A stretch of 64,000 bases of DNA, taken from an uncultured Burkholderiales bacterium. Its GTDB lineage: Bacteria; Pseudomonadota; Gammaproteobacteria; Burkholderiales; Burkholderiaceae_C. Positions 1 to 64,000 of this stretch are shown here, piece by piece. The stretch lies in NCBI GenBank assembly GCA_903832625.1, contig CAILCI010000088.1:1-64000 (forward strand), given 5' to 3'. A program made the position numbers and the translations under genes. The notes under the pieces were generated by a model that had not been told where the DNA came from, did not search any database, and saw nothing but the letters and a program-made list of their open reading frames with translations. How positions within the stretch are numbered: the first letter of the stretch is position 1; every line of letters begins with the position of its first letter.

Positions 1-996
<996 letters not shown>

Positions 997-1009
997 TCGA
1001 GGAATTTAA

Positions 1010-1324
1010 ATGTCCTCCAAGCAAAAAATCCGCATCCGCCTCAAAGCGTTTGACTACAAACTGATCGACCAATCTGCTGCTGAAATTGTTGACACCGCCA
1101 AACGCACCGGTGCGATTGTCAAAGGCCCCGTGCCTTTGCCGACCCGCATGAAGCGTTTTGACATCTTGCGTTCACCGCACGTCAACAAAACCAGTCGCGA
1201 CCAGCTCGAAATTCGCACCCACCAGCGTTTGATGGACATCGTGGACCCTACAGATAAAACTGTGGACGCCTTGATGAAACTCGACCTGCCAGCGGGTGTG
1301 GACGTCGAAATCAAGTTGCAATAA
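1010..1324 (+). CDS. rpsJ: 30S ribosomal protein S10
   Basis: Small-subunit protein that binds 16S rRNA in the head and also pairs with NusB in antitermination. At 104 residues it has the standard length and the typical [14 protein letters not shown] opening. The RPHKTSR-type segment appears here as [32 protein letters not shown] Shine-Dalgarno region precedes the ATG. It follows tuf closely but is separated from rplC by 183 bases that hold a terminator-like hairpin and a promoter. It may therefore be co-transcribed mainly with tuf. Confidence 0.98.
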
Positions 1325-1360
1325 AGCAACTGTCAGAGCGGATTCATCCTCCGTTTTGAC

Positions 1361-1394
1361 AACCGCGCACAGGGCGCTTGCACTGTGCGCGGTT
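1361..1394 (+). terminator. GC-rich hairpin between rpsJ and rplC
   Basis: A perfect 12-bp inverted repeat: AACCGCGCACAG at 1361-1372 and CTGTGCGCGGTT at 1383-1394, with a 10-base loop. Only a short T tract follows (TTTT at 1393-1396), so it may act as a partial terminator or attenuator rather than a full stop. Its position after rpsJ and before a promoter-like sequence suggests it insulates tuf-rpsJ transcription from the rplC unit. Confidence 0.6.
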
Positions 1395-1407
1395 TTCGCG
1401 ATAGAAT
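1378..1407 (+). promoter_or_regulatory. Candidate promoter for rplC ribosomal operon
   Basis: TTGCAC (1378-1383) and TAGAAT (1402-1407) are separated by 18 bases. Both are common variants of betaproteobacterial housekeeping-promoter hexamers. The -35 element lies in the loop and right arm of the preceding hairpin, so terminator and promoter overlap. A leader of about 95 bases follows before the rplC start. It contains an imperfect stem, CTCTCA at 1447-1452 with TGAGAG at 1488-1493, just upstream of the ribosome-binding site. Confidence 0.5.
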
Positions 1408-1507
1408 CGCGGACTCTGCATTTTGTGCGGGGAATTTATCAACCTTCTCTCATATCCAAACGGAGCTGCCAATTGAAGTGGCTTCGGTGAGAGTTTTGGA
1501 GAAAACA

Positions 1508-2173
1508 ATGAGTCAAAGCATCCGTTTAGGGTTGCTGGGCCGCAAAGTGGGCATGATGCGTCTGTTCACTGATGATGGGGATGCAATTCCTGTCACAGTG
1601 GTAGATGTGTCTAACAACCGCGTGACCCAAGTTAAAACCCAAGAGAACGACGGTTATGTGGCCTTGCAGGTCACATTCGGTTCGCGCAAAGCATCGCGCG
1701 TGACCAAGCCACTGGCTGGCCACCTTGCTAAAGCAGGTGTCGAAGCTGGTGAAATCATCCAAGAATTCCAAGTGAGCGCAGACACTGCCGCCAAGTACGC
1801 CACTGGCGCTACTGTGCCAGTGACTGATGTGTTTGCTGTGGGCCAAAAAGTGGACGTGCAAGGCACAACCATTGGTAAGGGCTTCACCGGCACCATCAAG
1901 CGTCACCACTTCAAATCACAACGCGCGTCGCACGGTAATAGCCGTTCGCACAATGTGCCGGGTTCTATTTCTATGGCACAAGACCCAGGTCGCGTGTTCC
2001 CCGGCAAGCGCATGTCAGGCCACCTCGGCGTTGACCTCGTGACTACCCAAAACCTCGACGTGATCCGCATCGACGAAGCACGCCAACTGTTGTTGATCAA
2101 GGGCGCAATCCCTGGCTCAGCCGGTGGCTTCGTGACTGTGCGTCCCGCCGTCAAAGCTAAAGGAGCGAACTGA
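1508..2173 (+). CDS. rplC: 50S ribosomal protein L3
   Basis: Large-subunit protein that binds 23S rRNA near the peptidyl-transferase centre. The ATG at 1508 ([20 protein letters not shown]) is preceded by TTGGAGAAAACA and gives 221 residues, normal for betaproteobacteria. The upstream in-frame extension is leader sequence. The conserved [23 protein letters not shown] segment near the C-terminal third is the L3 signature. The stop overlaps the rplD start (TGATG), indicating translational coupling. Confidence 0.98.
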
Positions 2174-2793
2174 TGCAGCTCGAACTCCTGAACGAACAAG
2201 GCATGGCCTCATCCAAAGTGGATGCGCCTGAAACTGTGTTCGGCCGTGAATATAACGAAGACTTGGTGCACCAAATCGTCGTGGCTTATCAAGCCAACGC
2301 ACGCCAAGGCACTCGCGCTCAAAAAGACCGTGAACAAGTCAAGCACTCGACCAAAAAACCTTTCAAACAAAAAGGCACTGGTCGCGCTCGTGCAGGTATG
2401 ACTTCTTCGCCTCTGTGGCGTGGCGGCGGTCGGATTTTCCCGAACAGCCCAGAAGAAAACTTCACGCAAAAGATCAACAAGAAGATGTACCGCGCTGGTA
2501 TGGCTTCGATCTTGTCGCAACTCGCACGCGAAGGCCGTTTGGCTGTGGTCGATTCACTCAAAGTGGACGCGCCCAAAACCAAACTCTTGGCCGCCAAGTT
2601 CAAGGCCATGAACCTTGACTCCGTGCTGGTGATTTCTGACGAAGTGGATGACAACCTGTATTTGGCATCGCGCAACCTGCCCAACGTGTTGGTGGTTGAG
2701 CCTCGCTATGCAGATCCTTTGTCACTGGTGCACTACAAGAAAGTGCTCGTGACCAAGGCTGCCATCGACCAACTCAAGGAGATGTTCGCATGA
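2173..2793 (+). CDS. rplD: 50S ribosomal protein L4
   Basis: Large-subunit protein whose extended loop lines the exit tunnel; in enterobacteria it also represses its own operon. At 206 residues it is of usual length. The tunnel-loop region with [10 protein letters not shown] and [12 protein letters not shown] is clear at about residues 60-90. The ATG overlaps the rplC stop and its own stop overlaps the rplW start (ATGA), so L3, L4 and L23 are likely translated as a coupled set. Confidence 0.98.
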
Positions 2794-3116
2794 GAAACGG
2801 ACACAAACAAACCAAGTTTGACGAAGGTCGCTTGATGCAAGTGCTGGTCGCGCCCGTTGTGTCTGAAAAAGCCACAATGGTTGCCGAAAAAAGCAATGCT
2901 GTCACATTCAAAGTGCTGCAAGACGCTACGAAAACCGAAATCAAAGCCGCTGTGCAATTGATGTTCAAGGTGGACGTGCAAGCCGTTGCAGTGGTCAATA
3001 CCAAGGGCAAAACCAAGCGTTTTGGCAAATCCGTGGGTCGCCGTGACAACGTGCGCAAAGCCTACGTGACGCTCAAACCCGGTCAAGAGCTCAACATCTC
3101 TGGGGAGGCCGCTTAA
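2790..3116 (+). CDS. rplW: 50S ribosomal protein L23
   Basis: Large-subunit protein at the tunnel exit that docks trigger factor and SRP. It has 108 residues. Conserved features include [15 protein letters not shown] near the N-terminus and KGKTKRFG in the rRNA-binding loop. The ATG at 2790 overlaps the rplD stop. A slightly shorter start at the internal LMQVL is possible, but the ATGA overlap favours the longer form. Confidence 0.96.
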
Positions 3117-3118
3117 TC

Positions 3119-3943
3119 ATGGCAGTCATCAAGATGAAACCGACTTCACCAGGCCGTCGTGGCGTGGTGAAAGTCACTCGTGATCACCTGTACAAAGGTG
3201 AGGGTTATGCCCCGTTGCTGGAACCCCAGCACCAAAAATCGGGTCGTAACAACAATGGTCACATCACCACACGCCACAAAGGCGGTGGTCATAAGCACCA
3301 TTACCGCGTGGTTGACTTCGTTCGTAACAAAGACGGTATTCCCGCCAAAGTTGAACGCGTTGAATACGATCCCAACCGTACGGCACACATTGCTTTGCTG
3401 TGCTATGCGGACGGTGAGCGTCGCTACATCATCGCCCCTCGCGGCGTTGAAGTGGGCGCAACATTGCTCAGCGGTTCTGAAGCGCCAATTCGTGCAGGTA
3501 ACACCTTGCCAATTCGCAACATTCCCGTGGGTTCAACCATTCACTGTATCGAATTGAAGCCCGGTGCTGGTGCGCAAATCGCCCGCTCTGCGGGTGCTTC
3601 TGCAACATTGTTGGCTCGTGAAGGCACTTACGCTCAAGTGCGTATGCGCTCTGGCGAAGTTCGCAAAATTCACATCGAATGCCGCGCCACCATTGGTGAA
3701 GTTGCAAACGAAGAACACAGCTTGCGCCAATTGGGCAAAGCCGGTGTCAAGCGCTGGATGGGTATTCGTCCGACCGTTCGCGGTGTGGCGATGAACCCGG
3801 TGGATCACCCTCACGGTGGTGGTGAAGGCCGTACCGGTGAAGGTCGCCATGCAGTTGACCCATGGGGTAACCTGACAAAAGGCTACCGTACCCGCAACAA
3901 CAAACGCACACAAGTCATGATTGTGTCGCGTCGTAAAAAATAA
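3119..3943 (+). CDS. rplB: 50S ribosomal protein L2
   Basis: Essential 23S rRNA-binding protein needed for subunit association and peptidyl transfer. At 274 residues it is full length. Conserved features are [18 protein letters not shown], the [13 protein letters not shown] motif with the functionally important histidine, and a basic C-terminus ending SRRKK. It follows rplW by 2 bases and precedes rpsS by 10, with a GAGG Shine-Dalgarno in that gap. Confidence 0.98.
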
Positions 3944-3953
3944 GAGGTAGCAA

Positions 3954-4232
3954 ATGAGTCGTTCTCTGAAAAAGGGTCCGTTTGTTGACCATCACCTGAT
4001 GGCCAAAGTGGACAAGGCTATCTCGACAAAAGACAAAAAGCCCGTGAAAACTTGGTCACGTCGCTCCATGGTTTTGCCCGATTTCATCGGCCTGACCATT
4101 GCAGTGCACAACGGCAAGCAACACGTGCCTGTTTACATCACCGACCAAATGGTGGGTCACAAGTTGGGCGAATTCGCTTTGACTCGTACCTTCAAAGGTC
4201 ACCCCGCGGACAAAAAAGTCCAGAAGAAATAA
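3954..4232 (+). CDS. rpsS: 30S ribosomal protein S19
   Basis: Small-subunit head protein contacting the A-site finger. It has the normal 92 residues. The N-terminal [15 protein letters not shown] and the later [10 protein letters not shown] are family signatures. An AAGAGGTAGCAA ribosome-binding site precedes the ATG. It lies in the continuous S10 operon between rplB and rplV. Confidence 0.98.
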
Positions 4233-4241
4233 GGAAAGACC

Positions 4242-4571
4242 ATGGAAACACGTGCAGTCCTTAGGGGCGTCCGTCTGTCGGTCGACAAAGGCCGACTGGT
4301 CGCCGACATGATTCGTGGCAAAAAAGTGGATCAAGCTTTGAACATTTTGACTTTCACGCAGAAAAAAGCTGCGGGCATCGTCAAAAAGGTTTTGGAGTCC
4401 GCTATTGCCAACGCTGAACACAACGATGGTGCTGACATCGACGAATTGAAGGTGAAAACCATCTACGTCGAACAAGGCACCACATTGAAGCGCTTTACCG
4501 CCCGCGCCAAAGGCCGTGGCAACCGTATCAGCAAGCCCACATGCCATGTGTATGTGACGGTTGGTAACTAA
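4242..4571 (+). CDS. rplV: 50S ribosomal protein L22
   Basis: Large-subunit protein whose hairpin forms part of the exit tunnel, a known site of macrolide-resistance changes. It has 109 residues. [22 protein letters not shown] at the N-terminus and the tunnel hairpin [19 protein letters not shown] near the C-terminus are typical. AAGGAAAGACC precedes the ATG. Confidence 0.98.
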
Positions 4572-4579
4572 GGGAAGAT

Positions 4580-5464
4580 ATGGGACAAAAAATCCACCCC
4601 ACAGGCTTTCGCCTTGCCATTAGCCGTAACTGGGCAAGCCGCTGGTACGCCAGCAACAAAGACTTCGCCGGTATGCTGGCCGAAGACATCAAAGTGCGCG
4701 AGTACCTCAAAGCGAAGTTGAAAAACGCCGCTGTGTCTCGCGTTCTGATCGAGCGTCCCGCCAAAAGCGCACGCATCACCATTTTCTCGGCTCGTCCTGG
4801 TGTGGTGATCGGCAAAAAAGGCGAAGACATCGAAACATTGAAACGCGAACTCGCCATCCGTTTGGGTGTGCCAGTGGCAGTGAACATCGAAGAAGTGCGT
4901 AAGCCCGAAATCGATGCACAACTGATTGCTGACAGCATCACCCAACAGTTGGAAAAACGCATCATGTTCCGCCGTGCCATGAAACGCGCCATGCAAAACG
5001 CCATGCGTTTGGGTGCTCAAGGCATCAAGATCATGTCTGCTGGTCGTTTGAACGGTATCGAAATTGCGCGTACCGAGTGGTACCGTGAAGGCCGCGTGCC
5101 ACTTCACACACTGCGCGCCGACATCGATTACGCCACTTCTGAAGCAAAAACCACCTACGGCATCATTGGTGTCAAGGTCTGGGTCTACAAAGGCGATACG
5201 CTGGGTCGTAATGACTTGCCCGCTGCTGTGGAACCACGCGCTGAAGAAGAGCGTCGTCCTCGCGGTCCTCGTCGCGATGCCCGTCCTGCTGGCGACCGTC
5301 CAGCACGCGGCGGCCGTCGTCCCGCAGGATCCAATGCCGCACCCACGGATGGCAGCGATAAACCCGCTGAAGCCGCTGGTGCCCCCACAACTGCCGTCAA
5401 GCGCGTCCGCAAGGTTGCCGCGCCCGCATCCACTGGCACGGCTGCGGACGGAACAGGAGAATAA
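4580..5464 (+). CDS. rpsC: 30S ribosomal protein S3 with long basic/Ala-Pro tail
   Basis: Small-subunit protein at the mRNA entry channel, part of the ribosomal helicase. Residues 1 to about 210 are the conserved S3 core, with a KH domain carrying the GxxG loop (VIGKKGED) and the C-terminal domain ending KVWVYKGD. The remaining ~80 residues are a low-complexity Arg/Pro/Ala/Gly tail, so the total of 294 residues exceeds the ~230 of E. coli S3. Such tails are familiar in Comamonadaceae-type S3. The tail is probably disordered, and its charge pattern (basic patches, acidic end) suggests an RNA- or surface-exposed role. Confidence 0.97.
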
Positions 5465-5466
5465 GC

Positions 5467-5883
5467 ATGCTGCAACCGGCACGCCGTAAATACCGCAAAG
5501 AACAAAAAGGCCGCAACACCGGTATCGCAACGCGTGGCAACACCGTGGCGTTTGGTGACTTCGGTCTCAAATCAACAGACCGTGGTCGCCTGACCGCGCG
5601 TCAAATCGAAGCCGCACGTCGTGCGATTTCGCGTCACGTCAAACGTGGCGGCCGCATCTGGATTCGCGTGTTCCCTGACAAACCGATTTCCCAAAAGCCT
5701 GCTGAAGTGCGTATGGGTAACGGTAAAGGTAACCCCGAGTACTACGTGGCTGAAATCCAACCCGGCAAGGTGCTCTACGAAATCGTGGGTGTGCCCGAAG
5801 AGTTGGCTCGTGAAGCCTTCCGCTTGGCCGCTGCTAAATTGCCCTTGCGCACCACGTTTGTGGCGCGCTTGATTGGCCAATAA
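5467..5883 (+). CDS. rplP: 50S ribosomal protein L16
   Basis: Large-subunit protein near the A-site tRNA elbow. At 138 residues it is full length, opening [17 protein letters not shown] with the later segment [21 protein letters not shown]. It starts 2 bases after rpsC with an AGGAGAATAAGC Shine-Dalgarno inside the rpsC end. Confidence 0.98.
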
Positions 5884-5900
5884 TTCAGGAGAAATAAGAA

Positions 5901-6107
5901 ATGAAAGCTGCTGAACTGCGCCAAAAAGACGTTGCTGGTGTCGAAGCCGAAGTCAAAGAGCTGCAAAAAGCCCACTTTGGCTTGCGTATGCAAAAAGGCA
6001 CGCAACAACTCAACAACACATCGCAATTGCGCTCGACCCGTCGAAGCATTGCACGTGCCAAAACCATTCTTGCTGAAAAGCAAGCCGCTACAACCCCGAA
6101 AGCTTAA
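5901..6107 (+). CDS. rpmC: 50S ribosomal protein L29
   Basis: Small two-helix protein near the tunnel exit that contributes to chaperone and SRP docking. It has 68 residues with the typical [10 protein letters not shown] start and a middle [21 protein letters not shown] segment. A clear CAGGAGAAATAAGA ribosome-binding region lies before the ATG. It sits between rplP and rpsQ, as in all S10 operons. Confidence 0.97.
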
Positions 6108-6116
6108 GGAGCTGAT

Positions 6117-6386
6117 ATGACGGAAACCAAAAAATCCATCACTCGCACCTTGGTCGGCAAGGTGGTGAGCGATAAGCGTAGCAAGACTGTGACCGTGCTG
6201 GTCGAGCGTCGTGTGAAGCACGCGCTCTACGGCAAAATTGTCGCCAAGTCGAGCAAGTACCACGCACACGACGAAAAAGGTGAATACCACCTGGGCGACG
6301 TGATCGAAATCACCGAGAGCAAACCAATTTCTAAAACCAAGAATTGGATTGCCACTCGTCTGGTCGAAAAAGCCGCTGCTGTTTAA
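6117..6386 (+). CDS. rpsQ: 30S ribosomal protein S17
   Basis: Primary 16S rRNA-binding protein. It has 89 residues. The [25 protein letters not shown] block and the [25 protein letters not shown] block are diagnostic. It is the last gene of this ribosomal unit. A strong terminator follows at once, and the next gene is a peroxiredoxin rather than rplN, so the spc-type genes must lie elsewhere or in a separate unit. Confidence 0.98.
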
Positions 6387-6416
6387 GCCTTTAAAGCTTG
6401 AATCTGCGACGATATG

Positions 6417-6451
6417 AAAAACGACCCACAATATGTGGGTCGTTTTTCTTT
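6417..6451 (+). terminator. Strong intrinsic terminator of the S10 operon
   Basis: ACGACCCACA (6421-6430) pairs perfectly with TGTGGGTCGT (6434-6443) around an ATA loop. Flanking AAAA (6417-6420) can extend the stem with TTTT (6444-6447), and a T-rich run follows. This is a textbook Rho-independent terminator 30 bases after the rpsQ stop. Its A/T flanks would also let it work in reverse. Confidence 0.93.
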
Positions 6452-6481
6452 TTGTAAATCGTATTTTTATTGGAGCAACAC

Positions 6482-6988
6482 ATGATCAAAGTCGGAGACA
6501 GCTTGCCTCAGGCCACCTTGATGGAATTCATTGACGTGGAAACCGAAGGCTGCACATTGGGGCCTAACCCCGTCGATGTCGCCAAAGCCAGTGCAGGCAA
6601 AACCATTGCCTTGTTCGCCTTGCCCGGTGCGTACACACCCACTTGCTCAGCCAAACATGTGCCGGGTTATGTGGCTAACTTTGACAAACTCAAAGCCGCT
6701 GGCGTAGACGAAATTTGGTGCGTGAGCGTGAACGACGCTTTCGTGATGGGCGCATGGGGTCGTGATCAAAAAGTCAACGGCAAAGTGCGCATGTTGGCCG
6801 ACGGCAGTGCTGACTTCACCAAAGCCACTGGCTTGACCTTGGACTTGACCACGCGCGGCATGGGCTTGCGCAGCAATCGTTATTCCATGCTGGTCAAAGA
6901 CGGCAAAGTGACGGCATTGAACGTTGAAGGCCCCGGCGCTTTCGAAGTCAGCGACGCTGACACCATGCTCAAGTTGGCAACAGCTTAA
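6482..6988 (+). CDS. Prx5-type peroxiredoxin
   Basis: Thiol peroxidase that reduces hydrogen peroxide and organic hydroperoxides in the cytoplasm. It has 168 residues with the Prx active-site motif PGAYTPTC, placing the peroxidatic cysteine at residue 55, and the downstream catalytic arginine region (MGLRSNRYSML). The ATG at 6482 is chosen over an in-frame TTG at 6470 because GGAG lies 7 bases upstream. Its reductant, glutaredoxin/glutathione or thioredoxin, cannot be told from sequence alone. Its 3' end overlaps the convergent cytochrome b561 gene by 20 bases. Confidence 0.92.
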   Translation: MIKVGDSLPQATLMEFIDVETEGCTLGPNPVDVAKASAGKTIALFALPGAYTPTCSAKHVPGYVANFDKLKAAGVDEIWCVSVNDAFVMGAWGRDQKVNGKVRMLADGSADFTKATGLTLDLTTRGMGLRSNRYSMLVKDGKVTALNVEGPGAFEVSDADTMLKLATA

Positions 6989-7661
6989 CCAAGTAAAACA
7001 CGGCGTAGGCGCAGGCTGCCCAAACAACAAGGGCGAGCAGGCGTGTACGCCATGTGTCTTGCGTGGCGCGTGTCGCGCTGGGCAAGGTTTTGTCGCCATG
7101 TGTCATGGGGCTGATCAAGTCATCGTTTTTAAATGCGCGGCGGTAAAGTACGGTGGCGACATGCAAGCCCACCAAGCACAGCAACGCGACTTGACCAATT
7201 TCCGTGTGGTAGTAAGTCGCCCACTCCACCCACGAATTAGGCACCCAAGCCGTCCAAGGGCCTTGCACCGAGACCTCGTCGTCCGCCATCAGGCCACTCA
7301 AGACTTGCACCAACAGCAGCAAGAGCATCGCCAACACCGACAACGCGCCCAGCGGGTTATGGCTGACAAAACGCGGGTCATGGTTGTTGCGCAATGCCAT
7401 CCCATACCCCCATAAACTGCGCGGCGTGGGAACAAAGTTGGCAAACCGCGACCAATAGCCGCCAATCACCCCCCAAATCAAGCGAAAAAACAGCAAAGAC
7501 AAGATCAGGTAGCCGCAATAAAAATGTAATTGCATGACATCGTCGCCGCCTATCTGACCGCTGATGATCAAACCCGCAAAGCTCAGCAACAACAAAAGGT
7601 GGAACAAGCGGGTGGGGAGATCCCAAACGCGAACGCGAACGCGATTAAGTGCTTGATTCAT
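6969..7661 (-). CDS. Cytochrome b561-family membrane protein
   Basis: Predicted di-heme b-type cytochrome of the inner membrane. It has 230 residues with about five hydrophobic helices (near residues 18-37, 46-66, 105-125, 148-168 and 208-226). Histidines in RLFHLL, QLHFYCGY, YHTEIGQ and GLHVATVLYRRAF fit heme ligands of this family. It diverges from a cytochrome c' gene 76 bases away. In many proteobacteria a b561 protein is encoded beside a periplasmic cytochrome c' and may pass electrons to it. That partnership is inferred here. Confidence 0.88.
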   Translation of the reverse strand: MNQALNRVRVRVWDLPTRLFHLLLLLSFAGLIISGQIGGDDVMQLHFYCGYLILSLLFFRLIWGVIGGYWSRFANFVPTPRSLWGYGMALRNNHDPRFVSHNPLGALSVLAMLLLLLVQVLSGLMADDEVSVQGPWTAWVPNSWVEWATYYHTEIGQVALLCLVGLHVATVLYRRAFKNDDLISPMTHGDKTLPSATRATQDTWRTRLLALVVWAACAYAVFYLVKLLPT

Positions 7662-7737
7662 AGTGATTCGTGGTTAAAAGACAAAAATAACAAAAGCCCG
7701 TAAACTTTGACGGTATTTTCTACCAAAGGACGTTCCA

Positions 7738-8190
7738 ATGAAAAAACTGATTCTCATGCTCTGCGCTTTCTTTGCCGCGGGGGCAATGACTTCAGCGCAT
7801 GCCCAATTTGCCAAAGCCGAAGACGCCATCAAATACCGCAAATCGGCCTTGACTGTGATGGGAACGCACTTCTCACGCATCGGTGCCATGGTGCAAGGTA
7901 AAGTGCCGTTTGACGCCAAAGCTGCGGTCGAAAATGCCGAAATTGTGGCCAATATGAGCAAACTGCCTTGGGTTGCATTTGGTGAAGGCACAGATGCCGG
8001 AGACACCAAAGCCAAGCCGGAAATTTGGAAAGATGGTGCCAAATTCAAAGCCGCAGCTGAAAAATTACAAGCTGAATCCGGCAAATTAGTGCTGGCAGCT
8101 CAATCGGGTAAAGAAGATGCCATCAAGGCAGCCTTCAGCGCCACGGGTGGTGCCTGCAAAGCGTGTCACGACGACTTTCGCAGCAAATAA
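7738..8190 (+). CDS. Cytochrome c' (class II cytochrome c)
   Basis: Periplasmic four-helix-bundle c-type cytochrome, 150 residues. Residues 1-22 form a Sec signal peptide ending AHAQ. The heme-binding CKACH sits near the C-terminus (Cys140, Cys143, His144), the hallmark of class II. Family members bind NO or act as electron carriers. The gene diverges from cytochrome b561, with AAAGGACG as Shine-Dalgarno. It ends 3 bases from the convergent CoA-transferase stop. Confidence 0.93.
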   Translation: MKKLILMLCAFFAAGAMTSAHAQFAKAEDAIKYRKSALTVMGTHFSRIGAMVQGKVPFDAKAAVENAEIVANMSKLPWVAFGEGTDAGDTKAKPEIWKDGAKFKAAAEKLQAESGKLVLAAQSGKEDAIKAAFSATGGACKACHDDFRSK

Positions 8191-8193
8191 AAC

Positions 8194-9441
8194 TCAAATG
8201 ATCTTGTTTTGACGCAGTTGCTCCAATTGCTGGTTATCTAGTGCCAGCAGTTGGGACAAAACTTCGTCGGTGTGTTGACCCAAAAGTGGCGGCGGCATGT
8301 CGCGGCGAACAGGGGTCAAGCTCAGTTTGATAGGGCTTGACACCAAATCTACTTGGCCTGCCAGTGGATGCTGCCAAGAGGTCACCATGTCGCGCTCAAG
8401 CACTTGCGGGTCGGCAAAGACCTCGGCCAAATTATTGATCGCACCGCATGGCACTTTGGCTTCTTCCAATGCGCTGAGCCATTGTGCTTTGGGGCGACTG
8501 AGCATGATTTGTTCGAGCAACGGCACCAGCGTTTCGCGATGACGAACGCGGTCTGCATTTTTGGCATAACGGGAGTCAATTGCCAGATCGGACCGGCCAG
8601 CGACGGCGCAAAACTTGGCAAATTGACCATCATTGCCAACGGCCAAGATTAAATAATCTTTTTCATTGCGTTCATTGCGTGCCACTTCAAACACTTGGTA
8701 AGGCACGATGTTTTGGTGGGCATTGCCAGCGCGGGTGGGAACTTTGCCCTCTTTGCGACCAGAAACCAAGTAATTCGCGCCCAAGTTGGCCAGCATGGCC
8801 ACCTGGGTGTCGAGCAAGGCCATGTCCAAATGCTGGCCTAAACCCGTGCGCTCGGCATGGCGCAGTGCCGCCAAGATGGCAACGCTGGCGTACATGCCTG
8901 TGAACAAATCGGCCACGGCAACCCCTACTTTTTGAGGGCCACCTCCCAAGTCGTCTCGCTCACCGGTGACGCTCATCAGTCCGCCCATGCCTTGCACAGC
9001 ATAGTCATAGCCCGCGCGCTCGCGGTAAGGGCCGGTTTGTCCGAAGCCCGTCAGACTGCAATAAACCAAGCTCGGCTTGATGGTCTGAAGGGATGCATAG
9101 TCCAAGCCATAGCGCGCCATGTCGCCGACTTTGAAGTTTTCAATGAAGACATCACAAGAGGCGACCAATTGCTTGATGAGTGATTGGCCTTGCGGCGTGG
9201 AAATATCGCAGGTCACCGAGCGCTTGTTGCGGTTGGTGCCTAAATAGTAGGCGGCGTCAGTTGTATCAAGACCGTCGCGGTCCTTGAGAAACGGAGGCCC
9301 CCAGCCGCGTGTGTCGTCCCCTGTGTCGGGACGTTCAATTTTGATCACGTCAGCGCCCAAATCGGCCAATGTTTGGGTGCACCAAGGGCCAGCGAGCACA
9401 CGGGAGAGGTCTAAAACACGAATGCCATCTAAAGAGTTCAT
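8194..9441 (-). CDS. Family III CoA-transferase (CaiB/BaiF type)
   Basis: Moves CoA between acyl groups by the family III mechanism, using an aspartate. It has 415 residues from the ATG at 9441. Characteristic segments are DGIRVLDLSRVLAGPWCTQTLADLGADVIKIERPDTGD at the N-terminus, the NRNKRSVTCD stretch, and YDYAVQGMGGLMSVTGE, which follows the expected catalytic Asp region. An in-frame extension to 9708 overlaps the start of a divergent gene and looks non-coding, so the shorter start is used. Its acyl substrate is unknown. Formyl-, succinyl- or other CoA transferases are possible. Confidence 0.9.
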   Translation of the reverse strand: MNSLDGIRVLDLSRVLAGPWCTQTLADLGADVIKIERPDTGDDTRGWGPPFLKDRDGLDTTDAAYYLGTNRNKRSVTCDISTPQGQSLIKQLVASCDVFIENFKVGDMARYGLDYASLQTIKPSLVYCSLTGFGQTGPYRERAGYDYAVQGMGGLMSVTGERDDLGGGPQKVGVAVADLFTGMYASVAILAALRHAERTGLGQHLDMALLDTQVAMLANLGANYLVSGRKEGKVPTRAGNAHQNIVPYQVFEVARNERNEKDYLILAVGNDGQFAKFCAVAGRSDLAIDSRYAKNADRVRHRETLVPLLEQIMLSRPKAQWLSALEEAKVPCGAINNLAEVFADPQVLERDMVTSWQHPLAGQVDLVSSPIKLSLTPVRRDMPPPLLGQHTDEVLSQLLALDNQQLEQLRQNKII

Positions 9442-9523
9442 GGCTAAATTGTCAACCAATTGAACAGCCAAGGGCGACAAATCAGAGACACAGTGGGAGT
9501 CGGCACAAGCGGATAATGCGACG

Positions 9524-10060
9524 ATGCCCAAAATCAGAACCGTTCTTTGCACCCTAGCCGTGGCGGCGCTGAGCAGCGCGTGCACGCCCAGCTTGAATTG
9601 GCGTGAAGTGCGTTTTGACGATGGCGGCTTGGTCGTCTTGTTACCCTGCAAGCCCGACAAAGCCACACGTGACATCACACTCGCACACGAGGGACAAGTG
9701 ATGTCCACTCAGCTCTCGATGCAAGGTTGTGAAACCGCAGAACTTCAATTCACCTTGAGTCAGATGGCAATTGCGCCGCCCTTGGATGCAAAACAAGTCA
9801 TGGCAGCGTGGCGCGTTGCAAGCATCAGCGCGGTGGGCGCACAAGTACAAGACGCCACGGTGCAAAACGAGTCGCTGGGTCCAGCGCAGGCCGCGGTGAC
9901 TGCGTTGCGCAGCCAAGTCCAAACGCCACAACACGCGGCGCAATGGCTGTGGTTTGGTGAGGGACATTTCATCTACCAACTCGCTGTGTATGGCGCAGCC
10001 AAAGACAAATCTTTGGACCCGGTGGCGCATGTTTATTTTTCTGGAGTCAAGTTGCCATGA
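9524..10060 (+). CDS. Predicted lipoprotein of unknown function
   Basis: 178 residues. The N-terminus is a short lipoprotein signal with lipobox LSSAC (Cys20), so the mature protein is probably membrane-anchored in the periplasm. The rest contains conserved-looking FDDGGLVVLLPCKPDKATRD and WLWFGEGHFIYQLAVYG segments, as in a betaproteobacterial family of unknown role. The stop overlaps the start of the MFS gene (ATGA), so the two are coupled. I do not recognise a specific function. Confidence 0.75.
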   Translation: MPKIRTVLCTLAVAALSSACTPSLNWREVRFDDGGLVVLLPCKPDKATRDITLAHEGQVMSTQLSMQGCETAELQFTLSQMAIAPPLDAKQVMAAWRVASISAVGAQVQDATVQNESLGPAQAAVTALRSQVQTPQHAAQWLWFGEGHFIYQLAVYGAAKDKSLDPVAHVYFSGVKLP

Positions 10061-11286
10061 GTTCAACCGTCTTGCCAAAGCGCGGCGCTGTGATTGTGTT
10101 TTTGGTATTTGCGTTTGCTTATTTTTTATCGACGCTGTTGCGGGCAATTACCGCTACCTTGTCGCCCATTTTGAGCACCGAATTTGCCTTGCAAGCACGC
10201 GATTTGGGCTTGCTCGCCGGTGGTTATTTCTTGGGCTTTTCGCTCACCCAAATGCCGATGGGACACTGGTTGGATGGGCATGGTCCCAAACGCGTGGTGT
10301 TGAGTTTTTTGGGCGTTGCGGTGTTGGGTTGTGTGGCATTTTCTTTGGCGAGCGACTTCAATGGGTTGTTGATGGCGCGGGTCTTGATTGGCGTGGGGGT
10401 TAGCGCCTGTTTGATGGCGCCGCTCACCGGTTATAGACGCTGGTTAAACGTGCAGGTACAGCAGCGTGCCAACTCGTGGATGTTGATGACCGGCTCACTG
10501 GGCATGTTGGCTTCTACCTTGCCCGTTCAGTGGTTGCTGCCCGTGATGGGTTGGCGCTGGATGTTTGTCGGGATTGCCGCATTGCTGGTGTTGGCGCTGG
10601 GCTTGGTGTGGTTGTTGGTGCCGGCATGGCAGCGCCCACCCGAGATCGCAAGCGACGCCCCCAAAGAGGGCATTCTTCGCAGCTACGAGCAGATTTGGAG
10701 AAATCCCTATTTCCGCAGCCTGGTGCCGATGGGTTTTTTCAATTACGGGGGCTTGGTCGCCATGCAAACCCTGTGGGCGGGGCCGTGGATGGTCAAAGTC
10801 GCGGGCTACAGCCCTGCGCAAGCTGCGGGGGGCTTGTTTGCCATCAATGTGACTATGCTGGTGGTGTATTGGCTCTGGGGCTTTGTCACCCCGAAGTTGT
10901 TTGCGCGCGGTTGGAGCGCCAATCAACTCATGACTTGGGGTGTGCCAACCAGCTTGTTGGTGATGCTGGCTTTGGTGGTGCAAGGTGCTGACGCTGGGGC
11001 GGTCTACTGGACTCTTTTTTGTGTGACCAGCTCTTTTGTGGCCCTGGCGCAACCTGCGGTTGGCTTGGCGTTTGAGTCCAAGCTGGCGGGGCGTGCTTTG
11101 TCGGGCTACAACTTGGTCTTGTTTTTGGGCGTATTTTGCGTTCAATGGGGTGTGGGGCTGTTGATTGACGGCTTCAAAGCCCAAGGCGTGAGCGAGGTAG
11201 ACGCATTTCGCTGCGCGATGGCGGTTTTTACGGCTTGCTGTGGTTTTTCGTACGCATACTTTTTGCGACACAACTCAGAGCGTTGA
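10057..11286 (+). CDS. MFS transporter
   Basis: 409-residue inner-membrane transporter of the major facilitator superfamily. About twelve hydrophobic segments are visible. The cytoplasmic loop after helix 2 (MGHWLDGHGPKRVV) corresponds to the MFS signature GxLaDrxGrkr. Its ATG overlaps the stop of the upstream lipoprotein gene. The substrate cannot be predicted from the sequence. The general layout resembles the nitrate/nitrite and organic-anion branches. Confidence 0.88.
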   Translation: MSSTVLPKRGAVIVFLVFAFAYFLSTLLRAITATLSPILSTEFALQARDLGLLAGGYFLGFSLTQMPMGHWLDGHGPKRVVLSFLGVAVLGCVAFSLASDFNGLLMARVLIGVGVSACLMAPLTGYRRWLNVQVQQRANSWMLMTGSLGMLASTLPVQWLLPVMGWRWMFVGIAALLVLALGLVWLLVPAWQRPPEIASDAPKEGILRSYEQIWRNPYFRSLVPMGFFNYGGLVAMQTLWAGPWMVKVAGYSPAQAAGGLFAINVTMLVVYWLWGFVTPKLFARGWSANQLMTWGVPTSLLVMLALVVQGADAGAVYWTLFCVTSSFVALAQPAVGLAFESKLAGRALSGYNLVLFLGVFCVQWGVGLLIDGFKAQGVSEVDAFRCAMAVFTACCGFSYAYFLRHNSER

Positions 11287-11316
11287 TAATCAGCAACTTG
11301 CGCTTTTTATTTTTTC

Positions 11317-11763
11317 ATGAGCAACTGCATTTTTATCATCGCCCACGCACCGCTTGCCCAAGCATTGCGAGACTGTGCCATGCACGTTTATCCAGAGTGT
11401 GCTGAGTCTGTGATCGCTCTGGATGTGCAGGCACAGGCACAGCCTGAAGACACGCTGGATGCCGCAAAAAAAGCGTTGCAAAACATGCCTGCCGAAGGCT
11501 TGTTGGTGCTGACCGACATATTTGGTGCAACGCCCGCCAATGTGGCGCAAAAACTGGTTTCTGGCAGCAACGCCAAGCTCATTGCAGGTGTTAATTTGCC
11601 CATGTTGTTTCGTAGCGTGTGCTATCGAAACGAACCCTTAGACACTTTGGCTGCTAGAGCCATGGCAGGAGGCACGCAAGGCGTCATGCAAGTGGCCTTG
11701 TCTGCCCCACAAAATCAACAACGTCGACACAATGATCAAAAACACACTGACCATCAGCAATAA
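11317..11763 (+). CDS. PTS EIIA component, mannose family
   Basis: 148-residue EIIA(Man)-type phosphocarrier. The phosphorylatable histidine is His10 in CIFIIAHAPLAQAL, and TDIFGATPANVAQKL is the family signature loop. It overlaps ptsH by 32 bases, and ptsI follows, giving EIIA-HPr-EI. No EIIB or EIIC sugar permease lies in the window. In betaproteobacteria such permease-less sets are thought to be regulatory or to serve a distant permease. There is no obvious Shine-Dalgarno before the ATG. The last ~15 residues (Gln/His-rich) are poorly conserved-looking. Confidence 0.92.
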   Translation: MSNCIFIIAHAPLAQALRDCAMHVYPECAESVIALDVQAQAQPEDTLDAAKKALQNMPAEGLLVLTDIFGATPANVAQKLVSGSNAKLIAGVNLPMLFRSVCYRNEPLDTLAARAMAGGTQGVMQVALSAPQNQQRRHNDQKHTDHQQ

Positions 11764-12001
11764 ATTGGGCTTGCACGCCCGCGCATCGGCCAAGCTCACC
11801 AAATTGGCGGGCAGTTTTCCTTGCGAGGTTTGGCTTAGCAAAGGTGATCGCCGCGTGAATGCCAAAAGCATCATGGGTGTGATGATGTTGGCTGCCGGCA
11901 TTGGCAGCGTGGTCGAGTTAGAGACCGTAGGTGACCAAGAGCAAGCGGCCATGGATGCTTTGGTGGCCTTGATCAATGACAAGTTTGGCGAAGGCGAATA
12001 A
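11732..12001 (+). CDS. ptsH: Phosphocarrier protein HPr
   Basis: 89-residue cytoplasmic phosphocarrier between EI and EIIA. The active-site histidine is His15 in GLHARAS. Ser46 in KSIMGV corresponds to the HPr kinase site, so regulation by an HPrK-type kinase is possible. It begins inside the EIIA coding region and is followed 12 bases later by ptsI. Length and motifs are standard. Confidence 0.96.
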   Translation: MIKNTLTISNKLGLHARASAKLTKLAGSFPCEVWLSKGDRRVNAKSIMGVMMLAAGIGSVVELETVGDQEQAAMDALVALINDKFGEGE

Positions 12002-12013
12002 AGGACTCAACGC

Positions 12014-13771
12014 ATGACATTTGCGATTCACGGATTGGCGGTGGCAAGAGGCATAGCAATTGGCCGTGCTGTCTTGGTCGCGTCAAGCCGTGTCGATGTT
12101 GCGCATTATTTTGTCACCCCCGAACAAATACCAGCCGAACTCGAGCGCCTCACCAAAGCCCGTGAAGCCGTACAACAAGAGCTGCAAGCCCTGCATGACA
12201 ACTTGCCCAAAGATGCACCGCCTGAGCTGTCGGCGATTTTGGAAGTGCACTTGATGATGGTGCAAGACACCATGCTCGCCGATGGTGTGGCCAGCTGGGT
12301 GTCGGACCGTTTGTACAACGCTGAATGGGCGCTAACCTCGCAGCTAGACGTCGTGGCGCGTCAGTTCGACGAAATGGATGACCCGTATTTGCGTGAGCGC
12401 AAAGGTGATTTGGAGCAAGTGGTGGAGCGTTTGCTGCGCTACATCAAGGGCGAGGTGCAAACTGTCTCGACCACACCCAAACGCATCAGCGCGACCAAGC
12501 AACAAGATTTGCAATTAGAAGACGCCATGGATGTGCCGCTGGTTTTGGTAGCGCACGACTTATCGCCTGCCGATATGTTGCAGTTCAAGAAAAGCGTGTT
12601 CACTGGCTTTATCACCGACGTGGGCGGTAAAACTTCGCACACGGCCATCGTGGCGCGCAGCTTAGATATTCCAGCCGTGGTGGGTGCGCGCTCAGCCAGC
12701 CAATTGGTGCGCCAAGATGATTGGATCATCATCGATGGCGACGCGGGCGTTGTGATTGTCAATCCATCGCCCATCATCTTGGCTGAATACAGTTTCAAAC
12801 AACGCCAGGCTGAATTGGAGCGGGAGCGGCTTTCACGTTTGCGGCATACGCCATCGGTCACTTTGGACAACCAACGGGTCGAGCTGCTGGCCAACATTGA
12901 AATGCCAGAAGACGCACCCCAAGCATTGGATGTAGGGGCGGTCGGCGTGGGTTTGTTTCGCAGTGAATTTTTGTTCATGGGACGCGAAGGTGCGCTACCC
13001 GACGAAGAAGAACAATTCGCGGCTTACCGACGCGCTGTAGAGGGCATGAAAGGCTTGCCGGTCACCATTCGAACCGTGGACATTGGTGCGGATAAACCAC
13101 TGGACCGTACGCCAAAAGACGAAGCGCATTTAAATCCTGCCCTCGGTTTGCGCGCCATTCGTTGGAGCTTGGCTGACCCAGCCATGTTCTTGACCCAGTT
13201 GCGGGCGATTTTGCGAGCTGCAGCGCATGGACAAGTCAATTTACTCATCCCCATGCTGGCGCACAAATCGGAAATTGAGCAAACCATCGCCTTGCTCAAC
13301 CAAGCGCGCGTCCAACTAGATGCACGTGGCGTTCCGTTTGGGCCGCTCAAAATTGGCGCAATGATTGAAATCCCAGCCGCAGCCATCAGCGCCAAGATGT
13401 TTTTGCGCTATTTTGATTTTTTGTCGATTGGCACCAACGACTTGATTCAATACACATTAGCCATTGACCGAGCAGACGAATCGGTGGCGCATTTGTACGA
13501 TCCTTTGCACCCCGCCGTGCTGCGCTTGGTGGCAGACACGATTGCTGAAGCCAAGGCTCAAAACAAAAGCGTGTGTGTTTGCGGCGAGATGGCGGGCGAC
13601 CCCAGCTTGACGCGCTTGTTATTGGGCTTGGGGTTGCGCAGTTTTTCCATGCACCCAACCCAAATTTTGGCGGTCAAGCAAGAGGTGCTGCGAGCAGATG
13701 CTTCGCGCCTGGCTATTTGGGCGCAAGAGGTGGTTCAAAGTGATGAGCCCGCCTTGTTGATGGGCGCCTAG
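12014..13771 (+). CDS. ptsI: PTS enzyme I (phosphoenolpyruvate-protein phosphotransferase)
   Basis: 585-residue cytoplasmic enzyme that takes phosphate from PEP and passes it to HPr. The phospho-histidine is His209 in GGKTSHTAIVARS. The PEP-binding C-terminal barrel carries LFRSEFLFM, IEIPAAA, SIGTNDLIQYT and the catalytic cysteine in CVCGEMAGD. Its length is close to the usual ~570. It is the last clear member of the EIIA-ptsH-ptsI unit. Confidence 0.97.
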   Translation: MTFAIHGLAVARGIAIGRAVLVASSRVDVAHYFVTPEQIPAELERLTKAREAVQQELQALHDNLPKDAPPELSAILEVHLMMVQDTMLADGVASWVSDRLYNAEWALTSQLDVVARQFDEMDDPYLRERKGDLEQVVERLLRYIKGEVQTVSTTPKRISATKQQDLQLEDAMDVPLVLVAHDLSPADMLQFKKSVFTGFITDVGGKTSHTAIVARSLDIPAVVGARSASQLVRQDDWIIIDGDAGVVIVNPSPIILAEYSFKQRQAELERERLSRLRHTPSVTLDNQRVELLANIEMPEDAPQALDVGAVGVGLFRSEFLFMGREGALPDEEEQFAAYRRAVEGMKGLPVTIRTVDIGADKPLDRTPKDEAHLNPALGLRAIRWSLADPAMFLTQLRAILRAAAHGQVNLLIPMLAHKSEIEQTIALLNQARVQLDARGVPFGPLKIGAMIEIPAAAISAKMFLRYFDFLSIGTNDLIQYTLAIDRADESVAHLYDPLHPAVLRLVADTIAEAKAQNKSVCVCGEMAGDPSLTRLLLGLGLRSFSMHPTQILAVKQEVLRADASRLAIWAQEVVQSDEPALLMGA

Positions 13772-13797
13772 GCTCAACCCAGACTCGCGCGATCAAG

Positions 13798-14955
13798 ATG
13801 CAGATTCGATGGCTTGAGCGCCAATTGCAGCCAATTCAGGCCACCCGAGAGTTGGACGATTTGCTGCCCCACCAACTCAGCGCGGTGCAAGCCACCATCG
13901 AACAAGAAGAAGATGTGGGACGCAAATTCATGCGCATGTTCTTTGTGTTTCAGACCATGAGCATGGATGATTTTGCGCTGGAGGTGCAGCAAAAAGCCTT
14001 TGAGTTTGAGCGCTGTTATCGGCTGCTTGCGCCCCAAAATCCGAAGCTGCGCGTGCTGGCCTTGATGGGGCCGGGCACCATGCCAGACAACGCACCGCTG
14101 GACTATGTGTTGTTTGGACAAAATATCCAACTCGATGTGTTTTACTTCGATGCAAACACGCACGGCACGATTGAAGTCCCTGAGCACGACGTTGCAATTT
14201 TGGCATTGGGTGAATCTGAGAAAAACAACCCCGTCCTGCAAGTGATCGAGGGCTACCGCCTTATATGGCCGCGGCCTTTCTTCAACCATTCAGCTGGCGT
14301 TATTCGGTGTGCTCGGCATCACTTGTATGCGCACTTTGCGCACAGTGCCCATGTGTGGGTGCCACGCACTCAAAAGCTGGATGCAGCGCAGATCAGGCAA
14401 GCGGCTTTCCCTTTTCTTATTCGGCCACTAGACACCCATGCGGGGGAGGGATTTTTCAAAATTGATGCGCCACACGAATTGGACGCGTTTTTCGCAAAGC
14501 ATGAAGCGCCGACCTACTACCACTCAGAATTTGTGGACTACAGCTTGAGCGATGGGCTATTTCGCAAAATTCGCGTTGCTTTGATTGGCAAGCAACCGTA
14601 TGTGTGCCACTACGCCATCGATGACACTTGGATGGTGCATTACCAAGCCGCGCACATGGAGCTCAGCGAGCACAAAAGAGCAGAAGAAGCCCTGTTTATG
14701 CAGAGCTTTCAAATCGAGTTTGCAAGCCAACATGCCAAGGCTTTTGCAGAAATAGCGCAAACGCTGGACTTGGACTATGTGGTGCTAGATTGCGCACTCG
14801 CCCCTGATGGACGGTTGCTTGTGTTTGAGGCCGACAACCGTGGATGGATTCACGACACTGACCCCGTTGACATTTTTCCCTACAAAAAACCCGTGATGGC
14901 GCAGGCATTTGAGGCATTCACGCAAATGCTGCAAGCAAAGTCCAAAGCTGCTTAA
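13798..14955 (+). CDS. ATP-grasp-like protein of unknown substrate
   Basis: 385 residues. The C-terminal half (about 190-375) reads like an ATP-grasp fold: PFLIRPLDTHAGEGFFKI, a central YHSEFVDYS, and LDYVVLDCALAPDGRLLVFEADNRG, where FEADNR (343-348) matches the metal-binding end of ATP-grasp ligases. The N-terminal part (1-180) is unlike common ligases. It lies 26 bases after ptsI and before an epimerase gene on the same strand. A ligase or carboxylate-amine activity is a family-level inference. Substrate and pathway are unknown. Confidence 0.6.
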   Translation: MQIRWLERQLQPIQATRELDDLLPHQLSAVQATIEQEEDVGRKFMRMFFVFQTMSMDDFALEVQQKAFEFERCYRLLAPQNPKLRVLALMGPGTMPDNAPLDYVLFGQNIQLDVFYFDANTHGTIEVPEHDVAILALGESEKNNPVLQVIEGYRLIWPRPFFNHSAGVIRCARHHLYAHFAHSAHVWVPRTQKLDAAQIRQAAFPFLIRPLDTHAGEGFFKIDAPHELDAFFAKHEAPTYYHSEFVDYSLSDGLFRKIRVALIGKQPYVCHYAIDDTWMVHYQAAHMELSEHKRAEEALFMQSFQIEFASQHAKAFAEIAQTLDLDYVVLDCALAPDGRLLVFEADNRGWIHDTDPVDIFPYKKPVMAQAFEAFTQMLQAKSKAA

Positions 14956-15031
14956 ACCAAGGCTTTGCGACAAGGGGTGCCACAAACGCCACACTATGAT
15001 GCTGCATCTTGGCATGTGAACAGGTGGTCTT

Positions 15032-16222
15032 GTGAATTTTCCCGACTTTGTAAGCGCGCGTTTTTTGCAAGACCATGTGGATCACACCTTGGCTTTTTAC
15101 GAAAAATCTGCCTTCGACCCAGAGGGCGGATTTTTTCATTACCTGAGCGATGACGCCACGGTCTACAACCGCAGCCATCGCCATTTGGTGAGTGCCACGC
15201 GTTGGGTGTTCAACGCAAGCATGGCGCATGTGCACACGCGACGCGACCCCTATCTTGCTTGGACACGTCATGCGCTGGCGCATGTGGAGCGTTTTCGCAT
15301 GGCCGCTGGTGCGCAACAAGGTTTGTATGCGTGGACCTTGCAAAACGGGCAGATCGAGGACGCAACCGCGATGGCCTACGGGCAAGCCTTTGTGTTGCTG
15401 GCCAAAAGTCATGCCCATCGCGTGGGCGTGTGCTCGGCGCAAGATGTGGCGCAGGCGTTTGACCGCATGGACGATGCCTTTTATGAAAACGCCCACCGCG
15501 CCTATGCCGATGAAATCACCCCCCAAGGCGAGTTGATCGCGTACCGAGGCCAAAATGCCAACATGCACATGACCGAAGCATGCTTGGCCGCTTACGAATT
15601 CACCAGAGAACCACGTTATTTGCAACGCGCTTTGAGCCTGATCGAGCGTTTTGTGTTTGAACTCGCCGAACCCGAGCACGGCCTGATTTGGGAGCATTAC
15701 AGCCGCGATTGGACGCCCGACTGGCACTACAACCAAAACAACCCGGGCAACATCTTCAAGCCTTGGGGGTTTCAAACAGGCCATCAAACCGAGTGGGCAA
15801 AATTGCTGCTCATCGCCTACAGTCACGCGCCCGATGTGCGCTTTGTCGAGCGCGCTGCGCAACTGCACAACGCGGCCTTTGCGCATGGCTGGGACAAAAC
15901 CCACGGCGGCTTGATCTACGGTTTTGCACCAGACTTGACACCTTGCGACAGTGACAAGTATTTCTGGGTACAAGCCGAATCCTTCGCCAGCGCATGGCGT
16001 TTGTGGCGCATCACCCAAGACCCTACGTACTTGGCGCAGTACAAGCAACTATGGTCTTGGAGCTGGCAGCACTTGGTCGATCACCAACACGGCGCGTGGT
16101 TTCGCATCGTGTCAGCCGACGGCAGCAAACTAGAAACCACCAAGTCGCCAGCGGGCAAAGTGGATTACCACACGATGGGGGCTTGTTGGGATGTGATGGG
16201 GCAGATGACGCCCCGCTGTTGA
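15032..16222 (+). CDS. AGE-family sugar epimerase/isomerase
   Basis: 396-residue (alpha/alpha)6-barrel protein of the N-acylglucosamine 2-epimerase family, which also includes mannose isomerases and cellobiose 2-epimerase. Conserved blocks include FDPEGGFFHYLSDD, NMHMTEACLAAYEFT, FKPWGFQTGHQTEWAKLLL and the C-terminal KVDYHTMGACWDVMG, which carry the general acid/base histidines. The start is a GTG at 15032 with AGGTGG upstream. Its position after the PTS genes suggests sugar metabolism, perhaps mannose/fructose interconversion. This is not proven. Confidence 0.82.
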   Translation: MNFPDFVSARFLQDHVDHTLAFYEKSAFDPEGGFFHYLSDDATVYNRSHRHLVSATRWVFNASMAHVHTRRDPYLAWTRHALAHVERFRMAAGAQQGLYAWTLQNGQIEDATAMAYGQAFVLLAKSHAHRVGVCSAQDVAQAFDRMDDAFYENAHRAYADEITPQGELIAYRGQNANMHMTEACLAAYEFTREPRYLQRALSLIERFVFELAEPEHGLIWEHYSRDWTPDWHYNQNNPGNIFKPWGFQTGHQTEWAKLLLIAYSHAPDVRFVERAAQLHNAAFAHGWDKTHGGLIYGFAPDLTPCDSDKYFWVQAESFASAWRLWRITQDPTYLAQYKQLWSWSWQHLVDHQHGAWFRIVSADGSKLETTKSPAGKVDYHTMGACWDVMGQMTPRC

Positions 16223-16226
16223 TGCG

Positions 16227-16565
16227 TTAGGCCAAGGCGCGATGTTTGTTTCGAACCAGAGGTTTTGTCTTGGCCTTGAGCGCTTTATCCATTTGTGCCT
16301 GCATGATCTCTTGCAAGGCGCCCGGCACAAACTGCGTCAAGACTTCGCGCATGAGCGGTTGATACCCCACGCCTTGAAAATGGGCAATGAGTTTGTATTG
16401 TTCAATCAACGCGATGGGTAGACGAATTGAGATGGATTGAAGCTCCAAGGACTTGTCAAGGGCTTGCTCGTGTCGAGTCGCGGCAACGGCGACGTGTTCT
16501 GGACTTGCCCCAAGCTCTCGGGTGTCCCAAACTTGGGAATCGTCTTTGACTTTGATTTTTGTCAT
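16227..16565 (-). CDS. BrnA-like antitoxin (ribbon-helix-helix type)
   Basis: 112 residues from the ATG at 16565, which is preceded by AAAGGAAATCACA, a good Shine-Dalgarno. The C-terminal part SISIRLPIALIEQYKLIAHFQGVGYQPLMREVLTQFV looks like a ribbon-helix-helix DNA-binding domain followed by a BrnA-type tail. It lies immediately downstream of a small toxin-like gene on the same strand (toxin first, as in brnTA). It probably neutralises the toxin and represses the pair. The assignment rests on order, size and fold pattern. Confidence 0.72.
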   Translation of the reverse strand: MTKIKVKDDSQVWDTRELGASPEHVAVAATRHEQALDKSLELQSISIRLPIALIEQYKLIAHFQGVGYQPLMREVLTQFVPGALQEIMQAQMDKALKAKTKPLVRNKHRALA

Positions 16566-16584
16566 GTTGTGATTTCCTTTCTTG

Positions 16585-16884
16585 TCAGTCTGCATTGCCG
16601 TGCTTTGTGTAGATGCTGATTTCTGCCGCATTGGGCTCAAAGGCAGACTTGAGAATGATGTCACTCCCTATTTGTATATACACAATTTTAAGCAATCTAA
16701 AGGCGTTCGTGTAGGACAAAAACCACAAAGTAGGTGGGTCTGTGAGATGTTGTTCGCGTTTATCTTGAAGCAGTCTTCCGCTTCGGTTGATGAAACAGTT
16801 CTCTACTTCTTGTTTGCTTACATGGTGTTTTTTGCCAATCTTTTCAAGAACTTTAGCGCTGATTTTCAAATGATTCATGTCCAA
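16585..16884 (-). CDS. BrnT-like toxin
   Basis: 99 residues. The pattern HHVSKQEVENCFINRSGRLLQDKREQHLTDPPTLWFLSYTNAFRLLKIVYI matches a small family often mislabelled ADP-ribosyl-(dinitrogen reductase) hydrolase. I take it to be a BrnT/RelE-fold RNase relative because its partner gene is BrnA-like. Conserved Arg, Glu, His and Asp in REQHLTDPP are candidate active-site residues. The start could be Met1 or Met3. The gene is AT-richer than its neighbours, which fits a mobile toxin-antitoxin module. Confidence 0.68.
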   Translation of the reverse strand: MDMNHLKISAKVLEKIGKKHHVSKQEVENCFINRSGRLLQDKREQHLTDPPTLWFLSYTNAFRLLKIVYIQIGSDIILKSAFEPNAAEISIYTKHGNAD

Positions 16885-16952
16885 ACTCGAAGCTCATGAA
16901 CCGAGGGTAACGGTTGGCGTATTGAGGTTAGATCAGTGAGAGTAAAGTATTT

Positions 16953-16962
16953 TGTATATACA
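16953..16962. repeat. Perfect palindrome upstream of the BrnT-like gene (second copy at 16673)
   Basis: TGTATATACA at 16953-16962 is a perfect 10-bp palindrome about 70 bases upstream of the toxin start. An identical copy lies inside the toxin gene at 16673-16682, 280 bases away. Both copies have a T before them (TTGTATATACA). They could be paired operator sites for the antitoxin, or the outer one may simply be an AT-rich promoter element. Confidence 0.4.
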
Positions 16963-16965
16963 TCA

Positions 16966-17607
16966 TTAAGGAGGTTCAGGGTACAGCATTGCCGCTTGAT
17001 AAGACGACAACAACGAAGGCTGAGCTGCCGCATGACCACGCTCCACCAACTCAGCCCATTCGGCAGTTCCCATCACCGCAGCAAACCGCGATTGCAAGAC
17101 GATGCATGAGGCTTCGTGCATGGCTTTGGCTGGAAGCAAACCCATGCTGTTTTGATAGGACACCGCGCCAGCGGCATCGTGCAAATACTCGACGCGCCAG
17201 CCCGCATGTGCTGCGTGTCGAATGGTGGATTCATTGCAGTTTTGCGACATGTAGCCTGCAACCACCAAAGTGTCGATGTCACTGTCTTTTAGCCAAGCCC
17301 CAAGCCCCGTACCCGCCAAGGCCGAGGGCCTTGTTTTTTGCACCAACAAAGCAGGCGTGAGATTGGCCACCATGGGTAAAAGCTTCCAGCCATGGCTGCC
17401 TTGCGCAAAAATCGGCGCGTCTTTGGCAGCCATTTGTTGCACAACGACGATGGGAATGTCGTGTGCTTGCGCCACAGCAATGGCTTGGGCCAAGTTGGGC
17501 AGCGACACATTGAGCGACGGGTACTCAATGGGCAGCTTGCCCGTTACGTATTCGTTTTGCACATCGATCAAGAGCAAAGCGCGTCGGGGCGAGGTCTTGG
17601 GCTTCAT
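16966..17607 (-). CDS. Isochorismatase-family cysteine hydrolase
   Basis: 213 residues. ALLLIDVQNEY contains the catalytic Asp (Asp15), and the nucleophile region is GYMSQNCNESTIRHAAHAG with the conserved Cys. Family members hydrolyse isochorismate, nicotinamide, N-carbamoyl amines or similar amides. The exact substrate is not identifiable. Its ATG overlaps the stop of the tautomerase gene (ATGA), so the two form a unit transcribed away from a LysR gene. Confidence 0.88.
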   Translation of the reverse strand: MKPKTSPRRALLLIDVQNEYVTGKLPIEYPSLNVSLPNLAQAIAVAQAHDIPIVVVQQMAAKDAPIFAQGSHGWKLLPMVANLTPALLVQKTRPSALAGTGLGAWLKDSDIDTLVVAGYMSQNCNESTIRHAAHAGWRVEYLHDAAGAVSYQNSMGLLPAKAMHEASCIVLQSRFAAVMGTAEWAELVERGHAAAQPSLLSSYQAAMLYPEPP

Positions 17608-17996
17608 GCGTGTTGATACCTGTACTCTTGCGTCAATCCGCCATAACCGTAGGCCGCAGCGCGGACATCTTCGACATAGATGTAACTTTCTGGGTGCAAG
17701 TCGCCCAAGATGTCTGCAAAACTTTTGAAAACGGCTTGGATGTAAGCGGCTTTTTCGTCTTTGGTGTTGGTTTCATCGGTTACTTTGATGTCCATGTAAA
17801 CGCTGGATTGGTTGTGCGCCAGCAGCGTTTGTCCGCCTACAAACCAATGTTCAGGGTCTATGTAGTTGATGGTGATGGCTGTGAGCTCGGGCTTTTTGTG
17901 CAAGATGTCTTGCGTGTGGTGAGACAACATGTGCGCAATGGTTTGGCTGCGCTCGGGCGAGGCTTTGCCGCTGACTTTGACGTTGAGGATGGGCAT
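17604..17996 (-). CDS. Tautomerase-superfamily protein
   Basis: 130 residues. It starts MPILNVKVSGK, so removal of Met would expose the catalytic Pro1 of the 4-oxalocrotonate tautomerase superfamily. At about twice the 4-OT length it resembles the fused or MIF/cis-CaaD-like forms. It is coupled to the downstream isochorismatase and divergent from a LysR regulator 117 bases away, which probably controls both. Confidence 0.8.
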   Translation of the reverse strand: MPILNVKVSGKASPERSQTIAHMLSHHTQDILHKKPELTAITINYIDPEHWFVGGQTLLAHNQSSVYMDIKVTDETNTKDEKAAYIQAVFKSFADILGDLHPESYIYVEDVRAAAYGYGGLTQEYRYQHA

Positions 17997-18113
17997 AAAA
18001 CTCCTAAGTGATTGAACGTTGGAGTGAACTTTAATGAGGTTAGCAAGTTCTGGAAATGGCCTTTAAAGCAAATCGGTATTTCATAAAATGCAAAACAAGC
18101 CTAATATCTCGGC

Positions 18114-18998
18114 ATGAACCTGCAACTCGATGATTTACGATTTTTTGTGCGTGTGGCCGAACTTGGCACCTTGTCCGCTGCGGCCAGAGAGCGTGATGTG
18201 CCAGTGAGCCAAGTCACGCGAGCGCTCAAACGCTTAGAGGCGCTTTGCGCTGTGCGTTTGGTGCACCGCAGCACACACGGCTTGAGTCTGACCGATGAGG
18301 GCGATACGTTTTTGACTTATTGCCGACAAACCCTAGAAAACACGGAGGCTTTGGGCGTTGAACTCACGGGCAAACTCAACAGTCCCAGCGGTTGGGTGCG
18401 CGTGGGCGCGAGCCCGTCCATCGCGCAGTCGCTCATCGTGCCCAGCATGGTGGCATTGCGCGAAAAGTATCCGGCCTTGCACTTGGACATCGTGGCCGAT
18501 GACCGCGTGTCAGACATGGCGCGCGAGGGCATAGACATAGCCATTCGCACCGGCAGCGTGCAAAGCGATTTGTTGGTGGCGCGGCAAATTGGCACTGCCA
18601 GCCGATCGTTGTATGCAGCACCAAGTTACCTGAAACAACACGGTACACCGCAGCATCCGAGAGATTTGCAAGACCACCATTTGATCGCCAACAGCCGTGC
18701 AGCCAGCATGAATCGTTGGCAACGTGCTGATGAAAAAAATGTGCTCGAAGTCAAAGGCCAAGCGCGTTCAGACAACTCTGCTGTTTTGCTGAGCATGACG
18801 GTTCACGGCGTGGGCATCAGCCGCATCACCGACATCGTGGCGCGACCTTTTGTGCAAAGCGGCGCTCTGGTGGCTGTGCTGCAAAACCATTTCGCTCAAG
18901 ACGCTGTGCCCATCTATGGCGTCATGCTTCAAGAGCGCCATCGTTTGCCCAAAGTGAGGGCTTGCTTAGACTTTTGGCAGACTTGGTTGGCGGCCTAA
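18114..18998 (+). CDS. LysR-family transcriptional regulator
   Basis: 294 residues. The N-terminal winged helix-turn-helix reads LDDLRFFVRVAELGTLSAAARERDVPVSQVTRALKRLE, with an effector-binding domain from about residue 90. The sequence resembles the CrgA/DsdC-like subgroup that controls adjacent divergent genes. An AT-rich imperfect dyad (ATTTCATAAAAT at 18078-18089) in the intergenic region may be part of its promoter or operator. The likely targets are the tautomerase-isochorismatase pair. The effector is unknown. Confidence 0.9.
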   Translation: MNLQLDDLRFFVRVAELGTLSAAARERDVPVSQVTRALKRLEALCAVRLVHRSTHGLSLTDEGDTFLTYCRQTLENTEALGVELTGKLNSPSGWVRVGASPSIAQSLIVPSMVALREKYPALHLDIVADDRVSDMAREGIDIAIRTGSVQSDLLVARQIGTASRSLYAAPSYLKQHGTPQHPRDLQDHHLIANSRAASMNRWQRADEKNVLEVKGQARSDNSAVLLSMTVHGVGISRITDIVARPFVQSGALVAVLQNHFAQDAVPIYGVMLQERHRLPKVRACLDFWQTWLAA

Positions 18999-19007
18999 GC
19001 CACTCCC

Positions 19008-19592
19008 TCACTTCTGCTTAGCCACCCGCCCCATCAAATAAAACTCAGGATTGGGCATCATGCCGCTGAAGCTGGCCATGCGGTTGCTCAAACCAAAAAA
19101 TGCGGTGATGGCGGCAATGTCCCAAATGTCTTCCTCGTTAAGGCCGTGGGCGTGCAGAGGCGCAAAATCGGTGTCTTCGATTGCGTCGCTGTGCAGGCAC
19201 ACTTTCATGGCGAAGTCGAGGATGGCGCGCTGGCGCGGCGAGATATCGGCCTTGCGGTAGTTCACCGCCACTTGGTCGGCGACCAGCGGTTTCTTCTCGT
19301 AAATGCGCAAAATTGCGCCATGGGCCACCACGCAATACAAGCAGTTGTTGGCCGCGCTGGTGGTGGTGACAATCATCTCGCGCTCACCCTTGGTCAAGTT
19401 GCTTTCGCGTCCGACCGACTCGGGCACCATCAACGCATCGTGATAGGCAAAAAACGCGCGCCACTCGGCTGGGCGACGTGCCAGTGCCAAAAACACATTG
19501 GGCACAAAGCCCGCTTTTTCTTGCACTTCGAGCATTTTGTCGCGCAAGTCTTGCGGTAAATCGTGCAGATCGGGGTGTGGGTAGCGGCTCAT
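19008..19592 (-). CDS. AhpD-fold peroxidase-related protein
   Basis: 194 residues of the carboxymuconolactone decarboxylase/AhpD superfamily. The redox motif CLYCVVAH (CxxC plus His) is intact, as in alkylhydroperoxidase AhpD and the 'peroxidase-related enzyme' subgroup. Conserved NVFLALARRPAEWRAFFAYHDALM precedes it. It is convergent with the LysR gene and divergent from a second CMD-family gene 69 bases away. Confidence 0.88.
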   Translation of the reverse strand: MSRYPHPDLHDLPQDLRDKMLEVQEKAGFVPNVFLALARRPAEWRAFFAYHDALMVPESVGRESNLTKGEREMIVTTTSAANNCLYCVVAHGAILRIYEKKPLVADQVAVNYRKADISPRQRAILDFAMKVCLHSDAIEDTDFAPLHAHGLNEEDIWDIAAITAFFGLSNRMASFSGMMPNPEFYLMGRVAKQK

Positions 19593-19661
19593 GGTGTGTC
19601 TCCAAAAAAGGGATGTTTGTCGCGATTATGCTTAGTCACCATTCAAACAGGAGCCACTTGC

Positions 19662-20060
19662 ATGACACGCCAGCACAACCACCCCAGCGACCCCGCTTTT
19701 CAAAATGGCTTGGCCACACGCACCCAAGTCATGGGGCAAGACTTTGTGGATAAGGCTTTTGATGGCATGACCGAATTCACACAGCCCATTCAACACCACA
19801 TTACCCGCGCTGCCTGGGGCGATACCTGGCAGCGCGGCGTGCTGGATTTGAAAACCCGCAGCTTGATCACCGTCGCCATGCTCACGGCCTTGGGCAAATC
19901 GCACGAACTCAAAGGCCATGTACGCGGCGCACTCAACAACGGCGCCAGCCCAGAAGAACTGCAAGAAGTGCTGCTACATGCCGCCGTGTATTGCGGCGTG
20001 CCTGCGGCGGTGGAAGGTTTTCGCGCGGCGGCGGAAGTGGTGGATGGCGCGAAAGGGTGA
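19662..20060 (+). CDS. Carboxymuconolactone decarboxylase-family protein
   Basis: 132 residues from the ATG at 19662, which is preceded by CAGGAGCC. The C-terminal ELKGHVRGALNNGASPEELQEVLLHAAVYCGVPAAVEGF matches gamma-carboxymuconolactone decarboxylase (PcaC), the beta-ketoadipate pathway enzyme. No other pca genes are visible nearby, so a PcaC-like enzyme with another lactone substrate is equally possible. It diverges from the AhpD-like gene. Confidence 0.82.
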   Translation: MTRQHNHPSDPAFQNGLATRTQVMGQDFVDKAFDGMTEFTQPIQHHITRAAWGDTWQRGVLDLKTRSLITVAMLTALGKSHELKGHVRGALNNGASPEELQEVLLHAAVYCGVPAAVEGFRAAAEVVDGAKG

Positions 20061-20168
20061 GCTGGATTGTTGAAGTCAGTTAGAAAGACACGCTCAAATT
20101 GGGTGAATAGTGGCGTGGTGTTGTTAGCACGAAGCGGGACTCACTCTGAGCCTCTTCCTAGAAGCCAT

Positions 20169-21155
20169 TTAGCCCGCCACCACCCCATGCGCCTGCTGAT
20201 CCGCATGGTAGCTAGAGCGCACCATCGCCCCAACCGCTGCATGGCTAAAGCCCATTTCATAGGCTTTGGCCTCAAACATTTTGAAAGTGTCTGGATGCAC
20301 ATAGCGGCGCACTGGAATGTGCGAGCTGCTGGGGGCTAAGTATTGGCCAATGGTGAGCATGTCGATGTGGTGGTCGCGCATGTCTTGCATGACTTGCAAA
20401 ATCTCTTCGTCGGTTTCGCCCAAGCCCACCATCAAGCCACTTTTGGTGGGCACATGGGGGAACAAGGCCTTGAACTTCTTGAGCAAGTTCAGGCTGAATT
20501 GGTAATCGCTGCCCGGGCGCGCTTCTTTGTACAGACGCGGCACGGTCTCTAAGTTGTGATTCATCACATCGGGTGGCGCGGCTTTGAGGATGTCCAAAGC
20601 GCGGTCGTCGCGACCTCGAAAGTCGGGCACCAAAATTTCAATTTGCGTGCTGGGCGAGAGCGCGCGGGTGCGGCTGATGCAGTCGACAAAATGCTGACTG
20701 CCGCCATCGCGCAAATCGTCGCGGTCCACGCTGGTGATGACCACATATTTCAGCTTCAAGGCGGCAATGGTTTTGGCCAGGTTTTCGGGCTCATTCACAT
20801 CCAGCGGGTCGGGGCGGCCGTGGCCGACGTCACAAAACGGGCAGCGACGGGTGCACTTGTCGCCCATGATCATGAAGGTGGCCGTGCCTTTGCCAAAGCA
20901 TTCGCCAATGTTGGGGCAGGAAGCTTCTTCGCACACCGTCACCAATTTGTTGGCACGCAACACGTCTTTGATTTCATAAAAGCGCGTGCTGGGCGAGCCT
21001 GCTTTGACGCGAATCCAATCGGGTTTTTTGAGCACTTCGCCTTGTTCGACCTTGACCGGAATGCGCGACAGCTTGGCCGCCGCTTTTTGTTTGGCCGACG
21101 CGTTGTAGGTCTCGACAGATTGCGCTTCGCGCACAACATTGGATTCTGAGGACAT
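20169..21155 (-). CDS. lipA: Lipoyl synthase
   Basis: Radical SAM enzyme that inserts two sulfurs into octanoyl groups bound to lipoyl domains. It has 328 residues. The radical SAM cluster is CTRRCPFC (CxxxCxxC), and the auxiliary cluster is [12 protein letters not shown] near residue 75. The C-terminal segment ends in the usual conserved [10 protein letters not shown], which includes the cluster-ligand serine. It lies 17 bases downstream of lipB, together with DUF493, forming the common ybeD-lipB-lipA operon. Confidence 0.98.
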
Positions 21156-21172
21156 GGCAGATGAGCCCCGTT

Positions 21173-21853
21173 TCAGGGCGCTAAATAAGTGAGGAGCTTG
21201 TGGCTCAAAACATCAGCGGCTGCTTGCCAACTGACGGATACCCCGATTGTAGAAAGGTCGACCGTGCGCAGACCTTGGTAGCCACAGGGGTTGATACGCT
21301 CAAAGGGAGATAGGTCCATCGCCACGTTCAACGCCACACCGTGGTAAGTGCAATGGCGGCTGACTTTGATGCCCAAAGCCGCAATTTTGCCCAAGCCCGT
21401 GAAGTCAGGTGCCGTGCTTGCGCCATGTTGTGGGCGTTGCGGCAGCAGCGCGTGGCTGTGTGGATCGTCCAAGCGCACATAAATGCCGGGCGCGCCCGAG
21501 ACGCGGTGGCCCGTCACGCCAAATTCAGCCAGTGTGCGAATGACGGCTTCTTCAAGGCGGTAGACGTATTCTTTGACGAAATAGCCGGCACGTTGCAGGT
21601 TGATGAGCGGATAAGCCACCACTTGACCCGGGCCGTGGTAAGTCACTTGCCCGCCTCGGTTGGTTTTGACGACCGGAATATCGCCCGCCGCCAAGACATG
21701 GCCGTCCAGTCCAGCCAGGCCTTGGGTGAACGTGGGTGGGTGCTCACACAGCCAGAGTTGATCGGGCGTATGGGCATCGCGTTCGGCGCTGAAGCGCTGC
21801 ATGGCCTCATAGGTCGGCGCATAGTCAACCTGACCTAATAAGTGCAGCTCCAT
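21173..21853 (-). CDS. lipB: Octanoyltransferase
   Basis: Transfers octanoyl from acyl carrier protein to lipoyl domains of 2-oxoacid dehydrogenases and the glycine cleavage H protein. It has 226 residues. The signature [20 protein letters not shown] and the acyl-enzyme region (GAPGIYVRL, then [22 protein letters not shown], then INPCGYQGL with the catalytic Cys) are intact. It lies between DUF493 and lipA. Confidence 0.97.
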
Positions 21854-21855
21854 GG

Positions 21856-22149
21856 TTAGAGAACGACTTTGACCATTGGGTGCGAGGTCAGGGTGCGGTA
21901 AATCTCATCCAATTGCTCGCGGCTGGTAGCAGTGATGGTGATCGTCACGCCCAAATACTTGCCACCTTTGCTGTCACGCAGCTCTATCGTGCTGGCGTCA
22001 AAAGTAGGGTCAAATTGATGGGCGATGAAAGTTACCGCGTGAACAAATCCATCCACGTTGTCGCCCATGACCTTGATCGGGAAAGGGCTAGGGTACTCAA
22101 TCAGCGAGTCCTGGCGCGGATTTGGCGGGGTTTTCGGAGTCAATGTCAT
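21856..22149 (-). CDS. YbeD/DUF493 family protein
   Basis: 97 residues from the ATG at 22149. A TTG two codons upstream is less likely. Small ACT-like fold protein of the YbeD/DUF493 family with FPIKVMGDN at the start and [23 protein letters not shown] at the end. It is routinely found directly upstream of lipB, here 2 bases away. A regulatory role in lipoate metabolism is proposed for the family but not established. Confidence 0.9.
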
Positions 22150-22255
22150 GCCCAATTATCGCTCTTGGGGTAGGTCAGTATAAAAACCTATGGGTTATCA
22201 CGTACAATAGCAGGCTTTGCAAGATTGCACGGATGTAACCTGGGTGTAAACAAAC

Positions 22256-22729
22256 ATGACCAGAATACTTCCATACGATCAAGAAGATACACAAGACGTC
22301 GTTGTGCCCTTGAGTGCCGAACAGGTGCAAGAGTTACGCAAACGCCAGCCGTTGTTATCGGTTTGGCGGGTGGTTGGAGCCCAAATACTCGTTGGGTTCT
22401 TGCTGGCTGGGGCAGTTTCGTGGGTGTCGGGCAAGCCGTCAGTGGGCTGGTCCGCGCTGTATGGTGCGGGCGCTGTCATATTTCCTGCTGCGTTATTCGC
22501 TCGGGGTTTGATGGCTCCCTTGGCCTCCGCTAACGCGGGTGCTGCTGTGTTTGGTTTCTTCTTGTGGGAAATGGTGAAGGTGGGTCTGACGGTTGCCATG
22601 CTGTTTGCGGCGCCGCGACTGCTGACTGATTTGAGTTGGCCTGCCATGTTGGCAGGCTTGATTGTGACAATGAAGGTGTATTGGTTGGCACTGGGCCTGC
22701 GCCGAGTGTTTTATCCAAAACCCAATTAA
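22256..22729 (+). CDS. atpI: ATP synthase subunit I-like protein
   Basis: 157-residue inner-membrane protein with four hydrophobic segments (about 44-62, 72-90, 100-118 and 125-143). It precedes atpB, as atpI does in proteobacteria, and is thought to help c-ring assembly. The N-terminal cytoplasmic part (PLSAEQVQELRKRQPLLSVWRVV) is typical of betaproteobacteria. The 106-base gap from DUF493 contains TATAAA (22179-22184) and TACAAT (22203-22208), possible -10 elements for the atp operon. Matching -35 boxes are poor. Confidence 0.88.
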   Translation: MTRILPYDQEDTQDVVVPLSAEQVQELRKRQPLLSVWRVVGAQILVGFLLAGAVSWVSGKPSVGWSALYGAGAVIFPAALFARGLMAPLASANAGAAVFGFFLWEMVKVGLTVAMLFAAPRLLTDLSWPAMLAGLIVTMKVYWLALGLRRVFYPKPN

Positions 22730-22743
22730 CGAAGAGTGAACGA

Positions 22744-23912
<1,169 letters not shown>

Positions 23913-23942
23913 TTCAGCAACAACCATAAGAAAGGTGTTGCC

Positions 23943-24413
23943 GTGAGTATTAACGCAACCCTGTTTGTTCAGGCGATCGTTTTTGCAATTTTGGTGTGGT
24001 TCACGATGAAATTCGTGTGGCCCCCCATTGCAAACGCTTTGGACGAACGTTCAGAAAAAATCGCCCACGGTCTGGCCGCTGCAGAGCACGCAAAGATTGA
24101 ATTGTCCAACGCTCACAAAGAGGTTGAACTTCAATTGAGCGCGACGCGCAACGAGTCCACCGCATTGTTGGCTGACGCTGAGCGTCGTGCCCAACACATG
24201 ATCGACGAAGCCAAGGCTCGCGCCACTGAAGAAGGCAACAAGATCATTGCGGCTGCCCGTGCTGAAGCAGAACAAGAAGTCGTCAAAGCCCGTGAGGTCT
24301 TGCGTGAGCAAGTTGCCGCATTGGCTGTCAAAGGTGCTGAGCAAATTCTTCACAAAGAAGTCAATGCCAGCGTCCATGCCGATTTGTTGTCTCGCTTGAA
24401 GACTGAGCTGTAA
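23943..24413 (+). CDS. atpF: ATP synthase F0 subunit b
   Basis: Peripheral stalk subunit, 156 residues with one N-terminal membrane helix (about 6-26) and a long charged coiled coil. The start is a GTG at 23943 ([20 protein letters not shown]), with AAGAAAGGTGTTGCC upstream. The order atpE-atpF-atpH is standard. Confidence 0.97.
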
Positions 24414-24422
24414 GAGGGAAAT

Positions 24423-24953
24423 ATGGCTGAACTCGCCACCATTGCCCGTCCTTACGCTGAAGCTCTTTTCAAAGCTTCTCAAGCCAACTTGGCCGCTACT
24501 GCCGTCTGGCTCGATGAATTGGCGGCAATTGCTGATAACCAGCAATTGCTTCAGTTTGCCGAAAGCCCCAAAACTACTGCTTCGCAAGTGTTTGAGGTGA
24601 TCAAAGGCGTGGCCAAGTCGCAGTTGTCAAATGAGGCGCAAAACTTTTTGCATGCCGTGATTGATAACGGTCGCTTGAGCGCTTTGCCAGAAATGGCAGC
24701 CCAATTCCGTGAACGCGTGAATGCGCAAGCGGGATCTTCGGATGCGGTTGTTTACAGTGCATTTGATATTGACGCTGCGGCCTTGGCCAATGTGACAGAG
24801 TTGCTTCAAAAGCGCTTTGGTCGCAAGCTCAATGTGTCTGTGCAATTGCAACCCGATTTGATCGGTGGCATTCGCGTGGTGGTGGGCGACGAGGTGCTTG
24901 ACACCTCTGTCAAAGCCCGTTTGGAACAAATGAAAGTTGCGCTGACGGCCTAA
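24423..24953 (+). CDS. atpH: ATP synthase F1 subunit delta
   Basis: 176 residues. Links the peripheral stalk to the F1 head. The N-terminal [13 protein letters not shown] and the C-terminal [26 protein letters not shown] are family signatures. It follows atpF by 9 bases. Confidence 0.97.
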
Positions 24954-24990
24954 CGGTCAGTCAGCCCTAACCAGAAAGAAGGAAAGAGTC

Positions 24991-26529
24991 ATGCAACTCA
25001 ATCCCGCAGAAATTTCCGAGCTCATTAAGAGCCGTATCGAAGGCTTGGCCAGCGGTGCCGACGTTCGTAACCAAGGCACCGTGTTGTCGGTGACTGACGG
25101 TATCGTGCGCGTTCACGGTCTGTCTGACGTGATGCAAGGCGAGATGTTGGAATTCCCCAACAACACATTCGGTTTGGCGCTCAACTTAGAGCGTGATTCC
25201 GTGGGTGCTGTGATTTTGGGTGAATACGAACACATCTCCGAAGGCGACACCGTCAAATGTACAGGTCGCATTTTGGAAGTGCCCGTGGGTCCTGAACTCA
25301 TTGGTCGCGTGGTCAACGCTTTGGGTCAGCCCATTGACGGCAAAGGTCCGATCAACGCCAAAATGACTGACGTGATCGAAAAAGTCGCGCCTGGCGTGAT
25401 TGCTCGTCAATCCGTGAGCCAGCCCATGCAAACCGGTTTGAAATCCATCGACTCGATGGTGCCAGTGGGCCGTGGGCAACGTGAGTTGATCATTGGTGAC
25501 CGCCAAACTGGTAAAACCGCTGTTGCGATTGACGCCATCATCAACCAAAAAGGTCAGAACATGACCTGCGTTTACGTCGCGATTGGCCAAAAAGCCTCGT
25601 CGATCAAAAACGTGGTGCGTGCGCTGGAGCAAGCTGGCGCGATGGAATACACCATTGTGGTGGCCGCTTCTGCCTCCGAATCTGCAGCGATGCAATACGT
25701 GTCGGCCTACTCGGGCTGTACCATGGGCGAATACTTCCGCGACCGTGGCCAAGACGCTTTGATCGTGTATGACGATTTGTCTAAGCAAGCTGTGGCTTAC
25801 CGCCAAGTTTCTTTGCTGTTGCGTCGTCCCCCAGGCCGCGAAGCCTACCCTGGCGACGTGTTCTATCTCCACAGCCGTTTGCTCGAACGCGCAGCCCGCG
25901 TCAATGCCGATTACGTGGAAGCCTTCACCAAAGGTGAAGTCAAAGGCAAAACAGGTTCATTGACGGCTCTGCCCATCATTGAAACCCAAGCCGGTGACGT
26001 GTCCGCATTCGTGCCAACCAACGTGATTTCGATCACCGACGGTCAAATCTTCTTGGAAACTTCGTTGTTTAACGCCGGTGTGCGTCCTGCGATTAACGCT
26101 GGTATTTCAGTGTCTCGCGTGGGTGGTGCAGCGCAAACCAAGCTGATCAAAAACCTCTCCGGCGGTATCCGTACCGACTTGGCGCAGTACCGTGAATTGG
26201 CTGCTTTTGCGCAGTTCGCCTCTGACTTGGACGAAGCCACCCGCAAACAATTGGATCGCGGCGCGCGCGTGACTGAATTGCTCAAGCAAGCTCAGTACAG
26301 CCCTCAGTCCATCAGCTTGATGGGCGCGACTTTGTTTGCTGTCAACAAAGGCTTCTTGGATGACATCGAAGTCAAACAAGTTCTGCCCTTTGAAAGCGGT
26401 ATGCACGCTTACCTCAAAGACAAGCACGCCGCTTTGCTGGCCAAATTAGAAGCCGACAAAGCACTGGACAAAGACGCCGAGGCCGAATTGAATGCAGCCA
26501 TCACTGCGTTCAAGAAAACCTTTGCTTAA
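24991..26529 (+). CDS. atpA: ATP synthase F1 subunit alpha
   Basis: 512 residues. Non-catalytic nucleotide-binding subunit with the P-loop [10 protein letters not shown] and the arginine-finger region. The signature [17 protein letters not shown] is present. Its length and gene order are standard for the operon. Confidence 0.99.
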
Positions 26530-26555
26530 TCCCTACCTTATACAAGGAGCCTCAG

Positions 26556-28842
<2,287 letters not shown>

Positions 28843-28850
28843 GAGATCCT

Positions 28851-29267
28851 ATGAGTACCATCCACGTTGATGTTGTCAGTGCTGAAGAGTCCATCTTCTC
28901 AGGCGAAGCCACTTTCGTGGCCTTGCCTGGCGAGTCGGGCGAGCTGGGCATCTATCCACGTCACACGCCTTTGATCACGCGCATCCGTCCCGGCTCTGTG
29001 CGTATTCAAATGGCCGATGGTGGCGAAGAGTTCGTGTTCGTGGCTGGTGGCATTTTGGAAGTGCAACCCGATTGCGTCACGGTTCTGTCCGACACAGCGG
29101 TTCGCGGCAAAGATTTAGACGAAGAAAAAGCCAACAAAGCCAAACAAGCTGCTGAAGAAGCATTGAAAAATGCCAAGAGCGATGTTGATTTGGCTCGTGC
29201 TCAATCTGAGTTGGCCATTTTTGCTGCTGAGCTGGCTGCTTTGCGCAAATACCGCCATAAAAAGTAA
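28851..29267 (+). CDS. atpC: ATP synthase F1 subunit epsilon
   Basis: 138 residues. Regulatory rotor subunit with an N-terminal beta-sandwich ([32 protein letters not shown]) and a C-terminal helical hairpin. It is the last gene of the atp operon and is followed by a clear terminator. Confidence 0.97.
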
Positions 29268-29287
29268 GCGACTGTGCTGCTCCATGC

Positions 29288-29318
29288 AAGCCCTTGTTGA
29301 AAAACAAGGGCTTTTTTT
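29288..29318 (+). terminator. Intrinsic terminator of the atp operon
   Basis: AAGCCCTTGTT (29288-29298) pairs with AACAAGGGCTT (29303-29313) around a GAAA tetraloop, followed by TTTTTTT to 29318. It lies about 20 bases after the atpC stop. Confidence 0.95.
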
Positions 29319-29348
29319 GTGGGCGCCAAAACAAGCGAAAATTCGTCT

Positions 29349-29804
29349 ATGACCAAAGCCAAACTTCGCGCAGCCACAGTGGGCGGATCTGCTGACGACA
29401 TCGAGACCGCATTTTATGAAGCCTTGCATCACGCAGATATCACCGCCTTGATGGCGTGTTGGGCGGATGAAGACGACATTGTGTGCATCCATCCTGGTGG
29501 AATTCGATTGATTGGCAGCTCAGCTATCCGGCAGTCTTTTGAAACATTGTTTGCCAATGGACCGTTGAATTTGAGCTTGGAGTCAGTGCACAAGGTCGAG
29601 TCATTGACCAGCGCCATGCACAATTTGATAGAGCGCGTGTTCGTGATGACGAACGAAGGTCAACGTGAAGCATTGGTGCATGTGACCAATGTCTACCAGC
29701 GCACAGCGCAAGGCTGGCGCATGGTGGCGCACCATGCCAGTCCAGGCATTTTGGCGCCGTCCAGTGCTCAAGCGGCACCTGCAACAGGGCAGGTGCTGCA
29801 CTGA
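29349..29804 (+). CDS. NTF2-like/SnoaL-type protein
   Basis: 151 residues from the ATG at 29349. An in-frame extension to 29319 runs into the terminator. The pattern IETAFYEALHHADITALMACWADEDDIVCIHPGG, followed by a C-terminal HVTNVYQRTAQGWRMVAHHAS, fits the cone-shaped NTF2/DUF4440-like fold. Such proteins bind small hydrophobic ligands or act as isomerases. The function is unknown. The stop overlaps the hydrolase start (TGATG). Confidence 0.75.
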   Translation: MTKAKLRAATVGGSADDIETAFYEALHHADITALMACWADEDDIVCIHPGGIRLIGSSAIRQSFETLFANGPLNLSLESVHKVESLTSAMHNLIERVFVMTNEGQREALVHVTNVYQRTAQGWRMVAHHASPGILAPSSAQAAPATGQVLH

Positions 29805-30769
29805 TGTGGAACTACCGAGCACCAAGGTGGTTGCCAGGTGGGCATGCACAAACCATTTATGCGGCCAAGTGGGCACGAAACAGCACAGACCAACATGTGC
29901 ATTGGACTCGCCAACGGTGGGCAACTCCCGATGCAGACTTTGTTGACGTAGATTGGCGGCGCGTCAGCAACAACAACGCACCACTGTTGGTCTTGTTTCA
30001 TGGCTTGGAGGGTTCTTCACACAGTCATTACGCGAGAGCGTTTGCCAGCATTGCACAAGCATCGGGTTGGCACATCGCCGTGCCGCATTTCAGAGGCTGC
30101 AGCGGCGAGCCAAATTGGGCGCCCAGAGCCTATCACTCGGGCGATTACGAAGAAATTGACTGGATGTTGAAAAAATTCAGTGAGCAAACAAGCGGCAAAC
30201 TCTATGCCGTGGGTGTGTCCTTGGGCGGCAATGCCTTGATGAAATGGGCTGGCATGAAGCAAAGCAGTGCAAATGCCATCGTAAATGCGGTCGCATCGGT
30301 TTGCGCCCCGTTAGATTTGACGGCCAGCGGACACGCCATAGGCCAGGGCTTTAATCGGTGGTCGTACACGCGCATGTTTCTGGCCAGCATGAAACCCAGA
30401 GCGCAGCACAAATATGCCCAGTATCCGGGTTTGTTTGACTTAAAAGCGGTGATGCGTGCGAAAAATTTATATGAATTTGACCAAGCCTTTACAGCGCCCC
30501 TGCATGGTTTTGCCAATGCGGATGAATACTGGCGCATAGCCTCTGCCAAGCCTCACATGAAGAATATTGCATTGCCCGCTTTGGCGCTCAATGCAATGAA
30601 TGATCCGTTCATTCCGGCAAGCAGTTTGCCAGAGCCGCACGATGTCAGCCAGCACGTTAGCCTGTGGCATACCGCGCAAGGTGGACATGTTGGTTTTGCA
30701 GATTCACCTTGGCCGGGGCATGTTTTGTCTTTGCCACAAGCGGTCGTTTCATGGCTCAAACAATGGTGA
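29804..30769 (+). CDS. Alpha/beta hydrolase, YheT family
   Basis: 321 residues. LFHGLEGSSHSHY forms the oxyanion region, GVSLGGNALMKW is the nucleophile elbow (GxSxG), and RGCSGEPN is the family's conserved loop. Asp in MNDPFIP and His in GGHVGF complete the triad. Family members are esterases of undefined substrate. It is coupled to the upstream NTF2-like gene. Confidence 0.9.
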   Translation: MWNYRAPRWLPGGHAQTIYAAKWARNSTDQHVHWTRQRWATPDADFVDVDWRRVSNNNAPLLVLFHGLEGSSHSHYARAFASIAQASGWHIAVPHFRGCSGEPNWAPRAYHSGDYEEIDWMLKKFSEQTSGKLYAVGVSLGGNALMKWAGMKQSSANAIVNAVASVCAPLDLTASGHAIGQGFNRWSYTRMFLASMKPRAQHKYAQYPGLFDLKAVMRAKNLYEFDQAFTAPLHGFANADEYWRIASAKPHMKNIALPALALNAMNDPFIPASSLPEPHDVSQHVSLWHTAQGGHVGFADSPWPGHVLSLPQAVVSWLKQW

Positions 30770-30777
30770 GATAGAAA

Positions 30778-31311
30778 ATGGATGACTTGGTCAAGCAAGC
30801 CATGCTGAAATGGCCCAATGTTCCCGACTGCTTTGGCTGGCTGGGCTTGGATGCTCGGGGCGATTGGTATATGCGCGACGATGGGGTTCAGGCGGCGGGA
30901 GACTTCCCCAAAGCCAAAGGCTCGCGTTTGCAGCATGACAAGCTGATCGCATTTATCGCGCGCAATTACAGTTGCGATGCCTCAGGACAGTGGTTTTTTC
31001 AAAATGGACCGCAACGTGTGTTTGTGGCTCTAGAAAACACACCATGGGTGTGGCGCATCAATACGGACGGGACAATCAAATCGCACACGGAGCAAAGAAC
31101 AACAGTGCACAAATGCTTGCTAGATGAGCACGGTCATTTGTACTTTGTCACCCCACTGGGGGTGGGTTTGGTACATACGCAAGATGTCTTGGAAGCTTCG
31201 CTCTTGATAGAGAAATCAAACTGGACCGTGCACACCATTGGCTATGAAGCCCTGCCAACTCAATACAAATTTGTCAGGCAACCATTTTGTCAGGCAACTA
31301 TTAGGCAATAA
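30778..31311 (+). CDS. Conserved protein of unknown function
   Basis: 177 residues starting MDDLVKQAMLKWPNVPDCFGWLGLDARGDWYMRDD, a form I recognise only as a conserved betaproteobacterial family of unknown role. It appears soluble, with no signal peptide or membrane segment. A 16-base tandem duplication at its very 3' end has shifted the frame and replaced the last residues (now QPFCQATIRQ). It follows the hydrolase by 8 bases and is probably co-transcribed with it. Confidence 0.72.
   Translation: MDDLVKQAMLKWPNVPDCFGWLGLDARGDWYMRDDGVQAAGDFPKAKGSRLQHDKLIAFIARNYSCDASGQWFFQNGPQRVFVALENTPWVWRINTDGTIKSHTEQRTTVHKCLLDEHGHLYFVTPLGVGLVHTQDVLEASLLIEKSNWTVHTIGYEALPTQYKFVRQPFCQATIRQ
31270..31301 (+). 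repeat. 16-bp tandem duplication at the 3' end of a gene
   Basis: Two adjacent 16-base units, 31270-31285 and 31286-31301, both start TTTGTCAGGCAAC and differ at one base near the end (CCAT versus CTAT). Because 16 is not a multiple of three, the duplication changes the reading frame of the host gene just before its stop. Confidence 0.85.
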
Positions 31312-31333
31312 AAAACCGGCCTGAGCCGGTTTT
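31312..31333. terminator. Bidirectional intrinsic terminator
   Basis: AAAACCGGC (31312-31320) pairs with GCCGGTTTT (31325-31333) around a CTGA loop. A-rich and T-rich flanks allow it to end both the forward gene (stop at 31311) and the convergent cytochrome gene (stop at 31351). Confidence 0.9.
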
Positions 31334-31350
31334 GAAGAAGTACGCACCAA

Positions 31351-31857
31351 TTACTTGGCGGCAGCAGGGGCTTTTGGTTCGGCAAACTTTGCGCCGCCAG
31401 CGTTGGCCATGTAAACCACGCCGCGAGCAATTTCAAAGTCGCTGTAGTCGCCGCCACTTTGCGCACTCATATTGCCTTTGCCTTTGAGAGCCGAAGCCCA
31501 CAAGGTATCAAAGCCTTTGCCAATGCGCGAGCCCCAAGCGCCAGCATCGCCGAATTTGGGCGCGCCCAGCGCACCTGCGGCATGGCAAGTGCTGCATTGG
31601 CCTTTGAAAACTTCTTCGCCAGAGCGAGGTTCACGGTTTTCATCGCGAATTTCAACAGCTCCGACCTTTTGAATACGAGCTGCAACAGCCTCAGCCTCAT
31701 TGGAGCTGCCCGCTTGGGGTTTGTTGCCGGTAGTGACAGCGTAAACCAAGCCAATGATGATGAACACAGGCACAACAAATGAATAAAAAACGGCAAGCAA
31801 CAACTGCTTGGGGGTTTTGATCGGGCCAGTATGCGCTTCGTCGTGATGGTCACTCAT
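31351..31857 (-). CDS. Membrane-anchored cytochrome c5-type protein
   Basis: 168 residues. An N-terminal membrane helix (about 18-42, LLLAVFYSFVVPVFIIIGLVYAV) is followed by a flexible linker and a mono-heme domain with CSTCH. A methionine in the YMANAGG segment is the likely second heme ligand. Such proteins carry electrons in the periplasm to terminal oxidases. It lies convergent to the unknown gene and upstream of tRNA-Arg in opposite orientation. Confidence 0.88.
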   Translation of the reverse strand: MSDHHDEAHTGPIKTPKQLLLAVFYSFVVPVFIIIGLVYAVTTGNKPQAGSSNEAEAVAARIQKVGAVEIRDENREPRSGEEVFKGQCSTCHAAGALGAPKFGDAGAWGSRIGKGFDTLWASALKGKGNMSAQSGGDYSDFEIARGVVYMANAGGAKFAEPKAPAAAK

Positions 31858-31932
31858 GGGGAGAAATCCTATGGTTTAGCTGGAGAATTTATCAAATTAT
31901 AACGTTGCATCTACAATGCTTCGAATATGAAA

Positions 31933-32008
31933 GCGGCTGTAGCTCAGTGGATAGAGTATTGGCCTCCGAAGCCAAGGGTCGTGGGTTCGATCCCCGCCAG
32001 CCGCACCA
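31933..32008 (+). tRNA. tRNA-Arg (anticodon CCG)
   Basis: 76 bases including an encoded 3' CCA. The acceptor stem GCGGCTG pairs with CAGCCGC. The D-arm contains AGCTCAGTGGATAGAGT. The anticodon stem TTGGC/GCCAA encloses CTCCGAA, giving anticodon CCG, which reads CGG arginine codons. The T-arm is CGTGGGTTCGATCCCCGCC. TACAAT at 31912-31917 is a possible -10 element. It stands alone, with no second tRNA nearby. Confidence 0.97.
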
Positions 32009-32100
32009 TTCAAATATGAGTTGCGAATATATATTAATTTGATAAAAACATAAATAATCGACAAATTAGAGGTAAAGTAGATATTCGAAAGGGGTCTGCT

Positions 32101-32676
32101 GTGAAACAAAATATAAAGCAATTATTGATAACGGGGTTGATGCTGGCGAGTCAACTCAGCATGGCGCAAACATCGGCTCCCAGCACAGCTGAAATGATTG
32201 AGCAACTCAAAGCGCCAGCCCCTGCAGTTCAATTCAAAACACGGGGTTTGCGAAATTTAAGTGTAGAAGCGGCACCTGATAACGCCTCAGAAACAGCCAA
32301 CGGTTCTAATGCCACGGCGGCCCAAACGCCCGCCCTCCGCCCGTCTTTGTCATTGCTGATTCAGTTTGATTTCAATTCAGCGCAAATCAGGCCTGAGAGT
32401 CAGCAGTCGTTGATGAATTTGGCGCAAGCGCTCAAAGCCCCTGAATTGCTCAATTCCAATTTTGCGGTGGAAGGCCACACCGACGCCAAAGGCGGCAGCG
32501 ACTACAACCTCAAACTCAGCCAACAACGCGCCGATGCCGTGCAGAAATTCTTAGCCCAGCGCGGCGTGGCATCAGGCCGCTTGATGGCAGTTGGCAAAGG
32601 CTCAACCCAATTGGCCAATTCCAGCGATCCATTGGCTGCCGAAAACCGCCGAGTTCGCATTGTCAATCTCGACTGA
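32101..32676 (+). CDS. OmpA-family peptidoglycan-binding protein
   Basis: 191 residues from a GTG at 32101 with AAAGGGG upstream. Residues 1-22 form a signal peptide ending SMAQ. A Ser/Ala/Asn-rich linker leads to a C-terminal OmpA domain: LLIQFDFNSAQIRPES, VEGHTDAKGGSDYNLKLSQQRADAV and NRRVRI, which carry the Asp and Arg that bind diaminopimelate. There is no beta barrel, so it is probably a soluble periplasmic cell-wall-bound protein. It overlaps or abuts the CHASE2 gene and looks like the first gene of the CHASE2-caspase unit. Confidence 0.88.
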   Translation: MKQNIKQLLITGLMLASQLSMAQTSAPSTAEMIEQLKAPAPAVQFKTRGLRNLSVEAAPDNASETANGSNATAAQTPALRPSLSLLIQFDFNSAQIRPESQQSLMNLAQALKAPELLNSNFAVEGHTDAKGGSDYNLKLSQQRADAVQKFLAQRGVASGRLMAVGKGSTQLANSSDPLAAENRRVRIVNLD

Positions 32677-34372
32677 TACGCGCCAAAAATTTTGGCATCG
32701 ACTGGAGCGCCAGCTGCTGGCCAAGGTCGCTGCTTGGCCTGAGCGTGCCGTTCATGTGTGTCTGGTCAGCGTGTTTTCCTTGTGGGTGGTGATCGATGTT
32801 TTGTTTTTAGGCGTGACGGGTGGTCTGGCTCAAACCACCTATGACGCTATGGTGAGAGCGCGTTTGTTTGCGCCAGCGCTGGACGATCGTTTGCTGATTG
32901 TGGACATTGATGAGGCCGCCTTGGCGCGAATGTCTAAAGAGTTTGGACGCTGGCCGTGGCCGCGCGACACCTTGGCCAGCGTGCTGGATTTTGTCGAAAG
33001 CCAACAACCCGCTGCCGTGGTGTGGGACATTGTGTTTTCTGACCTAGATCGTCTCAATCCAGGCGGAGACGCGGCCTTTGACGCTGCCGTCAACCGCAGC
33101 CAGCACAGCCACTTTGGCGTGGTGCGCTTGCCCATTGACAACGATGACAAAAGCCAAATCACTCAGAAGAATTTGAAGAATTTATGGGTTGTGCCCGCGA
33201 AAAGCGAGGACTTGAGCACCTTGGCGCTGATCCCACCTGCCTTGCCGGCCATCGTGCACAAACCGCTGGGCTTTAACAACGGTTATGTGGACAAAGATGG
33301 CGTGCTCAGGCGTTACCGCAATTTTGAGCAACTCAAGGACGGCGGAGTGATTCAAAGCCTAGCAATGGGCGTGAGCCAGTCCTTAGATCCCGCCACCCAT
33401 GCCTACTGGCTGGAACATTTCGAGCAAGAAAAAGGCAAGGTAGACACTGAAAACGCAAGCTCAGCCGATGTGCTCATCAATTGGCGAAAAAAACCCAATC
33501 TGTATCCGCGGGTGAATTTTGCCGATGTTTTTGCCAAGGCCGAAGGCGAGCCAACAACTGCGCAACTGCCCTCCATGGCAGGAAAGATCGTCATCATTGG
33601 CGCAACCGCACCCAGCCTTCACGATGTGCATCCAACACCTTTGTCGAGCGCGCAAAACGGCGTCGATGCTTTGGCGACCAGCATAGACAATGCCTTGCAC
33701 CGACGAGTGATGTACGAGCTGCCCAAATGGTTGGCGGCGACAGTGGCTGTGCTTTTATGTGCTGTCATCTCGCTGTGGAGCTATCACACCAGTGTGTCGC
33801 GTCTCTCGCAGGCTATGGTGGCGCTGCCGGGTGTGCTGTTGGGTGTGAGTTTTGTAAGTCTGCACAGCAGCCAATTTTTCATCGATCTTCATTTGTCAGC
33901 AGCCTTGGCAATTTTGTATTTGGCATTGCTCAAAGCTTGGTTTGCTGCGCGCAAACGCTATTGGTGCGGCGAAGTGATTCAGCCCTTGGACAATTCATTG
34001 GCCATTTGGGCCTGCGAATTGCCCGAGGCATGGACTGACGATGCGCTCAACGCCCTGATGGGCTGCTTACAAAGCCATGCGCCAACGGCACGCATTATGT
34101 TGTTAGATATTAGTCCAGCAGACAGCAACTTGCTGGTCTGGAAGCCCTTTGCAAGTTCATTGGCGATTGTGGGGGACAACGCTGAGTTGACATTTGCCAA
34201 ACCTGCCATTGAGCGCTGCTTGCAGGGACTAGATGCCAAGTCAATAGCGCTTTATCCCGTTGCTCGGGCAAGCGACGCAACACAGCTGCGCCAAGTTCTT
34301 TCGCAAACCGCGCTGCAGGCTTGGGCTGAGCTGCGCCAAGCACCCACACACATCAAAATGGAATCGACATGA
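32660..34372 (+). CDS. CHASE2-domain membrane protein lacking a known output domain
   Basis: About 570 residues if translation begins at the TTG at 32660, inside the OmpA stop region. A TTG at 32591 is the alternative, and no strong Shine-Dalgarno is visible for either. Layout: cytoplasmic tail, membrane helix about 31-51, a large periplasmic CHASE2 domain (DDRLLIVDIDEAALARMSKEFGRWPWPRDTLA is typical), three membrane helices (about 356-374, 385-405, 412-435) and a ~130-residue cytoplasmic end. That end shows no histidine-kinase, cyclase or Ser/Thr-kinase motifs. The stop overlaps the caspase start (ATGA). Presumed role: periplasmic sensing. Confidence 0.85.
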   Translation: MSISTDTRQKFWHRLERQLLAKVAAWPERAVHVCLVSVFSLWVVIDVLFLGVTGGLAQTTYDAMVRARLFAPALDDRLLIVDIDEAALARMSKEFGRWPWPRDTLASVLDFVESQQPAAVVWDIVFSDLDRLNPGGDAAFDAAVNRSQHSHFGVVRLPIDNDDKSQITQKNLKNLWVVPAKSEDLSTLALIPPALPAIVHKPLGFNNGYVDKDGVLRRYRNFEQLKDGGVIQSLAMGVSQSLDPATHAYWLEHFEQEKGKVDTENASSADVLINWRKKPNLYPRVNFADVFAKAEGEPTTAQLPSMAGKIVIIGATAPSLHDVHPTPLSSAQNGVDALATSIDNALHRRVMYELPKWLAATVAVLLCAVISLWSYHTSVSRLSQAMVALPGVLLGVSFVSLHSSQFFIDLHLSAALAILYLALLKAWFAARKRYWCGEVIQPLDNSLAIWACELPEAWTDDALNALMGCLQSHAPTARIMLLDISPADSNLLVWKPFASSLAIVGDNAELTFAKPAIERCLQGLDAKSIALYPVARASDATQLRQVLSQTALQAWAELRQAPTHIKMEST

Positions 34373-36429
34373 AAAAATTCGTTCAGGCAGTAGCTTTGAG
34401 TTTTTTATCTTTTGCGGCATCAGCGCAAAGCTCAGCCGTGCTCACCCGCGCCGCTGAAATTCGTGCGGACAAGTTGGCATCTTCTGCGGTGTTGTTGTCG
34501 CTCGATCAAGGCGCCAATGTTCGCGTGCAAAGCTTGGAGGGCGGCTGGGCATTGGTGGAGGTCACCACCCCAAAAGCTCGGGTTTCGGGCTGGATTCGCG
34601 CCAGCGCACTCAATCTGCAGGCCGCCACATCGCAGCTCACTGCGCTCTCGAGTGGGCGCGAAGCGAGCGGAAACACCGCTCTGACCTTGGGTGTGCGTAG
34701 CATTCCGCAGCTCGCTCCGCGCATCAATCGCCATGCGCTCATCATCGATGTGGGGCGTTATGCAGATCCCAGCGTTCCGTCCTTGCCAGGCACCAAGTTA
34801 GACAAAAACTCGGCCACGCAAATGGCGCAAGCCATGCAAGTACCAGGCAGCAATATTCAATATCTGCAAGACGACCAAGCAACAGGAGAAAACATCCGAC
34901 AAGCCTTACGCGATTTGTCTGAGCGCGTGCAAGACGGCGACCGTGTGTTCATCCATTACTCAGGCCACGGCACACGTTACAAAGACCCCGAGGTTGGCGG
35001 CTGCGTTGAGGCTTTGTTGCCCTTTGACGGCATGAGTAAAGGCATGTTGACGAACCGCGAAATGGCGGGCTTGCTCAGCCCCATCTCGCGCAAAACTGAC
35101 AAATTGTTTGTCATGTACGACGCCTGCCATTCGGGTGGCATGTTGCCCCCGCCCGTAGAGGCCAGAACGCGCGGTCTGACCAACCGAAATGACGATGGCG
35201 CCTTGCGACCCAAATTTGCAGGTGTCTCCGAGGAATGCAGCATTCCTGCCAACGTCAAAACACGTGGCTTGGTCAGTGAGCAAACAAAGAACGGAGACAT
35301 GCCACAAGACATCATTCATTTGTCTGCGGCCAGAGACAACGAAATCAGCTTTGATGACGAACAAAAAGGCGGCTTGGCCACCCAGTACATGCGCGATTGC
35401 ATGTTGCGCGATGCCAAAGATTTGGATGGCTCAGGCGCCATCTCGATTGATGAAATGCGTCAATGTGCACAAGAAAAAATCAACAATCGCATGAAAAACG
35501 ACAGCGATTTCAAGCCGCACAACTTGGTGCTCTCAGGCAATGCCAATTTTGTGCCAGCGTGGTTCAGCCAAGGCCTGCCCGCTAGCGCGCCCGTCTTCGT
35601 TGCGCCCGTCAACGCCCAACCGGCGGTGCAAGCCATAACGCCAGCAACATCGCCGGTAGCTGTCACGCAAGCACCAGCACCAGCACCAGCACCAGCACCA
35701 GCACCCGCTGCGACTCAGGTGACACAAGTCGCCACTATGCCTGCAACGCCAACGCCAACGCCAACGCCAACGCCAACGCCAACGCCAACGGTCACAGCGC
35801 CTGCACCAACACCCGCACCATCAGCGCAAGTAGCTGCAGCACCCGTGGCCGTGGTGCAGGAAGAAAAACAAGCTGTTGCGCCACAACCTGTGTCTGGCGA
35901 ACAGGCCTTGCGACAAATGTTTGACCAGCGCAATGCCAAGCGCAAAGTGGTGGTGACTTTGAGCAAATCGAGTCTGGTCATTGGCAAGGATGCGCTGGCG
36001 TTCTCTGTCAAGTCTGAGCGCGCAGGCTATGTCTATGTCGCGCTGGCGGGGTCTGACGGCAAAGCGCTCTACATGTTGTTTCCCAATGATTTGGATCAAA
36101 ACAACAAAATCGAAGCTGGTCAAACCTTGGACTTGCCCAAAGCCAATTGGCGCATCAAGGCCTCGGGGCCAGTGGGCGTGGATCAACTGTTGGTGATCGT
36201 CAGCGATGCGCCGCGCGATTTGAGCAGCTTGGCGGGGCGCAAAACCGGTCCGTTTTTGACCTCACTCAACGATGCCAATGGCCGAGCTCAGCTGGGCGCA
36301 CTCATGAGTGCTTCAAAATGGGTAAGCACACAAACCTGCGTCAATGCAGCACAGATCAAAAACAATCCGCTGTGCTCAGACGCCTACGGTGCAGAAATGG
36401 TGCAGATGAATGAGGTAGCTGCACCATGA
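34369..36429 (+). CDS. Exported caspase-family protease with EF-hand loop and DUF4384 domain
   Basis: 686 residues. Signal peptide 1-19 (ends SAQ), SH3b-like region about 30-85, and a caspase/metacaspase domain about 120-395. The catalytic dyad is intact: His200 in HYSGHGTRY and Cys253 in YDACHSGG. Residues 351-362 (DLDGSGAISIDE) form a canonical 12-residue EF-hand calcium loop inside the domain. A disordered linker of AP and PT repeats (about 435-485) leads to a DUF4384-like domain (about 525-620). Export places the protease in the periplasm. It is translationally coupled to the CHASE2 gene. The substrate is unknown. Confidence 0.88.
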   Translation: MKKFVQAVALSFLSFAASAQSSAVLTRAAEIRADKLASSAVLLSLDQGANVRVQSLEGGWALVEVTTPKARVSGWIRASALNLQAATSQLTALSSGREASGNTALTLGVRSIPQLAPRINRHALIIDVGRYADPSVPSLPGTKLDKNSATQMAQAMQVPGSNIQYLQDDQATGENIRQALRDLSERVQDGDRVFIHYSGHGTRYKDPEVGGCVEALLPFDGMSKGMLTNREMAGLLSPISRKTDKLFVMYDACHSGGMLPPPVEARTRGLTNRNDDGALRPKFAGVSEECSIPANVKTRGLVSEQTKNGDMPQDIIHLSAARDNEISFDDEQKGGLATQYMRDCMLRDAKDLDGSGAISIDEMRQCAQEKINNRMKNDSDFKPHNLVLSGNANFVPAWFSQGLPASAPVFVAPVNAQPAVQAITPATSPVAVTQAPAPAPAPAPAPAATQVTQVATMPATPTPTPTPTPTPTPTVTAPAPTPAPSAQVAAAPVAVVQEEKQAVAPQPVSGEQALRQMFDQRNAKRKVVVTLSKSSLVIGKDALAFSVKSERAGYVYVALAGSDGKALYMLFPNDLDQNNKIEAGQTLDLPKANWRIKASGPVGVDQLLVIVSDAPRDLSSLAGRKTGPFLTSLNDANGRAQLGALMSASKWVSTQTCVNAAQIKNNPLCSDAYGAEMVQMNEVAAP
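35671..35706 (+). repeat. GCACCA hexanucleotide microsatellite
   Basis: Five perfect GCACCA units (35671-35700) plus GCACCC, encoding an Ala-Pro run in the caspase linker. Unit loss or gain would change length by two residues without a frameshift. Confidence 0.95.
35745..35790 (+). repeat. CCAACG hexanucleotide microsatellite
   Basis: Seven perfect CCAACG units (35749-35790) preceded by a partial AACG, encoding a Pro-Thr run in the same linker. It lies 38 bases after the GCACCA array. The two arrays are different hexamers that both yield Pro-rich dipeptides. Confidence 0.95.
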
Positions 36430-36452
36430 GAAAGATGTAGTTCTGTGACGCT

Positions 36453-36959
36453 TTAAGAAGCAGATTTCACGAAAATTATCTTCTCCACCACGCTTTCGTT
36501 TTCACTGTTTTTCTTGAGCACAACTTTGACATCGTGACCTTTGGTGGCGGAGAAATAGTTTTTCTCCTGAGAGGCTTTCTTTGAAGCATCGCTCATGGTT
36601 TTGATTGCATTGATGATGCTAAAAATCAAGAACGGGTTTTTAGCCGTCACGCCCGATGAGCTGGGTGGCTCTTCCACGATGATGTGACCCCCAGTCAACT
36701 CGACATGGTTGAGCCAAGTTTTCATGCGATCAGGCATTTTGTTGGGCGATGTGTGGTCGTAAAAAGGCACCTCAACCTGCGCCAGTTGACCGTTCAAAGA
36801 CTGCGACAAGTCTTTGTCAAACTGGTCAATATCCACAAAGGCCACCACGGGTTTGAGATCCCCAGTGCTCACGACAGGACCGGTTGTTTCACATGCACAG
36901 AGCAAAAGCACGCTGCTAAGCGTCAACAAGCCGAGAATACGAAGGTTGATTTTTTCCAT
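36453..36959 (-). CDS. Predicted lipoprotein of unknown function
   Basis: 168 residues from the ATG at 36959. The signal peptide ends in lipobox LLCAC, so the protein is probably lipid-anchored in the periplasm. The mature part contains VVAFVDIDQFDKDLSQSLNGQLAQVEVPFYD and a Lys/Ser/Asn-rich end. I do not recognise the family. It is convergent with the caspase gene, 23 bases apart, and lower in GC than the following rsmI, so it may belong to the same accessory block. Confidence 0.7.
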   Translation of the reverse strand: MEKINLRILGLLTLSSVLLLCACETTGPVVSTGDLKPVVAFVDIDQFDKDLSQSLNGQLAQVEVPFYDHTSPNKMPDRMKTWLNHVELTGGHIIVEEPPSSSGVTAKNPFLIFSIINAIKTMSDASKKASQEKNYFSATKGHDVKVVLKKNSENESVVEKIIFVKSAS

Positions 36960-37023
36960 ATAAGTCCAGATAAGCAACAAAGCTAATGCAAAACGCTAAT
37001 TTACCAGTTAGTTGGCAACTAGA

Positions 37024-37935
37024 TCAAGATTGATTTTTGATTTCCAAAGCCAAGTCATACAAAGTGTTGCGTGGCGCACCTGAAATCTCAGCCGCGAGCT
37101 TGACGGCGGACTTCAATGGCAGCTCCGTCAGCAACAGTCGCAATACCCGTTCGCCCTCAGCAGCAGGTGTTGCGGGTTGTTGTGAGGCATGAATCACCAG
37201 CGCAAATTCGCCTTTAAGGCGCTGTGCATTGACGCTTAACCAAGCAGGAAAAGCTTGCGCGGTGAAAGTGGCGATTTCTTCAAATTGCTTGGTCAACTCG
37301 CGCCCCACCGTGATTTGGCGTTCCCCCAACACAGTCAGTGCCGTGGCCAGCGCTTCAATGCGGTGCGGTGCTTCCAACACAATTTGCGTACGGGTTTCTA
37401 GCTTGAGTAATTCAACCGCCACAGCACGCTCTTGCGCCTTGCTGGGCAAAAAGCCGACAAACACAAAACCAGAAATATCGGCGCTGGGTGAGCCGCACGC
37501 GCTCAAAAGCGTCGTCACGCTGCTCGCCCCGGGCAAAGGAATCACGCGCAGCCCAGCCTGAGCCACCTGCCAAGCCAAACGGGCGCCAGGGTCGCTCACA
37601 GCGGGCGTTCCGGCGTCGCTCAGGTAAGCCACGCGTTCGCCCGCTTGCAAGCGGGCAATGATGTCTTGCGCTGCCTCAGCTTCGTTGTGCTGGTGCGCGG
37701 CGAGCCAGTGTTTTTGCGCAGGATCAATGCCGTACAGACGCACCATGCCTTGCGTGTGCCGCGTGTCTTCGCACGCCAACACATTGCATAGCTGCATCAC
37801 ATGCAATGCGCGTAAGCTGATGTCCGCTAAATTTCCGATGGGCGATGCCACCATGTACAAAGCTCCGCTCGGATAATTTTGCGATGCGGCTGCGGCGTGT
37901 GCGGCTGAGAGAGCGGGTTCAAAATTGGCGTTCAT
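37024..37935 (-). CDS. rsmI: 16S rRNA (cytidine-1402-2'-O)-methyltransferase
   Basis: 303 residues from the ATG at 37935. An in-frame extension past this point overlaps yraN and is dismissed. SAM-dependent tetrapyrrole-methylase-fold enzyme that methylates C1402 at the decoding centre. YMVASPIGNLADISLRA, EDTRHT, LSDAGTPAVSDPG and PLPGASSVTTLLSACG are diagnostic. It diverges from yraN, with 37 bases between starts, as in E. coli. Confidence 0.96.
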   Translation of the reverse strand: MNANFEPALSAAHAAAASQNYPSGALYMVASPIGNLADISLRALHVMQLCNVLACEDTRHTQGMVRLYGIDPAQKHWLAAHQHNEAEAAQDIIARLQAGERVAYLSDAGTPAVSDPGARLAWQVAQAGLRVIPLPGASSVTTLLSACGSPSADISGFVFVGFLPSKAQERAVAVELLKLETRTQIVLEAPHRIEALATALTVLGERQITVGRELTKQFEEIATFTAQAFPAWLSVNAQRLKGEFALVIHASQQPATPAAEGERVLRLLLTELPLKSAVKLAAEISGAPRNTLYDLALEIKNQS

Positions 37936-37972
37936 CGGAAAAAAGAGTGAGGAGCGGTCAAAACCAGACCGA

Positions 37973-38335
37973 ATGGGGCAAACGACCAAGCGCGTGGGTG
38001 ACGCGGCAGAGGAGCTGGCATTGCAGTATCTACAAGAGCAAGGCCTTCGTTTGTTGGTACGCAATTATCGGACGCCGGGCAGGGGTGGCGGCGAGATCGA
38101 TTTGATCATGCGCGCACCAGACGCCACGCTGGTGTTTGTTGAAGTGCGAAGTCGAAAAAATTCCAAGTATGGCGGGGCTTTGGCTAGCGTCTCGTTGACC
38201 AAACAGCGACGTATTGTGTTTGCAGCTCAACACTATTTGTTGCGCTGGTCAAAAATGCCGCCGTGTCGTTTTGACGTGCTCGCCGTAGAGGGGCAAAGCG
38301 TAAATTGGTACAAAGGCGCGTTTGGGCAAGGCTAA
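37973..38335 (+). CDS. YraN-family (UPF0102) nuclease-fold protein
   Basis: 120 residues from the ATG at 37973 with GAGGAGCGG upstream. The motif [24 protein letters not shown] contains the E...D...ExK-like pattern of Holliday-junction-resolvase-fold proteins of family UPF0102. The biochemical role is not established. It lies between rsmI and the SIS-domain gene, the conserved order of this cluster. Confidence 0.92.
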
Positions 38336-38360
38336 ACGGTGGGCGAGTATCATTCGCGTC

Positions 38361-38960
38361 ATGCTTGAACAACGCATTGAACAACACTTTATCGACAGCG
38401 CCGACTTGAAATACCAAGCCGCGCAAGTCCTCTCCAAACCCATTGCCTCCGCAATCGCTGCCATTTTGGCGTGTGTCACCAGCGGGGGCAAAGTGCTCGC
38501 CTGCGGCAACGGCGGCTCGGCAGCAGATGCGCAGCATTTTGCGGCGGAGTTTGTCGGGCGTTTTGAGCGCGAACGCCCAGAGTTGGGCGCCATCGCTTTG
38601 ACCACTGACAGTTCGATCATCACTGCCGTGGCCAACGATTACAGCTTTGAACAAATTTTCGCCAAGCAAGTGCGCGCCTTAGGCCAAGCGGGAGATGTGT
38701 TGCTGGCGATCACCACCAGTGGCAATTCGGGCAACGTGCTGGCTGCCATTGAGGCAGCGCATGAACGTGAAATGACGGTGGTTGCGCTCACAGGGCGTGG
38801 CGGCGGCAAAATGAACCAAGCGCTGCGCGAAACCGATGTGCACATTTGTGTGCCGCATGACCGTACCGCGCGCGTGCAAGAAGTGCATCTGTTGACCATC
38901 CATTGCATTTGCGATGGGGTGGATGCGTTGTTGTTGGGTGATCAAGGAAATCAAGAGTAA
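38361..38960 (+). CDS. SIS-domain protein, DiaA/GmhA-like
   Basis: 199 residues from the ATG at 38361. Phosphosugar-isomerase (SIS) fold: [41 protein letters not shown] and [19 protein letters not shown]. Sequence alone does not separate DiaA (binds DnaA at the origin) from GmhA (sedoheptulose-7-phosphate isomerase for LPS heptose). The rsmI-yraN-x-dolP context matches diaA in E. coli, so DiaA is favoured. Glu and His residues for GmhA catalysis (AAEF; IHCICD) are also present. Confidence 0.88.
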
Positions 38961-38964
38961 TCGT

Positions 38965-39660
38965 ATGAAAAAGCAAGCTTATCTTTCTGTCTTTGTTTTG
39001 GCCGCCGCGTTGGGCTTGAGTGCTTGTGCGCCTGTCATGGTGGGAGGTTTTTTGGGCGGCGCTATGAGCGCGAGCGATCGCAGAACCTCAGGCACGCAAC
39101 TGGAAGATCAAGGCATTGAATTGCGTGGCGCTAGCGCAATGAGAGAGAACTTCGGCGAAAAAGTCCATGTCAACATCACCAGCTACAACCGCCAAGTGTT
39201 GATCACCGGCGAAGTGCCCAGCGACAAAGAACGAACTCAGGTGGAGCAGCTGGTGAGCAAAGTTCAAAATGTGCGCGCCGTGGTCAACGAACTGGGCATT
39301 GGCCCTGCATCAAGCCTCGGCGACCGCTCCAACGATGTACTCATCACCGCGCGCATCAAGGCCGCAATGGTGGACAGCGAAGACGTGTTTGCCAATGTCT
39401 ACAAAGTGGTGACTGAGCGCAATACCGTGTACCTGATGGGGCGCGTGACCCAGCGTGAAGGCGCACGTGCCACCGAAGTGGCACGTAGCGTTTCTGGGGT
39501 CAAACGTGTGGTGCGCGTGTTTGAGTACATCAGCGAAGATGAACTCAAAGAACTCTTGCCCAAAAAAGTGCAAGATGCTCCCTCTGTGCGCACTCCGGTC
39601 ATGTCCGGTACGGGTGACCCTGTCACCACGGTTCAGCCCGTGGCGACACCCGTCAAATAA
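38965..39660 (+). CDS. dolP: Outer-membrane lipoprotein with two BON domains
   Basis: 231 residues from the ATG at 38965. Lipoprotein signal with lipobox LSAC, then a glycine-rich start (VGGFLGGAMSASDRRTSG) and two BON domains (about residues 50-120 and 130-200), ending in a Pro/Val/Thr-rich tail. DolP/YraP-type proteins support outer-membrane integrity and BAM function. Cluster position next to the diaA-like gene agrees. It is 4 bases downstream of that gene and 5 bases from the convergent dehydrogenase stop. Confidence 0.9.
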   Translation: MKKQAYLSVFVLAAALGLSACAPVMVGGFLGGAMSASDRRTSGTQLEDQGIELRGASAMRENFGEKVHVNITSYNRQVLITGEVPSDKERTQVEQLVSKVQNVRAVVNELGIGPASSLGDRSNDVLITARIKAAMVDSEDVFANVYKVVTERNTVYLMGRVTQREGARATEVARSVSGVKRVVRVFEYISEDELKELLPKKVQDAPSVRTPVMSGTGDPVTTVQPVATPVK

Positions 39661-39665
39661 GCTGC

Positions 39666-40574
39666 TTATTTCAGTCGCTTGATCAAGCTGGAAGTATCCC
39701 AGCGGTTGCCGCCCATGGTTTGCACATCGGCGTAGAACTGGTCAATCAAAGCGGTGGCGGGCAGTTTGGCGCCGTTGCGCTTGGCTTCGTCCAGCACCAA
39801 TCCTAGGTCTTTGCGCATCCAATCGACGGCAAAGCCAAAGTCGAACTTGTCGGCCACCATGGTTTTGCCACGGTTGTCCATTTGCCAGCTTTGAGCCGCA
39901 CCTTTGCCAATCACATCAAGCACCAAGTTCATGTCCAAATTGGCTTTTTGACCAAAGGCAATGGCTTCGCTCAGGCCTTGCACCAAGCCTGCAATACAAA
40001 TTTGGTTGACCATTTTGGTGAGCTGACCCGCACCTGATTCGCCCATCAAAGTGAAGGCACGCGAAAAGGCCATCGCAACAGGTTTGACCTTGTCGAAGGC
40101 TGGCGCATCGCCGCCGCACATCACGGTCAACATGCCGTTTTGTGCGCCAGCTTGACCGCCAGAGACCGGGGCGTCAATGAAGTGAATGCCCAAATTTTTG
40201 GCGGCTGCATAGATTTCACGCGCCACATCGGCGGAGGCGGTGGTGTGGTCGACCAAGATCGCGCCAGGCTTCATGCCTGCCAAGGCGCCGTCTGCGCCAA
40301 ACACGACTGAGCGCAAATCATCGTCATTGCCGACGCAGCAAAACACGATATCAGCATTTTGAGCGGCCAAGCGGGGAGTCGCACCGCTGCTGTGATGGCT
40401 GCCAAATTCGGCGCACCACGCTTTGGATTTGGATTCGGAGCGGTTGTACACGCTCACAGTATGACCTGCGTGTGCCAAATGACCCGCCATGGGGTAGCCC
40501 ATGACGCCCAATCCCAAAAAGGCAACGTGCGAGGGAGTGGATGGTTCGTATGTTTTTGCGTTGATGTTTGACAT
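39666..40574 (-). CDS. Beta-hydroxyacid dehydrogenase (3-HIBADH/GarR family)
   Basis: 302 residues from the ATG at 40574. Rossmann motif GLGVMGYPMAGHL, the substrate-binding DAPVSGGQAGAQNG and the catalytic lysine in LTKMVNQICIAG are intact. Family members oxidise 3-hydroxyisobutyrate or reduce tartronate semialdehyde. The specific substrate is not clear. It lies 28 bases downstream of the pilT gene on the same strand, where many relatives carry pilU. Confidence 0.9.
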   Translation of the reverse strand: MSNINAKTYEPSTPSHVAFLGLGVMGYPMAGHLAHAGHTVSVYNRSESKSKAWCAEFGSHHSSGATPRLAAQNADIVFCCVGNDDDLRSVVFGADGALAGMKPGAILVDHTTASADVAREIYAAAKNLGIHFIDAPVSGGQAGAQNGMLTVMCGGDAPAFDKVKPVAMAFSRAFTLMGESGAGQLTKMVNQICIAGLVQGLSEAIAFGQKANLDMNLVLDVIGKGAAQSWQMDNRGKTMVADKFDFGFAVDWMRKDLGLVLDEAKRNGAKLPATALIDQFYADVQTMGGNRWDTSSLIKRLK

Positions 40575-40602
40575 GGTTTTGTGTGATGATTGAAACAGCG
40601 AA

Positions 40603-41649
40603 TCATAGAGTCTGTTCAGACGCTTGAATTTTCTCAAGCATCCTAGGGTTTTTACCTATTAGACCGTGTTGTCCGGCAAGCTCCAGCGCTTGTGACATGG
40701 TTTGCATGCCCAAAGCGGCGCCTGTTTGCATGGCACTCTGGAGCTGACTGGTTTTGCCTTCTTTGATCAGATGGCGAACGGCGTGGGTGGCGCTCAATGT
40801 TTCAAAAACGGCATGACGCGCTTGCCCGTTGGGGCTGGGGTGGAGTTCTTGCGAAACAATACCAATCAGCGCCTCGCTGAGTTGGCTGCGAATCCAGTTT
40901 TTTTCTGCGCCCGCAAACACATCGATGATGCGCTCCACACTCGATGCGGCGCTGCGCGTGTGAAGGCTCGCCAGCACCAAATGACCTGTTTCGGCGGCGG
41001 TCAAAGCGAGTTGAATGGTTTCATGATCGCGCATTTCGCCGACCAAAATCACATCCGGGTCTTCGCGTAAAACGGCGCGCAAAGCCGCTGCAAAGCTGGG
41101 GCTGTGCAGGCCGATTTCGCGCTGTGTGATTAAACTTTGCTGGCTGATGTGGACAAACTCGATGGGGTCTTCCAAGGTCACGATGTGCAAGGCCTCGTGG
41201 GTGTTGAGGTGTTGCACCAACGCCGCCAAGGTGGTCGATTTGCCGCTGCCCGTGGCACCTGTGACCAAAAGCAAACCCTTGTGGTTCAACCATTGCGTCA
41301 ACACGGGCGGCGCATGCAGCTGACTCAGTGTGGGCAAGCGGCTGCGCAAGATACGAAACGTCGCACCGCAGCCTAGGCTGTGTTGAAAGACATGTGCGCG
41401 AAAGCGTCCTAAAGCAGGCACTTCGCAGGCAAAATCTAGCGCTAGTTGGTGTTGCCAACGCTGCACGTCGTTTGCACTCATGCAAGCGGTTAAGCTGGCG
41501 TGAAGCCAAGACTGCTCTAGGACGAGCGAAGCATCTTTTAAACGCTGGAGTTTGCCCCTCACGCGCACCCAAGGCGCTTGTCCTGAACGCAGATGCAAAT
41601 CAGAGGCATCACAGGCAACGGCAAAGGCGAGAAGGTCATAGAAAGTCAT
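40603..41649 (-). CDS. pilT: PilT-type retraction ATPase (diverged)
   Basis: 348 residues. Hexameric ATPase that retracts type IV pili from the cytoplasmic face. Walker A is VTGATGSGKSTT, the Asp box is TLEDPIEFVH, Walker B is DVILVGEMRDHET, the His box is GHLVLASLHT, and the PilT-specific AIRNLIRE motif reads AVRHLIKEGK. The N-terminal PAS-like region is less conserved than usual. Its start faces the yggS start with only four bases between, so each gene's promoter must lie in the other's coding sequence. Confidence 0.88.
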   Translation of the reverse strand: MTFYDLLAFAVACDASDLHLRSGQAPWVRVRGKLQRLKDASLVLEQSWLHASLTACMSANDVQRWQHQLALDFACEVPALGRFRAHVFQHSLGCGATFRILRSRLPTLSQLHAPPVLTQWLNHKGLLLVTGATGSGKSTTLAALVQHLNTHEALHIVTLEDPIEFVHISQQSLITQREIGLHSPSFAAALRAVLREDPDVILVGEMRDHETIQLALTAAETGHLVLASLHTRSAASSVERIIDVFAGAEKNWIRSQLSEALIGIVSQELHPSPNGQARHAVFETLSATHAVRHLIKEGKTSQLQSAMQTGAALGMQTMSQALELAGQHGLIGKNPRMLEKIQASEQTL

Positions 41650-41653
41650 AGCG

Positions 41654-42355
41654 ATGAGTCACTTGGAAAACAATTTGCAAACCGTTCAGCAACGGATAGA
41701 AAACGCCTGCCTTGCCAGTGCACGCGATGTCGCGTCCATCCAACTGCTGGCGGTTTCCAAGACCGTGTCCGCGCAAACCGTGCAAGCCTTGGCTGAGCTG
41801 GGCGTGCGTGATTTTGGAGAAAACTACATCCAAGAAGGCCTAGACAAAATCAATGCCCTCGCAGGCGTGGCTCACATTCAGCCGCTGCGCTGGTACTGCA
41901 TCGGGCCGGTGCAAAGCAACAAAACCAAATGGGTGGCCGAGAAGTTTGACTGGGTGCTCAGCGTTGATCGCTTAAAAATCGCACAGCGCCTCAACGACCA
42001 ACGCCCCGAACACTTGCCGCCATTGCAGGTCTGTTTACAAGTCAACGTGGACGCAGGCGTTAACAAATCCGGATTGAGCCCACAAGACGTCTCTGCGCTG
42101 GCGCTGGAGGTCTCTCAACTGGAGCGTTTGTGTCTGCGTGGTTTGATGACGATTCCAGAACCCCAAACATGTTTCGAAGATCAGTTGGCTGTGCATCAAC
42201 GCACCCGCGCATTGTTCGATGAAATCCAAGCCAAGCACAGCTTTGCTCAGTGGGACACGCTGTCCATGGGCATGACCGCCGATTTAGAGGCAGCAGTGCA
42301 AGCAGGCAGCACCTTGTTGCGCATAGGGACGGCGCTGTTTGGCTCGCGGAATTAG
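41654..42355 (+). CDS. Pyridoxal phosphate homeostasis protein, YggS/PROSC family
   Basis: 233 residues. Single-domain alanine-racemase fold that binds PLP on Lys36 in LLAVSKTVSA. GENYIQEGLDKI, WYCIGPVQSNKTKW, VNVDAGVNKSGL and LSMGMTADLEAAVQAGSTLLRIGTALFG are conserved. It regulates PLP availability and amino-acid balance. It is divergent from pilT, the standard neighbourhood in many proteobacteria. Confidence 0.95.
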   Translation: MSHLENNLQTVQQRIENACLASARDVASIQLLAVSKTVSAQTVQALAELGVRDFGENYIQEGLDKINALAGVAHIQPLRWYCIGPVQSNKTKWVAEKFDWVLSVDRLKIAQRLNDQRPEHLPPLQVCLQVNVDAGVNKSGLSPQDVSALALEVSQLERLCLRGLMTIPEPQTCFEDQLAVHQRTRALFDEIQAKHSFAQWDTLSMGMTADLEAAVQAGSTLLRIGTALFGSRN

Positions 42356-42462
42356 CCTTTTTATATTGATAAACCGTTATTTATACGATAAAGGTTAAAA
42401 TTTATCCCGCTCGTGTCGATAGATAGTACTGGCGAGTCGACGCCGATTTAGACGGGAAAGTC

Positions 42463-43542
42463 ATGAAAAGAACCTTGTTTTTAGCCTCTGTGTTTAAGCA
42501 CAAAGGCGCAGTCACTGGCTTTGTGGTGGCCGCCAGCTTGCTTGGCTTTGGGATTCATTTGCTGTCTTCATCGCTGGAGCAGGTGTTGCAAATGTATACC
42601 TTTGTGCCCGCCAGCATTGGCTTTAGCTTGATTTTGTTGAGCTGGGGACTGGTGACACGCCAGCTCACAGCGGTGGCCAAAGTGGTGAGTCGCCAAGAAG
42701 GTTTTGTGTGCTATCACCGAGGGCGAAATGAGTTGATCGAAGTGCCGAATTACCGCTTTTCAGAACATCTCAGCCGCACACTGCGTGGCTTGTGGGTTGA
42801 AAACACGCCGCTCAAAAAAGTCTGGAATGATGATCCTTTGTCGGCCACATTCAAGCACGATGAGAAGGCTGGCACGTTTCAAAAGCGCGACACCGAGTCG
42901 GGGCAAGTGGTGGCCGAATTGGCGGAGTTCTTTGTGTTGCGCAAACTCGGCCAGCATTTGGGGGAGTATTTCAATCCAGAAGACTTTCTCGATGGTGGCT
43001 TGAAACAGTTGCCCCGAGAAAAACTGCCCAAAACCTTGTTGCAAAACCGAGTGCTTGAGATGCTCACCCAGCCTTGGCAAGAGCGCGGCGAGGTCACGCT
43101 CAACGAGACGGTGAAACGCTTGACGCAGTTTGATGTGGTCGTTCCTGCTGGCGGCAAAATTCAGCGACTCAAGCCCAATGTGATTGAGATTGAAACGCCC
43201 GCGTTTCGCATGGTGCTCACCGTTACGGCCACCAATTACACCGTCAAACTGCCCGACAACTTCGCACGCTTGTACCTGGGCGAGGCCAGCGCCAAAGATG
43301 TGCAGTACTTCCAAGTCAAGCTCAAGGTGCAAGCGCAGTTCAATGGGGCGGCGCTGCTTACCCAAGACGGCTGGGAAGACTACGGCTGGCTCACAGCCTT
43401 CATTGAGGAATTGGAGGAAGACTTTTCGCGCCAAGCCTTTCTCAAACAAATCGAATGGCAGCGCACCACCGCCGTGGCGCGGGTGCTCATGAATGCGCAA
43501 AGCATGGCCGCACAGCAAGCGGCGACCAAGACCAAGGTTTAA
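42463..43542 (+). CDS. Membrane-anchored protein of unknown function
   Basis: 359 residues with two hydrophobic helices at about 15-35 and 45-65, and a ~290-residue cytoplasmic part rich in charged residues. I recognise no domain. It stands alone on its strand after a short AT-rich gap holding imperfect repeats (GATAAA at 42369-42374 and TTTATC at 42401-42406). The stop codon overlaps the convergent glcD stop within TTAA. Confidence 0.7.
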   Translation: MKRTLFLASVFKHKGAVTGFVVAASLLGFGIHLLSSSLEQVLQMYTFVPASIGFSLILLSWGLVTRQLTAVAKVVSRQEGFVCYHRGRNELIEVPNYRFSEHLSRTLRGLWVENTPLKKVWNDDPLSATFKHDEKAGTFQKRDTESGQVVAELAEFFVLRKLGQHLGEYFNPEDFLDGGLKQLPREKLPKTLLQNRVLEMLTQPWQERGEVTLNETVKRLTQFDVVVPAGGKIQRLKPNVIEIETPAFRMVLTVTATNYTVKLPDNFARLYLGEASAKDVQYFQVKLKVQAQFNGAALLTQDGWEDYGWLTAFIEELEEDFSRQAFLKQIEWQRTTAVARVLMNAQSMAAQQAATKTKV

Positions 43543-45032
43543 AACCGAGGCAAATCCGGGTGCTTGATCTGCCCCGCCCGCACCAGCATCTTGCCGTATT
43601 CGGCACAGCGGTGTAGCGTGGGAATGACTTTGCCGGGGTTGAGCAAGCCCTTGGCGTCAAAGGCGCGTTTGATGCCAAACATTTGTTCGTTTTCGTCAGC
43701 GCTGAACTGCACGCACATGCTGTTGACTTTTTCAATGCCCACGCCGTGCTCGCCCGTGACCGTGCCGCCCATGGCCACGCTGGTCTCCAAAATGTCGGCA
43801 CCAAACTGCTCGCAGCGGTGCATTTGATCGGCGTCGTTGGCGTCGAACAAAATGAGCGGGTGCAAGTTGCCGTCGCCCGCGTGAAACACGTTGAGGCAGC
43901 GCAGTTGGTATTTCTTCTCCATCTCGGCAATGGCTTGCAAAATGTCGGCCAAGCGTTTGCGCGGAATGGTGGAGTCCATGCACATGTAGTCCGGGCTGAT
44001 GCGTCCCGAAGCGGGGAAGGCGTTTTTGCGGCCGCTCCAAAACTTCAGGCGTTGCGCTTCGTCGCGACTCACGGTGATGGCTGTCGCTCCGCAGCGGCGC
44101 AAGACCTCGCTCATACGGCCAATTTCTTCTTCGACCTCTTCCGGTGTGCCGTCGCTTTCACACAGCAAAATGGCTTCGGCATCCAAGTCGTAGCCCGCTT
44201 GTACAAAGTCTTCCACGGCCACGGTCATGGGTTTGTCCATCATCTCTAAGCCTGCGGGAATGATGCCGGCGGCAATCACTTCGGCCACGGCGTCGCCGGC
44301 TTTGCGAATGTCGTCAAAACTGGCCATGATGCAGCGTGCCAATTGGGGCTTGGGAATGAGCTTGACGGTGACTTCGGTGGTCACAGCCAACATGCCCTCG
44401 CTGCCCACCACCAGCGGCAACAAATCCAAACCCGGTGTGTCCAAGGCGGTGCTGCCGAACTCAATCGGTTCACCTTCAACGGTAAAACCCTTGACCTTGA
44501 GCACGTTGTGCACCGTCAGACCGTATTTGAGGCAATGCACGCCACCAGAGTTTTCGGCCACATTGCCGCCAATGGTGCAAGCAATTTGGCTGGATGGGTC
44601 GGGTGCGTAATACAGCCCAAAAGGCGCAGCCGCTTCGCTGATGGCCAAATTGCGCACCCCGCATTGCACAACGGCGGTGCGGCTGTGCGCGTCGATGCTC
44701 AGTATTTGGTTGAATTTGGCCAGTGACAAGGTGACGCCTTCGGTGTGCGGCATGGCGCCGCCCGACAAACCTGTGCCTGCGCCGCGCGCCACCACGGGCA
44801 CGTCTATGGCGTGGCAGGCTTTGAGCACGCCTTGGACTTGCGCATAGGTTTCGGGCAAGGCCACGCACATGGGTCGCGCGCGGTAGGCGGTGAGGCCGTC
44901 GCATTCGTAAGGCACGGTGTCTTCCGTGGTGTAGAGCAGCGCGTGATCTGGCAAAACATTGCGCAGCGCCTGCACCACTTGCGCTTGGCGCTCGGCACGT
45001 TCAAAAGCGGGGAGAGGTTGGGGGGCGTTCAT
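43539..45032 (-). CDS. glcD: FAD-linked oxidase, glycolate oxidase GlcD type
   Basis: 497 residues from the ATG at 45032. A GTG at 45041 is possible. FAD-binding PCMH domain with VPVVARGAGTGLSGGAMP and IGGNVAENSGGVHCLKYGLT, and a C-terminal cap ending VGIEKVNSMCVQF. It oxidises a 2-hydroxy acid such as glycolate or D-lactate. The partner subunits glcE and glcF would be expected upstream or elsewhere but are not in this window. A LysR gene follows on the same side. Confidence 0.92.
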   Translation of the reverse strand: MNAPQPLPAFERAERQAQVVQALRNVLPDHALLYTTEDTVPYECDGLTAYRARPMCVALPETYAQVQGVLKACHAIDVPVVARGAGTGLSGGAMPHTEGVTLSLAKFNQILSIDAHSRTAVVQCGVRNLAISEAAAPFGLYYAPDPSSQIACTIGGNVAENSGGVHCLKYGLTVHNVLKVKGFTVEGEPIEFGSTALDTPGLDLLPLVVGSEGMLAVTTEVTVKLIPKPQLARCIMASFDDIRKAGDAVAEVIAAGIIPAGLEMMDKPMTVAVEDFVQAGYDLDAEAILLCESDGTPEEVEEEIGRMSEVLRRCGATAITVSRDEAQRLKFWSGRKNAFPASGRISPDYMCMDSTIPRKRLADILQAIAEMEKKYQLRCLNVFHAGDGNLHPLILFDANDADQMHRCEQFGADILETSVAMGGTVTGEHGVGIEKVNSMCVQFSADENEQMFGIKRAFDAKGLLNPGKVIPTLHRCAEYGKMLVRAGQIKHPDLPRF

Positions 45033-45104
45033 GCCTGACACTTTAAGGCAAATTCAGGCGGACTGGCGTGAAGAAACTTTCACGCTCTGTTGAACCCAAT
45101 GGTG

Positions 45105-45980
45105 TCAAGGCACGGCTTTTTGCAGCCACTCGGCAAACGCGGCGCATTCCCAGCGGTCCATTGCACCAGTGCGCCAGCACAAATAGTGGCCGTGCGGGCT
45201 CGGAACTTGGCGTGGAAAGAGGCGAACCAAGGTGCCGTTTTCCAGCCATGGCGCGCCGAGCTTTAAGCGCACCAAGCCAATGCCCAAGCCTTGTGCAGCG
45301 GCGTCGCACATCAGGCCAATGTCGTTGAAGCTGGAGCCATCGGCGGGTTCAGGCCAATCGAGTTCGTGCGCCGCAAACCAGGTGCGCCACGGCTCCAAAG
45401 GGCTGCGCAGCAAGGTGGCGTCGATCAAGTCTTGCGGTGTGTCAAACGGTCCGTGTTCGCGGATGTAGGCGGGTGAGGCCAAGGGCGTCACGTCGTCTTT
45501 CATGAGGCAGACATGTTCCACATCGGCATAGCGGCCCGTGCCAAAGCGGATGGTCAAATCGGCATCTTCGGCCACCACGTCCAAGAGCGGAATGCTGACT
45601 TGCAAGGTGATGTCAATTTCGGGATAGGCTTCGGCAAATTGGCGCAAACGTGGCATCAGAATGGAGCGCGCAAAAGTCGGCGTGACGGCCAGACGCAGCT
45701 TGCGTTTGCTGGCGTTGGTCGCGCCGTCTTTGCCGGGAAAACGCTCCAAAATGCTCAGGCCTTCGCGCACATGCGCCAAGTATTCACTGCCTTCGGTGGT
45801 GAGGGAAAAATCGGCGCGGCCAAACAACTTGACCCCCAAAAGCTGCTCCAACTGCTTGACGCGGTGGCTGACTGCGCTGGGCGTGACGCATAACTCCTCG
45901 GCGGCTTGGGTGACCGAGCGCAAGCGCGCCAGTGCCTCAAAGGTGAGCAAACACTGGATGGGCGGAATGCGACTGGTCAT
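45105..45980 (-). CDS. LysR-family regulator, GcvA-like
   Basis: 291 residues. The N-terminal PIQCLLTFEALARLRSVTQAAEELCVTPSAVSHRVKQLE is the GcvA/AmpR-type winged helix. The effector domain ends with VPSPHGHYLCWR, typical of this subgroup. It lies 9 bases downstream of purU in the same direction and upstream of glcD. A hairpin GCGTGAA/TTCACGC (45066-45085) without a T run lies after its stop. Confidence 0.9.
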   Translation of the reverse strand: MTSRIPPIQCLLTFEALARLRSVTQAAEELCVTPSAVSHRVKQLEQLLGVKLFGRADFSLTTEGSEYLAHVREGLSILERFPGKDGATNASKRKLRLAVTPTFARSILMPRLRQFAEAYPEIDITLQVSIPLLDVVAEDADLTIRFGTGRYADVEHVCLMKDDVTPLASPAYIREHGPFDTPQDLIDATLLRSPLEPWRTWFAAHELDWPEPADGSSFNDIGLMCDAAAQGLGIGLVRLKLGAPWLENGTLVRLFPRQVPSPHGHYLCWRTGAMDRWECAAFAEWLQKAVP

Positions 45981-45989
45981 GCCACGGTG

Positions 45990-46835
45990 TTATTTGAAAA
46001 TCACCGTTTTGTGGCCGTTGATGAGCACCCGATGCTCGCTGTGCCATTTGACAGCCCGCGCCAGCACTTGGCTCTCGGTGTCGCGGCCTTGCGTGGTGAG
46101 GTCTTCCACGGTTTTGCTGTGGTCTACCCGCGCCACGTCTTGCTCGATGATCGGGCCTTCGTCCAAGTCAGCGGTCACATAGTGCGCCGTTGCGCCAATG
46201 AGCTTGACGCCACGGTCATGCGCTTGGTAATAGGGTTTGGCACCTTTGAAGCTGGGCAAAAAGCTGTGGTGAATGTTGATGGCGCGACCCGCCAATTTGC
46301 TGCACAAATCGTCGCTCAAAATTTGCATGTAGCGCGCCAACACCACCAACTCCGCGCCTTCGGCTTGGATGATTTCGTACTGCTTGGCCTCGCCCTGCGC
46401 CTTGGTGGCAGCGGTGACAGGGATGTGATGAAACGGCACGTTGTAGCTCGCCGCCAGTTGGTAGAACTCGCGGTGGTTGCTGACAATGGCGCGAATGTCC
46501 AGCGGCAACAAACCGCTTTTCCAGCGAAACAGCAAGTCGTTGAGGCAATGCCCTTCTTTGCTGACAAAGATCACGGTGCGCATGGGCTGGGTGGTGTCGT
46601 GCAGACTCCAGCGCATGTTGAACTGATCGGCCAAGCCTTGAATTTGGCTGCGCAAATCGTCTTGACTCAAGCTGTCGCAGGCGAACTGCACGCGCATGAA
46701 AAACAAGCCCGTGGCGTGGTCGTTGTATTGCGCCGCTTCTTCGATGTTGCCGTTGCGTTCCAGCAAAAAGCCAGACACGGCGTGCACGATGCCCGTTCGG
46801 TCGGGGCAGGACAAATTCAAAATGTATGCAGTCAT
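45990..46835 (-). CDS. purU: Formyltetrahydrofolate deformylase
   Basis: 281 residues from the ATG at 46835. It hydrolyses 10-formyl-THF to formate and THF, balancing one-carbon pools. N-terminal ACT domain (YILNLSCPDRTGIVHAVSGFLLERNGNI) and a C-terminal formyltransferase domain with the catalytic set Asn, His, Asp in NIHHSFLPSFKGAKPY and TADLDEGPIIEQD. The neighbouring GcvA-like LysR fits a glycine/one-carbon theme. Confidence 0.95.
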   Translation of the reverse strand: MTAYILNLSCPDRTGIVHAVSGFLLERNGNIEEAAQYNDHATGLFFMRVQFACDSLSQDDLRSQIQGLADQFNMRWSLHDTTQPMRTVIFVSKEGHCLNDLLFRWKSGLLPLDIRAIVSNHREFYQLAASYNVPFHHIPVTAATKAQGEAKQYEIIQAEGAELVVLARYMQILSDDLCSKLAGRAINIHHSFLPSFKGAKPYYQAHDRGVKLIGATAHYVTADLDEGPIIEQDVARVDHSKTVEDLTTQGRDTESQVLARAVKWHSEHRVLINGHKTVIFK

Positions 46836-46930
46836 GTGCACATTGTAGGTTTTGTGCATGACCCGCTGTCCGCCAACTTGTCGCCTAAGGTCGGTGGCAC
46901 GCCCAGCTGTAGCTGGGGCTGGTTCGCCGT

Positions 46931-47212
46931 TTAGTGCACGACGAGCGGGTTTTGCGCCAATTCGGTGTAGCCCGCCAAGGTTTCTTCTACCTCTTCTTGG
47001 GTGGGAGAATTTTCTTGCCAAGCGCGAAGATGGACTTGAAACTGCTCCGCCCAAGAGCCTTCGAGGTAGATTTCTTTGCCCGTGCGCTTGTCCACAATTT
47101 CAAAGCCGTGGCGCGACAAGCCCGGAACATCTTCGCGCACAGGCGCTAAGGCCATATCAGGCATCTGAAGATGCATGACCGAAAAGCTGTCTGAGTTGTA
47201 AAGTATGTCCAT
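46931..47212 (-). CDS. DUF3567 family protein
   Basis: 93 residues. MDILYNSDSFSVMHLQMPD, then RHGFEIVDKRTGKEIYLEGSWAEQF and a C-terminal SPTQEEVEETLAGYTELAQNPLVVH match a small Burkholderiales-specific family of unknown function. It precedes purU on the same strand, separated by a GC hairpin (CCCAGCT 46902-46908, AGCTGGG 46911-46917). Confidence 0.85.
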   Translation of the reverse strand: MDILYNSDSFSVMHLQMPDMALAPVREDVPGLSRHGFEIVDKRTGKEIYLEGSWAEQFQVHLRAWQENSPTQEEVEETLAGYTELAQNPLVVH

Positions 47213-47263
47213 GTGTCATTCCTATGAGCCCGCCTCTAGCATATCGGTTTTAAATACACTTTT

Positions 47264-48379
47264 TCAAGGGGCGGGTTTTTCCGCATTCTTGAGAAGTTGA
47301 TCGACAGCATCGCCGTTGGCATTGGTGATGCGCAGCCGAACGGGTAAAAACCCTAGCTGTGGCGCAAACCACAACTCGATGTGTTGGTCAAATTCCCGCC
47401 GAGGTGCGCGGTTGAGTTTGATGGCCGGGATCTGCCCGTAAGGCAAATCCAGAACTTCTTCCTGCCCCACCACAAATTGCCAAACTTCTGCCTCGCGTTG
47501 GGACGCGGTTTGAAACGACAACACCGTGCCTGCGGGATAGCGCGTCGGATCTCCCGCCAACAAGCTGCTGAGTTGCAACACAATGCTCAATCGGTCTTGC
47601 GCTCCTTTGAGCAGTGGTGCATCGGGCGAATTGGCGCTGAAGCTGATGATGCCTTTGTCACGCTGGAAATGCGCGGCCAACTCGCTGCGGGTTTTGTCGC
47701 CAAAACGCTCGGGGCTCAAGCCTTCATCGCCCAGAGTGCCACGGCTAGTTTGTATTCGCGAGCCCAATAAAAAAGCGCCAACCTCGAGTCGCGCCTCGTA
47801 GTGTGAGGCGTTGGTTTTCCATAAAAGCTCTGCCCACGCGGAGTAATTGAAGCCCTTGGCAATGCCTTTGACGTCATAGCTCAACAAAGCGCTGGGTGGC
47901 GGTGCGTAGTGGGTTATTTCCAATTGCGCTTCGCTGGGGTGTTGACGGTTAAACGGCGGTAAATCAACACCAGATGCGCTGCGCGCGGGCAAGCTGACCG
48001 ACGCTGTGAGTGAAGGATCGGACAGGTCGATGGGCGCGCTAACCGTTGGCGATGTGAGCGCTTGTGATTCAGCGATTGGTGCGGGGCGGTTATTTGAGTT
48101 GCTTGGGCTGGTCGTCAGTTCTTGCGTTGGCGTGTGGGTTTTTTTAGCAACTTGAGCCACGGGCTTTGTGTTGCGCGCATTGGGTTTGGCGGCTGAATTT
48201 GCAAGGAGCTCTATCGACACTTGTCGCGTTTCAAAACGCAGCGGCTCACGTTGTGGCGAAGCTTGGGGCGACCCGTGCAATTGGGCGTTGCCCAATACAA
48301 AAAGATGCACCAGCAGCACCAAACCTAGCAAAGCCAAGCCATGCGCAGGCCGCAGTCGCGTGTGTGGCTTGCCCAGCAT
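47264..48379 (-). CDS. DUF3108-domain protein
   Basis: 371 residues from the ATG at 48379, which overlaps the IclR stop (TGATG). One N-terminal membrane helix (about 12-32) precedes a Pro/Ser/Asn-rich periplasmic linker and a C-terminal DUF3108 domain (from about 165: LLSYDVKGIAKGFNYSAWAELLWKTNASHYEARLEVGAF ... LWFAPQLGFLPVRLRI). It is probably anchored to the inner membrane and faces the periplasm. The function is unknown for the family. Confidence 0.82.
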   Translation of the reverse strand: MLGKPHTRLRPAHGLALLGLVLLVHLFVLGNAQLHGSPQASPQREPLRFETRQVSIELLANSAAKPNARNTKPVAQVAKKTHTPTQELTTSPSNSNNRPAPIAESQALTSPTVSAPIDLSDPSLTASVSLPARSASGVDLPPFNRQHPSEAQLEITHYAPPPSALLSYDVKGIAKGFNYSAWAELLWKTNASHYEARLEVGAFLLGSRIQTSRGTLGDEGLSPERFGDKTRSELAAHFQRDKGIISFSANSPDAPLLKGAQDRLSIVLQLSSLLAGDPTRYPAGTVLSFQTASQREAEVWQFVVGQEEVLDLPYGQIPAIKLNRAPRREFDQHIELWFAPQLGFLPVRLRITNANGDAVDQLLKNAEKPAP

Positions 48380-49173
48380 CAGTGCCCCAAGTCGTGACTG
48401 AGGTTTTGTGCGGCTTGGCGGAGCAATTGGGCGGGGCGGCCTTGCCAATTGGCGTCAAAGCTCGATGCCGGTCCCAAGGACACCATGCCCAGCGCCAAAT
48501 GGCTGTCCGAGTCAAACACCGGCGCACAAAAACCCACCACGCCCGGCAGCAATGAATCCACCACACGCGCAATGCCTTGCTGGCGCACTTCGTCCAACAG
48601 GGCTTTGACTTGTGCCTGATTTTGCGGAATGTCGGCGCGCTTGATTTTTTGGGCGCTGGCCAGTTCGGTTTTGATCATGGGCGCGACCAAGTCACGCGGC
48701 ATGAAGGCGGCAAAACAGCGTCCTGTGGCTGAAGACAGCAGCGGCATCACATCGCCCAAACGCAACACCGACATGGCGTGCGGCGACTCTTGCCAATGCA
48801 CGATGGTCGGGCCTTGATTGCCCCACACCGCCAAGGCCACGGTGTGGCCAATGGCCGACATCAGTTCCGGCACACGCTCACGCGCCAACTTGACGGGATC
48901 GAGCCGAGATAATGCCGCCAAGCCCAATTGCAGCGAGGCAGCACCCAAGTCATAGCGCGTGGTGGCGCTGTCTTGACTGACCAAGCCGAGCCGCTGAAAA
49001 CTCACCAAATAGCGATGCGCTTTGGCCGCGCTCATGCCCGCGAGTGCTGCCAAATCGCGCAGCATCAAAGGCCCCTCGGCTTTGGCGAGGACTTGCAGCA
49101 GATCAAAACCCACTTCAACAGATTGGATGCCTGCGCGTTCTTTCATGTTTTCTCTCATAGCGTCGGGTCGCAT
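48379..49173 (-). CDS. IclR-family transcriptional regulator
   Basis: 264 residues. N-terminal winged HTH (RDLAALAGMSAAKAHRYLVSFQRLGLV) and C-terminal effector-binding domain (GNQGPTIVHWQES, SSATGRCFAAF, GVVGFCAPVFDSDSHLALGMVSLG). The start may be at 49173, 49158 or 49146. It is divergent from a FAH-family gene with an inverted repeat between them, so it likely controls that gene. It is coupled to the downstream DUF3108 gene. Confidence 0.92.
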   Translation of the reverse strand: MRPDAMRENMKERAGIQSVEVGFDLLQVLAKAEGPLMLRDLAALAGMSAAKAHRYLVSFQRLGLVSQDSATTRYDLGAASLQLGLAALSRLDPVKLARERVPELMSAIGHTVALAVWGNQGPTIVHWQESPHAMSVLRLGDVMPLLSSATGRCFAAFMPRDLVAPMIKTELASAQKIKRADIPQNQAQVKALLDEVRQQGIARVVDSLLPGVVGFCAPVFDSDSHLALGMVSLGPASSFDANWQGRPAQLLRQAAQNLSHDLGH

Positions 49174-49196
49174 ATCTTATAGAATTGCGCTTTCAG

Positions 49197-49234
49197 AATT
49201 ACGTTTAGGTAAACAGATTTATCGATACGTAATT
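49197..49234. promoter_or_regulatory. Inverted repeat in the iclR-FAH intergenic region
   Basis: AATTACGT (49197-49204) and ACGTAATT (49227-49234) are exact reverse complements whose centres are 30 bases apart, about three helical turns. They lie midway between the divergent IclR gene and the FAH-family gene. This is a good candidate operator for the IclR-type regulator. Confidence 0.55.
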
Positions 49235-49262
49235 TTGCGCCTCGCACAACAAGGAGACACAC

Positions 49263-50273
49263 ATGAAGCTTGCCACCTACAAAGACGGTTCACGCGACGG
49301 ACAACTGGTGGTCGTCTCGCGCGACTTGACCAGCGCCCATTATGCAACTGGCATCGCCAACAAAATGCAGCAAGTGCTGGACGATTGGGGCTTCATCGCG
49401 CCTCAACTGCAAGACTTGTACGAAACACTGAACAACGGCAAAGCTCGCCACGCTTTTGCCTTTGACCCCGTGCAGTGCATGGCGCCGCTGCCCCGCGCTT
49501 ACCAATGGGCGGACGGTTCAGCCTACATCAACCATGTGGAGTTGGTACGCGCCTCGCGCAGTTCTGAAGTGCCGGCAAGCTTTTATGTGGACCCGCTGAT
49601 GTACCAAGGGGGCAGCGACGATTTTCTGGGTCCCACCGACGACGTGATTTGCCCCACTGAAGACTATGGCATCGACTTTGAAGCCGAGCTGGCCGTCGTC
49701 ACGGCAGACGTACCCATGCAGACCACGCCCGAAGAAGCGCTGCAAGGCATTCGCTTGGTCATGCTGGCCAACGATGTGTCGCTGCGCAACCTGATACCGA
49801 ACGAACTCACCAAAGGCTTTGGCTTCTTCCAAGGCAAACCTGCCACCGCCTTTAGCCCCGTGGCCGTCACGCTGGACGAGTTGGGCGATGCCTGGGACAA
49901 CGGGCGTGTGCACCTGACCATGCAATCGACCTGGAATGGTCGCAAAGTGGGCATGTGCGAAGCCGGGCCGGAGATGACGTTTCACTTTGGCCAACTCATT
50001 GCCCATATTTGCAAAACCCGCAATGTGCGCGCCGGCTCCATCGTGGGCAGCGGCACGGTGAGCAACCAAGGCGTGGAATTGGATGGCAAAAAAGACTGGC
50101 CCAAAGGCTATAGCTGCATTGCCGAAAAACGCGCCATCGAAACCATTCTTGACGGCAAACCCAGCACCGAGTTCATGAAGTTCGGCGACACCATCCGCAT
50201 CGAGATGAAGGGCAAAGACGGCCAAAGCGTGTTTGGGGCAATTGATCAGAAGATTGCGCCGCTTCACATGTAA
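49263..50273 (+). CDS. Fumarylacetoacetate hydrolase-family protein
   Basis: 336 residues. Metal-binding FAH fold: DYGIDFEAELAVVTAD supplies acidic ligands, with FFQGKPATAFSPVAVTLDELGDAW and GSIVGSGTVSNQG in the later part. It begins after AAGGAGACACAC. Family members hydrolyse C-C bonds of 3-oxoacids (fumarylpyruvate, acylpyruvate or fumarylacetoacetate). It is divergent from an IclR regulator, which suggests induction by an aromatic or amino-acid degradation product. Confidence 0.9.
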   Translation: MKLATYKDGSRDGQLVVVSRDLTSAHYATGIANKMQQVLDDWGFIAPQLQDLYETLNNGKARHAFAFDPVQCMAPLPRAYQWADGSAYINHVELVRASRSSEVPASFYVDPLMYQGGSDDFLGPTDDVICPTEDYGIDFEAELAVVTADVPMQTTPEEALQGIRLVMLANDVSLRNLIPNELTKGFGFFQGKPATAFSPVAVTLDELGDAWDNGRVHLTMQSTWNGRKVGMCEAGPEMTFHFGQLIAHICKTRNVRAGSIVGSGTVSNQGVELDGKKDWPKGYSCIAEKRAIETILDGKPSTEFMKFGDTIRIEMKGKDGQSVFGAIDQKIAPLHM

Positions 50274-50327
50274 ACAAGCTTGGGCGTAGCTTGAAAATGG
50301 CTGTGTCAAATCCTCTGCCGATGTTGA

Positions 50328-50702
50328 CTAACTGTGCGAAGGATCCACCGTCATTTGGTCAAATTTTTTGAAATATTGCTTGGCCATCGCGACGACTTGC
50401 GCGTCTGTGGGGTGGTCACTGGCAATGCTGGCTGCAATGGTTTGAAATACTGCGGTGTGGTGAGTTTTGCACCAATCCCGAAACTCATCGCGTGCTTTAC
50501 CTGATCCGGTGAGCAACACCTCATGCGTTCCAAGCAAGGCTTGGGCGGTTTCTTCAAACAATTGACTCAAGTCATTGGACTTGCCTTGGTGTTTGTGGTG
50601 CGAGCGCGATTTGATGCGCTGCGCCATGACGTGCTCTCGGTCAAACATGAGCACATGGGCTTCTTGGTGGTCGATCCAAACAACGGCGTGGTAAGTGGAC
50701 AT
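50328..50702 (-). CDS. Small conserved protein of the 'translational machinery protein' type
   Basis: 124 residues from the ATG at 50702, which has AAAGGGAAACC upstream. MSTYHAVVWIDHQEAHVLMFD and LFEETAQALLGTHEVLLTGSGKARDEFRDWCKTHH match a small Burkholderiales family whose second half resembles a fragment of release-factor/pelota domain 3. The function is unknown. The long open frame continuing upstream to 51674 is antisense to the crotonase gene and is not coding. Confidence 0.75.
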   Translation of the reverse strand: MSTYHAVVWIDHQEAHVLMFDREHVMAQRIKSRSHHKHQGKSNDLSQLFEETAQALLGTHEVLLTGSGKARDEFRDWCKTHHTAVFQTIAASIASDHPTDAQVVAMAKQYFKKFDQMTVDPSHS

Positions 50703-50837
50703 GGTTTCCCTTTCAATGGCGGTATGTTCATAGCCTGTTTGACAGGGCATGCAGCCATTATGAGAACTTGATTGGGTTTTTCCTTGTGCTGTGTCAAACA
50801 CAAGCGAATACAGAGACAATAAATGCAGGAGATTGAC

Positions 50838-51653
50838 ATGACACAACACAACACGGTGGACTACAGCCGCTATCAAACCCTCAACATCAGTCGCCGAGGC
50901 CCCAACGACAGCGTGATTGACTTGCAAATGAAAGTCAGCGGCAACGGCAAGTTGCCAACGGCGGGACATGACGGGCATTGGGAGTTGAGCGAAATTTGGC
51001 GCGACATTGGCCGCGACGACACGGTGCGCTGCGCCGTATTGCGCGGCGAAGGCATGGGCTTTTCGGGCGGCGGCGATTTGGACTTGGTGCAAGACATGGC
51101 GCAAGACTTCGAGGTGCGCAGTCGCGTCTGGAAAGAAGCGCGTGACTTGGTCTACAACGTCATCAACTGCGACAAACCCATTGTCAGCGCCATGCATGGC
51201 CCAGCGGTGGGTGCGGGCTTGGTGGCGGGTTTGTTGGCCGACATTTCCATCGCCAGCAAAAGCGCCAAGATCGTCGATGGTCATACCCGTTTGGGCGTGG
51301 CTGCGGGCGATCACGCGTCCATCATTTGGCCATTGCTGTGCGGTATGGCCAAGGCCAAGTACTACCTCATGCTGTGCGAACCCGTCAGCGGCGAAGAGGC
51401 CGAGCGCATCGGCTTGGTGTCGCTGGCCGTGGATGAAGACCAACTTTTGCCCAAGGCCTACGAAGTGGCTGAGCGCCTGGCCAACGGCAGCCAAACCGCC
51501 ATCCGCTGGACGAAATACGCGCTCAACAACTGGTTGCGCCAAGCCGGTCCGACTTTTGACACGTCTTTGGCGCTGGAGTTCATGGGCTTTGCCGGCCCCG
51601 ATGTGCGCGAAGGCGTGGCCTCGTTGCGCGAGCGCCGCGCACCCAAGTACTGA
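50838..51653 (+). CDS. Enoyl-CoA hydratase/isomerase (crotonase) family protein
   Basis: 271 residues from the ATG at 50838 with GGAG nearby at 50828-50831. An upstream ATG at 50823 is in frame but poorly placed. Oxyanion-hole segments are [17 protein letters not shown] and [22 protein letters not shown]. The second acid lies in the region near [24 protein letters not shown]. It could hydrate an unsaturated acyl-CoA in a degradation pathway. The substrate is unknown. Confidence 0.9.
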
Positions 51654-51685
51654 TAAGGCGGGCCAATACGCCATAATTAAAGGCT

Positions 51686-52042
51686 ATGCAAACTCTGCGC
51701 CGCGCTCACCTCATCACCCGCTTTGTGCTGGTGTGGTTTGCTTTGTCGCTGGGCGTTGCTGTGGCCTCGACCCTAGTGCAGCCCAAAGGTGTGGGCGTTG
51801 TTTGCACCAGCGTGGGCAGTGTCAAGCTGGTGTCGCAAGACAACGGCGCCGACTCAAAACTCAGCCCCTCGTTGGACTGCCCTTTGTGCGCCGTCGTGGG
51901 CGCGCCGCCACCTGTGGTGTTGTTTGACTTTGAAGCCGCATCTCCATTGGCACATGCGCTGCAGCCGTTGTCGCTGGCGCACATCGCCAGCTTGACTGCG
52001 CCGCCGCTGCCCTCACGCGGGCCACCTGTTTTTCTTCTTTGA
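51686..52042 (+). CDS. DUF2946-type small cysteine protein
   Basis: 118 residues. An N-terminal hydrophobic helix (about 12-30) is followed by a metal-binding-like CPLCAVVGAPPPV motif, typical of DUF2946 proteins found in copper-related loci. It precedes an outer-membrane protein with a Cys-rich mature end and a PCuAC copper chaperone on the same strand, which supports a metal role. Confidence 0.75.
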   Translation: MQTLRRAHLITRFVLVWFALSLGVAVASTLVQPKGVGVVCTSVGSVKLVSQDNGADSKLSPSLDCPLCAVVGAPPPVVLFDFEAASPLAHALQPLSLAHIASLTAPPLPSRGPPVFLL

Positions 52043-52152
52043 CCCATTAAGCGCAACGCTTGAGCTCAAGGCTTGGCTGTTGCTTGGATCAATTGCAGCC
52101 ATTCATTGAAGAGATTGGCTGCTGGGCTGAACAAGCCTTTGCAAAGAAGAAC

Positions 52153-53148
52153 ATGACTAAGATTTTTATCAACACGGCCATTGTGTTGGCCATGAGCGCA
52201 CTGACACAACAAGCTTTGGCGTGCGCGAGTTGCGGATGCAGTTTGAATTCGGATTGGGGCACGCAAGGTGTGTCCAACCAAGAGGGCTTTAGCTTGGATG
52301 TGCGTTTTGACACGTTGAATCAAAACCAGCTTTGGTCGGGGAAGGGAAAAATTTCGTCTGCCGCTGCGGCTCAAACGACGAACACGCAAACCCAGTCCAA
52401 TGCCGAAGTGGAGAACTTCACACAGTCGCACACTCTCAACGCAACGCTTGATTATTCCAGTGGTGAAAGTTGGGGCGTGAGCGTGGTGCTGCCTGTGATT
52501 CAGCGTTCGCACGAGACCTTTGGCGCGTCGGATCTAGGTGTGGTCGATGCTGCCAATGGCTATGCCTCGCGCACCACTGGCGTGGGCGATGTGAGGGTTT
52601 TGGGGCGCTATTTTGGCTTTACGGAACAAAAAAATGTGGGCGTGCAGTTTGGCCTCAAATTGCCCACAGGTCGCACCAACCAAATGTCCTCAGATGGCGC
52701 AACTGCAGTTGACCCAGGCCTGCAACTCGGAACAGGCACAACAGACATGGTGCTAGGTGTTTACGCACATGACAACTTGAACCAAGACTGGGGTTATTTC
52801 ACGCAAGCCCTGTATCAGCGTGCCTTGAATTCGTCCACGATGGCGGCTGGAGATTTCCGCCCGGGTAATAGCCTCAACCTGAATGCTGGCGTACGTTTTG
52901 AGGGTTATGAATCGCTCAAACCTACCTTGCAAGTCAATGCCCGTGTGGTGCAACGCGACTCAGGCAGCGCTGCCGACACTTATGCCACTGGCGGCACTTT
53001 GGTCTATGTGACGCCGGGCTTGATTGCGCCGATTACCGACAAGCTCGCGGTCTATAGCAATCTACAAATTCCCGTGTATCAAAATGTCAACGGCATTCAA
53101 CTCACACCGCGTTATATTTTCTCGCTGGGCGCACATCTGAATTTTTAA
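52153..53148 (+). CDS. Outer-membrane beta-barrel protein with CxxCxC at mature N-terminus
   Basis: 331 residues from the ATG at 52153. A signal peptide (1-21, ALA) is followed directly by CASCGCSLNSDW, a metal-binding-like CxxCxC. The remainder has alternating strands ending in LGAHLNF, typical of an outer-membrane barrel of the phenol-degradation-MetA or transporter type. It lies 9 bases upstream of the PCuAC gene. Likely role: metal or copper transport or storage at the outer membrane (inferred). Confidence 0.75.
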   Translation: MTKIFINTAIVLAMSALTQQALACASCGCSLNSDWGTQGVSNQEGFSLDVRFDTLNQNQLWSGKGKISSAAAAQTTNTQTQSNAEVENFTQSHTLNATLDYSSGESWGVSVVLPVIQRSHETFGASDLGVVDAANGYASRTTGVGDVRVLGRYFGFTEQKNVGVQFGLKLPTGRTNQMSSDGATAVDPGLQLGTGTTDMVLGVYAHDNLNQDWGYFTQALYQRALNSSTMAAGDFRPGNSLNLNAGVRFEGYESLKPTLQVNARVVQRDSGSAADTYATGGTLVYVTPGLIAPITDKLAVYSNLQIPVYQNVNGIQLTPRYIFSLGAHLNF

Positions 53149-53157
53149 GGAATCATC

Positions 53158-53622
53158 ATGAAGAGCAAATTTTTCATCGCTGCTTGCGCATTGCTGGCCA
53201 GCACTACGTTTGCACAAAACGTCAAAGTCAGCGACGCATGGGCGCGCTCAACCGTGCAAGGTCAAAAAGCTTCGGGAGCGTTCATGACCTTGACCTCCGA
53301 CCAGCCCGTCAAATTGATTGGCGTGAGCGCCGCTGTAGCGGGCGTGGCGCAAATTCATGAAATGAAGATGGACGGTAACATCATGAAAATGGCACCGGTC
53401 AACGCACTCGATCTGCCCGCCGGGCAAGCCGTGGCGCTCAAGCCGGGCGGTTTCCATGTCATGTTGATGGACCTCAAAGCGCCCTTGAGCAAAGACAGCC
53501 AAGTTGACTTGACCCTGACCTTTCAAGATGCCAAAGGCAAGAACTTCACACAAACTGTGCAGGCCAAAGTGGGCACGCAAGCGCCCATGGCAAGCGACGC
53601 GGCGCACGAGCACATGCACTGA
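53158..53622 (+). CDS. PCuAC-type periplasmic copper chaperone
   Basis: 154 residues. A signal peptide (1-19) precedes a cupredoxin-like domain. The copper ligands follow the family pattern: His and Met in IHEMKMDGNIMKM, then HVMLM about 45 residues later. It delivers Cu(I), for example to cytochrome oxidase. The C-terminal AAHEHMH is an added His/Met tail that may also bind metal. It is the last gene of the DUF2946-OMP-PCuAC group. Confidence 0.92.
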   Translation: MKSKFFIAACALLASTTFAQNVKVSDAWARSTVQGQKASGAFMTLTSDQPVKLIGVSAAVAGVAQIHEMKMDGNIMKMAPVNALDLPAGQAVALKPGGFHVMLMDLKAPLSKDSQVDLTLTFQDAKGKNFTQTVQAKVGTQAPMASDAAHEHMH

Positions 53623-53689
53623 TTGGGCTTGTCAGCAAATTGTGGGGTGGGCTTTGGTGTAATCTGCCCATCTCTACAAGGAGCTTTTG

Positions 53690-54319
53690 ATGAGCAACGC
53701 TTTTGATTTCACCAAGTTTGTCCCCGGTTTCGATTTCCTCAAAAACCTCACGCCGGGGGCCAACACCACCTCCAGCGCCGCCAATGGCTGGGTGGCACCC
53801 ACGCTCGACCCCGAGGAGTTGGAAAAGCGCATCCAAGAACTCAAAACCGTGCATTTTTGGCTCGACCAAAACACCAAAGCGGTGGGCGCGACCATTCAAG
53901 CCTTGGACGTTCAGCGCATGACGCTGCAAACCTTGAAAGGCATGAACCTGAGCTTTACCGAAATGGCTGAATCGCTCAAAGTCAAGCCGAGCCAACCCAC
54001 TGCCGAACCAGAACAGCCCAAGGCACAAGAAGAAACTGCCGAAAAATCTGCGCCAAGCCCTTCAGGCGCGGTTGACCCTTCGCAATGGTGGGGCGCGTTG
54101 ACGAACCAGTTTCAACACATCGCGACCCAAACCATGACCGATTTGGCGCAAAGCGCTGCGGCCCATGCTCAAGCGTCGCAAGCCCACAAACCAGCAGCGA
54201 CCCAATCGGCTTCTGCCAAAGCAGCAACTTCACGCACAGCCAAAACTGTCCGAAAAACCACAACCCGTCGCGCATCGGCTGGCAGCGGCGCCAAAACAGC
54301 GGCAAAATCCAAAAAATGA
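53690..54319 (+). CDS. phaM: PhaM-type PHA granule regulatory protein
   Basis: 209 residues from the ATG at 53690 with AAGGAG upstream. Conserved N-terminal DFTKFVPGFDFLKNL and the LDPEELEKRIQELKTVHFWLDQNTK helix match PhaM of Burkholderiales. The C-terminus is a lysine/alanine/arginine-rich, DNA-binding-like tail. PhaM links polyhydroxyalkanoate granules to the nucleoid and activates PHA synthase. The stop overlaps the start of the FIST gene (ATGA). Confidence 0.88.
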   Translation: MSNAFDFTKFVPGFDFLKNLTPGANTTSSAANGWVAPTLDPEELEKRIQELKTVHFWLDQNTKAVGATIQALDVQRMTLQTLKGMNLSFTEMAESLKVKPSQPTAEPEQPKAQEETAEKSAPSPSGAVDPSQWWGALTNQFQHIATQTMTDLAQSAAAHAQASQAHKPAATQSASAKAATSRTAKTVRKTTTRRASAGSGAKTAAKSKK

Positions 54320-55590
54320 AACTCTTTCCCTACGGCCACGCCACGCATCCGCAATGGCGCATGGCCGTGGGTTTGGTGCTGGCGCAACTGCGGGCGCACT
54401 TGGCTTTGCCGCAATATGCCCAAACCCCGCGCTTGGGCTTGATTTACATCACCGACGTGTATGCGCCGTATGCGCAAGAAATTTTGGATGCCATCAGCCA
54501 AGACCTGCCCCAAGTCACCGATTGGTCGGGCAGTGTGGGCGTGGGCATTGCAGCCAACAACGTGGAATATTTTGACGAGCCGGGCTTGAGTGTCATGTTG
54601 TGCGATGTTTCGCCTGAGCATTACCGCGTTTTCAGTGGCGTAGCGCCTCTGTCCAACGGCCGCAGCTTTGTGCCGCACACGGCTTTGCTGCATGTCGATG
54701 CAGGCACGCCAGACGTGGCCGAATTGATTGCCGAGTTGGCGCAACGCACCACCAGCGGCTATGTGTTTGGCGGCTTGGTCTCCAGCCGCGATGAGTTGGT
54801 GCAATTTGCCGTGTCCTCAGACGGCAATATGGCGGGACAAGGCAAGGCCTCTGGCGTGTTTGTGGGTGGATTGAGCGGCGTGGCGTTTGACGCCCAAGTG
54901 GCTTTGGTCTCGCGCGTCACACAGGGCTGCACACCGATTGCCAAAGAACACACCATCACCGCCGCCGAAGGCCATGTGGTGACCGCCCTGGATGGCGAGC
55001 CCGCATTGGATGTGTTGATGCGCGATTTGAATATTTCACTCGACAACCCACAACCCGCCTTGGCCAAAGTGCGTGCCACTTTGGTTGGCCTGACCCAAGC
55101 CAACGACACCACCGTGCGCCGCACCGGGGAATTTGACGACGCCGTGTTGGTGCGCCACATCATTGGCTTAGATCCCGCGCGCCAAGCCGTGGCTGTGGCT
55201 CACCCTGTCGAAGTGGGTATGCACCTGACGTTTTGTCAGCGCAATGCCGCCGCCGCCAAAGCCGATTTGTTGCGCATAGGCGCAGAAATTCGCGAAGCCT
55301 TAGAGCCAGAAGAAATGACGGCGGATATCGCCAATTCGGTCAACACCACCACGCACAACAACCCCCACCCTGCTAGACGCATGGCGGGGGCCATTTATGT
55401 GAGTTGTGCGGGGCGGGGCGGGCCGCATTTTGGGCATCCCAGCGCGGAGATGCAAATTGTGCGCCGCGCTTTGGGCGATGTGCCACTGGTTGGTTTTTTT
55501 GCGGGCGGTGAAATTGCCCACCAAAACCTCTACGGCTACACCGGCGTGCTGACCGTGTTCACCACCGACGAGGCGTCGGTGGCGTCTTAA
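54316..55590 (+). CDS. FIST-domain signal transduction protein
   Basis: 424 residues from the ATG at 54316. FIST-N domain (about 25-230: GLIYITDVYAPYAQEILDAIS, WSGSVGVGI, GGLVSSRDE) and FIST-C domain (about 230-400, ending VGFFAGGEIAHQN). FIST proteins are proposed small-molecule sensors, often amino-acid binding. It is coupled to phaM. No methyl-accepting or kinase domain is attached, so any output must be through a partner. Confidence 0.88.
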   Translation: MKLFPYGHATHPQWRMAVGLVLAQLRAHLALPQYAQTPRLGLIYITDVYAPYAQEILDAISQDLPQVTDWSGSVGVGIAANNVEYFDEPGLSVMLCDVSPEHYRVFSGVAPLSNGRSFVPHTALLHVDAGTPDVAELIAELAQRTTSGYVFGGLVSSRDELVQFAVSSDGNMAGQGKASGVFVGGLSGVAFDAQVALVSRVTQGCTPIAKEHTITAAEGHVVTALDGEPALDVLMRDLNISLDNPQPALAKVRATLVGLTQANDTTVRRTGEFDDAVLVRHIIGLDPARQAVAVAHPVEVGMHLTFCQRNAAAAKADLLRIGAEIREALEPEEMTADIANSVNTTTHNNPHPARRMAGAIYVSCAGRGGPHFGHPSAEMQIVRRALGDVPLVGFFAGGEIAHQNLYGYTGVLTVFTTDEASVAS

Positions 55591-55596
55591 AAAGCC

Positions 55597-56874
55597 TCAA
55601 GCTTCCTGTTTGTTGTTGAGGGCGTTGTCGAGCTGCTTCATATCCAAGTCGCCCGTCCACTTGGCCACCACCAAGGTCGCCACGCCGTTGCCGACCAAGT
55701 TGGTCAAGGCGCGGGCTTCCGACATGAAGCGGTCAATGCCCAAAATCAAAGCCAAGCCTTCCACTGGCACATGACCCACTGCAGAGAGTGTGGCCGCCAA
55801 CACAATGAATCCGCTGCCCGTCACGCCAGCCGCGCCTTTGGAGGTCAGCAGCAACACCGCCAACAAGGTGAGCTGATGCGACCAGTCCAGCGGGGTGTCG
55901 GTGGCTTGGGCAATGAAGATGGCCGCCATGGTGAGGTAAATGGACGTGCCATCTAGGTTGAACGAATAACCAGTGGGAATCACCAAGCCCACGACCGATT
56001 TGCGTGCGCCAGCTTTTTCCATTTTCTCCATCATGCGGGGCAAGACCGACTCAGAGGAGGAGGTGCCCAAGACGATGAGCAATTCTTCTTTGATGTATTT
56101 GACAAACTTCCACACGCTAAAGCCGTGCAACTTGCTGATGATGCCCAGCACCACAAAGACGAAGATCAAGCAGGTCAAATAAAACGTACCCATCAGCTTG
56201 CCCAGCGAGAACAAGGAGCCAATGCCGTATTTGCCAATGGTGAAGGCCATCGCGCCAAATGCACCAATGGGCGCGACTTTCATGATGATGCCCACAATGT
56301 CAAACAGGACGTGTGAGGTTTTTTCGATGAAGTCAAACACCAACGTGCCGCGACCACCAAACTTGTGCAGCGCAAAGCCAAACAAAACGGCGAACAACAA
56401 GACCTGCAAAATTTCGCCTTTGGCAAACGCATCCACCACCGTGGTGGGAATGACGTGCATGAAGAAGTCCAGCGCACTCTCCATCTTGCCCGGGCCCGTG
56501 TAGGCCGCGATGCTCTTGGTGTCGATGGTGCTGGCGTCAACGTGCATGCCATCACCGGGTTGCACCAAGTTCACAATGACCAAGCCCACAATCAAGGCGA
56601 TGGTGCTGACCACCTCAAAGTACAACAAAGCCAAGCCGCCCGTTTTGCCGACTTTCTTCATGTCTTCCATGCCCGCGATGCCGACCACCACGGTACAGAA
56701 AATGATGGGAGCAATCATCATCTTGATGAGCTTGATGAAGGCGTCGCCCAAAGGCTTCATGTCAGTGCCAACGGCTGGGTAGAAGTTACCCAGCAAGACA
56801 CCGACGACCACGGCAAACAAAACTTGCACGTAAAGCGATTTGTAGAGCGGTTTTTTAAGGGTTGAATCAGACAT
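55597..56874 (-). CDS. dctA: C4-dicarboxylate transport protein
   Basis: 425-residue inner-membrane Na+/H+:dicarboxylate symporter (DAACS family). Typical segments are [50 protein letters not shown] and [16 protein letters not shown]. It brings in succinate, malate or fumarate. It ends 6 bases from the convergent FIST gene. A perfect palindrome lies 58 bases upstream of the start. Confidence 0.96.
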
Positions 56875-56931
56875 GGTTGATTAATTTATGAATAACCAAT
56901 TGAATTTACCTTGGTTTTTCGTAAATAAGTA

Positions 56932-56945
56932 TGTGGTAAACCACA
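56932..56945. promoter_or_regulatory. Perfect palindrome upstream of dctA
   Basis: TGTGGTAAACCACA is a perfect 14-bp palindrome (6-bp arms, 2-base centre) between dctA and tgt. It has the TGGT...ACCA form common to operators of GntR- and LacI-type regulators. It may control dctA, whose start is 58 bases downstream on the minus strand. The regulator is unknown. Confidence 0.4.
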
Positions 56946-56976
56946 ACGCCAAGCCGTATGAAAACCCGTTTTTGTT

Positions 56977-58238
<1,262 letters not shown>

Positions 58239-58248
58239 GAGTTTTGCC

Positions 58249-58473
58249 ATGCAAGCACAAGCCATTGTGTCCAGCAAAGGACAAGTTACCCTGCCTTCTG
58301 CCATGCGAGCCAAGCTCGGCATTGATGCTGGATCACGCATACGGTTTGAGGTGCGGGGCAAGGAGTTGGTCATTATTCCTGAGTTGCCTATCAGTGCGTT
58401 TTACGGCATCCTCAAGGGCTATGACTTGGGCGATATTGAGCCGCCGAAAGAAGCAGATCGAGAGTTTGAATGA
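58249..58473 (+). CDS. vapB: VapB-type antitoxin (AbrB/MazE fold)
   Basis: 74 residues. The AbrB-like swapped-hairpin domain is AIVSSKGQVTLPSAMRAKLGIDAGSRIRFEVRGKELVIIP. The C-terminal [27 protein letters not shown] would block the toxin. The stop overlaps vapC (ATGA). The pair is transcribed against the flanking queA and tgt genes. Confidence 0.9.
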   Translation: MQAQAIVSSKGQVTLPSAMRAKLGIDAGSRIRFEVRGKELVIIPELPISAFYGILKGYDLGDIEPPKEADREFE

Positions 58474-58856
58474 ATGTCGTGGATTCGTCGGGGTGGATTG
58501 AGTTTTTTCAAGCGGGTGGCAATGGCCCAATATTCAGGCCTGTGATTGCAGACGAGACCCAGCTCATCGTCCCCACCATCAGCATTTTCGAAGTGCATCG
58601 CGTGTTAAGCCGCCACCTCAAAGACAGCTTGGTCACACCTTGTTTGGATGTCATGCGGCGAGGCAAAGTGGTTGATTTCACCGATGCTAGAGCCTTTGCC
58701 GCGTCTCGCATTTCTAAGCAACACCACTTGGCCTTGGCCGATGCAGCCATGTACAGCATTGCGCTTGAATTCAAAGCCACGTTTTGGACGCAGGACGCAG
58801 ACTACCAAGGCTTGCCCAGCGTGCGCTACTTTGCTAAAAGCATCGCATCGCCGTAG
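58470..58856 (+). CDS. vapC: VapC-type PIN-domain ribonuclease toxin
   Basis: 128 residues. Acidic PIN residues are visible: Asp5 ([12 protein letters not shown]), Glu41 (SIFEVHRV), Asp91 (LADAAMYS) and Asp109/111 (TQDADYQ). All four metal-site acids are present, so the nuclease should be intact. The last 31 bases overlap the convergent queA end. The target RNA is unknown, though PIN toxins often cut tRNA or rRNA. Confidence 0.9.
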
Positions 58857-59872
58857 CTAAAAAACCGATAACGCTGCTCAATTGCATGGCGGTATAGCGC
58901 GTGCATGTGTTCAAAGCCAGCAAAGGCGCTCACCAGCATGAGCAAGGTGCTTTTGGGTAGGTGAAAGTTGGTGATGAGCACATCGACCACTTCAAACACA
59001 AAGCCCGGTGTGATGAAAATTTGCGTGTCACCGCTGGTCGCGCCCGACTTCGCCCACGACTCCAGCGTGCGCACACTGGTTGTGCCGACCGCCACCACGC
59101 GGCCACCGCGTGCGCGGCAATCGGCAATGGCTTGCACCGTTTCGCTGGGAATGTTGTACCACTCGCTGTGCATGCGGTGCTCGGCCAAGTTTTCGGTTTT
59201 GACGGGCTGGAAGGTGCCAGCGCCCACATGCAGGGTGACGCTGGCGGTTTCAACACCACGAGCTTTTAAAGCGGCCAAAACACCGTCGTCAAAATGCAAG
59301 GCGGCGGTGGGTGCAGCGGCGGCTCCGGGGTGTTTGGCAAACACCGTTTGGTAGCGGCGTTCGTCTTCTGGGCTTTCGTGCTGGGCGTCGGCCGTGTTTT
59401 GGTGGCGCTCAATGTAGGGCGGCAATGGCATGTGGCCGTGCTGCTGCATCAAGTGATGTGGCTCGTCGCTGAATTTGAATTGAAAGAGCTGGCCGTCATC
59501 GTTGGGCCAGCGCCCAAGCAGTGTGGCGCTGAAGCCGCCCACCATCTGCAGCACCGTGCCAACGGGCGGCTTTTTGCTGACCTTCATGTGCGCCACAACC
59601 TCGTGATCGGTGAGCACGCGCTCGACCAACAACTCCAATTTGCCGCCGGTGGGCTTTTCGCCAAACAAACGGGCTTTGACGACTTGGGTGTCGTTGAACA
59701 CCAACAAGTCGCCTGGCTCTAGCAAGCTGGGCAAGTCTTTGAAAATGCGGTCGATCGGCTGCGTGCCGCGCCCGTCTAGCAAACGAGAGGCGCTGCGTTC
59801 TGCGGCGGGGTGTTGGGCGATGAGCGACTCGGGCAGATGAAAATCAAAGTCGCTCAGAGAATAGGTGCGCAT
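58826..59872 (-). CDS. queA: S-adenosylmethionine:tRNA ribosyltransferase-isomerase
   Basis: 348 residues from the ATG at 59872. It makes epoxyqueuosine from preQ1 in tRNA using the ribosyl part of [35 protein letters not shown], the middle [41 protein letters not shown] and the C-terminal [19 protein letters not shown] are diagnostic. The C-terminal 10 codons overlap vapC in the opposite strand. It lies 57 bases downstream of the CHAT-protein gene. Confidence 0.97.
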
Positions 59873-59929
59873 GGTCTTGAGGGCTGGACAAGCCCGTTCC
59901 AAGTTGAGAAAGAGGCGAATTATCGCAAC

Positions 59930-62908
59930 TCAGCGCTGCGAGTCGCCCACCAGCACATAGGGTGCCCAAAACGCCGGATGGCCGTAACGCGGATCAGCCA
60001 TGACTTGCAAAATGGCTTGGCGCAGGCTTTCGGCCTTGGGGGCTTGCGGGTTGTGGGTGAAGTGGCCAAAGGTGCGGGTGGTGAGTTCTTTGGCGCTTTC
60101 AGACTCGACCGCCCAGTGCGTCACCAACATGCTGCGGCTGCCGGCATAAAAGAAGCCCCGCGCCAAGCCACTCAGCGCTTCTTCGGCGCGACCATCGGCG
60201 GCGGCAGTGTTGCAAGCGCTCAGCACCACCCAATCGGCGTTGAGTTTTAAGCCCAACACGTCCTCCAAGGTGAGCAAAGGCGCGAGCGCATTTTTCGATT
60301 CGGAGCCATCCGCCGCCAGCGCCAGCGCGGGTTGAGTGAGGTGAGGCAAGTCGCCCGCCATCAGCCCGTGGGTGGCAAAGACGATGACTTTCTTTTGCGC
60401 CAACAAGCCGCTTTTGCTCACACTGAGCACGCTGGCGCGGGTGGCATTGCTGCCCAGCAACAAGTCTTGCGACAGGTTTGCGTTGAGCGCTGTGGCCAAT
60501 GCGTTCAACTCGTCGCGCGTGTCGGGCAGGGTGGGAATGCTGTGATAAATCTTGTCGCCGGGCTCGGCTTCCAACTCTATGTCTTGACTCAGCGAGCGTG
60601 TGAAGTTGACGTTGCGCACGCCCGCTGGCGCGACAGAGGCGACGGCGGCAGAAGGGTCAAACACCGGATCGCCCCAAGCCAACAAGGCTTGTTGAGGCAA
60701 TTGTTGTCGCTTCAAAGAGCGCAGGCTCAGCCAAGAGCTGACGCTGGGCACTTGGCTCAGACTCACTTGTTGGATCAGCCACGAAGGGGCTTGTTTGCCT
60801 TGTCGCGCTTGGGTTTGCAGCACAGCGAAGGGCAGGCGTGCCAATGCGCCGGAAGTGGCCAAAATCCATTGTTTGCGGTCAGCCAGTTCTGCGGATAACG
60901 GGGCAATCAGGGCTTGGTAGGTTTGAAAAGCGAGCGCATCGTCAAAAGGCTTTAAGCGTCCCGTGGTGCCCAAACTCTCCAGCGACACACGCAGCGTGGC
61001 CACAGATTTTTCAAGCTGCGCTTGCGTCATGCTGGCGCGGTGGAATTTGGCGATGACTTTGCCTGCGTCTTGCTTGACCGCCCAGACGTTGACGCCTGTT
61101 GCGTCAGGCATCAAGACCAGCAAGGCTTCGTCCGAGGTGAGTTTGGCACCAATGTCGTCCAAGGTGGGCGGCAGGGGATGAACCAAGCGCTCATAGTCGG
61201 GAAAACCTTGTTTGATTTTGGCCTGCAAACCTGTGCGCTGTTTTTCGAGGAGCGCAATGCGTTCGCGCATTTGGGTGGCCACTTCGGGCAGGGGAGATTG
61301 GGCGCTGCCCGCCTCGCCTGCCAAATAGGCGCGCAGGCCTTGCACCTCGTTTTTGGCATCTTGTTCTTGGCGAACCAATTCGGACAGCCCTTGCGTGTTG
61401 GCTGCGGAGCGCACCGCTGCGTCAGACAAAGCCTCTTGCACAGCACCTGCGTGAAGCCAGTCGGCCAACCCCAGGGTTTGGGTGACGCGCTCAGGGTTGG
61501 TTTGCGCCAAGGCTTCGATGTAAGTGCCAATGATGAGCTTGCGAGTTTCGGGACGAATGCCAAATTGGTTCAGGTAGTCGGCGTTGCGCGGGCTGATCAA
61601 GTTGAGCGAGGCTTGCTCCAGCAAAGGCAGCGCGGCTTGCTTCTTGGCTGCATCTGCGCTGCGCCACAAGGCCACGCCTTGCAGACCTTTGGATTGGGCG
61701 ACGTAGAAATGGTCTTCGTCATAAATTTTGGCGTTGCCTGCGGCTGCGCGTTCAAACAACTCAGCGGCTGGCTCGTTCATTTGGTTGCCAAGGTAAACGT
61801 AGCCTCGGTCAAAGTTGAATTGAACCCGTCTTTTGAGCGCGGGATCATCGCCTGCGATGGCGTCAAGACGTTGAACTTCAGCCAAAGCCTCAGGCCATTT
61901 TTTTTCGCCCATCATGGCGACGAATATGTCGCGACGGCGTTTGATTCGTTCTAAGTTGCTGCTGGGCTGTCCGAGTTCTTCCAATATTTGATCTGACTTC
62001 AGCGCGAGTTTTTCGGATTGCGCAAATTCGCGTTGGGCAAAGCGTAGGTTAGTAGCGACGGAATAAATTCCCGATTTGAATGCGATGGGTAATTCTGCTT
62101 CAGAAGAAAACCGCACATAACTTCTCAAGGCATCTTCAGCATCGGCGAAGCGCCCTGCTGCAAGCAAAGCTTGGGTCTTACGAGCCAAGGTATTGGCTAA
62201 GTCTTGAGATAAATTGAGTCGAGCATTGGAAGCGTCGCCTGGCAAGCTGATGGGATAAGCTTTTCGAGCCGCTATTTCCGCAAAATTGGCCGCTTCAATG
62301 GCTTTTTCAATGTGTCCTGTGGCTTGCTCAAGTCTGGAAAGATGAAAACCGTAGTAAAGCGAGGCCCGTAAAAGATTGCGTTCAGCGCCTCGCGATTTTT
62401 GCGAAGGGGTTAAGGTGTCGATCTGAACTTTTATGTTTTCTAGCGTTGTTCGCGCTTCAGCGTACTTACCCCAGGTTAAATAATCATTTGCAATTTGACA
62501 CATTTGAAAGGGCTTGGCAAACCCTTTATCGTTATCCGCCAACTCTTTGTGCAGCGCAAGTGCTTTGGCGTATTGGCCTTTGTTGCGGTAAATATTGGCT
62601 AGATTATTTTTAAAATTCGGAAGGTCTAAAACAGTCAAAGCTTCAGTCAATATTTGTTCTTCTGCATCAGGAACGCCAAGTCGTCTCGCAGCAACGGTCT
62701 TTGCATAAACCTGCTGCTCCAATTTAATCTTGAGCGCAGTTTTATCGAGCGGCTCATCTAAGATGGCCTGCAGCTGCACCCGTTCTTGCGGTGTTACGGT
62801 TTTGAAGCTGGCGTCAATGTCCTCGCTTTGCGCCCAAACGGATGAAGCGCTAAAACACACAAGGCTAACCCCAATCAAAAATTTTATAAACACAAAACTT
62901 CTGTGCAT
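59930..62908 (-). CDS. Exported TPR-CHAT protein (caspase-like fold)
   Basis: 992 residues from the ATG at 62908 with AAAGGACTTCACC upstream. Signal peptide 1-26 (ends VWAQ). A helical, TPR-like region about 85-480 (NNLANIYRNKGQYAKALALHKELA is one repeat), a linker region about 500-640, and a C-terminal CHAT domain. The catalytic pair is intact: His at about 847 (VFATHGLM) and Cys at about 899 (VLSACNTA). CHAT is a caspase-like protease fold. Export is inferred from the signal. The N-terminal half is clearly AT-richer than the C-terminal half. It lies where queA and recG would normally be close. Confidence 0.88.
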   Translation of the reverse strand: MHRSFVFIKFLIGVSLVCFSASSVWAQSEDIDASFKTVTPQERVQLQAILDEPLDKTALKIKLEQQVYAKTVAARRLGVPDAEEQILTEALTVLDLPNFKNNLANIYRNKGQYAKALALHKELADNDKGFAKPFQMCQIANDYLTWGKYAEARTTLENIKVQIDTLTPSQKSRGAERNLLRASLYYGFHLSRLEQATGHIEKAIEAANFAEIAARKAYPISLPGDASNARLNLSQDLANTLARKTQALLAAGRFADAEDALRSYVRFSSEAELPIAFKSGIYSVATNLRFAQREFAQSEKLALKSDQILEELGQPSSNLERIKRRRDIFVAMMGEKKWPEALAEVQRLDAIAGDDPALKRRVQFNFDRGYVYLGNQMNEPAAELFERAAAGNAKIYDEDHFYVAQSKGLQGVALWRSADAAKKQAALPLLEQASLNLISPRNADYLNQFGIRPETRKLIIGTYIEALAQTNPERVTQTLGLADWLHAGAVQEALSDAAVRSAANTQGLSELVRQEQDAKNEVQGLRAYLAGEAGSAQSPLPEVATQMRERIALLEKQRTGLQAKIKQGFPDYERLVHPLPPTLDDIGAKLTSDEALLVLMPDATGVNVWAVKQDAGKVIAKFHRASMTQAQLEKSVATLRVSLESLGTTGRLKPFDDALAFQTYQALIAPLSAELADRKQWILATSGALARLPFAVLQTQARQGKQAPSWLIQQVSLSQVPSVSSWLSLRSLKRQQLPQQALLAWGDPVFDPSAAVASVAPAGVRNVNFTRSLSQDIELEAEPGDKIYHSIPTLPDTRDELNALATALNANLSQDLLLGSNATRASVLSVSKSGLLAQKKVIVFATHGLMAGDLPHLTQPALALAADGSESKNALAPLLTLEDVLGLKLNADWVVLSACNTAAADGRAEEALSGLARGFFYAGSRSMLVTHWAVESESAKELTTRTFGHFTHNPQAPKAESLRQAILQVMADPRYGHPAFWAPYVLVGDSQR

Positions 62909-62961
62909 GGTGAAGTCCTTTTTGTTTTCATAGGTTTGATTTAATTTGACCTCTGTCGCGT

Positions 62962-63261
62962 TCAATGGGCAAGCAATGTGCAGGGGCGAATTGCAGCTAA
63001 GACGTCTTCCATTTTTTCGCGCGCAATAGCCATATCGTAATTGGATTGTCCGCGCAGCCACCAACCATCGCTGAGACTAAAGTAGCGGCACAAGCGCAAA
63101 TCGGTGTCAGCTGTGATGGCTCGTTTGCCAGCCACAATGTCACCGATGCGTTGAGCTGGAACACCTAATTCTTTGGCCAAGCGGTATTTGCTCAACCCCA
63201 AAGGTTTGAGAAACTCTTCTTCCAGCATTTCGCCGGGTGATATGGGTAGAATTTTTTTCAT
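62962..63261 (-). CDS. higA: HigA-type antitoxin
   Basis: 99 residues from the ATG at 63261 with AGAGGAGCTT upstream. XRE-family helix-turn-helix: ISPGEMLEEEFLKPLGLSKYRLAKELGVPAQRIGDIVAGKRAITADTDLRLCRYFSLSDGWWL. In a normal higBA operon it would follow higB. Here only the end of higB is left upstream, so the antitoxin appears orphaned. Confidence 0.9.
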   Translation of the reverse strand: MKKILPISPGEMLEEEFLKPLGLSKYRLAKELGVPAQRIGDIVAGKRAITADTDLRLCRYFSLSDGWWLRGQSNYDMAIAREKMEDVLAAIRPCTLLAH

Positions 63262-63271
63262 TAAGCTCCTC

Positions 63272-63373
63272 TCAGTGGTAGTCCACAATTTCCACCTCAA
63301 AGGCACCATCGCCTTGCCAGATAAAACAAAGCCGCCATTGATCGCTGATAGCTAAAGGCACAATCCCCCCCAT
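63272..63373 (-). pseudogene. higB remnant (C-terminal third only)
   Basis: A short reading frame of 33 codons ends at 63272, ten bases before higA. Its last 26 residues match the HigB C-terminus (SDQWRLCFIW, then EVEIVDYH), while HigB is normally about 92 residues. The N-terminal two thirds, with the RelE-fold catalytic residues, are missing. The only ATG (63371-63373) shares CATG with the recG start on the other strand. It is very unlikely to be an active toxin. Confidence 0.8.
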
Positions 63374-64000
63374 GCCAGCCGCCACCCCGTCAAAGCCCGA
63401 AGTCAAGCCGCTTTCAGCGCCTCAAAAGGCGTTGCGCAAGCTTGGGCTTGACCGTTCGATTGACTTGGCGTTGCATTTGCCGTTTCGTTACGAAGACGAA
63501 ACCCAGCTGGGGCTTTTGCGCAATGCTCGCGATGGCGAGATGCTGCAAATTGAAGCCACGGTGGTGTCGTGCGAAATCAGCTACAAACCGCGCCGGCAAT
63601 TGTTGGTCGTGGTGGATGACGGCTCAGACACTTGCACGCTGCGGTTTTTTAACTTCTATCACAATCAACAAAAGGCCTTGGCTGTGGGCAGCCGCGTGCG
63701 CCTGCGTGGCGAAGTGCGCGGTGGTTTCATGGGGCGCACCATGGTGCACCCGAGTTTTTCCATTGCGGGTGGCGAGTTGCCCAATGCGCTGACGCCGGTC
63801 TACGCCACCTCGGCGGGTTTGCCACAAGCCTACATTCGCAAAGCGGTGCAGGGCGGATTGGTGCAGGCTTCGCGCAGCGGTGCTTTTAGCGAAACAATTC
63901 CCCAGGGCGTGTTGCCGCCTTCGGTGCACAGCGCGCAAGCGGGCAAGCCGCAGGTTTGGAGCTTGGAGCAGTCGCTGTATTTTTTGCACCATCCCACACC
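63372..64000 (+). CDS. recG: ATP-dependent DNA helicase RecG, 3'-truncated by window edge
   Basis: The frame is open from the ATG at 63372 to the window end, about 209 residues. Opening residues KALRKLGLDRSIDLALHLPFRYEDET and the wedge-domain OB-fold stretch VVVDDGSDTCTLRFFNFYHNQQKAL match the N-terminus of RecG, which remodels stalled replication forks. TPVYATSAGLPQAYIRKAV and the later LEQSLYFLHHP are also typical. The helicase motifs lie beyond the window. Only the divergent higB remnant lies immediately upstream, so its promoter must sit inside that remnant. Confidence 0.93.
   Translation, partial: MPAATPSKPEVKPLSAPQKALRKLGLDRSIDLALHLPFRYEDETQLGLLRNARDGEMLQIEATVVSCEISYKPRRQLLVVVDDGSDTCTLRFFNFYHNQQKALAVGSRVRLRGEVRGGFMGRTMVHPSFSIAGGELPNALTPVYATSAGLPQAYIRKAVQGGLVQASRSGAFSETIPQGVLPPSVHSAQAGKPQVWSLEQSLYFLHHPT

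Follow-up and report, generated by a model that had tools for sequence, protein, structure and literature searches.

CHASE2 sensor domains are known to have their outputs in the cytoplasm, and the present locus raises the question of what such a sensor acts upon when the next gene encodes a caspase-family protein with a signal-peptide-like start. The locus lies in a 64,000-nucleotide stretch of DNA from a freshwater bacterium, called the window here. The original prediction had listed an OmpA protein, a CHASE2 protein, a caspase with DUF4384 and a convergent lipoprotein; this gene set was borne out by Pfam matches and alignment, and the numbering given for the His-Cys dyad was correct. The features are as follows.

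31933..32008, + strand: tRNA-Arg (ccg), left border of the variable site, outside the module proper
32101..32676, + strand: OmpA-like exported protein, predicted peptidoglycan binding (PF00691, 1.1e-24)
32660..34372, + strand: CHASE2 membrane protein (PF05226, 4.5e-46; TTG start inferred from relatives)
34369..36429, + strand: predicted exported caspase-family protein with signal peptide, SH3, caspase core, EF-hand loop, Pro/Thr/Ala linker and DUF4384
34438..34614, + strand: SH3 element at the caspase N-terminus, about residues 24-82 (profile match to free SH3 proteins)
34966..34968, + strand: His200 codon, predicted catalytic
35125..35127, + strand: Cys253 codon, predicted catalytic
35419..35454, + strand: EF-hand loop, caspase residues 351-362
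35989..36210, + strand: DUF4384 of the caspase (PF14326, 1.4e-16)
36453..36959, - strand: lipoprotein of an unnamed family (alignment; no Pfam or NCBIfam match)
59930..62908, - strand: TPR-CHAT protein, unlinked (PF12770, 3.2e-47; ORF from 63064, ATG at 62908 assumed)

The TTG at 32591, previously listed as the CHASE2 start, is unlikely. Four close relatives carry an in-frame stop codon upstream and their start aligns with 32660, and the TTG at 32660 was therefore preferred. With this start the OmpA and CHASE2 genes overlap by 17 nt, and the CHASE2 and caspase genes overlap in ATGA. A cytochrome c gene neighbours the module on the OmpA side, and rsmI is also adjacent. The module fills a variable site bordered by tRNA-Arg and rsmI. 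Among the 30 rsmI loci examined in the genus, the window included, 13 have this site empty, the tRNA-Arg then lying at most 71 bases from rsmI. Integration leaving a duplicate of the tRNA end was ruled against, as the tRNA 3' end has no second copy near rsmI; no integrase was noticed next to the module. A plasmid origin was likewise rejected: none of 72,556 plasmid records covered 80% of the CHASE2 or the caspase query, and weaker partial matches were seen in 25 and 23 records, respectively.

The association of these genes is conserved beyond chance. Conserved adjacency, proposed as a check in the original prediction, was present in the family, the genus and the named loci. In a family sample of 200 genomes, considering CHASE2 matches over 200 bits (a line drawn after viewing the list), each of the 11 genomes other than that of the window carried a caspase within 2.5 kb, on the contig and strand of CHASE2. 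Within the genus, all 9 further CHASE2 genomes had an adjoining caspase; G380 counts in the family and the genus set alike, and G445 (191 bits) is a fragment at a contig end. Neither a caspase nor an M48 peptidase lay alongside CHASE2 in G326 (133 bits). The 79 named loci found via CHASE2 comprised 52 of a caspase class, 19 of an M48 class and 8 with neither enzyme; six of these 8 end at CHASE2, and L270 runs for 8.5 kb downstream of CHASE2 without a caspase or M48 gene. The caspase class was defined with the caspase downstream of CHASE2 on the same strand, and the shared strand was therefore given no weight. The gap between the two genes was at most 60 nt in 42 of 49 scored loci. The cluster is kept at 45-57% CHASE2 identity despite altered gene order, insertions and a lipoprotein on either strand, and the divergence of CHASE2 correlates with that of the caspase (r 0.88, n 47, organism tree ignored). 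Caspase-type clusters occurred in Limnohabitans, Rhodoferax, Polaromonas and Curvibacter records, and the M48 counterpart in Gallionella relatives.

First, the sensor protein itself was examined. CHASE2 is its sole Pfam match, no NCBIfam model matched, and neither database recognized a kinase, cyclase or other output domain after the last transmembrane segment. Hydrophobic segments at residues 27-45, 354-372, 385-403 and 406-424 fit the CHASE2 receptor layout, and the predicted topology is one N-terminal transmembrane segment, a periplasmic CHASE2 domain, three further segments and a tail of about 140 aa. Its predicted place is the inner membrane, where the sensor domain would face the periplasm. 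The tail is also present in the CHASE2 relatives of the caspase class, and its conservation is 0.41 against 0.68 for the CHASE2 domain. A search of solved structures with CHASE2 gave nothing useful.

Second, the caspase has the sequence features of a protease. The fold is supported by PF00656 (2.1e-24) and by metacaspase chains among solved structures (down to 1.3e-15); by sequence, the fold profile and the His-Cys dyad place the protein in Peptidase C14. Of the 52 class members, 49 keep the dyad intact; it is damaged in L228, L244 and L262, where the Cys or both residues are gone and CHASE2 is still present. An Asp two residues ahead of the catalytic Cys, as in metacaspases, presumably indicates Lys/Arg specificity. 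The EF-hand loop is readable in 50 of the 51 class caspases long enough to reach it; D351, D353, S355 and G356 are invariant in 27 of 27 aligned rows, and E362 is kept in at least 90%.

Export was judged with a home-made signal-peptide rule. Because this rule has 18-26% false positives (RsmI 5/27, GmhA 7/29, background ORFs 27/104), counts were read against these controls; a looser test allowing any start was dropped, since the controls failed it (GmhA 24/29, RsmI 13/27). The rule was passed by 47/52 caspases, 39/41 OmpA proteins, 22/23 lipoproteins, 18/19 SH3 proteins and 19/19 M48 peptidases, and, with uncertain start codons, by 14/26 second caspases and 11/15 CHAT proteins. Both the OmpA protein and the caspase of the window pass, and the window lipoprotein fails because of a Glu at position 2. 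The caspase also has six extra conserved cysteines, which would be expected outside the cytoplasm. These cysteines and the signal-peptide-like starts support a periplasmic location of the caspase, as had been anticipated, rather than a cytoplasmic one.

OmpA and lipoprotein homologues were found in 42 and 23 of the 52 caspase-class loci, respectively. Of 22 aligned lipoprotein rows, 21 have the lipobox Cys, the window copy among them; a search of solved structures with the lipoprotein gave nothing useful. The lipoprotein is likely in the outer membrane by the sorting rule, its residue +2 being Glu. In addition, 38 of the 52 clusters contain further caspase or TPR-CHAT genes. Module-linked CHAT proteins about 1000 aa long were examined, and all 13 keep a His and a Cys at the usual motif positions.

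Third, the protease appears to be exchangeable. In the 19 M48-class loci, a free SH3 protein and an M48 peptidase stand in place of the caspase, and the free SH3 is homologous to the caspase N-terminus (hhalign 99.0%, E 6.4e-18), the homology extending through the following linker. No Pfam SH3 match to this N-terminus reached the 0.001 line in the window protein, and a match was obtained in the L101 homologue. HExxH is present in 19/19 M48 partners. Both representatives tested were BepA-like (L113 6.3e-39, L129 9.1e-34), with BepA model scores of 134 and 117 bits against a cut-off of 570 that cover the peptidase part only, short of a full-length BepA match. BepA polices outer-membrane protein assembly in Escherichia coli as a periplasmic M48 quality-control protease; unlike BepA, the M48 partner is linked to CHASE2 and SH3. 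In the CHASE2 tree the caspase class is nested among M48-class lineages with 2 changes, the M48 form being basal. Presence of SH3 on the caspase agrees with presence of the subfamily CHASE2 within 3 kb in 72 of 74 caspase loci; the link is broken by L100/L256 and L106, and the phylogenetically independent pairs number 4, of which 3 are favourable (sign test, p 0.25). In L107, a locus counted as CHASE2-free, an SH3-less caspase-DUF4384 adjoins a CHASE2 of the cyclase type, and thus CHASE2 near caspases can signal inward.

Taken together, the conserved adjacency, the signal-peptide-like starts of the caspases and their extra cysteines make an envelope module containing a predicted protease well supported. 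This part of the proposed envelope-sensing proteolytic system stood; sensing by CHASE2 and its gating of the protease go beyond the observed clustering of the genes and are inferred. We tentatively favour a cell-envelope proteolysis module in which a CHASE2/SH3 membrane-wall adaptor positions or gates an interchangeable periplasmic protease, a reading that comes somewhat short of probable. The SH3 element would be the periplasmic adaptor of this CHASE2 subfamily, binding CHASE2 and/or the wall and so placing the protease beside the sensor. In the M48-class form the adaptor would be free and the protease an M48 enzyme; in the window lineage it would be fused to a caspase carrying an EF-hand loop. 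Release or alignment of the caspase might follow either calcium entry or a change that CHASE2 senses; the enzyme could then cleave envelope proteins or activate the further caspase and TPR-CHAT proteins, while the OmpA-like protein and the lipoprotein may anchor the assembly to the wall and the outer membrane. A wider proposal, held more loosely, is that CHASE2 with an SH3 adaptor forms a sensor class whose output is a swappable periplasmic protease rather than a cytoplasmic enzyme, with M48 in most lineages seen and, in Comamonadaceae, a caspase of calcium type followed by CHAT proteins and second caspases. Points against the main reading are the dyad losses, the 4 independent pairs with the exceptions L100/L256 and L106, the L107 hybrid, the lower export counts of second caspases and CHAT proteins, the late choice of the 200-bit line, G326 and L270.

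Signal flow may also run inward, the exported protease cutting CHASE2 or a wall ligand and the cytoplasmic CHASE2 tail signalling to a further partner. Described CHASE2 systems bear kinase or cyclase outputs (PMC5192318; PMC13001267), L107 combines the caspase-DUF4384 and the CHASE2-cyclase with a 222-aa exported protein (FecR-like by eye only), and the tail persists across the caspase class; its poor conservation and the lack of any other Pfam match on the CHASE2 protein nevertheless make this direction unlikely. Caspase and CHAT proteases act as conflict effectors elsewhere. A periplasmic executioner whose trigger is phage, neighbours or damage to the envelope, and whose lethal proteases are the caspase and CHAT, would suit the match of the generic PADLOC caspase profile (5.4e-18), the variable tRNA-linked site and the suggestion of a 2012 survey that extracellular metacaspases may serve death or fratricide (PMC3501461), but with a BepA-like M48 alternative in two representatives and no plasmid record covering either query we consider it improbable. 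More doubtful still is a complex that would process surface proteins or biofilm matrix or give them a scaffold, the caspase fold being able to bind instead of cut: the dyad is dead in 3/52 loci, against an EF-hand loop readable in 50/51, and a CHASE2 kinase operon, BiofilmReg, controls biofilm (PMC5192318), whereas most caspases and all the CHAT proteins examined keep their catalytic residues. Co-inheritance without function, which a patchy, site-linked distribution and a divergence correlation blind to the organism tree would allow, was already unlikely and retains very little probability, since the cluster survives divergence, rearrangement and lipoprotein strand change and SH3 accompanies CHASE2 across two protease types.

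Among known systems, BiofilmReg of Burkholderiales is described as an operon of a regulator, a LysM-FecR protein, a CHASE2 histidine kinase and a DUF4136 protein (PMC5192318). It shares with the window a CHASE2 membrane protein adjoining an exported wall-binding protein, but its CHASE2 protein has a C-terminal kinase, paired with a response regulator, where the window has no detected kinase and a protease in the neighbouring place; the combination of response regulator, LysM-FecR and CHASE2 kinase was absent among the genes adjoining the module. The Sinorhizobium CHASE2 cyclases, whose pathway is reported as likely answering a signal of protein nature, have the CHASE2 receptor in common and cytoplasmic cyclic AMP as output (PMC13001267). 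The metacaspase survey describes signal-like helices at metacaspase N-termini, 14 metacaspase operons with OmpA domains and one Trichodesmium metacaspase-CHASE2 fusion with the metacaspase placed in the cytoplasm, whereas the window caspase is a separate, predicted exported protein; the text of its section 13 takes multi-metacaspase operons from four groups, Betaproteobacteria not among them, and names no CHASE2 operon partner (PMC3501461). EACC1-type conflict systems have the caspase fold in common (NF047832; PMC7159879; PMC8195603), and a related system is described with CHASE2 as a variable C-terminal domain (PMC8195603). The window caspase scored 29 bits against the NF047832 cut-off of 140, and no EACC1 or NTPase partner was found among the window proteins scanned. 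Zorya was rejected, as the ZorB match of the OmpA protein is limited to the generic OmpA part and its neighbours are cytochrome c and CHASE2, without ZorA or effector genes. As for PADLOC defence systems, the matches among five proteins were limited to generic caspase and OmpA/MotB profiles and a weak one of CHAT to BovA (0.0026). The literature covered, mostly outside subscription journals, yielded nothing joining CHASE2 to a periplasmic OmpA, a CHAT domain or an M48 operon.

A 2016 paper described the signals to which CHASE2 domains respond as unknown (PMC5192318). A conserved, compact cluster renders both the CHASE2 signal and the function of an exported bacterial caspase testable, and the exchange of the enzyme among relatives suggests control of extracytoplasmic proteolysis by such sensors. 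If the favoured reading is true, a periplasmic output, namely signal-gated proteolysis at the outer side of the inner membrane, would be added to the sensor domain, and bacterial caspases would serve envelope maintenance and not cell death alone.

The window genome has two CHAT homologues, both unlinked to the module. The one inside the window, the TPR-CHAT protein, shows 45% identity over 1014 aa to the L226 CHAT, which lies between OmpA and CHASE2, and 49.5% to the L267 CHAT; it has a signal-peptide-like start and passes the export rule. This protein (reading frame 59930-63064) and the SH3 of the caspase N-terminus had not been named in the original prediction, and the M48 alternative and the further caspase and CHAT genes also make the system broader than it had indicated.

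Four genes in the window constitute the module, and inspection of the window sequence together with Pfam annotation found all of them as the original prediction had described them:

32101-32676, + strand, OmpA-like protein (Pfam)
32660 (TTG) to 34372, + strand, CHASE2 protein (start inferred from close relatives)
34369-36429, + strand, caspase (Pfam)
36453-36959, convergent to the other three, lipoprotein
59930-63064, outside the module, TPR-CHAT protein with a signal-peptide-like start, adjoining queuosine genes

With TTG 32660 as the CHASE2 start, the OmpA-like and CHASE2 genes overlap by 17 nt, and the CHASE2 and caspase genes overlap in ATGA. The window genome (2.6 Mb) contains one CHASE2 gene and four caspase matches; of its four CHAT matches, three are strong and the weak fourth lies within a caspase gene. 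Its genus includes Limnohabitans: the CHASE2 gene of the same-genus genome G380 is that of Limnohabitans sp. Jir61.

The adjacency survey proposed with the original prediction linked CHASE2 and caspase in 11/11 family and 9/9 genus genomes. In the family sample of 200 genomes, a CHASE2 match above 200 bits was present in 11 besides the window's, each with a caspase match on the same contig and strand at most 2.5 kb away, and no genome had such a CHASE2 without caspase (Fisher 8.2e-14 for the association, with both bit lines, 200 and 180, chosen after the results and relatedness ignored in the counts). Caspase matches of at least 180 bits without such a CHASE2 were found in seven further genomes (G307, G274, G391, G285, G210, G289, and G235), and G281 carries a 169-bit caspase fragment at a contig start, just under the line. 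Among 84 genomes of the genus, the window's included, nine others showed both genes on one contig and strand, a count that ignores relatedness and shares G380 with the family set; G442 and G474 had caspases above 180 bits without a CHASE2 of the module kind. G326 displayed a weaker CHASE2 match (133 bits) with neither caspase nor M48 adjoining.

Scanning for relatives of CHASE2 yielded 79 named loci, from the best 80 of 225 matches; with near copies among them (L204/L205, L235/L236), they are counted as loci, not as independent events. By tblastn, 52 had a caspase downstream (caspase class), 19 a free SH3 protein and an M48 peptidase (M48 class), and eight neither; six of the eight (L240, L242, L252, L255, L267, and L272) end at most 24 bases past CHASE2, L275 ends 456 bases past it, and L270 runs for 8.5 kb without caspase or SH3 plus M48 by tblastn. 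Anywhere within up to 9 kb on both sides, the 52 caspase-class loci contained OmpA (42), DUF4384 (49), lipoprotein (23), and the further proteases CHAT (17) or a second caspase (26), with either one in 38; M48-class loci had OmpA in two and none of the other listed partners. The CHASE2-caspase gap was at most 60 nt in 42 of 49 scored pairs. The genes remain grouped despite varied order, including CHASE2-OmpA-caspase (L101 and L191-L193), additional genes in between, and the lipoprotein at either side.

The caspase comprises a signal-peptide-like start, an SH3 element, the caspase core, an EF-hand loop, a low-complexity linker and DUF4384, and the predicted H200/C253 dyad was located in its core. 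In an alignment of 27 rows (the window protein plus half, 26, of the caspase-class loci), His200 was conserved in 26 and Cys253 in 25, and the loop residues D351, D353, S355, and G356 in all; six further cysteines, conserved in 26 or 27 rows, are compatible with disulphide bonds outside the cytoplasm. The EF pattern was matched in 47/52 class members; the loop is present with other letters in L204, L205, and L206, lost in L228, and L218 ends before it. Solved-structure relatives are metacaspases and protein GSU0716; metacaspase-like Lys/Arg specificity and calcium control, features of known relatives, may apply here too. The dyad is intact in 49/52 members; three dead caspases (L228 and L244, both residues lost; L262, the Cys) argue against a purely catalytic role.

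Export was predicted with a home-made signal-peptide rule, not SignalP. It flagged 47/52 caspases, 39/41 OmpA proteins, 22/23 lipoproteins, 11/15 CHAT proteins, 14/26 second caspases, 18/19 SH3 proteins and 19/19 M48 proteins, compared with 5/27 RsmI, 7/29 GmhA, and 27/104 background ORFs as controls. In the window it flags OmpA, CHAT, and the caspase, whose signal peptide had been predicted; it does not flag CHASE2, nor the lipoprotein, which carries Glu at position 2 yet has a clear lipobox.

The usual CHASE2 kinase or cyclase had been doubted from the start, and no sign of either output was found in the CHASE2 protein, because CHASE2 is its sole Pfam domain, its tail is weakly conserved, and its profile matched only one solved structure (E 0.48). 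Free SH3 proteins aligned with the caspase N-terminus over 102 columns (hhalign 99.0%, E 6.4e-18; 15 of 19 free proteins and 14 caspases), a match that takes in the linker after SH3 and part of the signal peptides. The L101 caspase and the free protein of L113 each matched SH3 in Pfam, and the window caspase did not at 0.001. Of 78 distinct caspase cores, four without CHASE2 nearby were excluded for having less than 1800 bases of 5' sequence; among the other 74, SH3 and CHASE2 within 3 kb co-occurred in 55 and were both absent in 17, the latter including L107, whose adjoining cyclase-type CHASE2 is under the 60-bit line for the module subfamily. L100 (the same locus as L256) had CHASE2 only and L106 SH3 only. 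Many of these loci were retrieved via CHASE2, so that SH3 presence is the free variable there; three of four phylogenetically independent pairs favored the link (p 0.25, not significant alone). Of 22 mostly SH3-less loci, 13 have OmpA anywhere in the locus, 13 have another caspase, and four have the lipoprotein.

CHASE2, the SH3 element and a peptidase with predicted export are common to both main forms. The simplest account would have SH3 as adaptor, the peptidase as output and CHASE2 as sensor or anchor. L107, where caspase-DUF4384 sits together with a CHASE2-cyclase and an exported protein of 222 aa, argues against a purely periplasmic circuit. A 2012 survey reports 14 metacaspase operons with OmpA, and it describes a metacaspase fused to CHASE2 in a cyanobacterium, with the metacaspase in the cytoplasm (PMC3501461). 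CHASE2 kinases with a wall-binding neighbor are already known from BiofilmReg (PMC5192318). Literature searches within open-licence sources turned up no description of a kinase-less CHASE2 tied via SH3 to an exported protease.

On a quick CHASE2 tree (support of 78 at the root branch, long branches flagged, other-state rows uncounted), the caspase class is nested among M48-class lineages with two changes between the states. Both M48 enzymes tested (L113 and L129) look BepA-like. The pattern suggests replacement of the M48 partner by a caspase that became joined to the adaptor. The same exchange may have happened a second time in L256, whose caspase locus falls in the M48 part of the tree, though on a long branch. 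CHASE2 and caspase divergence correlated (r 0.88, n 47, with no control for organism descent). L249, a CHASE2-SH3-M48 set in a record titled Holophagaceae (Acidobacteriota), is nested among Gallionella relatives on the tree and would represent either a transfer or a misassigned contig.

RsmI matched in 83/84 genus genomes, and the following counts cover 30 rsmI loci, the window's included. tRNA-Arg(ccg) lies at most 71 bases from rsmI in 13, and the lipoprotein adjoins rsmI in seven (the window's among them). The remaining 10 have other content, reach a contig end or could not be resolved; they include two with genes resembling a TRAP transporter by eye, and L289, with the tRNA end at its contig edge. 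Across the genus, the gap corresponding to that between tRNA-Arg(ccg) (31933-32008) and rsmI (37024) is empty or holds the module or TRAP-transporter-like genes. No duplicate of the tRNA end was found at this site. Because the site varies across the genus and tRNA-Arg borders the module's other side (window, L187, and L190), the block looks to have been gained or lost as a unit.

The window TPR-CHAT protein shares 45% identity over 1014 aa with the L226 CHAT, encoded between OmpA and CHASE2, and 49.5% with that of L267; a second CHAT on another contig shares 55-59% with the CHAT after the caspase in L198, L204, L217, L230, and L245. The window genome therefore retains module CHAT homologues, unlinked. 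In another species, L107 (5989-12181) also places a 643-aa lipoprotein-like protein in the row after CHASE2-guanylate cyclase, exported protein and caspase-DUF4384. L103, L104, and L105 lack CHASE2 but cluster an OmpA protein with a caspase and a caspase-DUF4384. L125 (1-5271) and L126 (11647-16800) carry very long ORFs whose caspase match is weak, in loci that also encode an OmpA protein and a DUF4384 protein. In the window genome, two other caspases (L314 and L315) have a common cysteine-containing stretch, PDGEKGCLTDLP, directly after the signal-peptide-like start.
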